Shown here in pieces: positions 1 to 38,360 of a stretch of DNA of 38,360 nucleotides (within the stretch, counting starts at the first letter, position 1; each line of letters starts with the position of its first letter). Origin of the DNA: a virus. Below the pieces are notes generated by a model. It was not told the origin of the DNA. It worked only from the letters and a program-made list of their open reading frames with translations, and searched no databases. A program made the translations under genes and the position numbers. The DNA is taken from positions 1-38,360 of IMG/VR virus record IMGVR_UViG_3300025889_000335; one strand, given 5' to 3'.

Positions 1-149
1 AGTTCAATGGCGACATCCGCTATGACCAGCTGGCGGATGCCCGCAAGATGATCCGCGAGAATCCGTCCTCGCGACGCATCATCGTCACCGCCTGGAACCC
101 GCTGCAGACTGCGTACATGGTACTGCCCCCGTGCCACATCATGTTCCAG
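1..149. repeat. Contig-end overlap, left copy
   Basis: These 149 bases match 38212-38360 except at positions 8 and 23 (T here, C in the right copy). Both differences are synonymous (Asn and Tyr codons of the ThyA-family gene). The reading frame continues through the join, so the contig closes into a circle or represents a permuted genome. A natural short terminal repeat is less likely because it would split an essential-looking gene. Confidence 0.95.
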
Positions 150-512
150 TTCCACGTGATGGGCGGGGGGCTGCACATGACGGTCTACATGCGGTCGGTT
201 GACCTGTGCCTTGGCCTGCCGAGCGACGTGGTGCTGTACTACGCGCTGCTGGTCATCATGGCGCACGATACCGACTTGCCCGTCGGCTCGCTGACGTTCT
301 CGTTTGGCAATGCCCACGTGTATGTGGAGCATCTCAAGCAGTTGCCGGAACAGCTCAGCCGGCCGGTGCTCGAGGCCCCTGACTACGGCGTGGTCAGCAC
401 CAACGAGCACGGCTCCCCAATCACCAGCTTCATCGACCAGTTCACCCCCAGCAACATCCTGATTTCCAACTACGAACCTGCGGAGAAAATGACCTATGCC
501 CTTCTCGCGTAA
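1..512 (+). CDS. thyA: ThyA-family enzyme, C-terminal part (possible dCMP-specific)
   Basis: This is the distal part of a 284-residue thymidylate synthase family protein whose start lies at 37869; the reading frame enters at the TTC codon at position 3. Family enzymes transfer a one-carbon unit from methylene-tetrahydrofolate to C5 of a pyrimidine nucleotide. Visible, in full-length numbering: the SRR phosphate-binding motif (138-140), the catalytic Cys159 in LPPCH, the block MRSVDLCLGLPSD (178-190) and FGNAHVY (217-222). Asn177 of E. coli TS, which selects dUMP, aligns with Asp190 here (codon 225-227). Asp at this place is typical of dCMP hydroxymethylase, so the substrate may be dCMP. The gene overlaps the next by 17 nt. 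Family assignment is firm; substrate is inferred. Confidence 0.92.
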   Translation, partial: FNGDIRYDQLADARKMIRENPSSRRIIVTAWNPLQTAYMVLPPCHIMFQFHVMGGGLHMTVYMRSVDLCLGLPSDVVLYYALLVIMAHDTDLPVGSLTFSFGNAHVYVEHLKQLPEQLSRPVLEAPDYGVVSTNEHGSPITSFIDQFTPSNILISNYEPAEKMTYALLA

Positions 513-912
513 CGTGCAGCACGACATCTCGCGGTTTCAAACCGCGGTGCTCAACAACCAGTTCCCCCACAAGCCGCGGCTGCTGTCGCCGAAGTCCATG
601 TCGGACCAGCTGTCCCGCCTGGTGGAGGAGGTGGACGAAGTGCGCAGCGCGGTGCACGACGACAAGCTCACCGACCTGAACAAGATGATCGACATCACGG
701 ATGGGCTGATCGACCTGATGTACTTCGCCGCCGGCTGGCTGCACCAGATGGGTGTCCCCTTCAACAACGCCTGGGAAATCGTGCACAAGGCCAACATGCA
801 GAAAGTGGCGGGGCGCACGAACCGTGACCAGGACAACGATGCCGCCAAGCCCGCCGGTTGGGTCGACCCCAAGCTCGAGCTGGCGCGCATGATCGCGGAG
901 CTGCACAAGTGA
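496..912 (+). CDS. MazG/HisE-like all-alpha NTP pyrophosphohydrolase
   Basis: The 138-residue protein has the hallmarks of the all-alpha NTP pyrophosphohydrolase superfamily (MazG, HisE, dCTPase/dUTPase-like). There is an EEVDE metal-binding helix at residues 44-48, a second acidic helix with Asp66, Asp69 and Asp73, and a conserved HKANMQKV segment near 97-104. Such enzymes hydrolyse (d)NTPs to monophosphates and PPi. It starts inside the end of the ThyA-family gene and its TGA overlaps the GTG of the dCMP deaminase, so the three form one translationally coupled unit. In that context it could remove dCTP or dUTP and supply dCMP or dUMP. The exact substrate cannot be read from sequence. Confidence 0.8.
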   Translation: MPFSRNVQHDISRFQTAVLNNQFPHKPRLLSPKSMSDQLSRLVEEVDEVRSAVHDDKLTDLNKMIDITDGLIDLMYFAAGWLHQMGVPFNNAWEIVHKANMQKVAGRTNRDQDNDAAKPAGWVDPKLELARMIAELHK

Positions 913-1361
913 GCCGCGCCAAGGACTGGGACGGCGTCATGCTCGCCATGGCATTCAGCATGGCGCGCATGGCAACGTGCTGCAAGCTGAGCGTGGGGTG
1001 CATCCTGACCGATCGCACTGGTCGCGTGCTGAGCGCAGGGGTCAACGGGCCGGCGTCGGGGCGGCAGCACTGCACCGGCCAGTTAGGGGACCCCTTCGAC
1101 ATGTGCTACAAGCACTGCCAAGCAACGCATGCCGAGTCCAACGCGATCATCTCTTGCCACGCCCCTGCGCGCTACATCCGTACCTGCTACACGACCTGGT
1201 CTCCGTGCGTGCACTGCTGCAAGCAGTTGATCCAGACGGGCTGCACGCGCATCGTCTTTGCCCACGAGTCCCAGGAGCACGAGGAGGCGCGCGAATTCTG
1301 GATGCGCAGGGCCGGTGCGGAGAATCGGTCGTGGGAAAGGTTCGTTTCGAGCGCACCCTGA
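909..1361 (+). CDS. dCMP deaminase (Zn-dependent)
   Basis: The 150-residue protein is a deoxycytidylate deaminase, which converts dCMP to dUMP. Zinc ligands and catalytic Glu are in HAE (74-76) and PCVHC (99-103), the standard cytidine/dCMP deaminase signature. Extra Cys/His residues between about 55 and 70 may form a second metal site, as in T4-type enzymes. I chose the GTG at 909 because it overlaps the upstream TGA in a GTGA junction, and the protein family begins near this point; an upstream extension in frame would only translate the previous gene out of frame. It completes the nucleotide cluster with the ThyA-family enzyme and the pyrophosphohydrolase. Confidence 0.9.
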   Translation: MSRAKDWDGVMLAMAFSMARMATCCKLSVGCILTDRTGRVLSAGVNGPASGRQHCTGQLGDPFDMCYKHCQATHAESNAIISCHAPARYIRTCYTTWSPCVHCCKQLIQTGCTRIVFAHESQEHEEAREFWMRRAGAENRSWERFVSSAP

Positions 1362-1428
1362 GCGCGATACGGCCGCACGAAAGATGCGCACATCGCGACG
1401 AAAGTGATTCGGCGCGTACGTACATACG

Positions 1429-1437
1429 TGCTAAAAT
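1429..1437 (+). promoter_or_regulatory. Possible extended -10 promoter before the HicA-like gene
   Basis: TGCTAAAAT reads as an extended -10 element about 50 bp before the HicA-like start. No good -35 hexamer is visible. Immediately upstream, 1418-1428 (ACGTACATACG) also occurs on the opposite strand at 24566-24576 ahead of the late operon, so this could be a shared operator. The assignment is tentative. Confidence 0.35.
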
Positions 1438-1485
1438 GACTCGTGCGATGTGCGCAACTGTACGAAATACCTAAAGGAGACTGCC

Positions 1486-1698
1486 ATGGCCAGAGAAATC
1501 GATCAGCTGATCCGCGAGCTGGGACAAAACGGTTGGACAGCTGAAAGGACAAGGGGTCAGCATTACAAGCTGACCCACTCGTCTAGGCTGATTTACTTCT
1601 GCTCGGGCACAGCCAGCGACCGCCGCGCCATCAAGAACATCAGGGCGGACATCGCACGGCTGCTGACACGCGGCTACGTCAAGGGCTCAAGCCGGTAG
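1486..1698 (+). CDS. Orphan HicA-like RNA-binding protein/toxin
   Basis: The 70-residue basic protein resembles HicA toxins (dsRBD-like fold, mRNA interferases): an N-terminal helix (EIDQLIRELGQNG), then a strand carrying the typical G-x-H motif (RGQHYKLTH, residues 23-31), a second strand, and a C-terminal helix. The start at 1486 is supported by AAAGGAGA five bases upstream; a GTG at 1450 would lack this. No HicB-like antitoxin is encoded next to it. Its TAG abuts the stop of the convergent holin gene with no bases between. It may act on host mRNA or merely bind RNA; the family match is moderate. Confidence 0.65.
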   Translation: MAREIDQLIRELGQNGWTAERTRGQHYKLTHSSRLIYFCSGTASDRRAIKNIRADIARLLTRGYVKGSSR

Positions 1699-2100
1699 TT
1701 ACTTGCTCACGCCCTTGGCTTTCTCGAAGGTGCGCAGGCCACCAATGCCCAGCATGCCGGTGATGACGACCCACATCAGGTCCATGTTGATCGACGGCGG
1801 GGATGGCCACCCCTTCGAGGCGCCGTACCACACGAGCAGCGGTTGGATCACGGTGGCGTAGAGAAAGCCCACCGCGCCGAACCAGCCGAACGCGGGACGC
1901 CAGCCGGCAACCCAGATCGAGGGATGCGCGGCTTCCTTGGCGTTGATTTCCAGCTGCGAGAGAACTTGCTGAAGTTCCCCCGCCGCAGCTAGTTTGACCA
2001 GTTCCATCTCGGCCTTTTGCTGCTCCTCTTTGTTGGGCAGAAAGCGCCCGATGAGATCCTTACCGAATTCCAGGATGGGTGCGAGCAGGAGTGGGTTCAT
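1699..2100 (-). CDS. Holin, 3-TM GTA-type
   Basis: The 133-residue protein matches the three-transmembrane holin family first described from gene transfer agents. It has an amphipathic, charged N-terminal half with the segment EINAKEAAHPSIWVAGWRP near 63-81, then hydrophobic segments around 82-105 and 115-130. Holins permeabilise the inner membrane to release the endolysin. The ATG at 2100 overlaps the endolysin TGA (ATGA), so the two are translationally coupled. It is the last gene of the leftward late operon and ends exactly where the convergent HicA-like gene ends; no terminator separates them. Confidence 0.82.
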   Translation of the reverse strand: MNPLLLAPILEFGKDLIGRFLPNKEEQQKAEMELVKLAAAGELQQVLSQLEINAKEAAHPSIWVAGWRPAFGWFGAVGFLYATVIQPLLVWYGASKGWPSPPSINMDLMWVVITGMLGIGGLRTFEKAKGVSK

Positions 2101-2540
2101 GCGATTCCCTTCACATAGGTGGTCGGTTGGCCGGGGGTGAAGACGGCGGTCAGCACCATCTGACGCATGGCGGGGTGGAAGCTGATGTGCACCCACGTAC
2201 CTTCGTAGATCAACTGGTCGAACTTGAAGCTGCCGTTGATGATTTCCTCGCACACCTCCTTGGGGGTGTAGCCCTGGGCGGTGAAGTCGATGCACCAGCC
2301 AGACGAATGGCCATTGGTGCGCCCCGTGCCGCCCACCAGGCGGTCGACTTCAGGGGAGCGGTACCAGCTCGAGACGATGATCGGCGCGCCAAGCGCGTCG
2401 CGCACCAGCTCGAGATGCTCGGCCGCCAACTTCATGTTGACCAGCGTCTGCTCGTCGGGCTGGTTGTCAAGCCCGTGGCGCGCCGCCGTCTGGCTGACGG
2501 TTGCCTCCTGCAGACTGAAGTGCTTCGACAGTTCGCTCAT
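2097..2540 (-). CDS. Endolysin, M15 family peptidase
   Basis: The 147-residue protein is an M15-type zinc peptidase that would cut peptide bonds in peptidoglycan. Its metal site is visible as H78-x2-G-x3-D85 (GHSSGWCID) and H118 (WVHISF), with Glu113 placed to be catalytic. No signal peptide or wall-binding domain is present, so export depends on the holin. The ATG at 2540 was chosen over longer in-frame readings because the family domain begins within the first residues (FSLQEA). It lies between a four-TM protein and the holin in a lysis cassette. Confidence 0.88.
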   Translation of the reverse strand: MSELSKHFSLQEATVSQTAARHGLDNQPDEQTLVNMKLAAEHLELVRDALGAPIIVSSWYRSPEVDRLVGGTGRTNGHSSGWCIDFTAQGYTPKEVCEEIINGSFKFDQLIYEGTWVHISFHPAMRQMVLTAVFTPGQPTTYVKGIA

Positions 2541-2551
2541 TGCGCAATCCC

Positions 2552-2956
2552 TTATGACAGGTAGTACAACACACACGCGGTCAGCACCCACAGCACCACC
2601 GCCGCCAGCACCGCCTCGCGCCACGCAGCAGACTGATACACGATCCGACACCACGCTGCGGCAGCGGTCAGCGCGCCCGCGAGGATCATCACCTTGAAGG
2701 GCATCACCATCGCAGGGGAAAACCCGACGCGGTTGTACAACTCGCGGCTGATGCGCCCGGTGCCGTACAGGATATTTTCCCCGACATCTGCGGCGAGCAG
2801 GAGGACGAGCGCCGCCCACAGCAGATGCTTGTCCGGGTCGAACTCACCGCGGAACACGATGCGAGTCAGCGATGATCCGAAGCGCCACACAGCGAGGCCC
2901 GCCATCACGACGACCGGGACGTAGATCGCATTGAGGAAGATGTGCTCGATGTTCAT
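2552..2956 (-). CDS. Four-TM membrane protein of the lysis cassette
   Basis: The 134-residue protein has four predicted membrane segments at about 7-26, 44-65, 81-107 and 113-133, and little soluble sequence. I do not recognise the family. Its ATG overlaps the TGA of a short TTG-start gene (ATGA), and the endolysin follows 11 bases later, so it belongs to the lysis cassette. It could be a second holin, an antiholin or another membrane accessory; nothing in the sequence decides between these. Confidence 0.7.
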   Translation of the reverse strand: MNIEHIFLNAIYVPVVVMAGLAVWRFGSSLTRIVFRGEFDPDKHLLWAALVLLLAADVGENILYGTGRISRELYNRVGFSPAMVMPFKVMILAGALTAAAAWCRIVYQSAAWREAVLAAVVLWVLTACVLYYLS

Positions 2957-3126
2957 TTTCTCGTCTTCACCTCATTCGATACGGAACAGGTCAGGCGTTG
3001 CAGCGCGCATTGCAACCGCTGGTCCGCCTCCTTGCGCGACACGCGCGGGCTTCGCCTGTCCTCCTGCGGCTCACGTGCCGCACTCGTGCGTCGGTCGAAT
3101 ACCCACTTGCGTAGCCACCCAATCAA
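2953..3126 (-). CDS. Short TTG-start protein in the lysis cassette
   Basis: This 57-residue frame fills the gap between two lysis-region genes. It begins with TTG at 3126-3124, five bases after a perfect AGGAGG (3137-3132). The TTG overlaps the upstream TGA (TTGA), and its own TGA overlaps the next ATG (ATGA). The protein starts MIGWLRKWVFDRRT and is rich in Arg, Lys and Glu; it has two cysteines, no signal peptide, lipobox or membrane segment. Function is unknown. The gapless coupling on both sides and ideal ribosome site are the case for translation. Confidence 0.62.
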   Translation of the reverse strand: MIGWLRKWVFDRRTSAAREPQEDRRSPRVSRKEADQRLQCALQRLTCSVSNEVKTRK

Positions 3127-3359
3127 GGTTGCCTCCTAGTGCGATCCAGTTCGGTCAACGCATCCTCGATGCGCTCGAACGTCGTCTTACGTTCCTCGAC
3201 TGACTTCGCGAGCGCGGTGATAGCTTCCGCAAGTTCAAGCTTCGCCTTGATGTCGTTGTCGTAGCGATCGAGGATGAACTTGCCGAGGTAGAACGCGAGT
3301 ACCCACCCGAGCGCGAGTGGCCCGTACGTTGTCAGAAGAGAAGTGAGTGCGGGGTCCAT
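3123..3359 (-). CDS. Single-TM, coiled-coil lysis-region protein (i-spanin-like?)
   Basis: The 78-residue protein has one membrane segment (about 11-30) followed by a long charged helix (about 35-75) with coiled-coil character. This architecture fits an inner-membrane spanin or a type III-like holin, and the gene sits at the head of the lysis cassette. No partner outer-membrane lipoprotein with a lipobox is evident next to it, so the spanin reading is not secure. The ATG at 3359 follows the upstream TGA by three bases, with AAGGG nearby as ribosome site. Confidence 0.65.
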   Translation of the reverse strand: MDPALTSLLTTYGPLALGWVLAFYLGKFILDRYDNDIKAKLELAEAITALAKSVEERKTTFERIEDALTELDRTRRQP

Positions 3360-3362
3360 CGT

Positions 3363-3725
3363 TCAGCCCTTGTCGTTGTCGGCAAATGGACGGAACGACA
3401 GATGGCACGCTTGCGACCCGACGTACACCTCTGCCTGGTCGATGAACTTCTTGTAGTTGTCGGAGTCCACGCCGTACAACTTGAAACCGCAGTAGCCTGA
3501 CTTGCGCATGAAGTCCGGCCAGCGCCACGCGACGAACACCATCACGGGTAGCCGTGCGCGGATGACTTTACGCGGCGGCTTTGCGGGATCGAACCACGTC
3601 CCGCCAATGATGTCGAGGAAGTCTCCGCGATAAACGCGCACGACGAAACGCCGCCCGCCCGGTTCTAGCACCGGATCGGTGAGCGGGCGCTCGGGGTCGT
3701 TGCGGTAGATGACATCGACGTTCAC
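3363..3725 (-). CDS. Conserved-looking hypothetical protein
   Basis: The 120-residue protein is of unknown function. It is a mixed soluble protein with many aromatic residues (FVAWRWPDF near 64-72) and two cysteines, with no membrane segment. The GTG at 3725 overlaps the TGA of the preceding gene in a GTGA junction. It lies between the tail-fibre accessory gene and the lysis cassette, so it is probably expressed late. Confidence 0.65.
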   Translation of the reverse strand: MNVDVIYRNDPERPLTDPVLEPGGRRFVVRVYRGDFLDIIGGTWFDPAKPPRKVIRARLPVMVFVAWRWPDFMRKSGYCGFKLYGVDSDNYKKFIDQAEVYVGSQACHLSFRPFADNDKG

Positions 3726-4018
3726 TTGAGGAGCCTCGCACGCCGCTCTGCCTGCGCCGCCTTGTGCGCCGCGATGCGCGCGGTGTCGCCGTCGAGCAGC
3801 GCGCGGATTGCCTTCATGTCGGCCATGTCCATCTCGTGCTGCACCGTGGAGTTGTGCCGCGCCTTCGCGTCCGCCTCCAACACCGCCGCGTCGTGCAGCG
3901 ATTCCAGCGCGGGCAGCGCGTCGCCCGCGAGTTCGACCTCGCCCTCGGCCAGCGTGTAGCCATCCGGCACGAAGCGCAGATCGCTCGCGCGGCCGTTGAC
4001 CTTCTTGTAAACGATCAT
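3722..4018 (-). CDS. Small protein after the tail fibre, possible fibre accessory
   Basis: The 98-residue protein has a short beta-rich start (MIVYKKVNGRASDLRFVPDGYTLAEGE region) and a long alanine-rich charged helix. Small proteins with a PDGYTLAEGE-like motif often sit directly after tail fibres and may assist fibre assembly. The ATG at 4018 overlaps the tail-fibre TGA by one base (TGATG), with GGAGG six bases upstream; longer upstream readings have no ribosome site. Function is inferred from position only. Confidence 0.6.
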   Translation of the reverse strand: MIVYKKVNGRASDLRFVPDGYTLAEGEVELAGDALPALESLHDAAVLEADAKARHNSTVQHEMDMADMKAIRALLDGDTARIAAHKAAQAERRARLLK

Positions 4019-5850
4019 CACTGACCTCCGATTGGCAGGGTGAAGCTCAGCGCATACACGCTCAGAGACGCAGAGGACACAGATCCTCCGTTCGTGAGTT
4101 GGTAAATGATGTTCTGCCCTTCGTTCGGGAGCCATCCCGCTACGCTATCTAAGTCCGTGTCGGAACCGAATCCGCAGTACGGATGCGCGGTGAGGATGGC
4201 CTGTCCAGTCACGATCTTCAGCGCGGCGGTGCTCTGCGCGGCACCGGCGCCAGACACCAGCGTATGCTCTGCCTCGACTTGCACCAAGCCAGCTATGGAA
4301 GGGACAAACGACGTGGTTGCAATGTTTGCTTCCGACGTACTTGATCCACCAGAGAGCAGCGTTTGCCTTTCGACGTACTGGACTACATTGCCAAACTGCC
4401 GATACGGGATGAAGTTGCTGCTCCCGTTGTTGCGAACGGCCGTCACCAGCGCCTTGAACGTGTAGCCGCTCGGGAGCGTCGGTGCGCTCGCCGACGTGCT
4501 GGCGACACCGCACACGGTTCCGTCCGCCTTCGCCAGCACCCACCCGTAGTACCAAGTGTTCGACGCCTCCGATCCGGTGTCGAGGCCGTTCGCGCCGGAC
4601 ACCGCCATGTCCACCGTGACGCTGACGTTGCGTAGCTTCATCGAGAAGCCGCCCGCATCGGTCACGATCAGCTCGTCCGCCGTGATGTCGAACTTGCTGT
4701 TCGGCGTCGCGGAGTTGGTGCGCGCGGCGATGTTGCGCCCGACCGCCGAGGGCGTCCCGCTGCTGGCCGAGTAGATCAGTTGCAGCTTCGTGCCGTCGTG
4801 CGAGACGAACACGTATGTCGTCGTCGTTCCGGCAGTCGGGTTCGGCTGCGGCACAACCGCGCTGTTGACCCCGACGTAGTTCGACCCGAAGGTGATCGTG
4901 CGCCCCCCGGTGCCGTCCTGCGTGACGTTCAGGATGTAGGTTCGCCCGCGCTTCTGCCCCGAGGGGTTGTCGAGCGTGCGGTTGCCACCGATAGTCCAAT
5001 TGCCGACGTGCGCGGTCGCCACGCTCCAGGCGACGTTTGCGCCGTCCGTGAGCGTCTGCGCCGTGCTGGCGGCGATCTTGGGGTCGGTGACGGCATCCGC
5101 GTCGATCTGCGACGTGCCGACCGTATCCAGCATGGCCAAGTCACCCAGGCCAAGCTGCCCCACAGCAGCGGCTACCGACGCAGCCATGGTAAAGGGCGCC
5201 ATGGCGGAGGACACAGCCCCCGTGTTCATCCGCCACCGAGCAGAGGTGGCGTCGTACACCAGGCGCACCGACATGTCGGGGCCCAGCACTAGGTCCGCCG
5301 GCAGCGCGAAGCGGTTGGCGGCGGTGGAGGACGCGTCATCGTCCTTGAGCGTCAACGTGGTGGAGCCGATGTAGTGGATGTCGATCACGCGCCCCGTCGT
5401 GCCACCGGCAAGGCCGGTCAGATTACGCGCGGCGTCCGTATCCAGGCGCAGCATGGACGCGGTGCTGAAGTTGGCCGGAGCGTAGTCGTTCTGGTTGGAC
5501 GTGATCTGCGCCGGCGACAACGGCGTGAGCCTGTAGCTGAACAGGGTCACGCCATTGTCGGAGAAGTTGAGCTGCTCCACGCTGCCGACGGATGCCGACC
5601 AGTTGTCCGCACTGTTGCGGAAGAAGCCGTTATTGGCGTCGCTGGAGAATTGCACCCCAGGGGACGCGGCGCTGCCGTCCACGATCTTGAGAGCGGCGGT
5701 CATCGCGCCACGCCCGCCGCGATCCAACGAATTGGTAAGCTCGTTGGCCAGATCGTCGCGGGTATCGTTTTCGTCCGCGGAATCGATCGTCGTGTTGGTG
5801 ACGACAGGCGGGTTGGGTAGCGAGTAAACACCCGAAGAGTTGCGGGGCAT
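4018..5850 (-). CDS. Tail fibre/spike protein
   Basis: The 610-residue protein is rich in Ser, Thr, Gly, Asn and Ala, with low-complexity beta-strand-like repeats typical of trimeric fibres. The N-terminus (residues 1-60, with TIDSADENDTRDDLANELTNSLDRGG-type sequence) resembles the virion-attachment part of podovirus fibres. The distal half would bind the host surface. It begins eight bases after the internal virion protein, with AGGAG six bases before ATG. It is the last large structural gene before lysis. No S74 or pectate-lyase domain is visible in it. Confidence 0.82.
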   Translation of the reverse strand: MPRNSSGVYSLPNPPVVTNTTIDSADENDTRDDLANELTNSLDRGGRGAMTAALKIVDGSAASPGVQFSSDANNGFFRNSADNWSASVGSVEQLNFSDNGVTLFSYRLTPLSPAQITSNQNDYAPANFSTASMLRLDTDAARNLTGLAGGTTGRVIDIHYIGSTTLTLKDDDASSTAANRFALPADLVLGPDMSVRLVYDATSARWRMNTGAVSSAMAPFTMAASVAAAVGQLGLGDLAMLDTVGTSQIDADAVTDPKIAASTAQTLTDGANVAWSVATAHVGNWTIGGNRTLDNPSGQKRGRTYILNVTQDGTGGRTITFGSNYVGVNSAVVPQPNPTAGTTTTYVFVSHDGTKLQLIYSASSGTPSAVGRNIAARTNSATPNSKFDITADELIVTDAGGFSMKLRNVSVTVDMAVSGANGLDTGSEASNTWYYGWVLAKADGTVCGVASTSASAPTLPSGYTFKALVTAVRNNGSSNFIPYRQFGNVVQYVERQTLLSGGSSTSEANIATTSFVPSIAGLVQVEAEHTLVSGAGAAQSTAALKIVTGQAILTAHPYCGFGSDTDLDSVAGWLPNEGQNIIYQLTNGGSVSSASLSVYALSFTLPIGGQ

Positions 5851-5858
5851 GTCGTCTC

Positions 5859-7520
5859 CTATTGCGCTTCAAGCGCCGCTTCACGGCCGGCAATCGCGCC
5901 AGCCTCGTTGATGGAACCCGCACGACGGGTGAGCAGGTCGGCAAGACGTTGCTGAATGCCAAGGCGACCGGTCAGTGCGCCCTGGCCAGTCTTGGTGCCC
6001 AGCAGCGTGTGTGCCAGGATGCCCATGGGAATGCTTGCAGGCCCCACAAGCGCCGACGACCCCGTCAGTAGTGCGGTCCTTGCCGCGGCACCCAGACCGC
6101 CTGGGTCCTTGGTGATGAGCGGCTCCGCCATGGCGGCAAGGTGCCGCATCTCTTCATCGCCGCGCTTGATGGCTACGCGACCCAGTTGCTCGGGGGTGAA
6201 CTCCCCGCGGGAGCCGGCCTTGTTGGCCGCCGCGTCCAGTGTGCTGAGCCGGGCATACGGCGCACGTAGGTCGTTCAGCTCCTGGCCCACGCGAGGGAAG
6301 CGGCGGGAAATGAAGTTGTACACCTCGTCGGCGGCGGAGGTCAGCGCTCCGCCCTTCACGTTCTCGTCGATCAGATCCGAGCGCTGCGCCTTGTTACCCA
6401 GTTGACGCAGGTCGGATTGCGCGCGGAACAGTGCCGGCACGTCCATGGTGGGCGGCAGCAGCCCGGTAGCCGGGTCCTTGGCACGACCATAGATGTGGGC
6501 CTCGATCAGATTGCGGGCTTGCTGCCGTGCGGCCTCTGTCATGCCGCGGGCGGGGTCCAGCACTATGGTGTCGAGGGCACGCTTGAGCACTGCGGTGGGC
6601 CGGATGGCGCGGCCACCGAGAAGCTGGTCGTACCTGTGACCCACATCGGTGTGCACCTGGTCCAGCATGTCGGCAAACGTACGATCGCCAGCACGCGCAG
6701 GCATCGGCACGCCCGCGTTCTCCGTCATTTCGCGGAGAGGCATGTCGCGGAAGCCGGCGCGAGCGGCGTCGCGCTGGGCCTTGACACCGGCGCCAAGACC
6801 TGGAACGCTGGCGGCGGACTCCTCCACAAACCGCACAAGGCGACCCGCCCAGGAATTCGGATCGGCGGCCATGCCTGCGGTGAGCGGCACGCCACCTTGC
6901 ATGAGGGCGTCGGAGTCGGCGTGGTGCACTGACCGCAACGGATTGGCAAGACGGCTGAGCACGCGGGACAGGACCTGCTGCCCCACCGCGCCGCCAACGG
7001 CACCGATGGCAGCGGACTTGGCGTGGTCGGTGGGCGCGGTCATGGCACCACCCGCGGCACCTGTGCCCATGGCCGCGATTACGGGGCGCACTGCACGCTG
7101 CGCCATTGGGAGGAACTGCGCCGCCTTGAGCCCCACGCCGCCAATACCTGCGGTGCCAGCCACGTCGCCGACCAGTTCACCCGCGAAGCCCGCTGCGCCC
7201 TTTGCGTCGCTGCGCATCTGCTTGGCGGCATCGGGCATGCGCTCGATGTACTGCGAAACAGGGTTGTCACCGCCACCCAACGTGCGCACCAGCGCACGCG
7301 GCGCAGCGGTTTGCAAGTTGATGATGTTGCTGCCAAGGCTGCCGACGGAACCAACCACGCCCTTGGCAAAGTTGCCCCCTGCCTCCAGCACCTTGTCGCC
7401 CATGGTCTGCGGCGGGGGGAGTGCGCTGATGCGACGGGCGAGCTCCGTCGCGCCTTCCGCGTCGCCGGCTGCATCGGCGTTGCGGAGTGCTTGCACGAGT
7501 TGTTCGCGGGTGGCCGCCAT
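5859..7520 (-). CDS. Internal virion (ejection) protein, 553 aa
   Basis: The protein opens with a motif common to podovirus internal virion proteins (REQLVQALRNADAAGDAEGA, residues 5-24). This is followed by a Gly/Ala-rich stretch of hydrophobic helices (about 40-200) that could insert into membranes, then a helical Arg-rich region. Such proteins sit in the capsid around the portal and are injected to form a DNA conduit. The ATG follows a GGAGG that overlaps the end of the previous gene. Assignment rests on order and composition. Confidence 0.7.
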   Translation of the reverse strand: MAATREQLVQALRNADAAGDAEGATELARRISALPPPQTMGDKVLEAGGNFAKGVVGSVGSLGSNIINLQTAAPRALVRTLGGGDNPVSQYIERMPDAAKQMRSDAKGAAGFAGELVGDVAGTAGIGGVGLKAAQFLPMAQRAVRPVIAAMGTGAAGGAMTAPTDHAKSAAIGAVGGAVGQQVLSRVLSRLANPLRSVHHADSDALMQGGVPLTAGMAADPNSWAGRLVRFVEESAASVPGLGAGVKAQRDAARAGFRDMPLREMTENAGVPMPARAGDRTFADMLDQVHTDVGHRYDQLLGGRAIRPTAVLKRALDTIVLDPARGMTEAARQQARNLIEAHIYGRAKDPATGLLPPTMDVPALFRAQSDLRQLGNKAQRSDLIDENVKGGALTSAADEVYNFISRRFPRVGQELNDLRAPYARLSTLDAAANKAGSRGEFTPEQLGRVAIKRGDEEMRHLAAMAEPLITKDPGGLGAAARTALLTGSSALVGPASIPMGILAHTLLGTKTGQGALTGRLGIQQRLADLLTRRAGSINEAGAIAGREAALEAQ

Positions 7521-7521
7521 G

Positions 7522-8688
<1,167 letters not shown>

Positions 8689-8697
8689 TGCCCCTCC

Positions 8698-9075
8698 TTA
8701 CCACTCGATGGGAAGCCCGTCACCCGTTGCAGGGCTTGCCGGCATCGCAGGCTGCGCAGCACCCTGCGCCGCGTTGAAGAAACTGCCACGGTTTGCCCGC
8801 TGCATCTCCCGCAGCTTGTCCTTCGCCGACTTGTTCTTGGCGTACATGCTGCCGCCCATGTAGCCCTGCACGCCCTTTCCCAAGGCGTACGCCGCACCCC
8901 CTAGGGCGGTGGTGGGGCCGCGGTTGAACTCCATGGCGCCCTTGGTCAGCGAGTCGGCCATCGCGATTTGCTTGTCCAGGTCGCGCCCCTCGTCTTCGGC
9001 GGTGGAAAGTTGCAGCATTGCCTGCAGCAACTCGGGCGGCACCGGTTTGTTGGGATCGAAAGTTCCGTTTGCCAT
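8698..9075 (-). CDS. Small virion-operon protein
   Basis: The 125-residue protein has a helical N-terminal half (PPELLQAMLQLSTAEDEGRD) and a central Gly-rich hydrophobic stretch (ALGGAAYALGKGVQGYMGG). Between the S74-domain protein and the internal virion proteins, it may be a small internal or tail-tip component. I prefer the ATG at 9075 (TGATG overlap with the upstream gene, GGAGG six bases before) to the GTG one codon earlier. Function is otherwise unknown. Confidence 0.62.
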   Translation of the reverse strand: MANGTFDPNKPVPPELLQAMLQLSTAEDEGRDLDKQIAMADSLTKGAMEFNRGPTTALGGAAYALGKGVQGYMGGSMYAKNKSAKDKLREMQRANRGSFFNAAQGAAQPAMPASPATGDGLPIEW

Positions 9076-10379
9076 CACAGGCCTCCGTAGTTGACCATCA
9101 GGTAGCCGCTCTGGTGCTTGCTCACCAGGTGCGGTGCCACCTCAAGCAGTTCTTGCGCCATCACGCCGCGCTCGCGCCGGCCGAAGATGTCGTACTCGTA
9201 GATGCCAACACCGATCGGGTGCTCACCGACCTTGACAATGTTAGACTTCAGGCGCACATCCGAGAATGCACCCATACCGTAGAGCGACGCACCCGCGCCG
9301 GCCAGCGATCCGAGCCCGCCCCACAGACCGGAGTTGGCCTGCTGGTTTGCTTGGAATGCGCCCATGTTGTAGTTGCCCATTGCCGTTGCTGCGCCAAGGT
9401 AATTGGGCGCCTGCGCGGCGTTGGACCCCGGCACGAACGACGGCATTTGCGGGGGCTGGACCTGCTGGCCAGACACGAGCGCGTTCATCTCGTTCAGGCT
9501 CTGCACGCGGCGGCCCTGCTCTTCGGCAATGGCCTGCCCACGGTTGGTGTTCTGCCAGCCCGCCGCACCCTGCGCGGCGCTCAATGCGGCGTTGCCGGCT
9601 TGCTGCGACTGCATGTCTTGGCCGAATGCCTGCTGTTGCTGGCCAAGCAGCATGCTTTGCATGCGTGCCTGTTCCGCGCCGCCGGCTTCGACGGCATTGA
9701 AGCGCTCACGAGACTGCTGGTCACCCAGTTGTTGTTGGGCGAACTTCCACGCTTCGGAACCCGGCGTCAGGCCCTGGTTCGCCAGCTTCACGTCCAGCGA
9801 CGACTGTTGCCGGTTGTGAATGGGTTGCATGCGATCGAACGCCGCCTGCTCAAAGCGCTGGCGGTCGGCAGAGAAATTGGCCGCATTCGTGGTCTGCGTG
9901 GTCTGCGCGGGAGCGGACGTATCCCACTGCGACGTGGCAGGGCCGGTCTCGCGGGCGGGCATGCCGGCGGTGCTGAACGGCTGCGCCAGGTCATTGCCCA
10001 CGCGCCCCATGGTGCTGTTGGCAAGGTCGCTGCGACCGCGGGTCATGGCCACCTGGGAATCCAGCGCCCCCTGCAGCTGCGGGGTCAGCGACTGGTTCTG
10101 CTGCCATGTGGTTACGGCCTGGCCGGTGGCCGGATCGGTGCCAGCGGCTGACTGCCATGTCGTGCTGCCCCACGGCGTGAACTGGTTCGGCCTGCTGGCA
10201 AAGTTCTGCTGCGTGGCGATTTCCTTGGACGCGGCCGACTGTTCCGCCGCGGCGCCACGGTAGTCGGGCGCAGGCGGGGGCGAACTGTCCTTGCCACCGC
10301 CCTCGAGCGTAAGCAGGCGACCGCCCATGCTGCGGAATGCCCTTTCGGGCAGTATGCCGAAGTGCGGGTTGAGCCTCAT
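9075..10379 (-). CDS. Gln-rich virion protein with C-terminal S74 peptidase domain
   Basis: The 434-residue protein is very rich in Gln, Asn and Ala and ends with an S74 peptidase (intramolecular chaperone) segment at 373-434. That segment begins SDVRLKSNI, where the Ser-Asp and Lys are the catalytic signature, and includes GVMAQELLE. S74 domains help trimeric fibres fold and then cleave themselves off. The domain is short here and is not attached to the 610-aa fibre but to a separate protein. The ATG at 10379 overlaps the upstream TGA (ATGA) and follows GGAGGA; 15 codons of upstream frame were excluded. Confidence 0.75.
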   Translation of the reverse strand: MRLNPHFGILPERAFRSMGGRLLTLEGGGKDSSPPPAPDYRGAAAEQSAASKEIATQQNFASRPNQFTPWGSTTWQSAAGTDPATGQAVTTWQQNQSLTPQLQGALDSQVAMTRGRSDLANSTMGRVGNDLAQPFSTAGMPARETGPATSQWDTSAPAQTTQTTNAANFSADRQRFEQAAFDRMQPIHNRQQSSLDVKLANQGLTPGSEAWKFAQQQLGDQQSRERFNAVEAGGAEQARMQSMLLGQQQQAFGQDMQSQQAGNAALSAAQGAAGWQNTNRGQAIAEEQGRRVQSLNEMNALVSGQQVQPPQMPSFVPGSNAAQAPNYLGAATAMGNYNMGAFQANQQANSGLWGGLGSLAGAGASLYGMGAFSDVRLKSNIVKVGEHPIGVGIYEYDIFGRRERGVMAQELLEVAPHLVSKHQSGYLMVNYGGL

Positions 10380-10825
10380 GCAGACTTCCTCCGTACGTAC
10401 TCGCCGGCATTGAGCCAGCGGCAATCTTCGCGGGCCATCTTCAGGATGTACAGCGGCACGCCATCATCCCAGCCATTGGCAAGGCAATCATAGTCTTGGA
10501 ATCCCATCTTGCGATCGAACCGCAACGCCCTGTGGTTATTTCCAGCCACCGCCGCGAACAGATATTTTACACCGACCTGGACGAATGGGTAACGGAAAGT
10601 TTCGCGAATCAGTTCACGGCTAACCCAGTTTCCATCGCCCGCCGTATGGATCCATGCCACGTTGCCCATGAACCCGTTAAAGCCCACCACGCCGATGAGT
10701 TTACCATCGGCGTTGGTACGACCGAGCGCTTGGAAATCCGCGCTCGGAGCAATATGCACCTTGTGCTCATGCAGAAACCTCCACAGAGCTTCTTTGAGAG
10801 CGTCGGTGTTGGACACGACGATCAC
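10376..10825 (-). CDS. GNAT family N-acetyltransferase
   Basis: The 149-residue protein has the GNAT acetyl-CoA-binding pattern: a beta strand ending in a pyrophosphate loop (VGVKYLFAAVAGNN) and the helix NNHRALRFDRKMGF (about 97-110), then a C-terminal strand. It would transfer an acetyl group to an amine. The start is GTG at 10825, six bases after AGGAGG and overlapping the upstream TGA (GTGA); the upstream extension in frame has no ribosome site. Lying between tail genes, it might acetylate a virion or host protein; the substrate is unknown. Confidence 0.78.
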   Translation of the reverse strand: MIVVSNTDALKEALWRFLHEHKVHIAPSADFQALGRTNADGKLIGVVGFNGFMGNVAWIHTAGDGNWVSRELIRETFRYPFVQVGVKYLFAAVAGNNHRALRFDRKMGFQDYDCLANGWDDGVPLYILKMAREDCRWLNAGEYVRRKSA

Positions 10826-12492
10826 ATCAAACCTCCTGGAATGTAGATCAGTTTCCAGCTGGTGAAGATGGTACCAGGCAGCGCAATCACCGACATGCGC
10901 AGTGAGCAGTAGGCGCCGAGGCCATCGGCGCCCAACCATGCAAAGAACGCCGCATCGGCGTCGCTCCAGATTGCCGTGTCCCACACACCAGTATCCCACA
11001 GATCACCCTGGTCTCCGGTGAACGACGGTGTACCGGCGGTTCCGCGCGTAGCCCATTCGGTATTGACCTGCGCACGTACGGCGGGGGCTGATGCGGACTG
11101 AAACATGGGCATGATGAGCTGCGGCCGCTTCAGCGCCACCGGATTGTCGGGATCGGTGGCATAGGCGGTTTGTATATCACCAACAACGGATGCGCCCACC
11201 GTGCCATCGTAAAGTTCATCATCCGTATTGGCGGTGAATGCCTGGCCCACCTTTCCGCCCAGCATGCCAAAGTAAAGCTCGCCGTCCAACTGCTCCATGC
11301 ACACCATGGGTATCTTGGAGAACGTGCTCCATGCTGTACCCAGCATGGAGAAAATGTACTGCTTGGAAGAAACACCATTGTTGCGCGGAGTAGCAATGAT
11401 GACAGACTGCTCAGCAATGTGCGGCAAGATCTGCCAGTAGCGCTGACCACGAGTGGCTTTGACGTCTGCGCCAACCACTTCGCCGTAGCGGTAAGCGGGG
11501 GTGTCATTGACGCTTTGCGGGTCGATAAGCCCGCGCGCAGACATGAGCTTGGACAGGTACTCCACACCGCGTTCCGTTACGATGCCGACGTCTCCGCCTT
11601 GCTTTGAGAAAAACCTGCGACCCTCCGGCACAATGCCGAGATACCACGTGCCCGCAAGGCTAAACGTGTCGGCGCCTGCAGGATCGGTGCCTTCGTAGAT
11701 CAGCACATCGCCCGACGTGCTGATGATTACAAGCTTGTCGTCTACGCCGTCGCCGCTGTCTACGGTCCACGAAGTGATGCCCGCAATGGCGCCGCCATGC
11801 TTGAACAGCGGCCCGAAGTCAAACAGCGTACTGTTACCGGTGATGGCGTTGACGTCCAGATAAAACGCCTGGGTGGTATTGCTGCGCACAAACCACAGCC
11901 TGTTCTTCCACGACGTCACGTAATCGAAGTCGGCTGCGTAGGCTGCACCATCACCCGTGATGCCTGCAGTGCGGCTGACCCATCCGCCAACCGCATCGTA
12001 GGTGGCATATCCGTAGCCACCAGAGCATGCGCACAGGTAGCTGGCAGCAGAGTTGGTGAAGTTCACGTAGCTGAACTCACCGGGCTGATCTTGACCAGAC
12101 GCGGTAAGCACAGCTGACGGAGTGGTGGCCTCATCGGACCTATCCGTTACATCGTAGATTTTCTCATCGGACGCGCAGGCGAACAGCTTATTGCCATAGG
12201 CAGAGCTGCCAGGGGACGGGCGGTATGCCATCAGCGTATTGACGTCAGCCTCGGTGCCAATACCGCCGATGTTAGTGGTCCACCGTTTGTACCCACCGCG
12301 AAGCTCGTTGCCGTAACGACGCACCCACCAGTTATTGAGAATGGTAGCGGTAAGCGGATCCTGCGCCGTCAGCGGTGACGTCGCGTTCAGCCCTTTGGTG
12401 GGGGCTGGGAAGATGGCCGCCTTGTTGATCTGCGTCTGCGACGCAGTGCGGGTCGGGCTCTTCCGTGTGATGGGGGTCGGCTTGAGCGGCAT
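10822..12492 (-). CDS. Tail nozzle/stabilisation protein
   Basis: The 556-residue protein matches the podovirus tail-needle-side stabilisation or nozzle family (P22 gp10 / T7 gp12 functional class). The N-terminal block (KGLNATSPLTAQDP, then ATILNNWW and LRGGYKRW, about 33-70) is characteristic. The rest is beta-rich and propeller-like, with repeated G-x-L-Y/W strands. It would close the tail tube. The gene overlaps the adaptor stop (TGATG); its ribosome site is weak, suggesting coupling to the adaptor. Confidence 0.78.
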   Translation of the reverse strand: MPLKPTPITRKSPTRTASQTQINKAAIFPAPTKGLNATSPLTAQDPLTATILNNWWVRRYGNELRGGYKRWTTNIGGIGTEADVNTLMAYRPSPGSSAYGNKLFACASDEKIYDVTDRSDEATTPSAVLTASGQDQPGEFSYVNFTNSAASYLCACSGGYGYATYDAVGGWVSRTAGITGDGAAYAADFDYVTSWKNRLWFVRSNTTQAFYLDVNAITGNSTLFDFGPLFKHGGAIAGITSWTVDSGDGVDDKLVIISTSGDVLIYEGTDPAGADTFSLAGTWYLGIVPEGRRFFSKQGGDVGIVTERGVEYLSKLMSARGLIDPQSVNDTPAYRYGEVVGADVKATRGQRYWQILPHIAEQSVIIATPRNNGVSSKQYIFSMLGTAWSTFSKIPMVCMEQLDGELYFGMLGGKVGQAFTANTDDELYDGTVGASVVGDIQTAYATDPDNPVALKRPQLIMPMFQSASAPAVRAQVNTEWATRGTAGTPSFTGDQGDLWDTGVWDTAIWSDADAAFFAWLGADGLGAYCSLRMSVIALPGTIFTSWKLIYIPGGLM

Positions 12493-13241
12493 CAGCTACC
12501 GTAGCCCGTATCGGGCACAGAGGTGTAGCCATTGATGAGCGGCACGCCAGGGCGACGTCCGACATTGAGCACCGGCGCGCTGCCGGTATTCACGCCCACA
12601 CGCGAATTGTAGGCAATAATGAAGTCGCGCGTGGCGGCCTCCGAATCGAAGCCCTTCCACTCGAGGTACTTGGCGCGGCCCAGCAGCGTGATGAGGTTCG
12701 TGTCCAGCACGAACGTATCGCCGTTCTTATCCGCCTGGTCCTTGTACAGGGTGGCGTCATCGGCGTCGATCACCTGCCCGCGGGACAGGTACATGTAATC
12801 GAAGTCGACCGCGCTGTCCGGGGCGTTCATGAAGATGAGCTGGTCGCCGCGAAGCTGCCAGGTCAGCTGCATGAGAGTACCGACGTTCCTGACCGTGTAG
12901 GCCATCCACGACTGGTTGCTGATCGGGCCGGCCGCGGGAAGCTGCGAGCTGGAATCCCACTGCGACTGGTCGATGAACTTGTAGAAATCGTCGGGCAGGT
13001 CGAACGCGGTTTCCTGTTCGCCTGGCGTGCCGGCGACCACGGACAGCGACGTCTTGATCGTCAGGTCCTGCCAATCGTACATGGTCAGGAGCTCCAGAAG
13101 CCCGTTGTTCACGGCCGCGCCCATCTGGAGTACGGCGGAGTCCGTAGACCCCGCCGGATCTGCGGGAATGGGATGCCCTACCATCCGAGCAATCTGCTGG
13201 ATGATGTCCCCGTACGTGCTGACGGAAATGGTGTAGGGCAT
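12492..13241 (-). CDS. Head-tail adaptor (tail tube A-like)
   Basis: The 249-residue protein resembles podovirus adaptor proteins that connect portal and nozzle (T7 gp11 / P22 gp4 class). Helical N-terminal region (TYGDIIQQIARMVG, VNNGLLELLTMYDWQDL, about 9-60), a beta-rich middle (DLPDDFYKFID near 81-91), and a C-terminal helical part. It precedes the nozzle gene with a one-base overlap, as these two proteins commonly do. AAGGAG lies six bases before the ATG. Confidence 0.72.
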   Translation of the reverse strand: MPYTISVSTYGDIIQQIARMVGHPIPADPAGSTDSAVLQMGAAVNNGLLELLTMYDWQDLTIKTSLSVVAGTPGEQETAFDLPDDFYKFIDQSQWDSSSQLPAAGPISNQSWMAYTVRNVGTLMQLTWQLRGDQLIFMNAPDSAVDFDYMYLSRGQVIDADDATLYKDQADKNGDTFVLDTNLITLLGRAKYLEWKGFDSEAATRDFIIAYNSRVGVNTGSAPVLNVGRRPGVPLINGYTSVPDTGYGS

Positions 13242-13250
13242 CCCGACTCC

Positions 13251-13829
13251 TTACTTCTTGCGCTGCGCTGCGCGCAGTTCCTCGATGATCTTCGCCTGGT
13301 CCTGGATCGCCGCCTGCATTGCGGCGATGTCGCTGTCGCGCTTCTGGAGCTCGGCCTGCACCTTACGGAGCGGCTCCGCGTCCTTGGCCGCGGCCAGGAA
13401 GGCCTCCGCGCGCTGCTTGAGCTGGGTGGCACCCGGCAGCTTCTGGCAGATGTCATCGCGGAGCACCGCCATGTGCTCCACCGTGCGCACGCCGAAGTAG
13501 CGGAACTCCTCGACCTGCGACAGGCTCAGAATGCCCCACGCTTCGAGCGGGGTGCCGACCAGGCCTTCGTTGTCGTGGTTTTTCTTCCAGTGCTCGTACT
13601 GCTGGGCGAAGCGCGCCTTGTCGGTGTTGGTCACCGGGCGCAGGATGATGTTGTTCCGGTCGCCCGGCACCATGATGTTGATGTACTCGACGTCCTCGAA
13701 GACGGGCCGTCCCGCCTCCTGGGACTTCTCGCCGTTCTGCTTCGCCTTGACGAAGAACCTCACCGCGAGGCGCTCGTCGCCCTGCCGGGGCTTTACGAAG
13801 TCATTCACATCGAAGTCTGCTGTTTGCAT
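13251..13829 (-). CDS. Structural-operon protein with C-terminal coiled coil
   Basis: The 192-residue protein has a mixed N-terminal half (residues 1-110, including NIMVPGDRNNIILRPVT) and a long Ala/Gln/Glu helix (about 125-190) with heptad-like spacing. I recognise it only as a type common between capsid and tail-adaptor genes of podoviruses. It may be a head-completion or minor head protein. AGGAG stands seven bases before the ATG at 13829. Confidence 0.65.
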   Translation of the reverse strand: MQTADFDVNDFVKPRQGDERLAVRFFVKAKQNGEKSQEAGRPVFEDVEYINIMVPGDRNNIILRPVTNTDKARFAQQYEHWKKNHDNEGLVGTPLEAWGILSLSQVEEFRYFGVRTVEHMAVLRDDICQKLPGATQLKQRAEAFLAAAKDAEPLRKVQAELQKRDSDIAAMQAAIQDQAKIIEELRAAQRKK

Positions 13830-13860
13830 ATCGTGCTCCTAAGCCTTAGTCAAACCAGCT

Positions 13861-13882
13861 GCCGACCTCGACCCCGGTCGGC
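13861..13882 (-). other. Intergenic stem-loop
   Basis: GCCGACC and GGTCGGC form a perfect 7-bp stem with an 8-base loop between the 89-aa and 192-aa genes. No T-run follows, so it is not a convincing terminator; an mRNA processing or stability element is more likely. Confidence 0.45.
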
Positions 13883-13889
13883 GTGGGGA

Positions 13890-14159
13890 TTACTTCTGCC
13901 AGAACAGCGTGACGTTGATGGACCCGCTCACCAGCGTCATGTAGCAGTCCGAGGTGAACTCGCCCGGGAACCAGTGGAACCCGATGGCGGGGGTGATGCT
14001 GCCCGACTTCGCGGTTCCGCCGGAACCGCCGTCCTTGAAGTTGATGATGCCGGACGAAGTGCTGTTGACGTAGAAACCGACCAGCTTGGCCGGTACGCCG
14101 GAGGGCGACACCTGACCCGAAGCGGCCAGGTTGGTCATCGAATTGCCGGGGTTCATCAT
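13890..14159 (-). CDS. Small beta-rich structural protein
   Basis: The 89-residue protein is rich in Ser, Gly, Thr and Val and looks all-beta (VGFYVNSTSSGIINFKDGG, then SGSITPAIGFHWFPGEF). Small proteins of this kind next to capsid genes are often head decoration or fibre-like proteins; I cannot name the family. The ATG at 14159 overlaps the TGA of the methyltransferase fusion (ATGA); a second ATG one codon later is equally possible. Longer upstream readings overlap the methyltransferase coding frame and are rejected. Confidence 0.65.
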   Translation of the reverse strand: MMNPGNSMTNLAASGQVSPSGVPAKLVGFYVNSTSSGIINFKDGGSGGTAKSGSITPAIGFHWFPGEFTSDCYMTLVSGSINVTLFWQK

Positions 14160-15463
14160 GCCTGTTCCCTCATGACATAGAAAATGGACGAGATGGACTC
14201 CTCTTCCGAATGCAGGATGCGGAAGCCCATATTCCTGAACTGCTGCGCCCACCACAAGTGCGGGCGCACCGTCAGATGCAACGAGTGGCCGGCCATGGCG
14301 CCCATGTTGTCATGCACGGTACTGACCTGGAAGAAGCATTTGCCGACGCATGCCATGATGTTGTGTATGGCGCTCTGCACCTGCTCGGTGGGGAGGTGCT
14401 CGAGCACGTCGGCGCAGTACCCGAAGTCTGCCTTGACGTGCATGGGCAGCGTCAGGTCCGCCTGCGTAAACGGCAGGTCCACGCCAGGGTCGCGTGAGTT
14501 TTCGGTGAAGTCCACCAGGTGCACCTCGAAGCCAGCGGCAGCAAGCTTCACGCCAGCGCGACCGGTGCCGCACCCGAAGTCGATCAGGGACCCGCGACGC
14601 TCCGCCACCAGGTCGAGGAACACGGGCACGACATTCTCGCCAGGAGCGAGCTCACGGTATTCGGGGTGGTTCCACATTTCCGAGTACTTGACGGCTTCGG
14701 CCACCTTGTCCGGATTGTGGTACATGTCGGGCAGCAGTCCGTAACCATGCACGTGCAGCTCCACGCCCAGCGCTTTGAGGTCTGCGCTGGTACGCTGAAA
14801 CTTCTCGGCCTGCATTTTCATGGTCAACGAGCACAGATACGTCTTGCCATTGAAATCCACGTAGGCGCACGGATCGCCATCGTTGATCTTCTGGTGAATG
14901 GCGTGGGACGAGTCGCCCTCGTGTGACGAGTCATACCCGAAGCAGTGCATCTCGCGGTAGCCCATGGCATAAGCCACGCATAGCGCGGTATTGCCCACGG
15001 ACGCTGCGCCTCCAATCAGCGCGTACTCGGGATAGTCGTCGGGGAATAGCTCCTCGGTCTGTGGCCCCACATCCAGCTGCCACAGGACTGCATCGGGTAC
15101 CGCATCGAACAGTGCGGGGTGAACTTGCGACGCAAACAGATGCGTACCGGCCGGCCCGATCAGAGACTTGGTTTCGATGCGGGCATCCAGAATAACTTGG
15201 TAATCCACGTAGATACCGTGGAGCGCCAGGAAATTTGCGCAGTTGTTGAGGGCGAACACCGTATGGCCGGCCTTGGCCATTTCGCGGATCTTTTCCAGAT
15301 CCTTCTTGATGCTTGGACCGGAGCCGCACATAATGGCGACACCGCAGTGGGCGGGGGCGGCGGTCAGCCACTTGTTCGGCCGACGAGAGTTGGCGCGGAT
15401 CTGCTCGAACAGCACCTCGTCGTCGGTGTTGCAGACGACATTGATGGGCAGCACCAGGGGCAT
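14156..15463 (-). CDS. DUF115 (Maf/MptE-like) - SAM methyltransferase fusion
   Basis: The 435-residue protein has two domains. Residues about 40-240 resemble DUF115/MptE-like domains, also found in Maf flagellin glycosyltransferases: GSGPS (47-51), ALNNCANFLALHGIYVDY (71-88), and GGAASVGNTAL with a buried DSSHEGD loop (177-184). Residues 280-435 are a class I SAM-dependent methyltransferase: LIDFGCGTG (293-301), acidic VDF (317-319), and ADVLEHLP (351-358). I chose the ATG at 15463 with GGGAG five bases upstream; the ATG at 15523 is possible. It sits between decoration and head genes, so it may modify a virion or surface glycan, but this is inference. Confidence 0.75.
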   Translation of the reverse strand: MPLVLPINVVCNTDDEVLFEQIRANSRRPNKWLTAAPAHCGVAIMCGSGPSIKKDLEKIREMAKAGHTVFALNNCANFLALHGIYVDYQVILDARIETKSLIGPAGTHLFASQVHPALFDAVPDAVLWQLDVGPQTEELFPDDYPEYALIGGAASVGNTALCVAYAMGYREMHCFGYDSSHEGDSSHAIHQKINDGDPCAYVDFNGKTYLCSLTMKMQAEKFQRTSADLKALGVELHVHGYGLLPDMYHNPDKVAEAVKYSEMWNHPEYRELAPGENVVPVFLDLVAERRGSLIDFGCGTGRAGVKLAAAGFEVHLVDFTENSRDPGVDLPFTQADLTLPMHVKADFGYCADVLEHLPTEQVQSAIHNIMACVGKCFFQVSTVHDNMGAMAGHSLHLTVRPHLWWAQQFRNMGFRILHSEEESISSIFYVMREQA

Positions 15464-15529
15464 GGACGCTCCCGGGTTCTGGTGCTTCATCTTGAGGTTG
15501 TGGTACGGAAGCAGCACTCGCATCTCCTG

Positions 15530-15562
15530 AAAAAATCCCGGAAGCGCCCCCGCGCTCCCGGG
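15530..15562 (-). terminator. Rho-independent terminator after the decoration gene
   Basis: On the minus strand, an 11-bp stem (15562-15552 with 15547-15537, one G-U pair) closes a four-base loop and is followed by A then six T. This is a textbook intrinsic terminator 20 bases after the decoration stop. It would cap the highly expressed capsid-decoration transcript and reduce downstream expression; readthrough or another promoter must serve the genes to the left. Confidence 0.88.
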
Positions 15563-15581
15563 TAAGGCCCTGCGAGGAGTC

Positions 15582-16121
15582 TTACGTGACGCGACCCTGC
15601 TTGGTCGGGCGCTGCAGCATGACGCGCACCGTGGTGCGGCTCGCGGCCGCGCTCGCCACGGCAGCCACGGCGGCACCGTCGATTTCCTTGCCCGAGCCGG
15701 TGCCGGCGATCAGGCCGGTGGTGAGCACGCCGACCGCGGCACCCGCCGCGAGCGAGATGGTGCACGTCTTCTTGACCGTCGCCACGCCGCCGATCTGGTA
15801 CCAGCCGTACTGGCTGGCGACGTTCGCCGACATGGCGATCGCGATCGGGCGGGGGATGTTGCCACCGACCGCGCAGAGCGTGGTCTGGTACGTGCTCGGG
15901 TCGTAGGTCACCACCGAGCCGACCGCCGTGCTGGCGACGCCGAGCAGGTAGATGAACTCGCCCTCGCCCTGGGACGTGCCGCCCTGGGACTGCGACGAGG
16001 TCGACGGCGTGGCACCGTCGTCGACGCCGCGGACGATCGTGCCGAGCGCGTGGTTCTGGGTGGTGCTGGTGACGTTGAGCGGTTGGGCCCCGATGTAGGG
16101 CGAGCTGAGCTTGTAGGTCAT
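15582..16121 (-). CDS. Capsid decoration-like protein
   Basis: The 179-residue protein directly follows the major capsid gene and has the Gly/Ala/Ser/Thr-rich, beta-rich make-up of phage capsid cement proteins. It includes a GTIVRGVDDG segment (27-36), YLLGVASTAVGSVVTYD (58-74) and a C-terminal Ala-rich stretch. The order capsid then decoration, with its own terminator, supports high expression. AGGAG lies six bases before the ATG. No other function is suggested. Confidence 0.68.
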   Translation of the reverse strand: MTYKLSSPYIGAQPLNVTSTTQNHALGTIVRGVDDGATPSTSSQSQGGTSQGEGEFIYLLGVASTAVGSVVTYDPSTYQTTLCAVGGNIPRPIAIAMSANVASQYGWYQIGGVATVKKTCTISLAAGAAVGVLTTGLIAGTGSGKEIDGAAVAAVASAAASRTTVRVMLQRPTKQGRVT

Positions 16122-16157
16122 GGATGTCTCCTGGCTGAGTACGGTTGGGTTGTGGAA

Positions 16158-16188
16158 CGAGGCCGGTCGCCCTAGTGTTCCGGCCTCG
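16158..16188 (-). other. Stem-loop between capsid and decoration genes
   Basis: CGAGGCCGG and CCGGCCTCG form a perfect 9-bp stem with a 13-base loop just past the capsid stop. Only two T follow, so it may act as a partial attenuator or protect the capsid mRNA 3' end, tuning the ratio of capsid to decoration protein. Confidence 0.55.
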
Positions 16189-16194
16189 AATCCA

Positions 16195-17199
16195 TCAGCT
16201 CGAGATGAGGCGGCCGTGCTTGGCCTGGTTGTTGCAGGTCAGCGCCCCGGCCCAGGCCAGGATGGCGACCTCGGCGTCCTGGTTCACCGCGTAGCGGCGG
16301 TTCGGGCTCAGCGGCACCATGTTCCGCTTCGAGTGCGGGCGGTACTTGATGTGCTTCGTGTTGAGGAAGTACATCGTCTTGGTCGTCGCGCCCGACCCGT
16401 ACGCGGTCGACGGGTAGTACAGGCCGCCGTCGAGCACCACGTCCGCCGTCATGAACTGGACGGTGTTGAAGCCGAGCTTCGCCTTGTTGCCGTCGGTGAA
16501 GCGCTGCTGGCTCTGGAGCGACGCCATGTACAGGCCCCACATGAACTGGTCCGCGATGATGAGGTCCGGCGCATCGCGGCCCTGCACGAGCAGGGACCAG
16601 ATGTAGTTCATGTAGCCCTGGATGGTTGCCGAGGTCATTGCCGCCGGGTTGTAGCAGGCGGGGCGCCAGAACGACCAGGTGGCGCGATCGATCGAGCCGT
16701 ACGTGCCGGTGTCGACGCGGTTGTTGGTCGGCGAGGCGTCGACCGGGACGATGCCGTCCAGGCCGATGATCTGCTTGCCGCCGGAACCCGTGCCGTCGCC
16801 GTAGAAGGCGGCGGCCATCAGGTTCTCCATCGTCGACTCGGCGACCGTGAGGCGCTGGTCGAGCAGGTCCATCATCTGCTGCGGCCCCGCGTTCTGCAGC
16901 TCCTCGAGGCCGGAGATGACCACCGGCACCGCGGCCTGCTTGAGGTTGAAGCGCGCGGCCGAGATGACGTCCTGGGCCGCGACCGGCAACAGGTCGTAGC
17001 CGCTGTACCATCCGGCGTTCGAGTTCTCCGCGAACGAGATCTCCTCGAAGATCTCGCTGCCGCCGTCCACGTTCTTCACGTTGCCGCGCGCCTTGATCCA
17101 CGCGAGGCCGGCGTTGTTGTTGGTGACGTTGTCCTGGACGACCTTGGTGCGGTTCTCGATCGTGGTCGCCACGATGTCGGTGACGGTGGGGAATGCCAT
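16195..17199 (-). CDS. Major capsid protein
   Basis: The 334-residue protein lies between scaffold and decoration genes and has its own promoter and a strong ribosome site (GGAGG seven bases before ATG). It has the expected make-up of a phage major capsid protein of the HK97-fold type: an N-terminal helix (TVTDIVATTIENRTK), a beta-rich middle with FNLKQAAVPVVISG (85-98), and a DLLDQRLTVAESTMENLMAAAFYGDG helix region. No protease is encoded, in keeping with the separate scaffold. Two long frames overlapping it are shadows. Confidence 0.82.
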   Translation of the reverse strand: MAFPTVTDIVATTIENRTKVVQDNVTNNNAGLAWIKARGNVKNVDGGSEIFEEISFAENSNAGWYSGYDLLPVAAQDVISAARFNLKQAAVPVVISGLEELQNAGPQQMMDLLDQRLTVAESTMENLMAAAFYGDGTGSGGKQIIGLDGIVPVDASPTNNRVDTGTYGSIDRATWSFWRPACYNPAAMTSATIQGYMNYIWSLLVQGRDAPDLIIADQFMWGLYMASLQSQQRFTDGNKAKLGFNTVQFMTADVVLDGGLYYPSTAYGSGATTKTMYFLNTKHIKYRPHSKRNMVPLSPNRRYAVNQDAEVAILAWAGALTCNNQAKHGRLISS

Positions 17200-17341
17200 G
17201 GAACACCTCCGGTGAATGAGATTATGGTTTTGTCTCGTTCAGCGGTGGGCCATCGGGCTCCGCATGCCGCCAGGACCAGCGGCACTACAACCATGCTTCC
17301 TACCCTTAGCTTTCGGGCCGCGGGTAGGTGGAGCACAGACC

Positions 17342-17370
17342 ATCATAACGCGCTGTTTGCGCGTTGTAAA
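17342..17370 (-). promoter_or_regulatory. Sigma70-like promoter of the major capsid gene
   Basis: On the minus strand TTTACA (17370-17365) and TATGAT (17347-17342) are separated by 17 bases. The spacer is itself an inverted repeat (ACGCGC-AAACA-GCGCGT), so a repressor or a cruciform may control it. The roughly 140-base leader also contains CTACCC (17327-17322 on the minus strand) pairing with GGGTAG (17305-17300). Transcription would begin near 17335 and read the capsid and decoration genes up to the terminator at 15530. Confidence 0.68.
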
Positions 17371-17375
17371 TACTT

Positions 17376-18500
17376 TCAGCCCTGCAACTGCGCGACCGCC
17401 GCCTCGATCGATTCGCGAACCGACGACGGCGCTTCGTTGGCACCACCTCCGGTCTGGCGCGGGGTGGAATCGGTGATCGACCCCGCTGCCCTGCGCTTCG
17501 CGTCGAGCGCGGCCTTGGCCTCACGAGCATGCGCGGCCGCCTTGCGTTGCGTCATGATCTTGGAGATTTCGGGATGGAGCATTGCCGCTTTCTCGTACGC
17601 GTCCTTGAGCGTGACCTTCTGCCCACGCGACGCCGCCATGCGCATGATGTCGGCGATGTCGAGGCGCAGGTCGTCGAGGAATTCCGCCTCCGGCGTGCTG
17701 GCAAACGCCTCGAGTTCGGCCATAGCGTCCTGCTCCACGCGCTCCTGCGTCTGCTGGTGGCTGCTGGACAGGAACGCAAGAATTTGGTCGACGCGCGGAT
17801 CCGCGGGCGGCTGACCGCCCTGCATCTGGCCCTGCGGCATGGGGCGACCCTGCACCGCGCCGGCAAGCGCGGCATCCAGCATGGTGATGTCCACCCCGTA
17901 CTGCATGATTGCCGCGGCCACGGCATTGGCCTTCTCCTGCGGCGCACCGCTGCGCAGCATGGTGGCGGTCTTCATGTAGTCGCCGAACGTCTTGATCGGA
18001 TCGCCACCCTCGAGGGCGATGATGTGCTGGAACGGTGCCGCGGTCTGCATGAAGCGCTCCGCGAATTGGCGCGCTTGCGCCGACTCCTGCAACGCCACGG
18101 ACACCTCGCGCTCACGGCGCATGACCTCCTGCTGCACCTCGGCGGGCACCGCGCTCCACTTCTCGCGGACCTCGGGGCGCCACGACGCCGGACCACGCGG
18201 CTGGCGGGCGGGCGTGTCGGTCAGGCCCTTACCGGTCGCGAGCTCCTGCGGAGCGGCACCGTTGGCGGGTTGCTCGACGGTGGGAGCGGCACCGTTGGTG
18301 GCATCGGCCTTGGCACGCGAAGCGAGTCCGGAGTTGGCATCGGCCGCGGCATCGGGCTTGGTCGCGGGCTGCCCGGAATCCGACGGCGTATCCGGCGAAA
18401 CGGCGCCCGCCTGATCGCCGCCTTCCTTTTCGAGGCTGGCCATGGCGTTGGCGATGGAGTCACGGACGTTCTCCTGCTGTGCTTGCTGTTCGATCGGCAT
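17376..18500 (-). CDS. Scaffolding protein
   Basis: The 374-residue protein is acidic to neutral and helix-rich, with a disordered Pro/Ala/Thr N-terminal third (about 25-105), a helical core (PEVREKWSAVPAEVQQEVMRR near 108-128) and a basic C-terminus (KAAAHAREAKAALDAKRRA), the usual capsid-binding end of scaffolds. It lies between portal-side genes and the capsid gene. AAGGA stands ten bases before the ATG. Position and composition make scaffold the best call. Confidence 0.75.
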   Translation of the reverse strand: MPIEQQAQQENVRDSIANAMASLEKEGGDQAGAVSPDTPSDSGQPATKPDAAADANSGLASRAKADATNGAAPTVEQPANGAAPQELATGKGLTDTPARQPRGPASWRPEVREKWSAVPAEVQQEVMRREREVSVALQESAQARQFAERFMQTAAPFQHIIALEGGDPIKTFGDYMKTATMLRSGAPQEKANAVAAAIMQYGVDITMLDAALAGAVQGRPMPQGQMQGGQPPADPRVDQILAFLSSSHQQTQERVEQDAMAELEAFASTPEAEFLDDLRLDIADIMRMAASRGQKVTLKDAYEKAAMLHPEISKIMTQRKAAAHAREAKAALDAKRRAAGSITDSTPRQTGGGANEAPSSVRESIEAAVAQLQG

Positions 18501-18505
18501 TTGGT

Positions 18506-18847
18506 TTATTCCTTTTCAAGACGGGGTTTGTAGCCCGCTGCCACTTTGCGGTAAGCTTCCTCGAGCGCGGGGCGGCGCGTGGGGTCCACCCCTTGCCTTG
18601 ATTCCACCCGGCGCTTTTCCGCGGTACGCCAGGTTTCCTTGAAATCGTCCGTCGTCGTGAGGCCGTGGGCCCGCATATACTCGCGGTGCGACGAGCGCGA
18701 ATTGAACCTGGGGTCACCCATGTCCTGGTACTCGCGATCATTCCACAGCAGTCCGTTGTGCTTCGCGGAGTCACGCTGCGGAATCTCCATTCCAGGCGTA
18801 ACCTCGACCAGCTCACCGTTGATCTGCACCCAGCTGCGACGCGCCAT
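18506..18847 (-). CDS. Conserved small head-region protein
   Basis: The 113-residue basic protein (WVQINGELVEVTPGMEIPQR near 6-25, then NDREYQDMGDPRFNSRSSHREYMRAHGL) is of a type often found between portal and scaffold in podoviruses; its role is unknown. AAGGAAG five bases before the ATG and only 12 bases from the portal stop place it firmly in the head operon. Confidence 0.7.
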   Translation of the reverse strand: MARRSWVQINGELVEVTPGMEIPQRDSAKHNGLLWNDREYQDMGDPRFNSRSSHREYMRAHGLTTTDDFKETWRTAEKRRVESRQGVDPTRRPALEEAYRKVAAGYKPRLEKE

Positions 18848-18859
18848 GTTGACTTCCTT

Positions 18860-20806
18860 TTATGGTGTTGGCAACGCGGTCTCGGGCGGACGTCCCGGAC
18901 CCCCTTGTCCCGGCGGCAATTGTACGCCGGGCGCGGTGAATCCGCCGCTCATGGCTGCGGTCTCCACCTTGATCTGCTCGGCCTTGGCCACGGCTTGCGC
19001 AGCGGAGGCATTGTCCTTGTTGTCCTTCGGCGTGGGCGTGGGCGGCGCCTTGGGCATGGCCAATTGCGCGGTGAGCGCGGCGATGGCCTGGTCCAGCACA
19101 CCCTCGATCTGCTTGCCTGCGCGGAACCCGGTCGCCGCCCACTGCAGCATCTGCATGAGGAACGGGCCCGCACCGGGGTTCTGCTGCACCAGCGGCATGC
19201 TCATGGTAATGAACTGCGACATCGCCTGCAGGAAATCGATGCGCTCCTGCTTCTCCGCGTTCCAGTCGGGCGACGACACCGAGTCGGCGTTGATGGTCAG
19301 GCGCATGGCCATCTGGTTGCCGCTTTTAAGCAACTGGATGGCCTGTTGCACGTAGGGCTGGTCGGCTTCCGGAAGCATGGCCGCCTGCGAGCGTTCCATG
19401 ATGGTCTCCGGTTGCCAGTGATTGCAGATGATTTCCGCCCGCGTGCGAGTGTTGGTGGTGAGGAAGTCTGCCACCTCGGTTTGCACACGCTGCATGCGAG
19501 CCGATCCGTACTGCGCCTTGAGCTGCTGGGCGGTCGCCGTTTCCGATGCCACAGATTGGCCGCGCATGATGTCGGACAGGCCGAGGATCTCGTACACCTC
19601 CTGCATCAGCGCCTGCTTGCGGGTAGTCATCTGCGTGAGCGCCGACACGATAGCATCGAGCGGCATCCAGTCGATGGCACCCTTGATGCCGCCCTTCTCG
19701 GCGAACATTGCCCAGTTGTCCACCGGGATCAGCTCGTTCGTGTTCGCCTGGGAAATCATGCGCTTCACGCCGTCCGCGGACTTGTCGTACACGCCCACGA
19801 CACGCAGCGCCTCGGTAAGAAGGCGCATGCGCGCAGACAGCATGTTCAGTTCCTGGTACTGGTCTTGCACCATGGCGTAGTCCGACCGCGGTAGATACGC
19901 GTTGGACAGACAGGTAGCCATCAGCGGCCGCTTGCAGGGGTAGAAGCCTTGCAGGCGAAGCGGGTCGTACTCCATGTCGAGGATGACCTTGGCGCCCTTG
20001 GAGTACCAGAACACGCTTTTGGTTTCCAGGTGCCACAACTCGTACACCTCGGCAAGCGGCTCGGGACTCACGCGCATCGGATCGTCGTAGGTCGAGCCCT
20101 TGTTGGAGTTCTTGTAGCTGAGTTCCTTGGCGATCACCTCGCCGAACCTGGCGATGCACTTGGCCTTGCTCATGTACGTGCGACGCCCGACCCAGGTGCG
20201 CTTCTCCCAGGTCTTGCACGGCGAGTAGAGGAAGTCCTCCCACCGCACGTAGTCGAGCGGCACCTGCTCGTCCGCGATCACGGTATTGGTGTACGCAGGC
20301 GCAAGCTCCTCGTTGGTCTCCGGGTCGACGATGGCCTCCACCATCTCCTCGGTAGCGGAGAATTCGTACCGCGGCCACGCCTGCCCGAGGCCCACCACGA
20401 AGCGGTCCTTGATGGCTTCGCGATACACATGGTCGGGGGAGTCGTCCAGGTTCTTCAGCTCGAACTTGAAAATGCGCTCAAGGATGAGCGCCGCAACACG
20501 GGCGACGTCGTCCTTCTGGTCGAGGTGCGTGCGATCGACTTCCGGCGCCGGGAGTTTGGCGTACACCGCCGACAATAGCACCTGCACGTTTGCCCAGAAC
20601 ACGTTGAAGCGGGCCGAGTCGTTGGTGGACTCGTCGCTGCCCTCGCTTTGCGCAAGGTACTCGCGCTCCACAGTTCGCGACCTGGTGTGGAAGCGCTGCA
20701 TCCACTTCTTGGATGCTTGCACTTCCTTCTCCCAGTAGTCTGCCCAGTCCGAGGGCGAGCGCTGCTCGGGGGCGATGTCGTAGGCGGCTGGAGTCTGGTT
20801 GCTCAT
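18860..20806 (-). CDS. Portal protein
   Basis: The 648-residue protein is the size and type of podovirus portals. It has an N-terminal helical part with SRTVEREYLAQ (43-53), a beta-rich wing with SKAKCIARFGEV and YSKGAKVILDMEYDPL, and a long helical stem and crown with an Ala/Gln-rich C-terminus. It directly follows the large terminase, overlapping by ATGA, which is the expected order. The dodecameric portal is the DNA entry channel and the docking site for terminase and tail adaptor. Confidence 0.85.
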   Translation of the reverse strand: MSNQTPAAYDIAPEQRSPSDWADYWEKEVQASKKWMQRFHTRSRTVEREYLAQSEGSDESTNDSARFNVFWANVQVLLSAVYAKLPAPEVDRTHLDQKDDVARVAALILERIFKFELKNLDDSPDHVYREAIKDRFVVGLGQAWPRYEFSATEEMVEAIVDPETNEELAPAYTNTVIADEQVPLDYVRWEDFLYSPCKTWEKRTWVGRRTYMSKAKCIARFGEVIAKELSYKNSNKGSTYDDPMRVSPEPLAEVYELWHLETKSVFWYSKGAKVILDMEYDPLRLQGFYPCKRPLMATCLSNAYLPRSDYAMVQDQYQELNMLSARMRLLTEALRVVGVYDKSADGVKRMISQANTNELIPVDNWAMFAEKGGIKGAIDWMPLDAIVSALTQMTTRKQALMQEVYEILGLSDIMRGQSVASETATAQQLKAQYGSARMQRVQTEVADFLTTNTRTRAEIICNHWQPETIMERSQAAMLPEADQPYVQQAIQLLKSGNQMAMRLTINADSVSSPDWNAEKQERIDFLQAMSQFITMSMPLVQQNPGAGPFLMQMLQWAATGFRAGKQIEGVLDQAIAALTAQLAMPKAPPTPTPKDNKDNASAAQAVAKAEQIKVETAAMSGGFTAPGVQLPPGQGGPGRPPETALPTP

Positions 20807-22185
20807 ACGCGCGGTCCCCTGCGGCTTTCCCGTTCGGAGAACAGGTCTTCAAGGTTGTAGGCGTGGTGGTGGCCCTGCCGTGCGGTCTTTGGCGCGGGAC
20901 TGTTCTTCTTGGCGGAACGATCCGCCCATGCCTTCACGTGCTGCTCCACGATGGTGGCGCCGTAGCTGAAACCGTCGCCACCGTGCGAAGCCCAGTTGTG
21001 CAGGGGTTCTTGCGAGAACACCTTGCGCTTATCGTCCCACGTGTAAGACCAGTCACGCAGGGCTGCAAGACCGGGTTTGCAGTTTGTCTTGTGGAAGCGT
21101 GCGTATTTGGCGACGACACGAGCGGCATTGATGCGATCGCGGATTTCCATGCGGGGCAGCACCCTGGCCCCGAAGCCGGCCTTGAGGAACTGTTCCAGCA
21201 CAGAATGCTTGGTCGCAAACGTCTTGGCCTTGGCATCGTGCGGCAGATAGACGTTCTCGATGATCCACGGCGACGTCTGCAGGCGCGAGATCCAGTCTTC
21301 CGCGTCGAGTCCCGAATCCTCGTCGTAATCCACCAGCACGGGACCGTCGGGCCGAATTTGCCAGAACCACCAGGCCGCGGTATCACGGTAGCCGATGTCG
21401 CTTGACACGAACACGGGAGAACCGTCAGGATCGAACAGGTCGCCGTCAAGTACACGACCCTCGCGCTCTGCCTCTTCGATGTAGCTGCCCAGGATGGCGC
21501 CGACGTTGGCGGACGAGAACGAGCAGTAGAACTCCTGCTCCGCCAGCTCCTTCGGCATGCCCTCACGAATTTCCTTGTCCACGTCCTCGCGCGTGACGAT
21601 ACCGGTGTCGTCGATCGTCTTGATCGAGTAGAACCAGTCGTCGGAGGCTTCGGCAATTTCCTTGATGTCCCAGCCGTGATTGTAACCGCGAGGTGTGTAG
21701 ATGAACCACGCCCAGCCGCCGTTTTCCAGCAAGATCGGGCGAACGTAGTCCCAGACACGGGGATCAGTCAGCGACCACTCGCTGAACACGACGCCCACCG
21801 GGTTAGAGCCCACCAGCGCATCGTAGCTGTCCGACCCGACAAGCTGGTACATGGAGCCGCACTTGAGCGGCATCTTCATCTCGGTGTTGTTCGGCTCGCC
21901 TTTGCGCAGGATGGGCGGCAGCGCCTGGTCCAGCAAGCGGTCGCCGGAACGGGTGAACGCGTCCCACACCACCTTCCGCGCCTGGCGCTGCGTCGGCAGC
22001 ATGTGCCAGTAGAGACCTGGGCGCTGGTGCGCCATCTTGGCGATCTGGTGGATTGCCGTCGTGTCCTTGCCGGCACGGCGATGCCATACCGTACATGCGC
22101 GAGACCCCCCGCGATCGAAATAGGCCATCACCTCGTTCTGGTAGTCACGAGGCGTAAACCTGTTCGGGAGGATGATCTGCGTCAT
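20803..22185 (-). CDS. terL: Terminase large subunit
   Basis: The 460-residue protein drives DNA packaging. The ATPase domain has a Walker A variant HRRAGKDTT (35-43) and a Walker B-like GVVFSEW (131-137), where Glu136 is catalytic and the usual Asp is Ser. The nuclease domain shows SSDIGYRD (261-268) with Asp263, an acidic VDYDED (285-290) and a late GGDGFSYGA. The ATG at 22185 overlaps the upstream TGA (ATGA); the much longer in-frame extension upstream is a shadow of the previous gene. Confidence 0.93.
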   Translation of the reverse strand: MTQIILPNRFTPRDYQNEVMAYFDRGGSRACTVWHRRAGKDTTAIHQIAKMAHQRPGLYWHMLPTQRQARKVVWDAFTRSGDRLLDQALPPILRKGEPNNTEMKMPLKCGSMYQLVGSDSYDALVGSNPVGVVFSEWSLTDPRVWDYVRPILLENGGWAWFIYTPRGYNHGWDIKEIAEASDDWFYSIKTIDDTGIVTREDVDKEIREGMPKELAEQEFYCSFSSANVGAILGSYIEEAEREGRVLDGDLFDPDGSPVFVSSDIGYRDTAAWWFWQIRPDGPVLVDYDEDSGLDAEDWISRLQTSPWIIENVYLPHDAKAKTFATKHSVLEQFLKAGFGARVLPRMEIRDRINAARVVAKYARFHKTNCKPGLAALRDWSYTWDDKRKVFSQEPLHNWASHGGDGFSYGATIVEQHVKAWADRSAKKNSPAPKTARQGHHHAYNLEDLFSERESRRGPRV

Positions 22186-24152
22186 TCGCGCGGGATGTCC
22201 ACGCCGCCGATGAAGCGGTTGGCCTGTCCGACGTCGCGGGCCTGCGTGGGATTCACGCGCGGATCTTTCTGCTTGAGCAGCTCTTCGATGAGGTGCATGT
22301 ATTTCCTCACCTCGTAGTCGTGCGTGAGCACGCGGTTGCCGCGGATTTCCGCCAACCGCTCCACCGCCGAGCGCACGTTGCCCGCGTTGTCGCCCGACCC
22401 GAGGAACAGCCCCGAGTTCTCCATGTCGCCGGTGCCCATGCCGCGACCGCGGGTTGCCAGGTACTGCTCGGCTCCTTGCCGGTTCAGCATGTCGCGCGTC
22501 ATGGTCTGGAACGCCGGGTGCATCGGCCCGTTCTTGAACCCCTTGAGCTGCGCGATTTCCTGCGGCGGGTTCTCGAGGAGGAACGCCAGGCGCTCCGCGT
22601 GCTGCGGGTACATCTCCGAAATGGTACGAATGTGCTCGGCATTGAGCGGACCGCGCAGAGGCGAGACCTTGCCGCCGCCTACGGTGATGCCCGCGGCGCG
22701 ACGCATGACATCGTTGTTGCCGCCCATGAAGTCGGGGATCTGCAGCACCTCGTTGGCGCGTGCGACGGTGCCGTGCAATTCCGGCGCATGCTGCTCGATG
22801 GGGACACCGGCCTCGCGCCTTGCGCGTTGCCACGACAGGTACTCGGGTTTACCGAGCAGGTCGCGCACGTACGAGCGGGACACCGACTTGTCCAGCGGCG
22901 CGCGCAGCTCCATCGTCGCCGCCGGGAAGCCCTCGGGCGTGCGCAGCGACAGGATGTCACCCTTGCCCGCCAGCGCGTTGGCGATGTAGGAGGTGGCATC
23001 GCGCAGGTCGGAGCGAACAGGCTGGCCGGTCACGATGTCACGGGCGGGGACCCAACCGGGGTAGCCCCACTCCGGCTTGCCGTGCGCGACACCTGCGACG
23101 CAGTGGTCGCCGAGACACGTGTCGACGGACAGGCCGCGCTTGACCAGCTCGGGGTCTTGACCGCGCCCGTAGCGTAGCCACTTGCCGGCGTCCGTCTCGT
23201 GCAGCACGTCGCCCGGCGGATGTTCCGCGGTGATGCGTTGCGCCGCCTCGAGGCGCGCGTCGGCCGACTTGGCCTTGGTCTTCAGGCCACGCGCGTCGGC
23301 CTTGACCGTTGCCGCCAGCAGGGCGGGCACGTCCATGCGCGCCAGGTCACCCTCCGGAATGGTGCGCGCGAAGTCCCCCGCGTGTTGCAGGAAGCCCTGC
23401 AACCGCATGAACTCCGCCGCGCGGTTGCCCTCCGGACCCGCGCCGCGCAGGTGCCACACCTGCTCGCCTTCTCGCGCCATTGGCGCGATCATGCCGGCTT
23501 GCTCGTTCGGGTCATGGGGTTTGGCGCGCAGCAGCCTGTCCATGGCCTGCTCGTACGTCAGCTCGTCCGCGCCGCCCGGCAGCTTGACCTTGTTCGACGG
23601 GTCCTTGGACGTACCCATCTGACGGCTCAGGTACCGCGGAATCATGCGGTCGGCCCACTGATTCAGGGCATCGGACGGCGCCACGTCGCCGCCATAGCGC
23701 ATCAGTTGCGACCGTAGCCAGTCGCCGGTGTGCGGCGTGAAGTGCCCGCCCGGCTCCTTGACCGCGTTCAGCTTCAGACCAGTGCCCTCCATGAAGCTGT
23801 CGATGCGGGGGAGCAGCGCCTCGCCCGCAGCCTCGCTCGCGTAGCGCGTCGCGCCAGGCCCAGGGCGGGACAGCTTGCCGACGCCGGGGACGAACGGCGG
23901 GATCTTGGACGACTCCAGCAGCTTGGCCAGGGCTTCGAGCTGCGACCGACCCGACGCAGTGCGCGGCTCGTAGGTCATCTGGCGGTGCGCTTCGCCCGCC
24001 GCGGTCTGCGCCTCGTCCGTACCCTCACGCGTTCCGATTTTGCGGGCACCCTTGGCCAGGCCCATCGCGGCGGCGATCGGCAGCGCCAGCGTACCGGAGC
24101 CCACGGTGCCCAGCACTTCGAGCGAACCGGCCAGATCCTTGAGAGGCTGCAT
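22182..24152 (-). CDS. Large PcfJ-like protein upstream of terminase
   Basis: The 656-residue protein is not a standard structural protein. Residues about 320-425 resemble PcfJ-like domains: GKWLRYGRG, then DTCLGDHCVAGV, and GDILSLRTPEGFPAATMELR near 403-422. An earlier block (GGHFTPHTGDWLRSQL, MIPRYLSRQMGTSKDP) looks like a module of large polyvalent phage proteins. The N-terminus has a hydrophobic Gly/Ala stretch (14-35). It sits between the small-terminase candidate and terL. It may be a virion-carried effector or a packaging factor; the family call is moderate and function unknown. AGGAG seven bases before ATG. Confidence 0.6.
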   Translation of the reverse strand: MQPLKDLAGSLEVLGTVGSGTLALPIAAAMGLAKGARKIGTREGTDEAQTAAGEAHRQMTYEPRTASGRSQLEALAKLLESSKIPPFVPGVGKLSRPGPGATRYASEAAGEALLPRIDSFMEGTGLKLNAVKEPGGHFTPHTGDWLRSQLMRYGGDVAPSDALNQWADRMIPRYLSRQMGTSKDPSNKVKLPGGADELTYEQAMDRLLRAKPHDPNEQAGMIAPMAREGEQVWHLRGAGPEGNRAAEFMRLQGFLQHAGDFARTIPEGDLARMDVPALLAATVKADARGLKTKAKSADARLEAAQRITAEHPPGDVLHETDAGKWLRYGRGQDPELVKRGLSVDTCLGDHCVAGVAHGKPEWGYPGWVPARDIVTGQPVRSDLRDATSYIANALAGKGDILSLRTPEGFPAATMELRAPLDKSVSRSYVRDLLGKPEYLSWQRARREAGVPIEQHAPELHGTVARANEVLQIPDFMGGNNDVMRRAAGITVGGGKVSPLRGPLNAEHIRTISEMYPQHAERLAFLLENPPQEIAQLKGFKNGPMHPAFQTMTRDMLNRQGAEQYLATRGRGMGTGDMENSGLFLGSGDNAGNVRSAVERLAEIRGNRVLTHDYEVRKYMHLIEELLKQKDPRVNPTQARDVGQANRFIGGVDIPRE

Positions 24153-24161
24153 GCAGGTCTC

Positions 24162-24515
24162 CTACTGTGGAGTGTTGTGCTGCGGCAAGATCGCGGGCGG
24201 GGTGGTGACCTCCTTCTGGTCTCCCCACTTCACCGGCGTTTGCGTGCCGTCCGCGGATTGCACGAGCACGGTCAGCGGTGCGCCATCCTTGCCGGTGATT
24301 TCCAGCGGGATCAACCGCGCCAGCGCCTGGACGAAGGTCCGCGCGTTCTGCGGGTCGTCCCGAACGAAACGCACAAGCCACGCCGCGCCACCCAGTTGGT
24401 CGAAGGCATCGCGGAAGATTGCCCGCAGTTCCTTCTTGACAATGGCAGGGTGCTCCGGCGCGTTGCCTTGCGGCGGCGTCGGAAGCTTGACTTTCTTTTT
24501 GGCGCGGGTAGCCAT
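24162..24515 (-). CDS. Small terminase subunit candidate
   Basis: The 117-residue protein has a basic Lys-rich start (TRAKKKVKLP), a helical core (IFRDAFDQLGGAAWLVRF, then NARTFVQALARLIPLEITG, about 33-75) and a Pro/Thr tail. Proteins with the pattern AFxxLGG...RLIPLE before terL are often small terminases or related DNA-binding subunits. It is the first gene of the leftward operon. No clear ribosome site precedes the ATG, and no sigma70 promoter is obvious upstream. Confidence 0.55.
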   Translation of the reverse strand: MATRAKKKVKLPTPPQGNAPEHPAIVKKELRAIFRDAFDQLGGAAWLVRFVRDDPQNARTFVQALARLIPLEITGKDGAPLTVLVQSADGTQTPVKWGDQKEVTTPPAILPQHNTPQ

Positions 24516-24565
24516 TCAGCCGCGATCGTATCGTAATCCGACGTTTGAGGGAACCGTTACGCGCG

Positions 24566-24576
24566 CGTATGTACGT
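24566..24576 (-). promoter_or_regulatory. ACGTACATACG motif upstream of the late operon
   Basis: This 11-base motif, read on the minus strand, stands about 55 bp before the first late gene. The same sequence precedes the HicA-like gene at 1418-1428. It may be an operator shared by the two units; with only two copies, chance is not excluded. Confidence 0.3.
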
Positions 24577-24765
24577 ATATGGAACACCATGCGCCGCCCG
24601 TTGCACGATGCGCTCCGGCGGCATAGGCTATCTAACTAGGGAGTCGTACGGTGACCGGGTTGCTATGCGCGACCGAACAATCGCTTGGGCCCGCTGTCGG
24701 CGAGGTCCACCCCCCTGGGGCCTGTTCTTGTTGGCCCACTGACTTGCTCGGCCGAGCGCAGAGGT

Positions 24766-25102
24766 GTTAGTGCCCACTAACTTGTCAGTAGCGCCGAGCG
24801 CGCAGACCTTCAGGTTGCGCTCGCGCGGCCGTGACGTTAGTGGCAACTAACTAAACCCGCGCGCAAAGCGCGTAGCACGCGGCGCCGCCGGGTAATGTTG
24901 GTGACCACTAGCGCTACGCCCTACGCGCACCGCGCGCCAGCCTTGTTAGTGACTACTAACTAGTAGGCTGCCGAGCGCGCTGCGCGCAGCTGCCTGCAAT
25001 GTTAGTGGCCACTAACTTACCTGGCCGCGCCGAGTGCATAGCCGACATACGAAGTCGGCTATCTGGCTGCGCGCAGCTGCCGTTATGTTAGTGGCCACTA
25101 AC
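24766..25102. repeat. Six copies of 16-bp palindrome GTTAGTGRCCACTAAC
   Basis: Copies start at 24766, 24836, 24897, 24945, 25001 and 25087, spaced 48 to 86 bases. The last two are perfect (GTTAGTGGCCACTAAC). The left arm is almost invariant, while the right arm varies more, which gives the sites a direction. Copies five and six extend upstream as a longer repeat including GCTGCGCGCAGCTGCC (24979-24994 and 25066-25081). Such an array suits a multimeric DNA-binding protein: a regulator, an initiator or a packaging subunit. Confidence 0.92.
25038..25062. other. Hairpin between palindromes five and six
   Basis: ATAGCCGAC and GTCGGCTAT form a perfect 9-bp stem with a 7-base loop. There is no adjacent T-run, so it is not a clear terminator. 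It adds to the density of structure in the control region. Confidence 0.6.
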
Positions 25103-25314
25103 CTATCGCTACGCGCGAAGGGCCGGGCTCGCATAGCGAAACTATCCAATAAACTTGTTTACAAGATGGGAATTATATGCTAGCCAAAATAACTCAGCAT
25201 AGTGAAACAAATAACTATGTACAAACTAGTTAGGATGTGATCTAATAATATCGTCATCACAACGATGACACTGGATCTTAGGATCCAGAATCTTTGACAA
25301 CCAGGAGCCACACC

Positions 25315-25605
25315 ATGTCCGAGCAAGCCAAAGCCATTGCCTCGTCCAAAGTCGTCCAGCCGATGAAGTCCAAGGCCAAGACGCCCAAGTCCAAGCAGGT
25401 CAAGGACGCCGCGCCCAACTCGTGGGCCGAGAAGTACAAGGCGGGGACGATCGGCCGACTGATCGCGGAGGCGATCGTTGGCGGCAAGATGACCAACGAG
25501 CAGATCCTCGAGGCCGTGAAGAAGGAGAAGAAGGACGCCAAGACCACCTACGGGTGCGTCGCGTGGTACCGCAGCGCGGCCCGCAAGGCCGGCGTCATCA
25601 AGTAG
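25315..25605 (+). CDS. Small basic DNA-binding-like protein in the control region
   Basis: The 96-residue protein has a Lys/Ser-rich disordered start (1-35) and a compact helical domain (43-94): GTIGRLIAEAI, MTNEQILEAVKK, then TTYGCVAWYRSAARKAG. The same domain recurs at 180-228 of the 260-aa protein encoded at 36711, with CIAYYR for CVAWYR. It looks like a small helix-turn-helix-type DNA-binding module. The ATG at 25315 has AGGAG seven bases upstream; the TTG at 25294 does not. It is flanked by palindromes on both sides and followed by a strong terminator, so it is expressed alone and may bind the palindromes. Confidence 0.75.
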   Translation: MSEQAKAIASSKVVQPMKSKAKTPKSKQVKDAAPNSWAEKYKAGTIGRLIAEAIVGGKMTNEQILEAVKKEKKDAKTTYGCVAWYRSAARKAGVIK

Positions 25606-25609
25606 CGCG

Positions 25610-25647
25610 AAGCCCAGAGACCGCAAGGTCTCTGGGCTTTGTCTTTT
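25610..25647 (+). terminator. Strong rho-independent terminator
   Basis: A perfect 13-bp stem (25610-25622 with 25627-25639) closes a GCAA tetraloop and is followed by TGTCTTTT. It ends the 96-aa transcript five bases after the stop and isolates it from the early genes. Confidence 0.92.
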
Positions 25648-25668
25648 GCGCTCGGCGCGCGCTGCCAT

Positions 25669-25731
25669 GTTAGTGACCACTAACGTATCGAGCTGCGCCG
25701 AGCGCATCGAGCCATGTTAGTGACCGCTCAC
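25669..25731. repeat. Two further copies of the 16-bp palindrome
   Basis: Copies at 25669-25684 (GTTAGTGACCACTAAC) and 25716-25731 (degenerate right arm, GTTAGTGACCGCTCAC) follow the terminator, each preceded by GCCAT. Spacing is 47 bases, as in the left cluster. Confidence 0.88.
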
Positions 25732-25968
25732 GCTAGGCGCTCTGCCCGTCCACCCACCACTTATTAGGCAACCCAGCATGCCTCGGGCGGAGCGCGGATT
25801 CCGTACGGCCTCACACAACGCGCTCTGCGGCGCTGTCGGAGCGCGTCGCGCAGCGGGTTCCGCGGTTTGCGGGGTGCGATGGCCGGCCAGGCGCAGTGCG
25901 CGGGGCACAACGTTGGAAAACCGTGGCGCATACGTTGATGTTGCGCAAGTCGTTGATTTTATTAACTT

Positions 25969-26100
25969 TGTACCACGTTTGTACGTTTAAGCCACTTTTT
26001 CTCCTAAATTTATATATATATACACTATATCTAATTAGATATTATATATACATTCATTACTTTAATTGAATTTGATCAAAAAACGTATAAACGTGGTACA
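25969..26100. repeat. Large inverted repeat around an AT-rich core (candidate origin)
   Basis: The arms 25969-25989 and 26080-26100 match in inverted orientation over 19 of 21 bases (TGTACCACGTTT...ACGTTT). They flank about 90 bases of very AT-rich DNA that contains a perfect 16-bp palindrome. The inner ACGTGGTAC is repeated a third time at 26309-26317. An easily melted core within repeat arms, next to early replication genes, is what a phage replication origin would look like. Confidence 0.65.
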
Positions 26101-26136
26101 TACGCAATGAAATCAGCCGCTTGCGCGACATCCAAC

Positions 26137-26154
26137 GTATGCGCCGGCGCATAC
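26137..26154. repeat. Perfect 18-bp palindrome GTATGCGCCGGCGCATAC
   Basis: This is an exact dyad. Half-sites of the form GGCGCATAC recur at 25925-25933 and 26277-26285, so a protein may recognise this sequence in the origin-like region. Confidence 0.8.
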
Positions 26155-26172
26155 CTGAACCTGGTGCACCCT

Positions 26173-26304
26173 ACAAAACGATAAACACTGGCATTCCATT
26201 TTTTACGATTTCGTGCTGCCTACAAAAAGATAAATAGCGTAACAAAAATTCCTTTTCGCAAAAAATGGAACGCGTCGGCGCATACCTTGGACAAAAAGAT
26301 AAAT
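26173..26304. repeat. Three direct repeats of ACAAAAAGATAAAT
   Basis: Copies at 26173-26186 (two mismatches), 26222-26235 and 26291-26304 lie in the same orientation, 49 and 69 bases apart. Between them is an inverted pair TTCCATTTTTTACG (26194-26207) / CGCAAAAAATGGAA (26257-26270), 13 of 14 matching. These resemble iterons of an origin. Confidence 0.8.
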
Positions 26305-26353
26305 TCAACGTGGTACCGAGGCAAAGCGCATCCCGCTGTGCGCAACTCGAAAC

Positions 26354-26369
26354 GTTAGTGGCCGCTAAC
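26354..26369. repeat. Ninth copy of the 16-bp palindrome
   Basis: GTTAGTGGCCGCTAAC lies 45 bases before the -35 box of the first early promoter. A protein bound here could control early transcription. Confidence 0.85.
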
Positions 26370-26413
26370 GTGCGGCGCGCGAAACGACGCCCGCCATCGG
26401 CGGCGTCCCACGA

Positions 26414-26443
26414 TTTACATGGGCATTCTGGTCGCGATACACT
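26414..26443 (+). promoter_or_regulatory. Early promoter, TTTACA-N18-TACACT
   Basis: The -35 TTTACA (26414-26419) and -10 TACACT (26438-26443) are 18 bases apart, ahead of the early membrane-protein cluster. The sequence TTTACATGG is shared with the promoter at 30449, and the downstream GTTCGC is shared with the -10 region at 28078. Confidence 0.6.
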
Positions 26444-26481
26444 GTTCGCGTCTTGCCCCGTAACCACTAGGAGACTACCAC

Positions 26482-26613
26482 ATGAACACTTTGAATATGC
26501 GGCTGCGCGCCGCGCTCCGCAACCCGCTGGTGCAGTCCCACATCCACTCCGCCGTCAGCGTCACGCTGTTCTCGTTCATCGGCACCTGCCTGGCCCTGTG
26601 GGTGATGCGATGA
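26482..26613 (+). CDS. Small single-TM early protein, 43 aa
   Basis: The 43-residue protein has a basic N-terminus (NMRLRAALRNP) and one hydrophobic segment (about 23-42, AVSVTLFSFIGTCLALWVM). AGGAG lies eight bases before the ATG, and its TGA overlaps the next ATG (ATGA). It is the first gene after the early promoter. Small membrane proteins expressed early can block superinfection or disturb the host membrane, but no specific function can be assigned. Confidence 0.65.
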   Translation: MNTLNMRLRAALRNPLVQSHIHSAVSVTLFSFIGTCLALWVMR

Positions 26614-26858
26614 GCGGCCGGGGGCGTAGGCTCAAGACCAGGCTGCCGGTGGGAAGGCTCCCCCGCTACAGCGTCACGCTGTACCCGTACCCCGACAAGA
26701 CGGTGCGCGTGACGCACGACGGCTGCACGCTCAAGTCGATCGTGACCTTCTTCGTCGACTCGTGGGGCATCACCGATCGGGAGCTCCATGCGATCGTGCA
26801 GCTCCCCGCGGGCGCGCAGTTCCGCTGCAGCGTCATGACGGTGCGGAGGACGCGATGA
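26610..26858 (+). CDS. Early hypothetical protein, 82 aa
   Basis: The 82-residue basic protein starts at the ATGA junction with the previous gene (MSGRGRRLKTRLPVGRLP) and ends in another ATGA junction. It seems beta-rich (YSVTLYPYPDKTVRVTH). The longer reading from 26265 crosses the promoter and palindrome and is rejected. I do not recognise a family. Confidence 0.65.
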   Translation: MSGRGRRLKTRLPVGRLPRYSVTLYPYPDKTVRVTHDGCTLKSIVTFFVDSWGITDRELHAIVQLPAGAQFRCSVMTVRRTR

Positions 26859-27016
26859 GCGAACCCGTGCTGCAAGACGAGGTCAAGGTGCTGACCGCGG
26901 CGCAGCTCCAGGCCACGCGCGCCGTGCACTGCATGTACGGCATGCTGATCGGCGTGGGGACGGGGGTGTCGCTGACCCTTGCGCTGTTCATCCTCACCGG
27001 CCTGAAGGTGTGCTGA
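26855..27016 (+). CDS. Small single-TM early protein, 53 aa
   Basis: The 53-residue protein has a soluble N-terminal half (SEPVLQDEVKVLTAAQLQAT) and a hydrophobic C-terminal segment (about 29-51). It overlaps its neighbours as ATGA upstream and TGATG downstream, so it is part of a tightly coupled early operon. No family is recognised. Confidence 0.6.
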   Translation: MSEPVLQDEVKVLTAAQLQATRAVHCMYGMLIGVGTGVSLTLALFILTGLKVC

Positions 27017-27096
27017 TGGACCGCGACAACTGGGTGCTGACCATCATGCTGCTGCTTGTGGTGCTGTGCGAAGCGGCAGAGCGCTGGCTGAACTGA
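27016..27096 (+). CDS. Very small single-TM protein, 26 aa
   Basis: The 26-residue frame (MDRDNWVLTIMLLLVVLCEA then AERWLN) is one membrane helix with charged ends. It begins at a TGATG overlap and ends 11 bases before the next start, filling the gap exactly. GAAGG lies eight bases before the ATG, within the previous gene. The fit suggests translation, but a frame this short is weak evidence. Confidence 0.5.
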   Translation: MDRDNWVLTIMLLLVVLCEAAERWLN

Positions 27097-27107
27097 AGGA
27101 GGACCGC

Positions 27108-27647
27108 ATGAACATCTTCTATCTGGACGACGACCCGCGCAAGGCGGCGCGCTACGCCTGCGACAAGCACGTGGTCAAGATGATACTCGAGACGGCGCAG
27201 CTGCTGTCCACTGCGCACCACGTGCTCGACGGCTACAAGCTCGGCATCTACAACCCGACGCACCAGAACCACCCGTCGGCCGTGTGGGTGCGCCAGTCGC
27301 ACCGCCACTATATGTGGCTGTACGAGTACTGGGGCCATCTGCACGACGAGTGGGCGTACCGTTGGCGCCACGCGCGCATCCACAAGTCGGTGGCGCAGTG
27401 CCGCAGCGTGCTGATCCATCTCCCGCGCCAAATACCCACAGGCGGCTTCGTACAGCCCCCGCTCTGCATGCCGCCGCAGTTCCATGTGCCAAACGCGGTG
27501 TCCGCCTACCGTGACTACTATGTGTGGGAGAAGCGGCGCATCGCGACCTGGACTCGGCGCTCCATTCCCAAGTGGTACAGCTCAAGGCTGGCCAAGGTCG
27601 GCCCCATTTTCCTCAAGCGCCACAACTCTGCATCGGAGGTGTCATGA
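27108..27647 (+). CDS. Phage family related to pyrimidine-dimer glycosylase-like proteins
   Basis: The 179-residue protein has a pattern I know from a conserved phage family sometimes annotated as pyrimidine-dimer DNA glycosylase-like: an N-terminal FYLDDDPRKAARYACDKHVVKMI (residues 3-25), then NPTHQNHPSAVWVRQS (about 62-77) and WLYEYWGHLHDEWAYR. Conserved His, Lys and Asp near the start could be catalytic. The ATG at 27108 follows AAGGAGGACC; the longer frame from 27066 has no site. DNA-repair function is not established. Confidence 0.6.
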   Translation: MNIFYLDDDPRKAARYACDKHVVKMILETAQLLSTAHHVLDGYKLGIYNPTHQNHPSAVWVRQSHRHYMWLYEYWGHLHDEWAYRWRHARIHKSVAQCRSVLIHLPRQIPTGGFVQPPLCMPPQFHVPNAVSAYRDYYVWEKRRIATWTRRSIPKWYSSRLAKVGPIFLKRHNSASEVS

Positions 27648-28027
27648 GCCGCAGCGCAAAGCGCGCCGCGCAGACCCGCGCGTTCTACCGGTGGGAGGAC
27701 GAGAACATCCCCACCGGCGTGTGGCTGCGTTCCCGTGACGAGGCGCAGCGCATCGCGCAAGAGGTGTGGCGCTGGGCGCGTAGCCAACCGCGCTATGCCA
27801 AGCGTGCGCGCCTCTGGCGGGTGCCGACGATCCACTTCGGGCCGGGCGTGTTGCAGGCAGGTCGCATGCTGTCGTACTGCGAAGGGCACCTGAAGATCGT
27901 GCTCTCGCCGTCGCAGCGCAACATGGCGGTGCTGCTCCACGAACTGGTGCACGCGCTTGGCCCGCACACGCACGGCAAGCGGTTCCAGGAACTGTACATG
28001 AGCATGACCATTCAGTTCTTGGTCTGA
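27644..28027 (+). CDS. HExxH zinc metallopeptidase (SprT-like)
   Basis: The 127-residue protein carries the zinc-peptidase signature HELVH at 99-103 with further histidines in PHTHGKRF (107-114), the layout of SprT/wss-like metalloproteases. There is no signal peptide, so it should act in the cytoplasm, perhaps on a host protein or a DNA-protein crosslink. It starts at an ATGA overlap with the previous gene and closes the early cluster. The substrate is unknown. Confidence 0.72.
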   Translation: MSRSAKRAAQTRAFYRWEDENIPTGVWLRSRDEAQRIAQEVWRWARSQPRYAKRARLWRVPTIHFGPGVLQAGRMLSYCEGHLKIVLSPSQRNMAVLLHELVHALGPHTHGKRFQELYMSMTIQFLV

Positions 28028-28077
28028 CTGACAGATACTGCCGGCCGTATGTGCTCCCTCTGCGCGACGGTCGGTCG

Positions 28078-28083
28078 TATAAT
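28078..28083 (+). promoter_or_regulatory. Consensus -10 TATAAT before the replication operon
   Basis: A perfect TATAAT lies 39 bases before the leader ORF. No -35 resembling TTGACA is present at 16-18 bases; GC-rich sequence stands there instead, so an activator may be needed. The context GTCGTATAATGTTCGC resembles the early promoter at 26438. Confidence 0.5.
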
Positions 28084-28121
28084 GTTCGCTCCCCGTAACT
28101 CCTTGATTCTAAAGGACAACC

Positions 28122-28148
28122 ATGCATAACACCCGGAGCCACCCGTAA
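28122..28148 (+). CDS. 8-aa leader ORF coupled to the primase-helicase
   Basis: ATG CAT AAC ACC CGG AGC CAC CCG TAA follows AAAGGAC with good spacing, and its TAA overlaps the ATG of the primase-helicase (TAATG). The main gene has only a distant GGAG, which lies inside this leader, so ribosomes finishing the leader probably re-initiate there. The peptide MHNTRSHP has no evident function of its own. Confidence 0.5.
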   Translation: MHNTRSHP

Positions 28149-30241
28149 TGGCCAGGGCGCGACAGGTAGTGGTCGACATCTCGGATCAACCGGCCGAGTT
28201 CTGGCCATCCATTGATCCCGCGGCGCAGCGTTTCATGGAGGAGGATCTTGCACGAAGCGGATTACGGGCCGCGGACATGCAAGCCTCCCCAGTTGAACAC
28301 GAACAGCGCCGCGGGATGCCGGCGTACCTGATCCCGTACGATGACACGTACTGGCGGATCCGCTTCAAGGTACCTGCCGACTACCCCTACGGAAAGTACA
28401 AGGCCCCTAAGGGCTCAGGGGCCAGGCTCTATGTGCCAAGGGGCACGTCGCTGGAAGCGTATCGCGCGGAGGGCGTGAAGTACATCACGGAGGGCGAGAA
28501 GAAAGCCACCAAACTGCGCAAGCGATACAAGGTGCCTGTCGTCGGCATCTCCGGCTGCTGGATGTGGGGGCATCGCGTAAGGGGCGAGCGCGCGCTGATC
28601 CCCGAACTGCAAGACTCGATCAAGGCCGGCGACCACATCGTCTACATCGCGGATCGCGACATCCTGGACCCCAAGAAGCTGGACATTGGCAAGGCGGCAC
28701 GGTCGCTAATGCACATCATGCAGACCCTGATGAACTGCACGTTCCAGGTGATGCTGCCACCCGACCCGTACAAGGGGGTGGACGACTGGCTTGCCGTACG
28801 GCCCGATGACACGCTCGAGGAGATGGACGAGCTCGACCTCGAGTCGTACGAGTGGTTCCCGCTCAAGATGCTGCAGTCGTCCGGCATCAGCTTCAAGCCT
28901 GACAAGGACGGTAATGTCCTCAGCTACAAGCAGGCCATACCCAACTACCTGAACACGGAGTTGTTCGCCCAGCTGATCTACACGAACAACCCAGGCATCG
29001 TGACACTGGACAAATACCGTGGGTACATTGTGCGTGGCAAAGAGGTCGGCGCGTCAAGTGTCATCGGCGAGATGATGGCCGGCATCAACCAGTACTTCCC
29101 CGAGTACAAACTCCTGAAGGAAGGGGTCCAGAACTACCTGCTGAAGTATTGCATGGACGCGGGCGCTGCCAACTGCGTCAAGGACCACATCGAGAACGTC
29201 ACGTGGGACGGCATTCCCCGTCTGAATGACTGGTTGCCGCACACCATGGTACTGGGGGAGGCCACCGATCGCAGGTTCGCAGAGCAGGTGGGACGCGCGC
29301 TGATCTGCGCTATGTACTCTCGAATCATGAACCCGGGTTGCCAGCAAGACTTCATGTTCATACTGGTAGGTGACCAGGGCATCGGCAAGTCGCAGTTCTT
29401 CCGCACGCTGGGGATGTTCCCCGACCACTCCGGCTATCAAGCCGTGACCGTATCGCAATTGGGTACCATCGACTACACCATGGGCCTTGCGCTCAAGCGG
29501 GCGGTGGTACTGGACGTCGACGACCTGGAGAACATGCGGCGCGGAGACCAGGGCGAGCTCAAGTCGTTCATCACCCGCGTGACGGATGCATGGCGCGAGA
29601 TCTACACCACCCGCATGGTGGAGGAGCCAAGGGGCTTTGTGCTGACCGGGTCGACAAACAACCGCAAGATCCTTGATGACATGACAGGCAACAGGCGCTA
29701 CCTTACCCTGGATGTGCGTGACATCCGTGGCGTGAAAGGTGAACGCGCCTGGGGGCCAGGGCTGCGCGATCAACTGTTGGCGGAGTGCCACGCGCGATGG
29801 GATGAGCTCAAGGACAACTGGTGGAACATCGACATCCAGGTCATCAACACCAACAACGCCATGTTCGCGGTGGACGACGCCGTCCTGAGCGCTATCGAGG
29901 AGATGGTTGAGAACGACAAGCTGCTGGTAATGCCAAATGGCATGCGCGCCATTACGCCGACGGCCATCTCAAGGTGGCTGAACGACCCGCGCATCAGCGC
30001 TACGGCCATCGGTATCAAGCTATCACGCATTGCGTTTACCAAATTCAGGTCGTTTGAAGTGGGGTCACGGCTCAGCATTCGCACCGCGCTGCTGGACGAC
30101 CAGTCCGACGAAATACAACGCCTGTTCAGGCCAGCAAACAAAGTGGAGCGCACATGGGTCTATTCGATAAAGTCTTCCCTTCCGACGCCGACGATGCCAG
30201 TGCCGACGCCAATCAAGCGCGGACGGAAGTCAAGGACATGA
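28148..30241 (+). CDS. Toprim/VapE-type primase-helicase
   Basis: The 697-residue protein combines a DUF3854/Toprim-like primase region with a VirE/VapE-type P-loop ATPase. Toprim features: EGEKKA (115-120), VVGISGCWMWG (131-141) and YIADRD (166-171). Helicase features: TWDGIPRLNDWL (352-363), Walker A LVGDQGIGKS (406-415), Walker B AVVLDVDDLE (452-461) and GSTNN with a downstream TGNRR (501-517). It probably primes and unwinds phage DNA. It heads the replication operon, after a -10 and a coupled leader ORF, and its end overlaps the next gene by 88 bases. Confidence 0.88.
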   Translation: MARARQVVVDISDQPAEFWPSIDPAAQRFMEEDLARSGLRAADMQASPVEHEQRRGMPAYLIPYDDTYWRIRFKVPADYPYGKYKAPKGSGARLYVPRGTSLEAYRAEGVKYITEGEKKATKLRKRYKVPVVGISGCWMWGHRVRGERALIPELQDSIKAGDHIVYIADRDILDPKKLDIGKAARSLMHIMQTLMNCTFQVMLPPDPYKGVDDWLAVRPDDTLEEMDELDLESYEWFPLKMLQSSGISFKPDKDGNVLSYKQAIPNYLNTELFAQLIYTNNPGIVTLDKYRGYIVRGKEVGASSVIGEMMAGINQYFPEYKLLKEGVQNYLLKYCMDAGAANCVKDHIENVTWDGIPRLNDWLPHTMVLGEATDRRFAEQVGRALICAMYSRIMNPGCQQDFMFILVGDQGIGKSQFFRTLGMFPDHSGYQAVTVSQLGTIDYTMGLALKRAVVLDVDDLENMRRGDQGELKSFITRVTDAWREIYTTRMVEEPRGFVLTGSTNNRKILDDMTGNRRYLTLDVRDIRGVKGERAWGPGLRDQLLAECHARWDELKDNWWNIDIQVINTNNAMFAVDDAVLSAIEEMVENDKLLVMPNGMRAITPTAISRWLNDPRISATAIGIKLSRIAFTKFRSFEVGSRLSIRTALLDDQSDEIQRLFRPANKVERTWVYSIKSSLPTPTMPVPTPIKRGRKSRT

Positions 30242-30480
30242 AGCTCAAGAAGTACGTATACCTGCATCTCGATGGGTGCGGCAGTCCGGCCTTTTCGCTA
30301 ACCTATAAGCCCAAGCACGGTGAGATAATGCGTTCAGATGGCGCATTCCATTTGGACGGCAGGCCCATTGCCGGTGGCGATGCTATGGCATGCGACAGTT
30401 GCGGTGAACCCATTACACCGCGACTGCATTTCGTGATGCTTTCCAGGATTTACATGGAAGACCAGGGCGTAGTACAATGA
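30154..30480 (+). CDS. Small Cys-containing protein overlapping the primase end
   Basis: The 108-residue protein starts MGLFDKVFPSDADD and has cysteines at 42, 80 and 83 (CDSCGEPI), perhaps a zinc-binding knuckle. The ATG at 30154 has GGAG five bases upstream but overlaps the primase frame by 88 bases. An alternative ATG at 30238 makes an ATGA junction with the primase stop, as most genes here do, and would give 80 residues. I prefer the longer form because the acidic N-terminus looks protein-like. Function unknown. Confidence 0.6.
   Translation: MGLFDKVFPSDADDASADANQARTEVKDMKLKKYVYLHLDGCGSPAFSLTYKPKHGEIMRSDGAFHLDGRPIAGGDAMACDSCGEPITPRLHFVMLSRIYMEDQGVVQ
30449..30478 (+). promoter_or_regulatory. 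Promoter, TTTACA-N18-TACAAT
   Basis: TTTACA (30449-30454) and TACAAT (30473-30478) are 18 bases apart and lie within the end of the preceding gene. It would drive the 92-aa gene and the downstream replication genes. It has the same TTTACATGG start and 18-base spacing as the promoter at 26414. Confidence 0.62.
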
Positions 30481-30512
30481 CGTTGTAGTCTATTACAAGG
30501 AGAAAATAAGAC

Positions 30513-30791
30513 ATGAGCAATGACCTGCAAAACCCGACGCCGACCACCATCGAAGAGCGTGACAAGGTGCACGAGTCGCTGGCCGAGGCGCTCGAGGCGC
30601 TGAAGGCCGAGCACCCGAAGGCCATGTTCACCGTGCAGGTGGCGACGGTCGACGTGCAACGGGGCGAGGGCTACGACGTCCTCACGCTGTTCTCCCACAA
30701 GGAAGTGCTTCCCATGTTCCTTCAGGCACTGGGCGACACCATCCTTACCATGACGCCGAAGCGCGACCGCAAGATCATCGCGCCCCACTAA
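30513..30791 (+). CDS. Hypothetical replication-operon protein, 92 aa
   Basis: The 92-residue acidic protein has a helical N-terminal half (EERDKVHESLAEALEALKAEH) and a mixed C-terminal half (YDVLTLFSHKEVLPMFLQALG). AAGGAG lies ten bases before the ATG, and a promoter stands just upstream, suggesting strong expression. The family is not recognised. Confidence 0.68.
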   Translation: MSNDLQNPTPTTIEERDKVHESLAEALEALKAEHPKAMFTVQVATVDVQRGEGYDVLTLFSHKEVLPMFLQALGDTILTMTPKRDRKIIAPH

Positions 30792-30793
30792 CC

Positions 30794-31186
30794 ATGGCCG
30801 CCAAGAAAAAGCTGAGCCTCGGCGCTCAGATCGACGCGCTGTACTCCATGCGCGAGGACCGTCTCGAGGCGGCTCGCGCCGTCGACGAGATGAAGCGGAA
30901 GGAGCGTGAGCTCCGCAACCAGATCATGGAAAAACTCAAGGGCCTGAAGCTGCAGGGCTCCAAGGGGCAAACCGCCACGGTCTCGATCACCACGGACACG
31001 GAGCCCCGTGTGACGGACTGGAAGAAGTTCCACAAGTATCTCCTTAAGACGGGCGAGCTCGACCTGATGCAGCAACGCATCAGCTCGACCGCATGGCGCG
31101 AACGTGTCGCCAACGGGGTCCAGGTACCCGGCGTAGAGGGGGTGGAAGTTGAAGACCTGTCTCTGACCAAATCGACCAGGAGCTGA
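30794..31186 (+). CDS. Conserved phage replication-region protein, 130 aa
   Basis: The 130-residue protein has a charged N-terminal coiled coil (about 15-55, ARAVDEMKRKERELRNQIME) and a conserved C-terminal pattern I know from phage replication regions: TEPRVTDWKKFHKYLLKTG, then DLMQQRISSTAWRER and a VPGVEGVEVEDLS end. It starts two bases after the previous stop and has no obvious ribosome site, so it is probably translated by coupling. The biochemical role is unknown. Confidence 0.68.
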   Translation: MAAKKKLSLGAQIDALYSMREDRLEAARAVDEMKRKERELRNQIMEKLKGLKLQGSKGQTATVSITTDTEPRVTDWKKFHKYLLKTGELDLMQQRISSTAWRERVANGVQVPGVEGVEVEDLSLTKSTRS

Positions 31187-31191
31187 GAACC

Positions 31192-31938
31192 ATGACCACG
31201 AAGGGCAATGCGGTGGTGAACCGTGAGGAAGAGCTGAAGCGTCAGATCGAGGCGCAGCAGCGCATGCTGGCTGGCATCACGACGTCGGCGAAGTTCATCT
31301 CGTTCAAGAACGGGAACATCAGCATCGACAAGAGGCTGATCCCCGGCAACAAGACCGAGGTGATCCCGCTGGCGTTCATGGGGGAGCGCGCCTACTTCGA
31401 GGGCGACTTCAACGCCGACCAGCGGCAGTCCCCGCTCTGCTACGCGTACGCGAGCGGCAACGAGGGCGAAGTGATGGAGCCGCACAAGGCGTCGCGCGAC
31501 AAGCAGTCGGAGGCGTGCGAGGACTGCCCGCACAACCAGTGGGGCAGCGCCAAGCAGGGTCGCGGCAAGGCCTGTCGCGAGTCGGTGCGCGTGGCCGTGC
31601 TGCCGTTCGGCAAGGAGCTGGCCAAGCAGCAGGTGTGGCACCTGCGCATCCCCATCACCAGCGTTCCGAACTTCAAGGAGTACGCCGGCGAAATCCTCGG
31701 CATGGGCAAGGGGCTGCACGAGGCGGTGGCGGAGCTGTCCACTGTGCCGGACAACAAGACGATCTTCAAGGTGCAGTGGGCACCCAAGAAGGCGCTGACG
31801 GCGGCGGACCTCCCGATCGTCGACGCCAAGGCTGCCGCCGCGCAGCGTGGCATCGCGTTCGAGTACCCCAACTTCGACGACGAGGAGCAGGCGCCGGCCA
31901 GGACCGCCAAGCCTCTCAAGACGAAGGCTCGCAAGTAG
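31192..31938 (+). CDS. Cys-motif phage protein, possible ssDNA-binding protein
   Basis: The 248-residue protein has a distinctive cysteine motif, CEDCPHNQWGS followed by GRGKACRE (Cys109, 112 and 128, with Cys83 upstream), probably a metal site. It is followed by a beta-rich part and a Lys/Ala-rich basic tail. Genes in this place of the replication module (before polymerase and a Cas4-like nuclease) often encode single-stranded DNA-binding proteins, such as the DUF2815 class; the match here is by context, not sequence identity. It starts five bases after the previous gene. Confidence 0.6.
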   Translation: MTTKGNAVVNREEELKRQIEAQQRMLAGITTSAKFISFKNGNISIDKRLIPGNKTEVIPLAFMGERAYFEGDFNADQRQSPLCYAYASGNEGEVMEPHKASRDKQSEACEDCPHNQWGSAKQGRGKACRESVRVAVLPFGKELAKQQVWHLRIPITSVPNFKEYAGEILGMGKGLHEAVAELSTVPDNKTIFKVQWAPKKALTAADLPIVDAKAAAAQRGIAFEYPNFDDEEQAPARTAKPLKTKARK

Positions 31939-31945
31939 CAGTAAC

Positions 31946-31965
31946 GGGGCGCTTGTACAGGCCCC
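31946..31965 (+). other. Terminator-like hairpin without T-run
   Basis: GGGGC and GCCCC pair across a 10-base loop shortly after the stop of the Cys-motif gene. The flank ACGGGGCGC...GGCCCC is like that of the true terminator at 37511, but no T-run follows. It may weaken readthrough into the polymerase. Confidence 0.4.
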
Positions 31966-31974
31966 ACCTTCAAT

Positions 31975-32108
31975 GGGGGTGGCGGATCAAATGCCGGACA
32001 CAGAGCGGGGACTGCCGCATGTATGGGCAACCAGCATGCCTGCAGGCCTGACAATGCCTGGAATGGACTGCCATCGTCGCGTACAGTGACCTAGATACCG
32101 CCACCCCC
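31975..32108 (+). promoter_or_regulatory. Long-range inverted repeat before the polymerase ribosome site
   Basis: GGGGGTGGCGG (31975-31985) is exactly complementary to CCGCCACCCCC (32098-32108). The right arm ends seven bases before GAGGAG of the polymerase. In the mRNA the arms could pair and mask the ribosome site or bring a distant leader close. The intervening 112 bases hold no gene. Confidence 0.5.
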
Positions 32109-32125
32109 ACCCCCGAGGAGTAATC

Positions 32126-33907
32126 TTGAAACGACCCCTGATTCTCGATTTCGAGACCAAGGCCATCGGGCCAAGGCCTCAGCACTATCCGCCGGAACCT
32201 GTCAGCTTTGCCTATAAGCTGGACAGCGATCGCGGGTTCCTGTCGTGGGGACACCACAGCGGCAATAACTCCACGCACGAGAAGGCGTACCGCAAGCTCA
32301 AAGGGCTGTACGCCAAGGCCGACTGCGTGGTGGCGCACAACGCGGGGTTCGACCGCGAAGTGTCAGAGGTGCACATGCACCTGGACCGTGACATACCATG
32401 GTACGACACCATGGTGATGGCATTCCTGCGCAACCCGTACGGCCAGCTCGGTCTCAAGCCGCTGGGCGAGAGCGTGCTAGGCATGCCGCCTGAAGAGCGG
32501 GACACGGTGCGCGACTGGCTGGTGCGCAACGGAGTGGTGCGGGCTACGCAGAAGGACTGGGGAGCGTACATCAGCCACGCGCCGGGCAATGTCGTGGAGC
32601 CTTACGCATTGGGCGACGTGGACCGTGCGGAGGGCCTGTTCCGCGCCCTGCTGCCGCAGGTGAACATCGACGCGGTGAACCGCGAGCGGTTGGTGACCCC
32701 CGTCGTCATCGACATGGAGCGTCATGGCGTGCGGCTTGACATGCCGGCGCTCGAGCGTGACACCAACGACGCGTTCCAGGCGCTAGAGGCCCTGGACAAA
32801 GCCATCCGCAAGAAGCTGGGCGACGTCGACATGGACAACGATGCCCAGATTGCGGCGGCGCTCGAGGCAAAGAACAAGCTCAAGCAGCCGCTGCCGTTGA
32901 CGGAAGGCGGCGCCACCAGTGTCAACAAGCGGGCGCTGATTGAGTGCGTCAAGGACAAGCAGCTGCTGGGCGACATGCTGCTGCGCAACTCGCTGGCCAC
33001 CTGCGTGCGTACCTTCATGCACCCGTGGCTGCAACAGGGGCGCATGAACGGCGGTCGCATGTACTTCCGGTTCAACCAGGTGCGCGGCGAAGGGGTTGGC
33101 GCCAAGACCGGCAGGATGTCGAGTTCGCCAAACATGATGAACGTGCCGTCCAACTGGGAGATGCTGAACAGCGTGTTCAAGGCCATCGGCTACACGCCCA
33201 AATTCCCGCTGCCGAACCTGCGCAAGTACATCCTCCCCGACGAAGGCCACGCGCTGATCGCTCTGGACTACTCGCAGCAGGAGATGCGCCTCTTCGCGCA
33301 CTTCGAGGATGGTGCGCTGATGCGTGCGTACCAGAAAGATCCCAGGATCGATGCGCACGCCATGGTGGCGGAAATCTCAGGCCTGTCGCGCAAGGTGGCC
33401 AAAACCCTGAACTTCGCCGCGCTGTATGGCGCAGGACTGTCGGTGGTGATGCAGTGGCTGGACTGCACATACGAAGAGGCCTCCGACTTCAGGCGCCAGT
33501 ACCGTGCGGCCCTGCCCGGGGTGAAAGACCTGAACGACTCCATCATGGCGGAGCTGCGTGCAGGCAGGCCAATCGAGACCATTGGCGGCCGTCAATACTA
33601 CGCCGAGCCGCCTAAGTACATCAAGGGGCAGATGCGCTCCTTCGAGTACAAGCTCATGAACTACCTGATGCAAGGCTCGGCGGCGGACCAGACCAAGGAG
33701 GCGATGATCGCCTACCACTACTCGCCGAAGCGCCGCGGGCGTCTCATGTTCACGGTGCACGACGAGCTGGTCATCTCCGCGCCCAAGCAGCACGCGGCGG
33801 CGGAAGGGCAGTTGCTCAGGAAGTGCATGGAGCAGGCGTTTGCGCGTGACCTTGATGTGAAATTCCTTGTCGACATGGAGATTGGAGCTAACTATGGCGA
33901 AGTCTAG
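32126..33907 (+). CDS. Family A DNA polymerase with 3'-5' exonuclease
   Basis: The 593-residue replicative polymerase has a proofreading domain (Asp8/Glu10 in LDFET, HNAGFD at 71-76, Y160-x3-D164) and no 5' nuclease domain. Polymerase motifs: A LIALDYSQQEMR (377-388, Asp381), B RKVAKTLNFAALYG (422-435), C VHDELV (544-549). The residue equivalent to E. coli Pol I Phe762 is Phe430, the ancestral state that disfavours dideoxynucleotides. The start is TTG, five bases after GAGGAG, so expression may be held down. Its end overlaps the next gene by 14 bases. Confidence 0.95.
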   Translation: MKRPLILDFETKAIGPRPQHYPPEPVSFAYKLDSDRGFLSWGHHSGNNSTHEKAYRKLKGLYAKADCVVAHNAGFDREVSEVHMHLDRDIPWYDTMVMAFLRNPYGQLGLKPLGESVLGMPPEERDTVRDWLVRNGVVRATQKDWGAYISHAPGNVVEPYALGDVDRAEGLFRALLPQVNIDAVNRERLVTPVVIDMERHGVRLDMPALERDTNDAFQALEALDKAIRKKLGDVDMDNDAQIAAALEAKNKLKQPLPLTEGGATSVNKRALIECVKDKQLLGDMLLRNSLATCVRTFMHPWLQQGRMNGGRMYFRFNQVRGEGVGAKTGRMSSSPNMMNVPSNWEMLNSVFKAIGYTPKFPLPNLRKYILPDEGHALIALDYSQQEMRLFAHFEDGALMRAYQKDPRIDAHAMVAEISGLSRKVAKTLNFAALYGAGLSVVMQWLDCTYEEASDFRRQYRAALPGVKDLNDSIMAELRAGRPIETIGGRQYYAEPPKYIKGQMRSFEYKLMNYLMQGSAADQTKEAMIAYHYSPKRRGRLMFTVHDELVISAPKQHAAAEGQLLRKCMEQAFARDLDVKFLVDMEIGANYGEV

Positions 33908-34571
33908 CGCCCCGCAGTTCACCGACCCCTGGGGCTGGTCGAAGCTGGATACGTACCGTGCATGTCCCGCGCAGTTCAAGTACAAGTTCATCGAGAAGCG
34001 GAAGGATCCGCCCGGTCCCGCCATGGCGCGCGGCACCGAAATCCACAACGCGCTCGAGATGTACGTGAACGGCTGGGCGCCAAACCAGCCGGAGGGCATC
34101 AACCCGTTCTGGAAAAAGCACCTCGAGCGGCTCAAGAAGCAGAGCCCGAAGACGGAAGCGTCGTGGGGCATCGACAAGGACTGGAAGCCGCTGAAGTCCT
34201 GGTTCGAGAAGGAGACATGGTGCCGCGCCAAGAGCGACGTGTACTACATCCGGGGCGACCTGCTCGTGCTGATCGACTTCAAGACTGGTAAGTACCGCGT
34301 GCCGTCCGACGACCAGAACAAGCTCTATGCCGCCGTTGGCGGGGCGATGTTCCCCATCGTGCAGCGGGTGCGCACCAGCTTCTGGTTCGTGGACCAGGCC
34401 GAGGTGCCGCACGAAGAGGTCTACAAGGCGGATGACCTCGAGCGCATGCGTGGCTACTTCAACAAGGAAGCGGCCAAGCTGTACAACGACAGGTCCTTCA
34501 AGCCAGCCCCCGGCAATGCCTGTCGCTACTGCCCGTTCTCGCGTCAGAAGAACGGCCCCTGCCAGTACTAA
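33894..34571 (+). CDS. Cas4/RecB-like PD-(D/E)xK nuclease with Fe-S cysteines
   Basis: The 225-residue protein is of the Cas4/RecB-like type also seen as DUF2800 in phage replication modules. Active-site parts: His51 in GTEIHNALE, Asp115 and DFK at 128-130 (LVLIDFKTGK). Four cysteines (24, 210, 213, 223) have the Cas4 layout, one before and three after the nuclease core, and probably hold a 4Fe-4S cluster. It would process DNA ends in recombination or replication. The ATG at 33894 has GGAG six bases upstream. No CRISPR genes are nearby. Confidence 0.85.
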   Translation: MAKSSAPQFTDPWGWSKLDTYRACPAQFKYKFIEKRKDPPGPAMARGTEIHNALEMYVNGWAPNQPEGINPFWKKHLERLKKQSPKTEASWGIDKDWKPLKSWFEKETWCRAKSDVYYIRGDLLVLIDFKTGKYRVPSDDQNKLYAAVGGAMFPIVQRVRTSFWFVDQAEVPHEEVYKADDLERMRGYFNKEAAKLYNDRSFKPAPGNACRYCPFSRQKNGPCQY

Positions 34572-34580
34572 ACCAAGGAG

Positions 34581-34643
34581 AAAACCATGTCCGAGCAAAG
34601 CAAAACCATGTCCGAGCAAAGCAAAACCATGTCCGAGCAAAGC
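34581..34643 (+). repeat. Three tandem 21-bp repeats duplicating a start codon
   Basis: AAAACCATGTCCGAGCAAAGC occurs three times in perfect tandem (34581-34601, 34602-34622, 34623-34643). Each unit holds an in-frame ATG, but only the first has AAGGAG before it. The repeat adds MSEQSKT twice to the protein. Confidence 0.96.
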
Positions 34644-34973
34644 AATTCGCGGTATGTTGGCAAAGCAGGGGCGCAGTCGGAGTTCCTGGAAAGGGCAATT
34701 CCGCCGGCACATGGGATCGCGGCGGCTAAGCAGGCATCCATACCCGCCGCCATGGGCCGTCTCAACGTCGCCATGAACTCCCTGTACCCCGTCATCGAGC
34801 GTCTGGAGGAGCAGCTGCGGCCGGCCTTGTCCGACCCCGGGCCGCACACCGGTATGAACACGCCTCCGCAGCCCTTCACCTGCGGGCTCGAGGACTGGAT
34901 CAACAGCAAGACTGCGGAACTGCTCGCAAACATCGAGCACCTGGAGGCCATTGCCCGCCGCCTGGAGCTGTAG
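34587..34973 (+). CDS. Hypothetical protein with repeated N-terminus, 128 aa
   Basis: The 128-residue protein begins with MSEQSKT repeated through a 21-bp tandem duplication, then a short linker and a helical part (AAMGRLNVAMNSLYPVIERLEEQL and a C-terminal helix SKTAELLANIEHLEAIARRLEL). The start MSEQ and its surrounding bases resemble those of the 96-aa gene at 25315. AAGGAG lies six bases before the first ATG. It sits between two nuclease genes; function unknown. Confidence 0.68.
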   Translation: MSEQSKTMSEQSKTMSEQSNSRYVGKAGAQSEFLERAIPPAHGIAAAKQASIPAAMGRLNVAMNSLYPVIERLEEQLRPALSDPGPHTGMNTPPQPFTCGLEDWINSKTAELLANIEHLEAIARRLEL

Positions 34974-34976
34974 CAG

Positions 34977-35252
34977 GTGTCAATCCGCGAGAGCGCAATC
35001 GAGCGGAAGTCGATGGCGTGGGCCACGTCCCAAGGCGCACTTGTGCTCAAGGTGCAGGGCGCCAAGGGCTGGCCCGATCGGCTTATCCTCAAACCCAGCG
35101 GCAAGGTGATGTTCGTCGAGTTCAAGCGCCCTGGCCAAACGCCCAACGCGCTGCAGGCGCACATGCTGCAGGAAATCCGCAGGCGTGGCGTGCTTGCGTA
35201 CTGGGCGCAGTCCTTTGCCGATTTCGTCAAAGCCTACGAGCAGGAGTACTAA
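34977..35252 (+). CDS. VRR-NUC domain nuclease
   Basis: The 91-residue protein is a minimal VRR-NUC (PD-(D/E)xK) nuclease: an N-terminal ESAIERKSMAW helix (5-15), GWPDRLIL (31-38, catalytic Asp), and FVEFKRPGQTP (46-56, Glu and Lys). Such phage enzymes are thought to cut branched DNA. The GTG start follows GGAGCTGTAGCA within the previous gene. It is followed by the SNF2-type helicase with a TAATG overlap, a standard pairing. Confidence 0.85.
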   Translation: MSIRESAIERKSMAWATSQGALVLKVQGAKGWPDRLILKPSGKVMFVEFKRPGQTPNALQAHMLQEIRRRGVLAYWAQSFADFVKAYEQEY

Positions 35253-36634
35253 TGTTCACAGGAGTGGAGCGCAAAGTCTGGAAGCCGGCACCTCACCAGC
35301 GTAAAGGCATCAAGTGGCTGACGTCGCACCCGTCCGGCGCCCTCTTCTGGAAGCCAGGTTTGGGCAAGACGTCCACCACCTTCGAGGCTTTCGCGGATTT
35401 GCACAAGCGACGTCATGCCAAGCGCTTGCTGGTTATTGCGGGCCTGCGGGTGTGCATGGGGGTGTGGCGCCAGGAGCAGGCCAAGTGGGCAAACTGGGAC
35501 CACTTCAAGATCGGCTTTGCGCACGGGCTTGGGCGCGAGGAGGTACTACTCGGGTCCGAGTACCACATAGTGCTGCTCAACTACGACGGCATCGCGTGGG
35601 CGGCACCCTACCTCGAGCCTGGCCTCTTTGACGTGGTGTGCTTTGACGAGCTCACCCGCATGAAGCACACCAGCACGCGGCGCTTCAAGCTGATGAAGCC
35701 GCTGCTTGGCAACTTCAAGTTCAGGTGGGGGCTGACTGGCTCCCCCGCACCCAACGGCCTGATGGACCTGTTCGGGCAGGTGATGACACTGGACGGCGGC
35801 GCACGCCTGGGTCGGTACATCACCCACTACCGCCTGCAGTTCTTCCACCAGAAGCCGTGGGACCAGTGGACGTGGTACCCCAATGAGGGTGCACATGACG
35901 AGATTACCAAGCGCCTGAAGAACCTGGCCTTCTACGTGGAAGAGAAAGTCATCAACAAGATGCCCACACTCACCAACGTGGTACTGAAGGCGGTGATGCC
36001 AAAGGAGGCAATGGCGCAGTACAAGAAGTTCGAGCGTGACTACATCATCAAGCTGAAGGAGGACAAGACGCTGACCGCCGCCACTGCCGCCGTGCTGGCG
36101 CTCAAGCTGCGGCAGTGCGCATCGGGCGCCGTGTATGGCGAGAATCGCGAGGTCATGCACATCCATGACGGCAAGCTGGACGTGCTTGAGGACCTGGTGG
36201 AGGAGCTGAACGGGGATCCGGTGTTGATCGGCGTGGGCTACCTGCACGAAGTCGAGGCTATCCGCAAGCGCCTTGGCACTAACATACCATATCTTGGCGG
36301 GGGCGTGTCGGCCAAGGAAATGGACAAGATCATCACGCGGTGGAATATGGGGTGGACGCCGGTGTTGCTGGCGCACCCCACATCCGTGGCGCACGGCCTC
36401 AACCTGCAAGCCGGTGGCTGTACCGTGGCGTGGTATTCGTTGACGGTCAATGCGGAAGAGCACATGCAGTTTGTGCGCAGGGTGTACCGCCAGGGGCAGA
36501 AGCGCAATGTCACTGTCTACTACATCGAGACCGAGGGTACCATCGACAAGTACCTGCACGACATGGTTGACTCGAAGGACCGCGTGGAATTCAATTTCCT
36601 GCGCGCATTAAAGGAGCACTTCCAGATTAAATAA
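35252..36634 (+). CDS. SNF2-type SF2 helicase/translocase
   Basis: The 460-residue protein has both RecA-like lobes of SNF2-family ATPases. Motif I KPGLGKTS (34-41), motif II FDEL (131-134), motif III TGSPAPNG (162-169), and the second-lobe motif VI QFVRRVYRQGQKR near 412-424. Phage proteins of this kind follow a VRR-NUC nuclease and probably remodel replication forks or recombination intermediates. The ATG at 35252 overlaps the TAA of that gene (TAATG); the longer in-frame reading from 35018 is a shadow. Confidence 0.88.
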   Translation: MFTGVERKVWKPAPHQRKGIKWLTSHPSGALFWKPGLGKTSTTFEAFADLHKRRHAKRLLVIAGLRVCMGVWRQEQAKWANWDHFKIGFAHGLGREEVLLGSEYHIVLLNYDGIAWAAPYLEPGLFDVVCFDELTRMKHTSTRRFKLMKPLLGNFKFRWGLTGSPAPNGLMDLFGQVMTLDGGARLGRYITHYRLQFFHQKPWDQWTWYPNEGAHDEITKRLKNLAFYVEEKVINKMPTLTNVVLKAVMPKEAMAQYKKFERDYIIKLKEDKTLTAATAAVLALKLRQCASGAVYGENREVMHIHDGKLDVLEDLVEELNGDPVLIGVGYLHEVEAIRKRLGTNIPYLGGGVSAKEMDKIITRWNMGWTPVLLAHPTSVAHGLNLQAGGCTVAWYSLTVNAEEHMQFVRRVYRQGQKRNVTVYYIETEGTIDKYLHDMVDSKDRVEFNFLRALKEHFQIK

Positions 36635-36710
36635 TTAAATCATGGATCAACGCGCGCAGCGACAGTACTTGCGCTAATATGTAATCGTTGCATCCCTAAG
36701 AGCGAATCAC

Positions 36711-37493
36711 ATGGCACGTAGAGCAAAGAAAAAAGTGGTTGCTGCAGTGGTTCCGGTCCATGTCCCCAAGATACACCTGGGCATGAACTACTACAGCAAC
36801 TGCGTCATGGGCGTGAGCTTCACGCCTTTGGCAATCACGGCACTGCGCATCACCGCGCATGGCCTTGAGCAGGAGGTGTTCAGTTTGGGCGCTTTCGAAC
36901 GGGAGTTCTACAGGGACCTCCTTGTCGAGGAGTGGAGCTCGCTGGTAAAGTTCCTGAAGGTCGCGCTGTCCAACGACGGCAACGATCACCTAGCTGTATT
37001 CACACTACAAGAGGGCTTCAACATGAAACTGAAAGAGCTGGACGGCAAGTCGATGGACGAACTGGTGTCGATGCACAACGAGCTGGCGAAGGCGAAAGGC
37101 GTCGCGGAGGTCAAGTCCTTCAAGACCCTCGAGGCCGGCCGCATCGCCGTGGTCAAGCTGGCGAACACCGCCACCAAGGGCGCGAAGACGAAGGAGGCCA
37201 CGTCGGCCGCCAAGTCCGAGGGCAAGGGCGTCGAGGGCAGGCCGCGCAGCGGTGTCGGCGCGTTCGCCAAGGCCGAGCTGCTCAAGGGCGGCACCAACGC
37301 CGAGGTGCTCGAGCGCGTCAAGGCGCAGTTCCCGAACAACAGCACCACGGTGAGCTGCATCGCCTACTACCGCAACAAGCTGGTCAAGGACGGCCAGCTC
37401 GCCGGCGGTCGCAAGCCGAAGGCCGAGAAGACCCCGCCGGCCGAGGGCAAGAAGGACGACGCGAAGGGCAGGGGGGCCAGGGCCAAGAAGTAG
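36711..37493 (+). CDS. Multi-domain DNA-binding-like protein, 260 aa (possible nested gene)
   Basis: The frame has three parts. Residues 1-104 are of unknown type with a basic start. Residues 105-150 (MKLKELDGKSMDELVSMHN, then VKSFKTLEAGR) resemble small phage DNA-associated proteins. Residues 180-228 repeat the C(V/I)A(W/Y)YR domain of the 96-aa protein, and the tail is Lys/Ala-rich. Base composition changes at about 37023, where Met105 has GAGGG upstream, so a shorter 156-aa product may also be made, or two genes may have fused. The ribosome site at 36711 is weak. A terminator follows. Confidence 0.65.
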   Translation: MARRAKKKVVAAVVPVHVPKIHLGMNYYSNCVMGVSFTPLAITALRITAHGLEQEVFSLGAFEREFYRDLLVEEWSSLVKFLKVALSNDGNDHLAVFTLQEGFNMKLKELDGKSMDELVSMHNELAKAKGVAEVKSFKTLEAGRIAVVKLANTATKGAKTKEATSAAKSEGKGVEGRPRSGVGAFAKAELLKGGTNAEVLERVKAQFPNNSTTVSCIAYYRNKLVKDGQLAGGRKPKAEKTPPAEGKKDDAKGRGARAKK

Positions 37494-37510
37494 GGCGCAT
37501 GTCGCGCAGC

Positions 37511-37538
37511 ACGGGGCGCCAGTATGGGCCCCGTTTTT
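37511..37538 (+). terminator. Rho-independent terminator
   Basis: ACGGGGC and GCCCCGT pair over 7 bp across a 10-base loop, followed by five T. It ends the transcript of the 260-aa gene and separates it from the nucleotide cluster. Confidence 0.85.
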
Positions 37539-37561
37539 CATGGCACTTCGGGAGATACACG

Positions 37562-37879
37562 ATGCTCAAGCAAGAATTCATGGAGCTGGCCGAGCCTGTG
37601 GCGGAGCTGGTCGACAAGAAGCACCACGACTACAACAGCGCGGTCAAGCTCGAGACGTACTTCCCCTTTGGGGATAAATCCTACGTCCACATGCTGATGA
37701 CCAAGGTCCTGCGCCTGGTCAATCTCGCGTACCAGAACGAGCAGGCGATCTTCGAGTCGATGGACGACAGCCTGGACGACCTCATCGCCTACGCCATCTT
37801 CTACCGCGCCTACCGCATGAAGCGCAGGGCGGAGCGCAACGAGCTGAAGCTCAAGACGGGCGGACCCCGTGGCGAATAA
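37562..37879 (+). CDS. DUF1599/Nmad1-like protein
   Basis: The 105-residue helical protein resembles DUF1599 (nucleotide modification associated domain 1). It has KKHHDYNSAVKLETYFPFGDKSY near 19-41, LMTKVLRLVNL (45-55), and an acidic SMDDSLDDLIAYAIFYRAY near 66-84. Members are found with phage nucleotide-modification genes. The ATG at 37562 has GGGAG eight bases upstream. It overlaps the GTG of the ThyA-family gene by 11 bases, so the two are co-expressed. The role is not known biochemically; the family match is moderate. Confidence 0.62.
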   Translation: MLKQEFMELAEPVAELVDKKHHDYNSAVKLETYFPFGDKSYVHMLMTKVLRLVNLAYQNEQAIFESMDDSLDDLIAYAIFYRAYRMKRRAERNELKLKTGGPRGE

Positions 37880-38360
37880 CTGGGAAAAGGATTACCTTGC
37901 GCTCTGCGCAAACGTGTCCGCCAACGGATACAAGGAGCCGTCGCGCGTCGGCGGCACGTACGCCCTGCCCGGGCAGTCGCTGCGCATCGAAATGCCGCGG
38001 GGTAAGTTCCCGTTGCTGACCACGCGGAGGATGTTCTACAAGCCGGTGTTCGGCGAGCTGGCGGCCTTCCTGCGTGGCGCAACGCGCAATGGGCAGTTCA
38101 TGAAGTACGGGTGCAACTACTGGACGGCCAATGCCCGTGCGGCGCACCCGCACCAGGGCTGGAAAGACGAGGACCTGCCGCTCGGCCCGATCTACGGCGC
38201 GCAGTGGCGGAAGTTCAACGGCGACATCCGCTACGACCAGCTGGCGGATGCCCGCAAGATGATCCGCGAGAATCCGTCCTCGCGACGCATCATCGTCACC
38301 GCCTGGAACCCGCTGCAGACTGCGTACATGGTACTGCCCCCGTGCCACATCATGTTCCAG
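37869..38360 (+). CDS. thyA: ThyA-family enzyme, N-terminal part (continues at position 1)
   Basis: This is the first 164 codons of the 284-residue ThyA-family protein; the frame continues at window position 150. It starts with GTG (VANNWEKDYLALC), overlapping the previous stop. It contains PLLTTRR (48-54), GELAAFLRG with catalytic-type Glu63, NYWTANA (83-89) in the active-site Trp region, LGPIYGAQWR (105-114), SRR (138-140) and the LPPCH catalytic Cys159. The N-terminal region fits both thymidylate synthase and dCMP-modifying relatives; Asp190 in the second part favours dCMP. Confidence 0.92.
   Translation, partial: MANNWEKDYLALCANVSANGYKEPSRVGGTYALPGQSLRIEMPRGKFPLLTTRRMFYKPVFGELAAFLRGATRNGQFMKYGCNYWTANARAAHPHQGWKDEDLPLGPIYGAQWRKFNGDIRYDQLADARKMIRENPSSRRIIVTAWNPLQTAYMVLPPCHIMFQ
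38212..38360. repeat. Contig-end overlap, right copy
   Basis: This segment equals positions 1-149 except for C at 38219 and 38234, where the left copy has T. See the left copy; trimming one gives a circle of 38,211 bp with an intact ThyA-family gene. Confidence 0.95.

Follow-up and report, generated by a model that had tools for sequence, protein, structure and literature searches.

What does a protein that joins a DUF115 domain to a class I methyltransferase do inside the head operon of a phage? The question is raised by one gene, here called F, in an IMG/VR virus record of 38,360 nucleotides (IMGVR_UViG_3300025889_000335; "the window" is this whole stretch) that represents an Mx8-like phage. 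An earlier note, made from the letters alone, had placed the fusion after the terminator of the capsid-decoration gene and before the head-tail genes, and both statements hold up. On the minus strand, the decoration gene (DEC) and the major head protein gene lie upstream of F, with a hairpin in between, and a homologue of p50 and a tail protein gene follow downstream (Table 1).

Table 1. Features of the window around F (all on the minus strand)
Feature	Positions	Strand	Basis
Tail tubular-type protein	12492..13241	-	family match
p50 homologue, downstream border of the cargo slot	13251..13829	-	family match, synteny
89-aa ORF, possible small virion protein	13890..14159	-	overlaps F stop codon (ATGA)
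F, DUF115 (Maf-like)-class I methyltransferase fusion, 435 aa	14156..15463	-	Pfam, AlphaFold2, Foldseek
Class I SAM methyltransferase domain of F, residues 287-411	14231..14605	-	Pfam, alignment
DUF115/MptE-like (Maf_flag10) domain of F, residues 43-181, fold to about residue 245	14921..15337	-	Pfam, alignment, model
Intrinsic-terminator-like hairpin between DEC and F	15537..15562	-	11 pairs, then T6
DEC, capsid decoration (cement) protein, 179 aa, proposed F substrate	15582..16121	-	PHROG 29386, model, linkage
Ser/Thr-rich insertion of DEC, 14 residues, DGATPSTSSQSQGG, candidate surface loop	15978..16019	-	alignment
Major capsid protein (MCP), Mx8 type	16195..17199	-	PHROG 9953 (major head protein)

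The start codon of F is the ATG at 15463, with a GGAG before it at normal spacing; the longer mechanical open reading frame, up to 15676, runs into DEC. The protein scores above the Pfam cut-offs for MptE-like PF01973 (E=2.9e-14, 53.6 bits against a curated 34.6) and for Methyltransf_23 (E=2.2e-8, 34.4 bits against 27). In an alignment of 36 rows, 33-55% identical to the window's F and used for the AlphaFold2 model too, 33 residues are invariant, so the motifs of both domains are kept. In the DUF115 domain these include G49 and S51, which belong to the GxGPS loop, N73, D93, Q113, D178, H187 and Q191, and in the methyltransferase domain D295, G297, G299 and G301 (DxGxGxG, in a region reading DFGCGTG), D318, D352, E355, H356, H396, W404 and W405. 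The earlier note had suggested structure prediction as a check, with the lack of a DUF115-like fold counting against it, and such a fold was found: the model (mean pLDDT 90.8) retrieves the Magnetospirillum flagellin glycosyltransferase Maf (5mu5) in Foldseek at E=1e-8, besides many class I methyltransferases. The fold thus agrees with the PF01973 profile, and the second domain, with its Rossmann-like fold, its glycine-rich motif and an acidic residue after strand 2 (D318), is a class I SAM-dependent methyltransferase.

F is nevertheless not a full-length Maf. It has the same central domain as the Maf enzymes, with the GxGPS and H-x3-Q region conserved, but in place of the N- and C-terminal domains of the three-domain Maf architecture it carries the methyltransferase at its C-terminus, and its neighbour in the phage head operon is a decoration protein and not flagellin, for which no gene was identified in the phage. 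A profile of the DUF115 domain alone gives 56.7 bits to Maf as compared to 22.6 bits to the solved 6-hydroxymethyl-dihydropterin pyrophosphokinase (the true MptE enzyme), whose best match ends before the H187/Q191 motif common to F and Maf. The domain, called Maf/MptE-like in the earlier note, is therefore Maf-like rather than MptE-like. The NCBIfam flagellin-modification model PseD reaches F only at E=0.007 over 55 residues. The Maf DUF115-type domain is described as resembling the sialyltransferase Cst-II (PMC11339370); for this likeness we rely on that publication, since our own profile found a sialyltransferase at best at E=0.67.

The operon around F is of a known type. The window's MCP is 54-60% identical to the capsid proteins of Stenotrophomonas phage BUCT555 and Myxococcus phages Mx8/Mx9, and the order portal, small protein, p47, capsid, decoration, p50, tail tubular is common to the window and these phages; DEC is distantly related to the decoration proteins of Mx8/Mx9, but F is missing from all three phages. 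In Mx8, Mx9, ppBjS10J-1 and ctMlz233 the protein in the decoration position is followed by p50 with zero genes between, in BUCT555 four small genes lie there, including a holin and an endolysin, and in the window F and the 89-aa ORF occupy this slot. The 89-aa ORF has one relative (in locus L007, 57%) and matched nothing when Pfam and PHROG were searched. Among relatives lacking F (L089-L167) the slot was seen by eye to be empty or to hold small fibre-like, LamG-like or proline-rich proteins, and that of L108 an unrelated SAM methyltransferase-like ORF. The slot is probably a cargo site for head-surface genes.

Whether F belongs to the backbone, to its neighbours or to neither was addressed by scanning loci with each partner separately, because our first comparison was biased by the choice of loci. 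Both scans rank by similarity to the window, and their proportions describe its nearest relatives, not the whole family. Among the matches listed in the DEC-only IMG/VR scan, 77 loci could be assessed and 74 of these have F: in 66 it lies no more than 181 nt from DEC, in 8 longer sequence intervenes; the DEC-family contigs without it were L238, L246 and L256. Among the matches listed in the MCP-only scan, it was present in 1 of 62 assessable loci, and that one is a contig that shares 100% identity with the window in each of the F, DEC, capsid, p50 and tail tubular proteins. Within the matches listed, the first scan rules out that F is random cargo unrelated to its neighbours, and the second that it is a core gene of all Mx8-like phages.

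Pairwise distances among 65 dereplicated F-positive loci gave an F-DEC correlation of 0.67, which remained at 0.605 (permutation p 0.001) with capsid, p50 and tail tubular regressed out; the corresponding partial correlations were 0.115 for F-p50, -0.05 for F-MCP and -0.11 for DEC-MCP. As p50 adjoins F or lies near it, the F-DEC correlation does not come from closeness alone. The window is itself a mosaic, with MCP, p50, tail tubular and stabilisation proteins nearest to F-negative contigs (L089-L091) and DEC and F nearest to F-positive phages; judged by these similarities, it is a natural recombinant between an F-negative backbone and an F-positive DEC/F pair. Since the incomplete contig L197 resembles it in portal (66%), DEC (72%) and the possession of F, the window probably belongs to a small F-positive lineage. 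A tree-based independent-pairs test pointed in the same direction, with only 5 pairs, about 2 concordant and 0 discordant (p about 0.5). At five F loci (L070-L074) no relative of DEC could be detected. Part of the linkage could come from recombination at gene borders that the phages share. The functional link between F and DEC is well supported by these comparisons.

The partner itself, DEC, falls in PHROG 29386 (virion structural protein). Its model (pLDDT 78.9) matches a capsid chain of cyanophage Pam3 at E=9e-4, the single match at E<0.001, and more weakly (E>=0.009) decoration-kind capsid proteins of HFTV1, phi29 (the head-fibre base), TW1, T1 and Sf11. A gene adjoining that of the MCP and a fold common to cement proteins, firmest for Pam3, mark DEC as a cement protein.

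Two domains, intact motifs, a syntenic position and linkage to one DEC type lead us to propose, with somewhat better than even confidence, that F glycosylates DEC in the cytoplasm and methylates the product, DEC and F together forming a two-gene capsid-coat module. DEC, as a cement protein, would be produced in large amounts, and a partial terminator after it would reduce expression of the dedicated enzyme; comparable hairpins occur in 48 of 130 DEC-F gaps, as against 4 of 130 shuffled ones, which fits a predicted high level of the coat protein and a low level of F. The Maf-like domain would then move an activated sugar from the host pool onto Ser/Thr in DEC loops, before or during capsid decoration, and the fused methyltransferase would add a methyl group to the sugar or a nearby residue. 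The resulting virion would carry many copies of a small modified glycan, presumably to the benefit of the phage. There is precedent in Maf enzymes, which O-glycosylate flagellin, a self-assembling surface protein (PMC11339370), and do so before its export (PMC4065374). Glycan-type enzymes recurring in the slot also count for the glycosylation of DEC: in L072-L074 the fusion is extended at the N-terminus, ahead of DUF115 and methyltransferase, by a domain that matches a glycosyltransferase in PHROG (E=5e-15 in L072), and in L003 F shares the slot with a polysaccharide pyruvyltransferase and a second DUF115.

As to the sugar donor, our guess would be a CMP-activated acidic sugar, for instance a nonulosonic acid, or Kdo. 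Both Neu5Ac and Kdo can serve CbMaf as donors (PMC11339370). NeuB was present in 3 of 6 genomes carrying a relative of F, weakly in one of the three, and was absent when looked for in the isolate genomes with the split version described below (G002, G003). A nonulosonic donor is therefore not general, and its supply by every host is not supported. Kdo is common in Gram-negative bacteria, and is a possible donor for F, though again a guess.

Acceptor sites may be sought in DEC itself. The window's DEC has the Ser/Thr-rich insertion of Table 1, which is missing in all 26 aligned relatives. In a joint alignment of 59 F-positive and 9 F-negative sequences of the DEC family, a serine or threonine stands at position 157 in 59/59 against 0/9, at 143 in 97% against none and at 164 in 93% against none. 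These differences, together with that at lysine 118 given below, count in favour of our proposal. Nine columns separate the two sets, and a hydroxyl residue occupies 3 of these 9 as compared to 32 of 164, not an enrichment, so the Ser/Thr positions serve as leads to acceptor sites and not as proof; a conserved acceptor Ser/Thr in DEC is to that extent unproven.

The same alignment also gives an argument for a different chemistry. Lysine 118 is present in 59/59 DECs that accompany F and in 0/9 of the others, and Aeromonas and Shewanella flagellins have methyl-lysine beside Maf glycans (PMC9290775), so F might modify DEC otherwise than as a glycosyltransferase, by methylating a side chain such as lysine 118, while DUF115 only binds the substrate or uses another activated phosphate donor. 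We regard this as unlikely, if worth keeping in view: the DUF115 motif residues are invariant, the fusions of L072-L074 add a glycosyltransferase-like domain to the very same pair, and lysine 118 may have a structural role.

Alternatively, F might act on another late product, such as the small slot proteins or head or tail fibres, or on the host surface, its link to DEC being hitch-hiking in a recombination unit. Small fibre-like proteins do occur in the same slot, with or without F, and Maf proteins elsewhere modify surface appendages (PMC11339370). This is a less probable reading still, for little correlation of F with p50 or MCP is left after allowing for DEC, and the small slot proteins are sometimes missing where DEC is nearly always there. 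The earlier note had left the target between capsid or fibre proteins and the host surface. Our data fit an enzyme that is encoded among the structural genes and acts on the virion, and the linkage of the two genes narrows the target to the adjacent DEC; for alteration of the host surface we found nothing pointing to a host target, and such a role is hard to explain when F tracks one DEC type across phage backbones. Least of all do we credit a metabolic F with a true MptE-type pterin pyrophosphokinase, a reading suggested by the MptE-like names in Pfam and UniProt, rejected on the profile scores and the shared Maf motif above, with no pterin gene identified near F, and leaving the position of F and its linkage to DEC without explanation.

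Relatives of F were found by profile scan at no fewer than 147 IMG/VR loci, of which 80 were examined, nearly all in the order capsid, decoration, F, (small protein), p50, tail. The phage collection searched contains no such fusion in a cultured phage and a single, partial relative, in siphovirus MW202621.1; in BFVD the fold matches lie among uncultured phage proteins, labelled MptE-like. In MW202621.1, where the DUF115 match is weak, and in prophage-like regions of Lysobacter, Pseudoxanthomonas and Variovorax, a methyltransferase relative and a DUF115-like gene directly follow the major capsid gene. This version differs from F in that the two are separate genes, in reversed order, with a Gp13-type capsid. 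Reversed order within a fusion (methyltransferase-DUF115) is seen in L079 and L082, in other contexts. That unrelated phages repeatedly pair methyltransferase with DUF115 next to their capsid genes speaks for a target on the virion.

To our knowledge, phage virion glycosylation has been demonstrated in few groups only, mycobacteriophages above all. In Che8, Corndog and Myrna, phage enzymes glycosylate capsid and tail proteins (Freeman et al. 2023, cited in PMC12363180), which resembles the role proposed for F; these enzymes are described as actinobacteriophage glycosyltransferases, unlike the DUF115 enzyme F. The literature searched gave no report of a DUF115 enzyme, or of a cement protein and enzyme moving as a pair, and nothing relevant on phage DUF115/MptE-like proteins; within the limits of that collection it agrees with the earlier note that no function has been described for such a fusion. 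This suggests that the F/DEC pair is a variant of phage virion glycosylation without earlier description in that literature. We further speculate, a little short of even confidence, that cement protein and dedicated glycosyl-/methyltransferase move between backbones as a portable capsid-coat cassette, providing a large group of uncultured environmental phages with a methylated glycan coat by means of a Maf-type enzyme related to flagellar glycosylation.

The pairing of F with DEC points to viruses that chemically modify the proteins of their own coat, and virion glycosylation, with Maf-type chemistry and a cement protein as target, could be common in environmental phages. F and DEC offer a concrete candidate enzyme-substrate pair, for which F-positive and F-negative relatives can serve as natural controls; the relatives in prophages of cultured bacteria are tractable. 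Our results also speak against the pterin-enzyme label that such phage proteins bear in databases.

Some minor observations concern the genes around F and the window as a whole. An HNH/AP2-like ORF (by eye) sits between DEC and F in two loci (L007:7015-7935 and L018:7316-7966). An ORF adjoining F in L041 (5589-6167) looked sulfotransferase-like by eye and had no Pfam or PHROG match, and searches of Pfam and PHROG likewise gave none for a family of small proteins of ~120 aa. These follow F, sometimes in tandem, in L029, L030, L032, L049, L057-L064 and others, and lie upstream of p47 in L005, L006 and L046. The last 126 bases of the window (38235-38360) are an exact repeat of 24-149, and 14 more bases match past one mismatch upstream; the record is therefore probably a complete genome, though classed as linear by IMG/VR. 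Two divergent gene blocks of the window are separated by ~3.5 kb (24600-28100) without convincing genes and with locally lower G+C.
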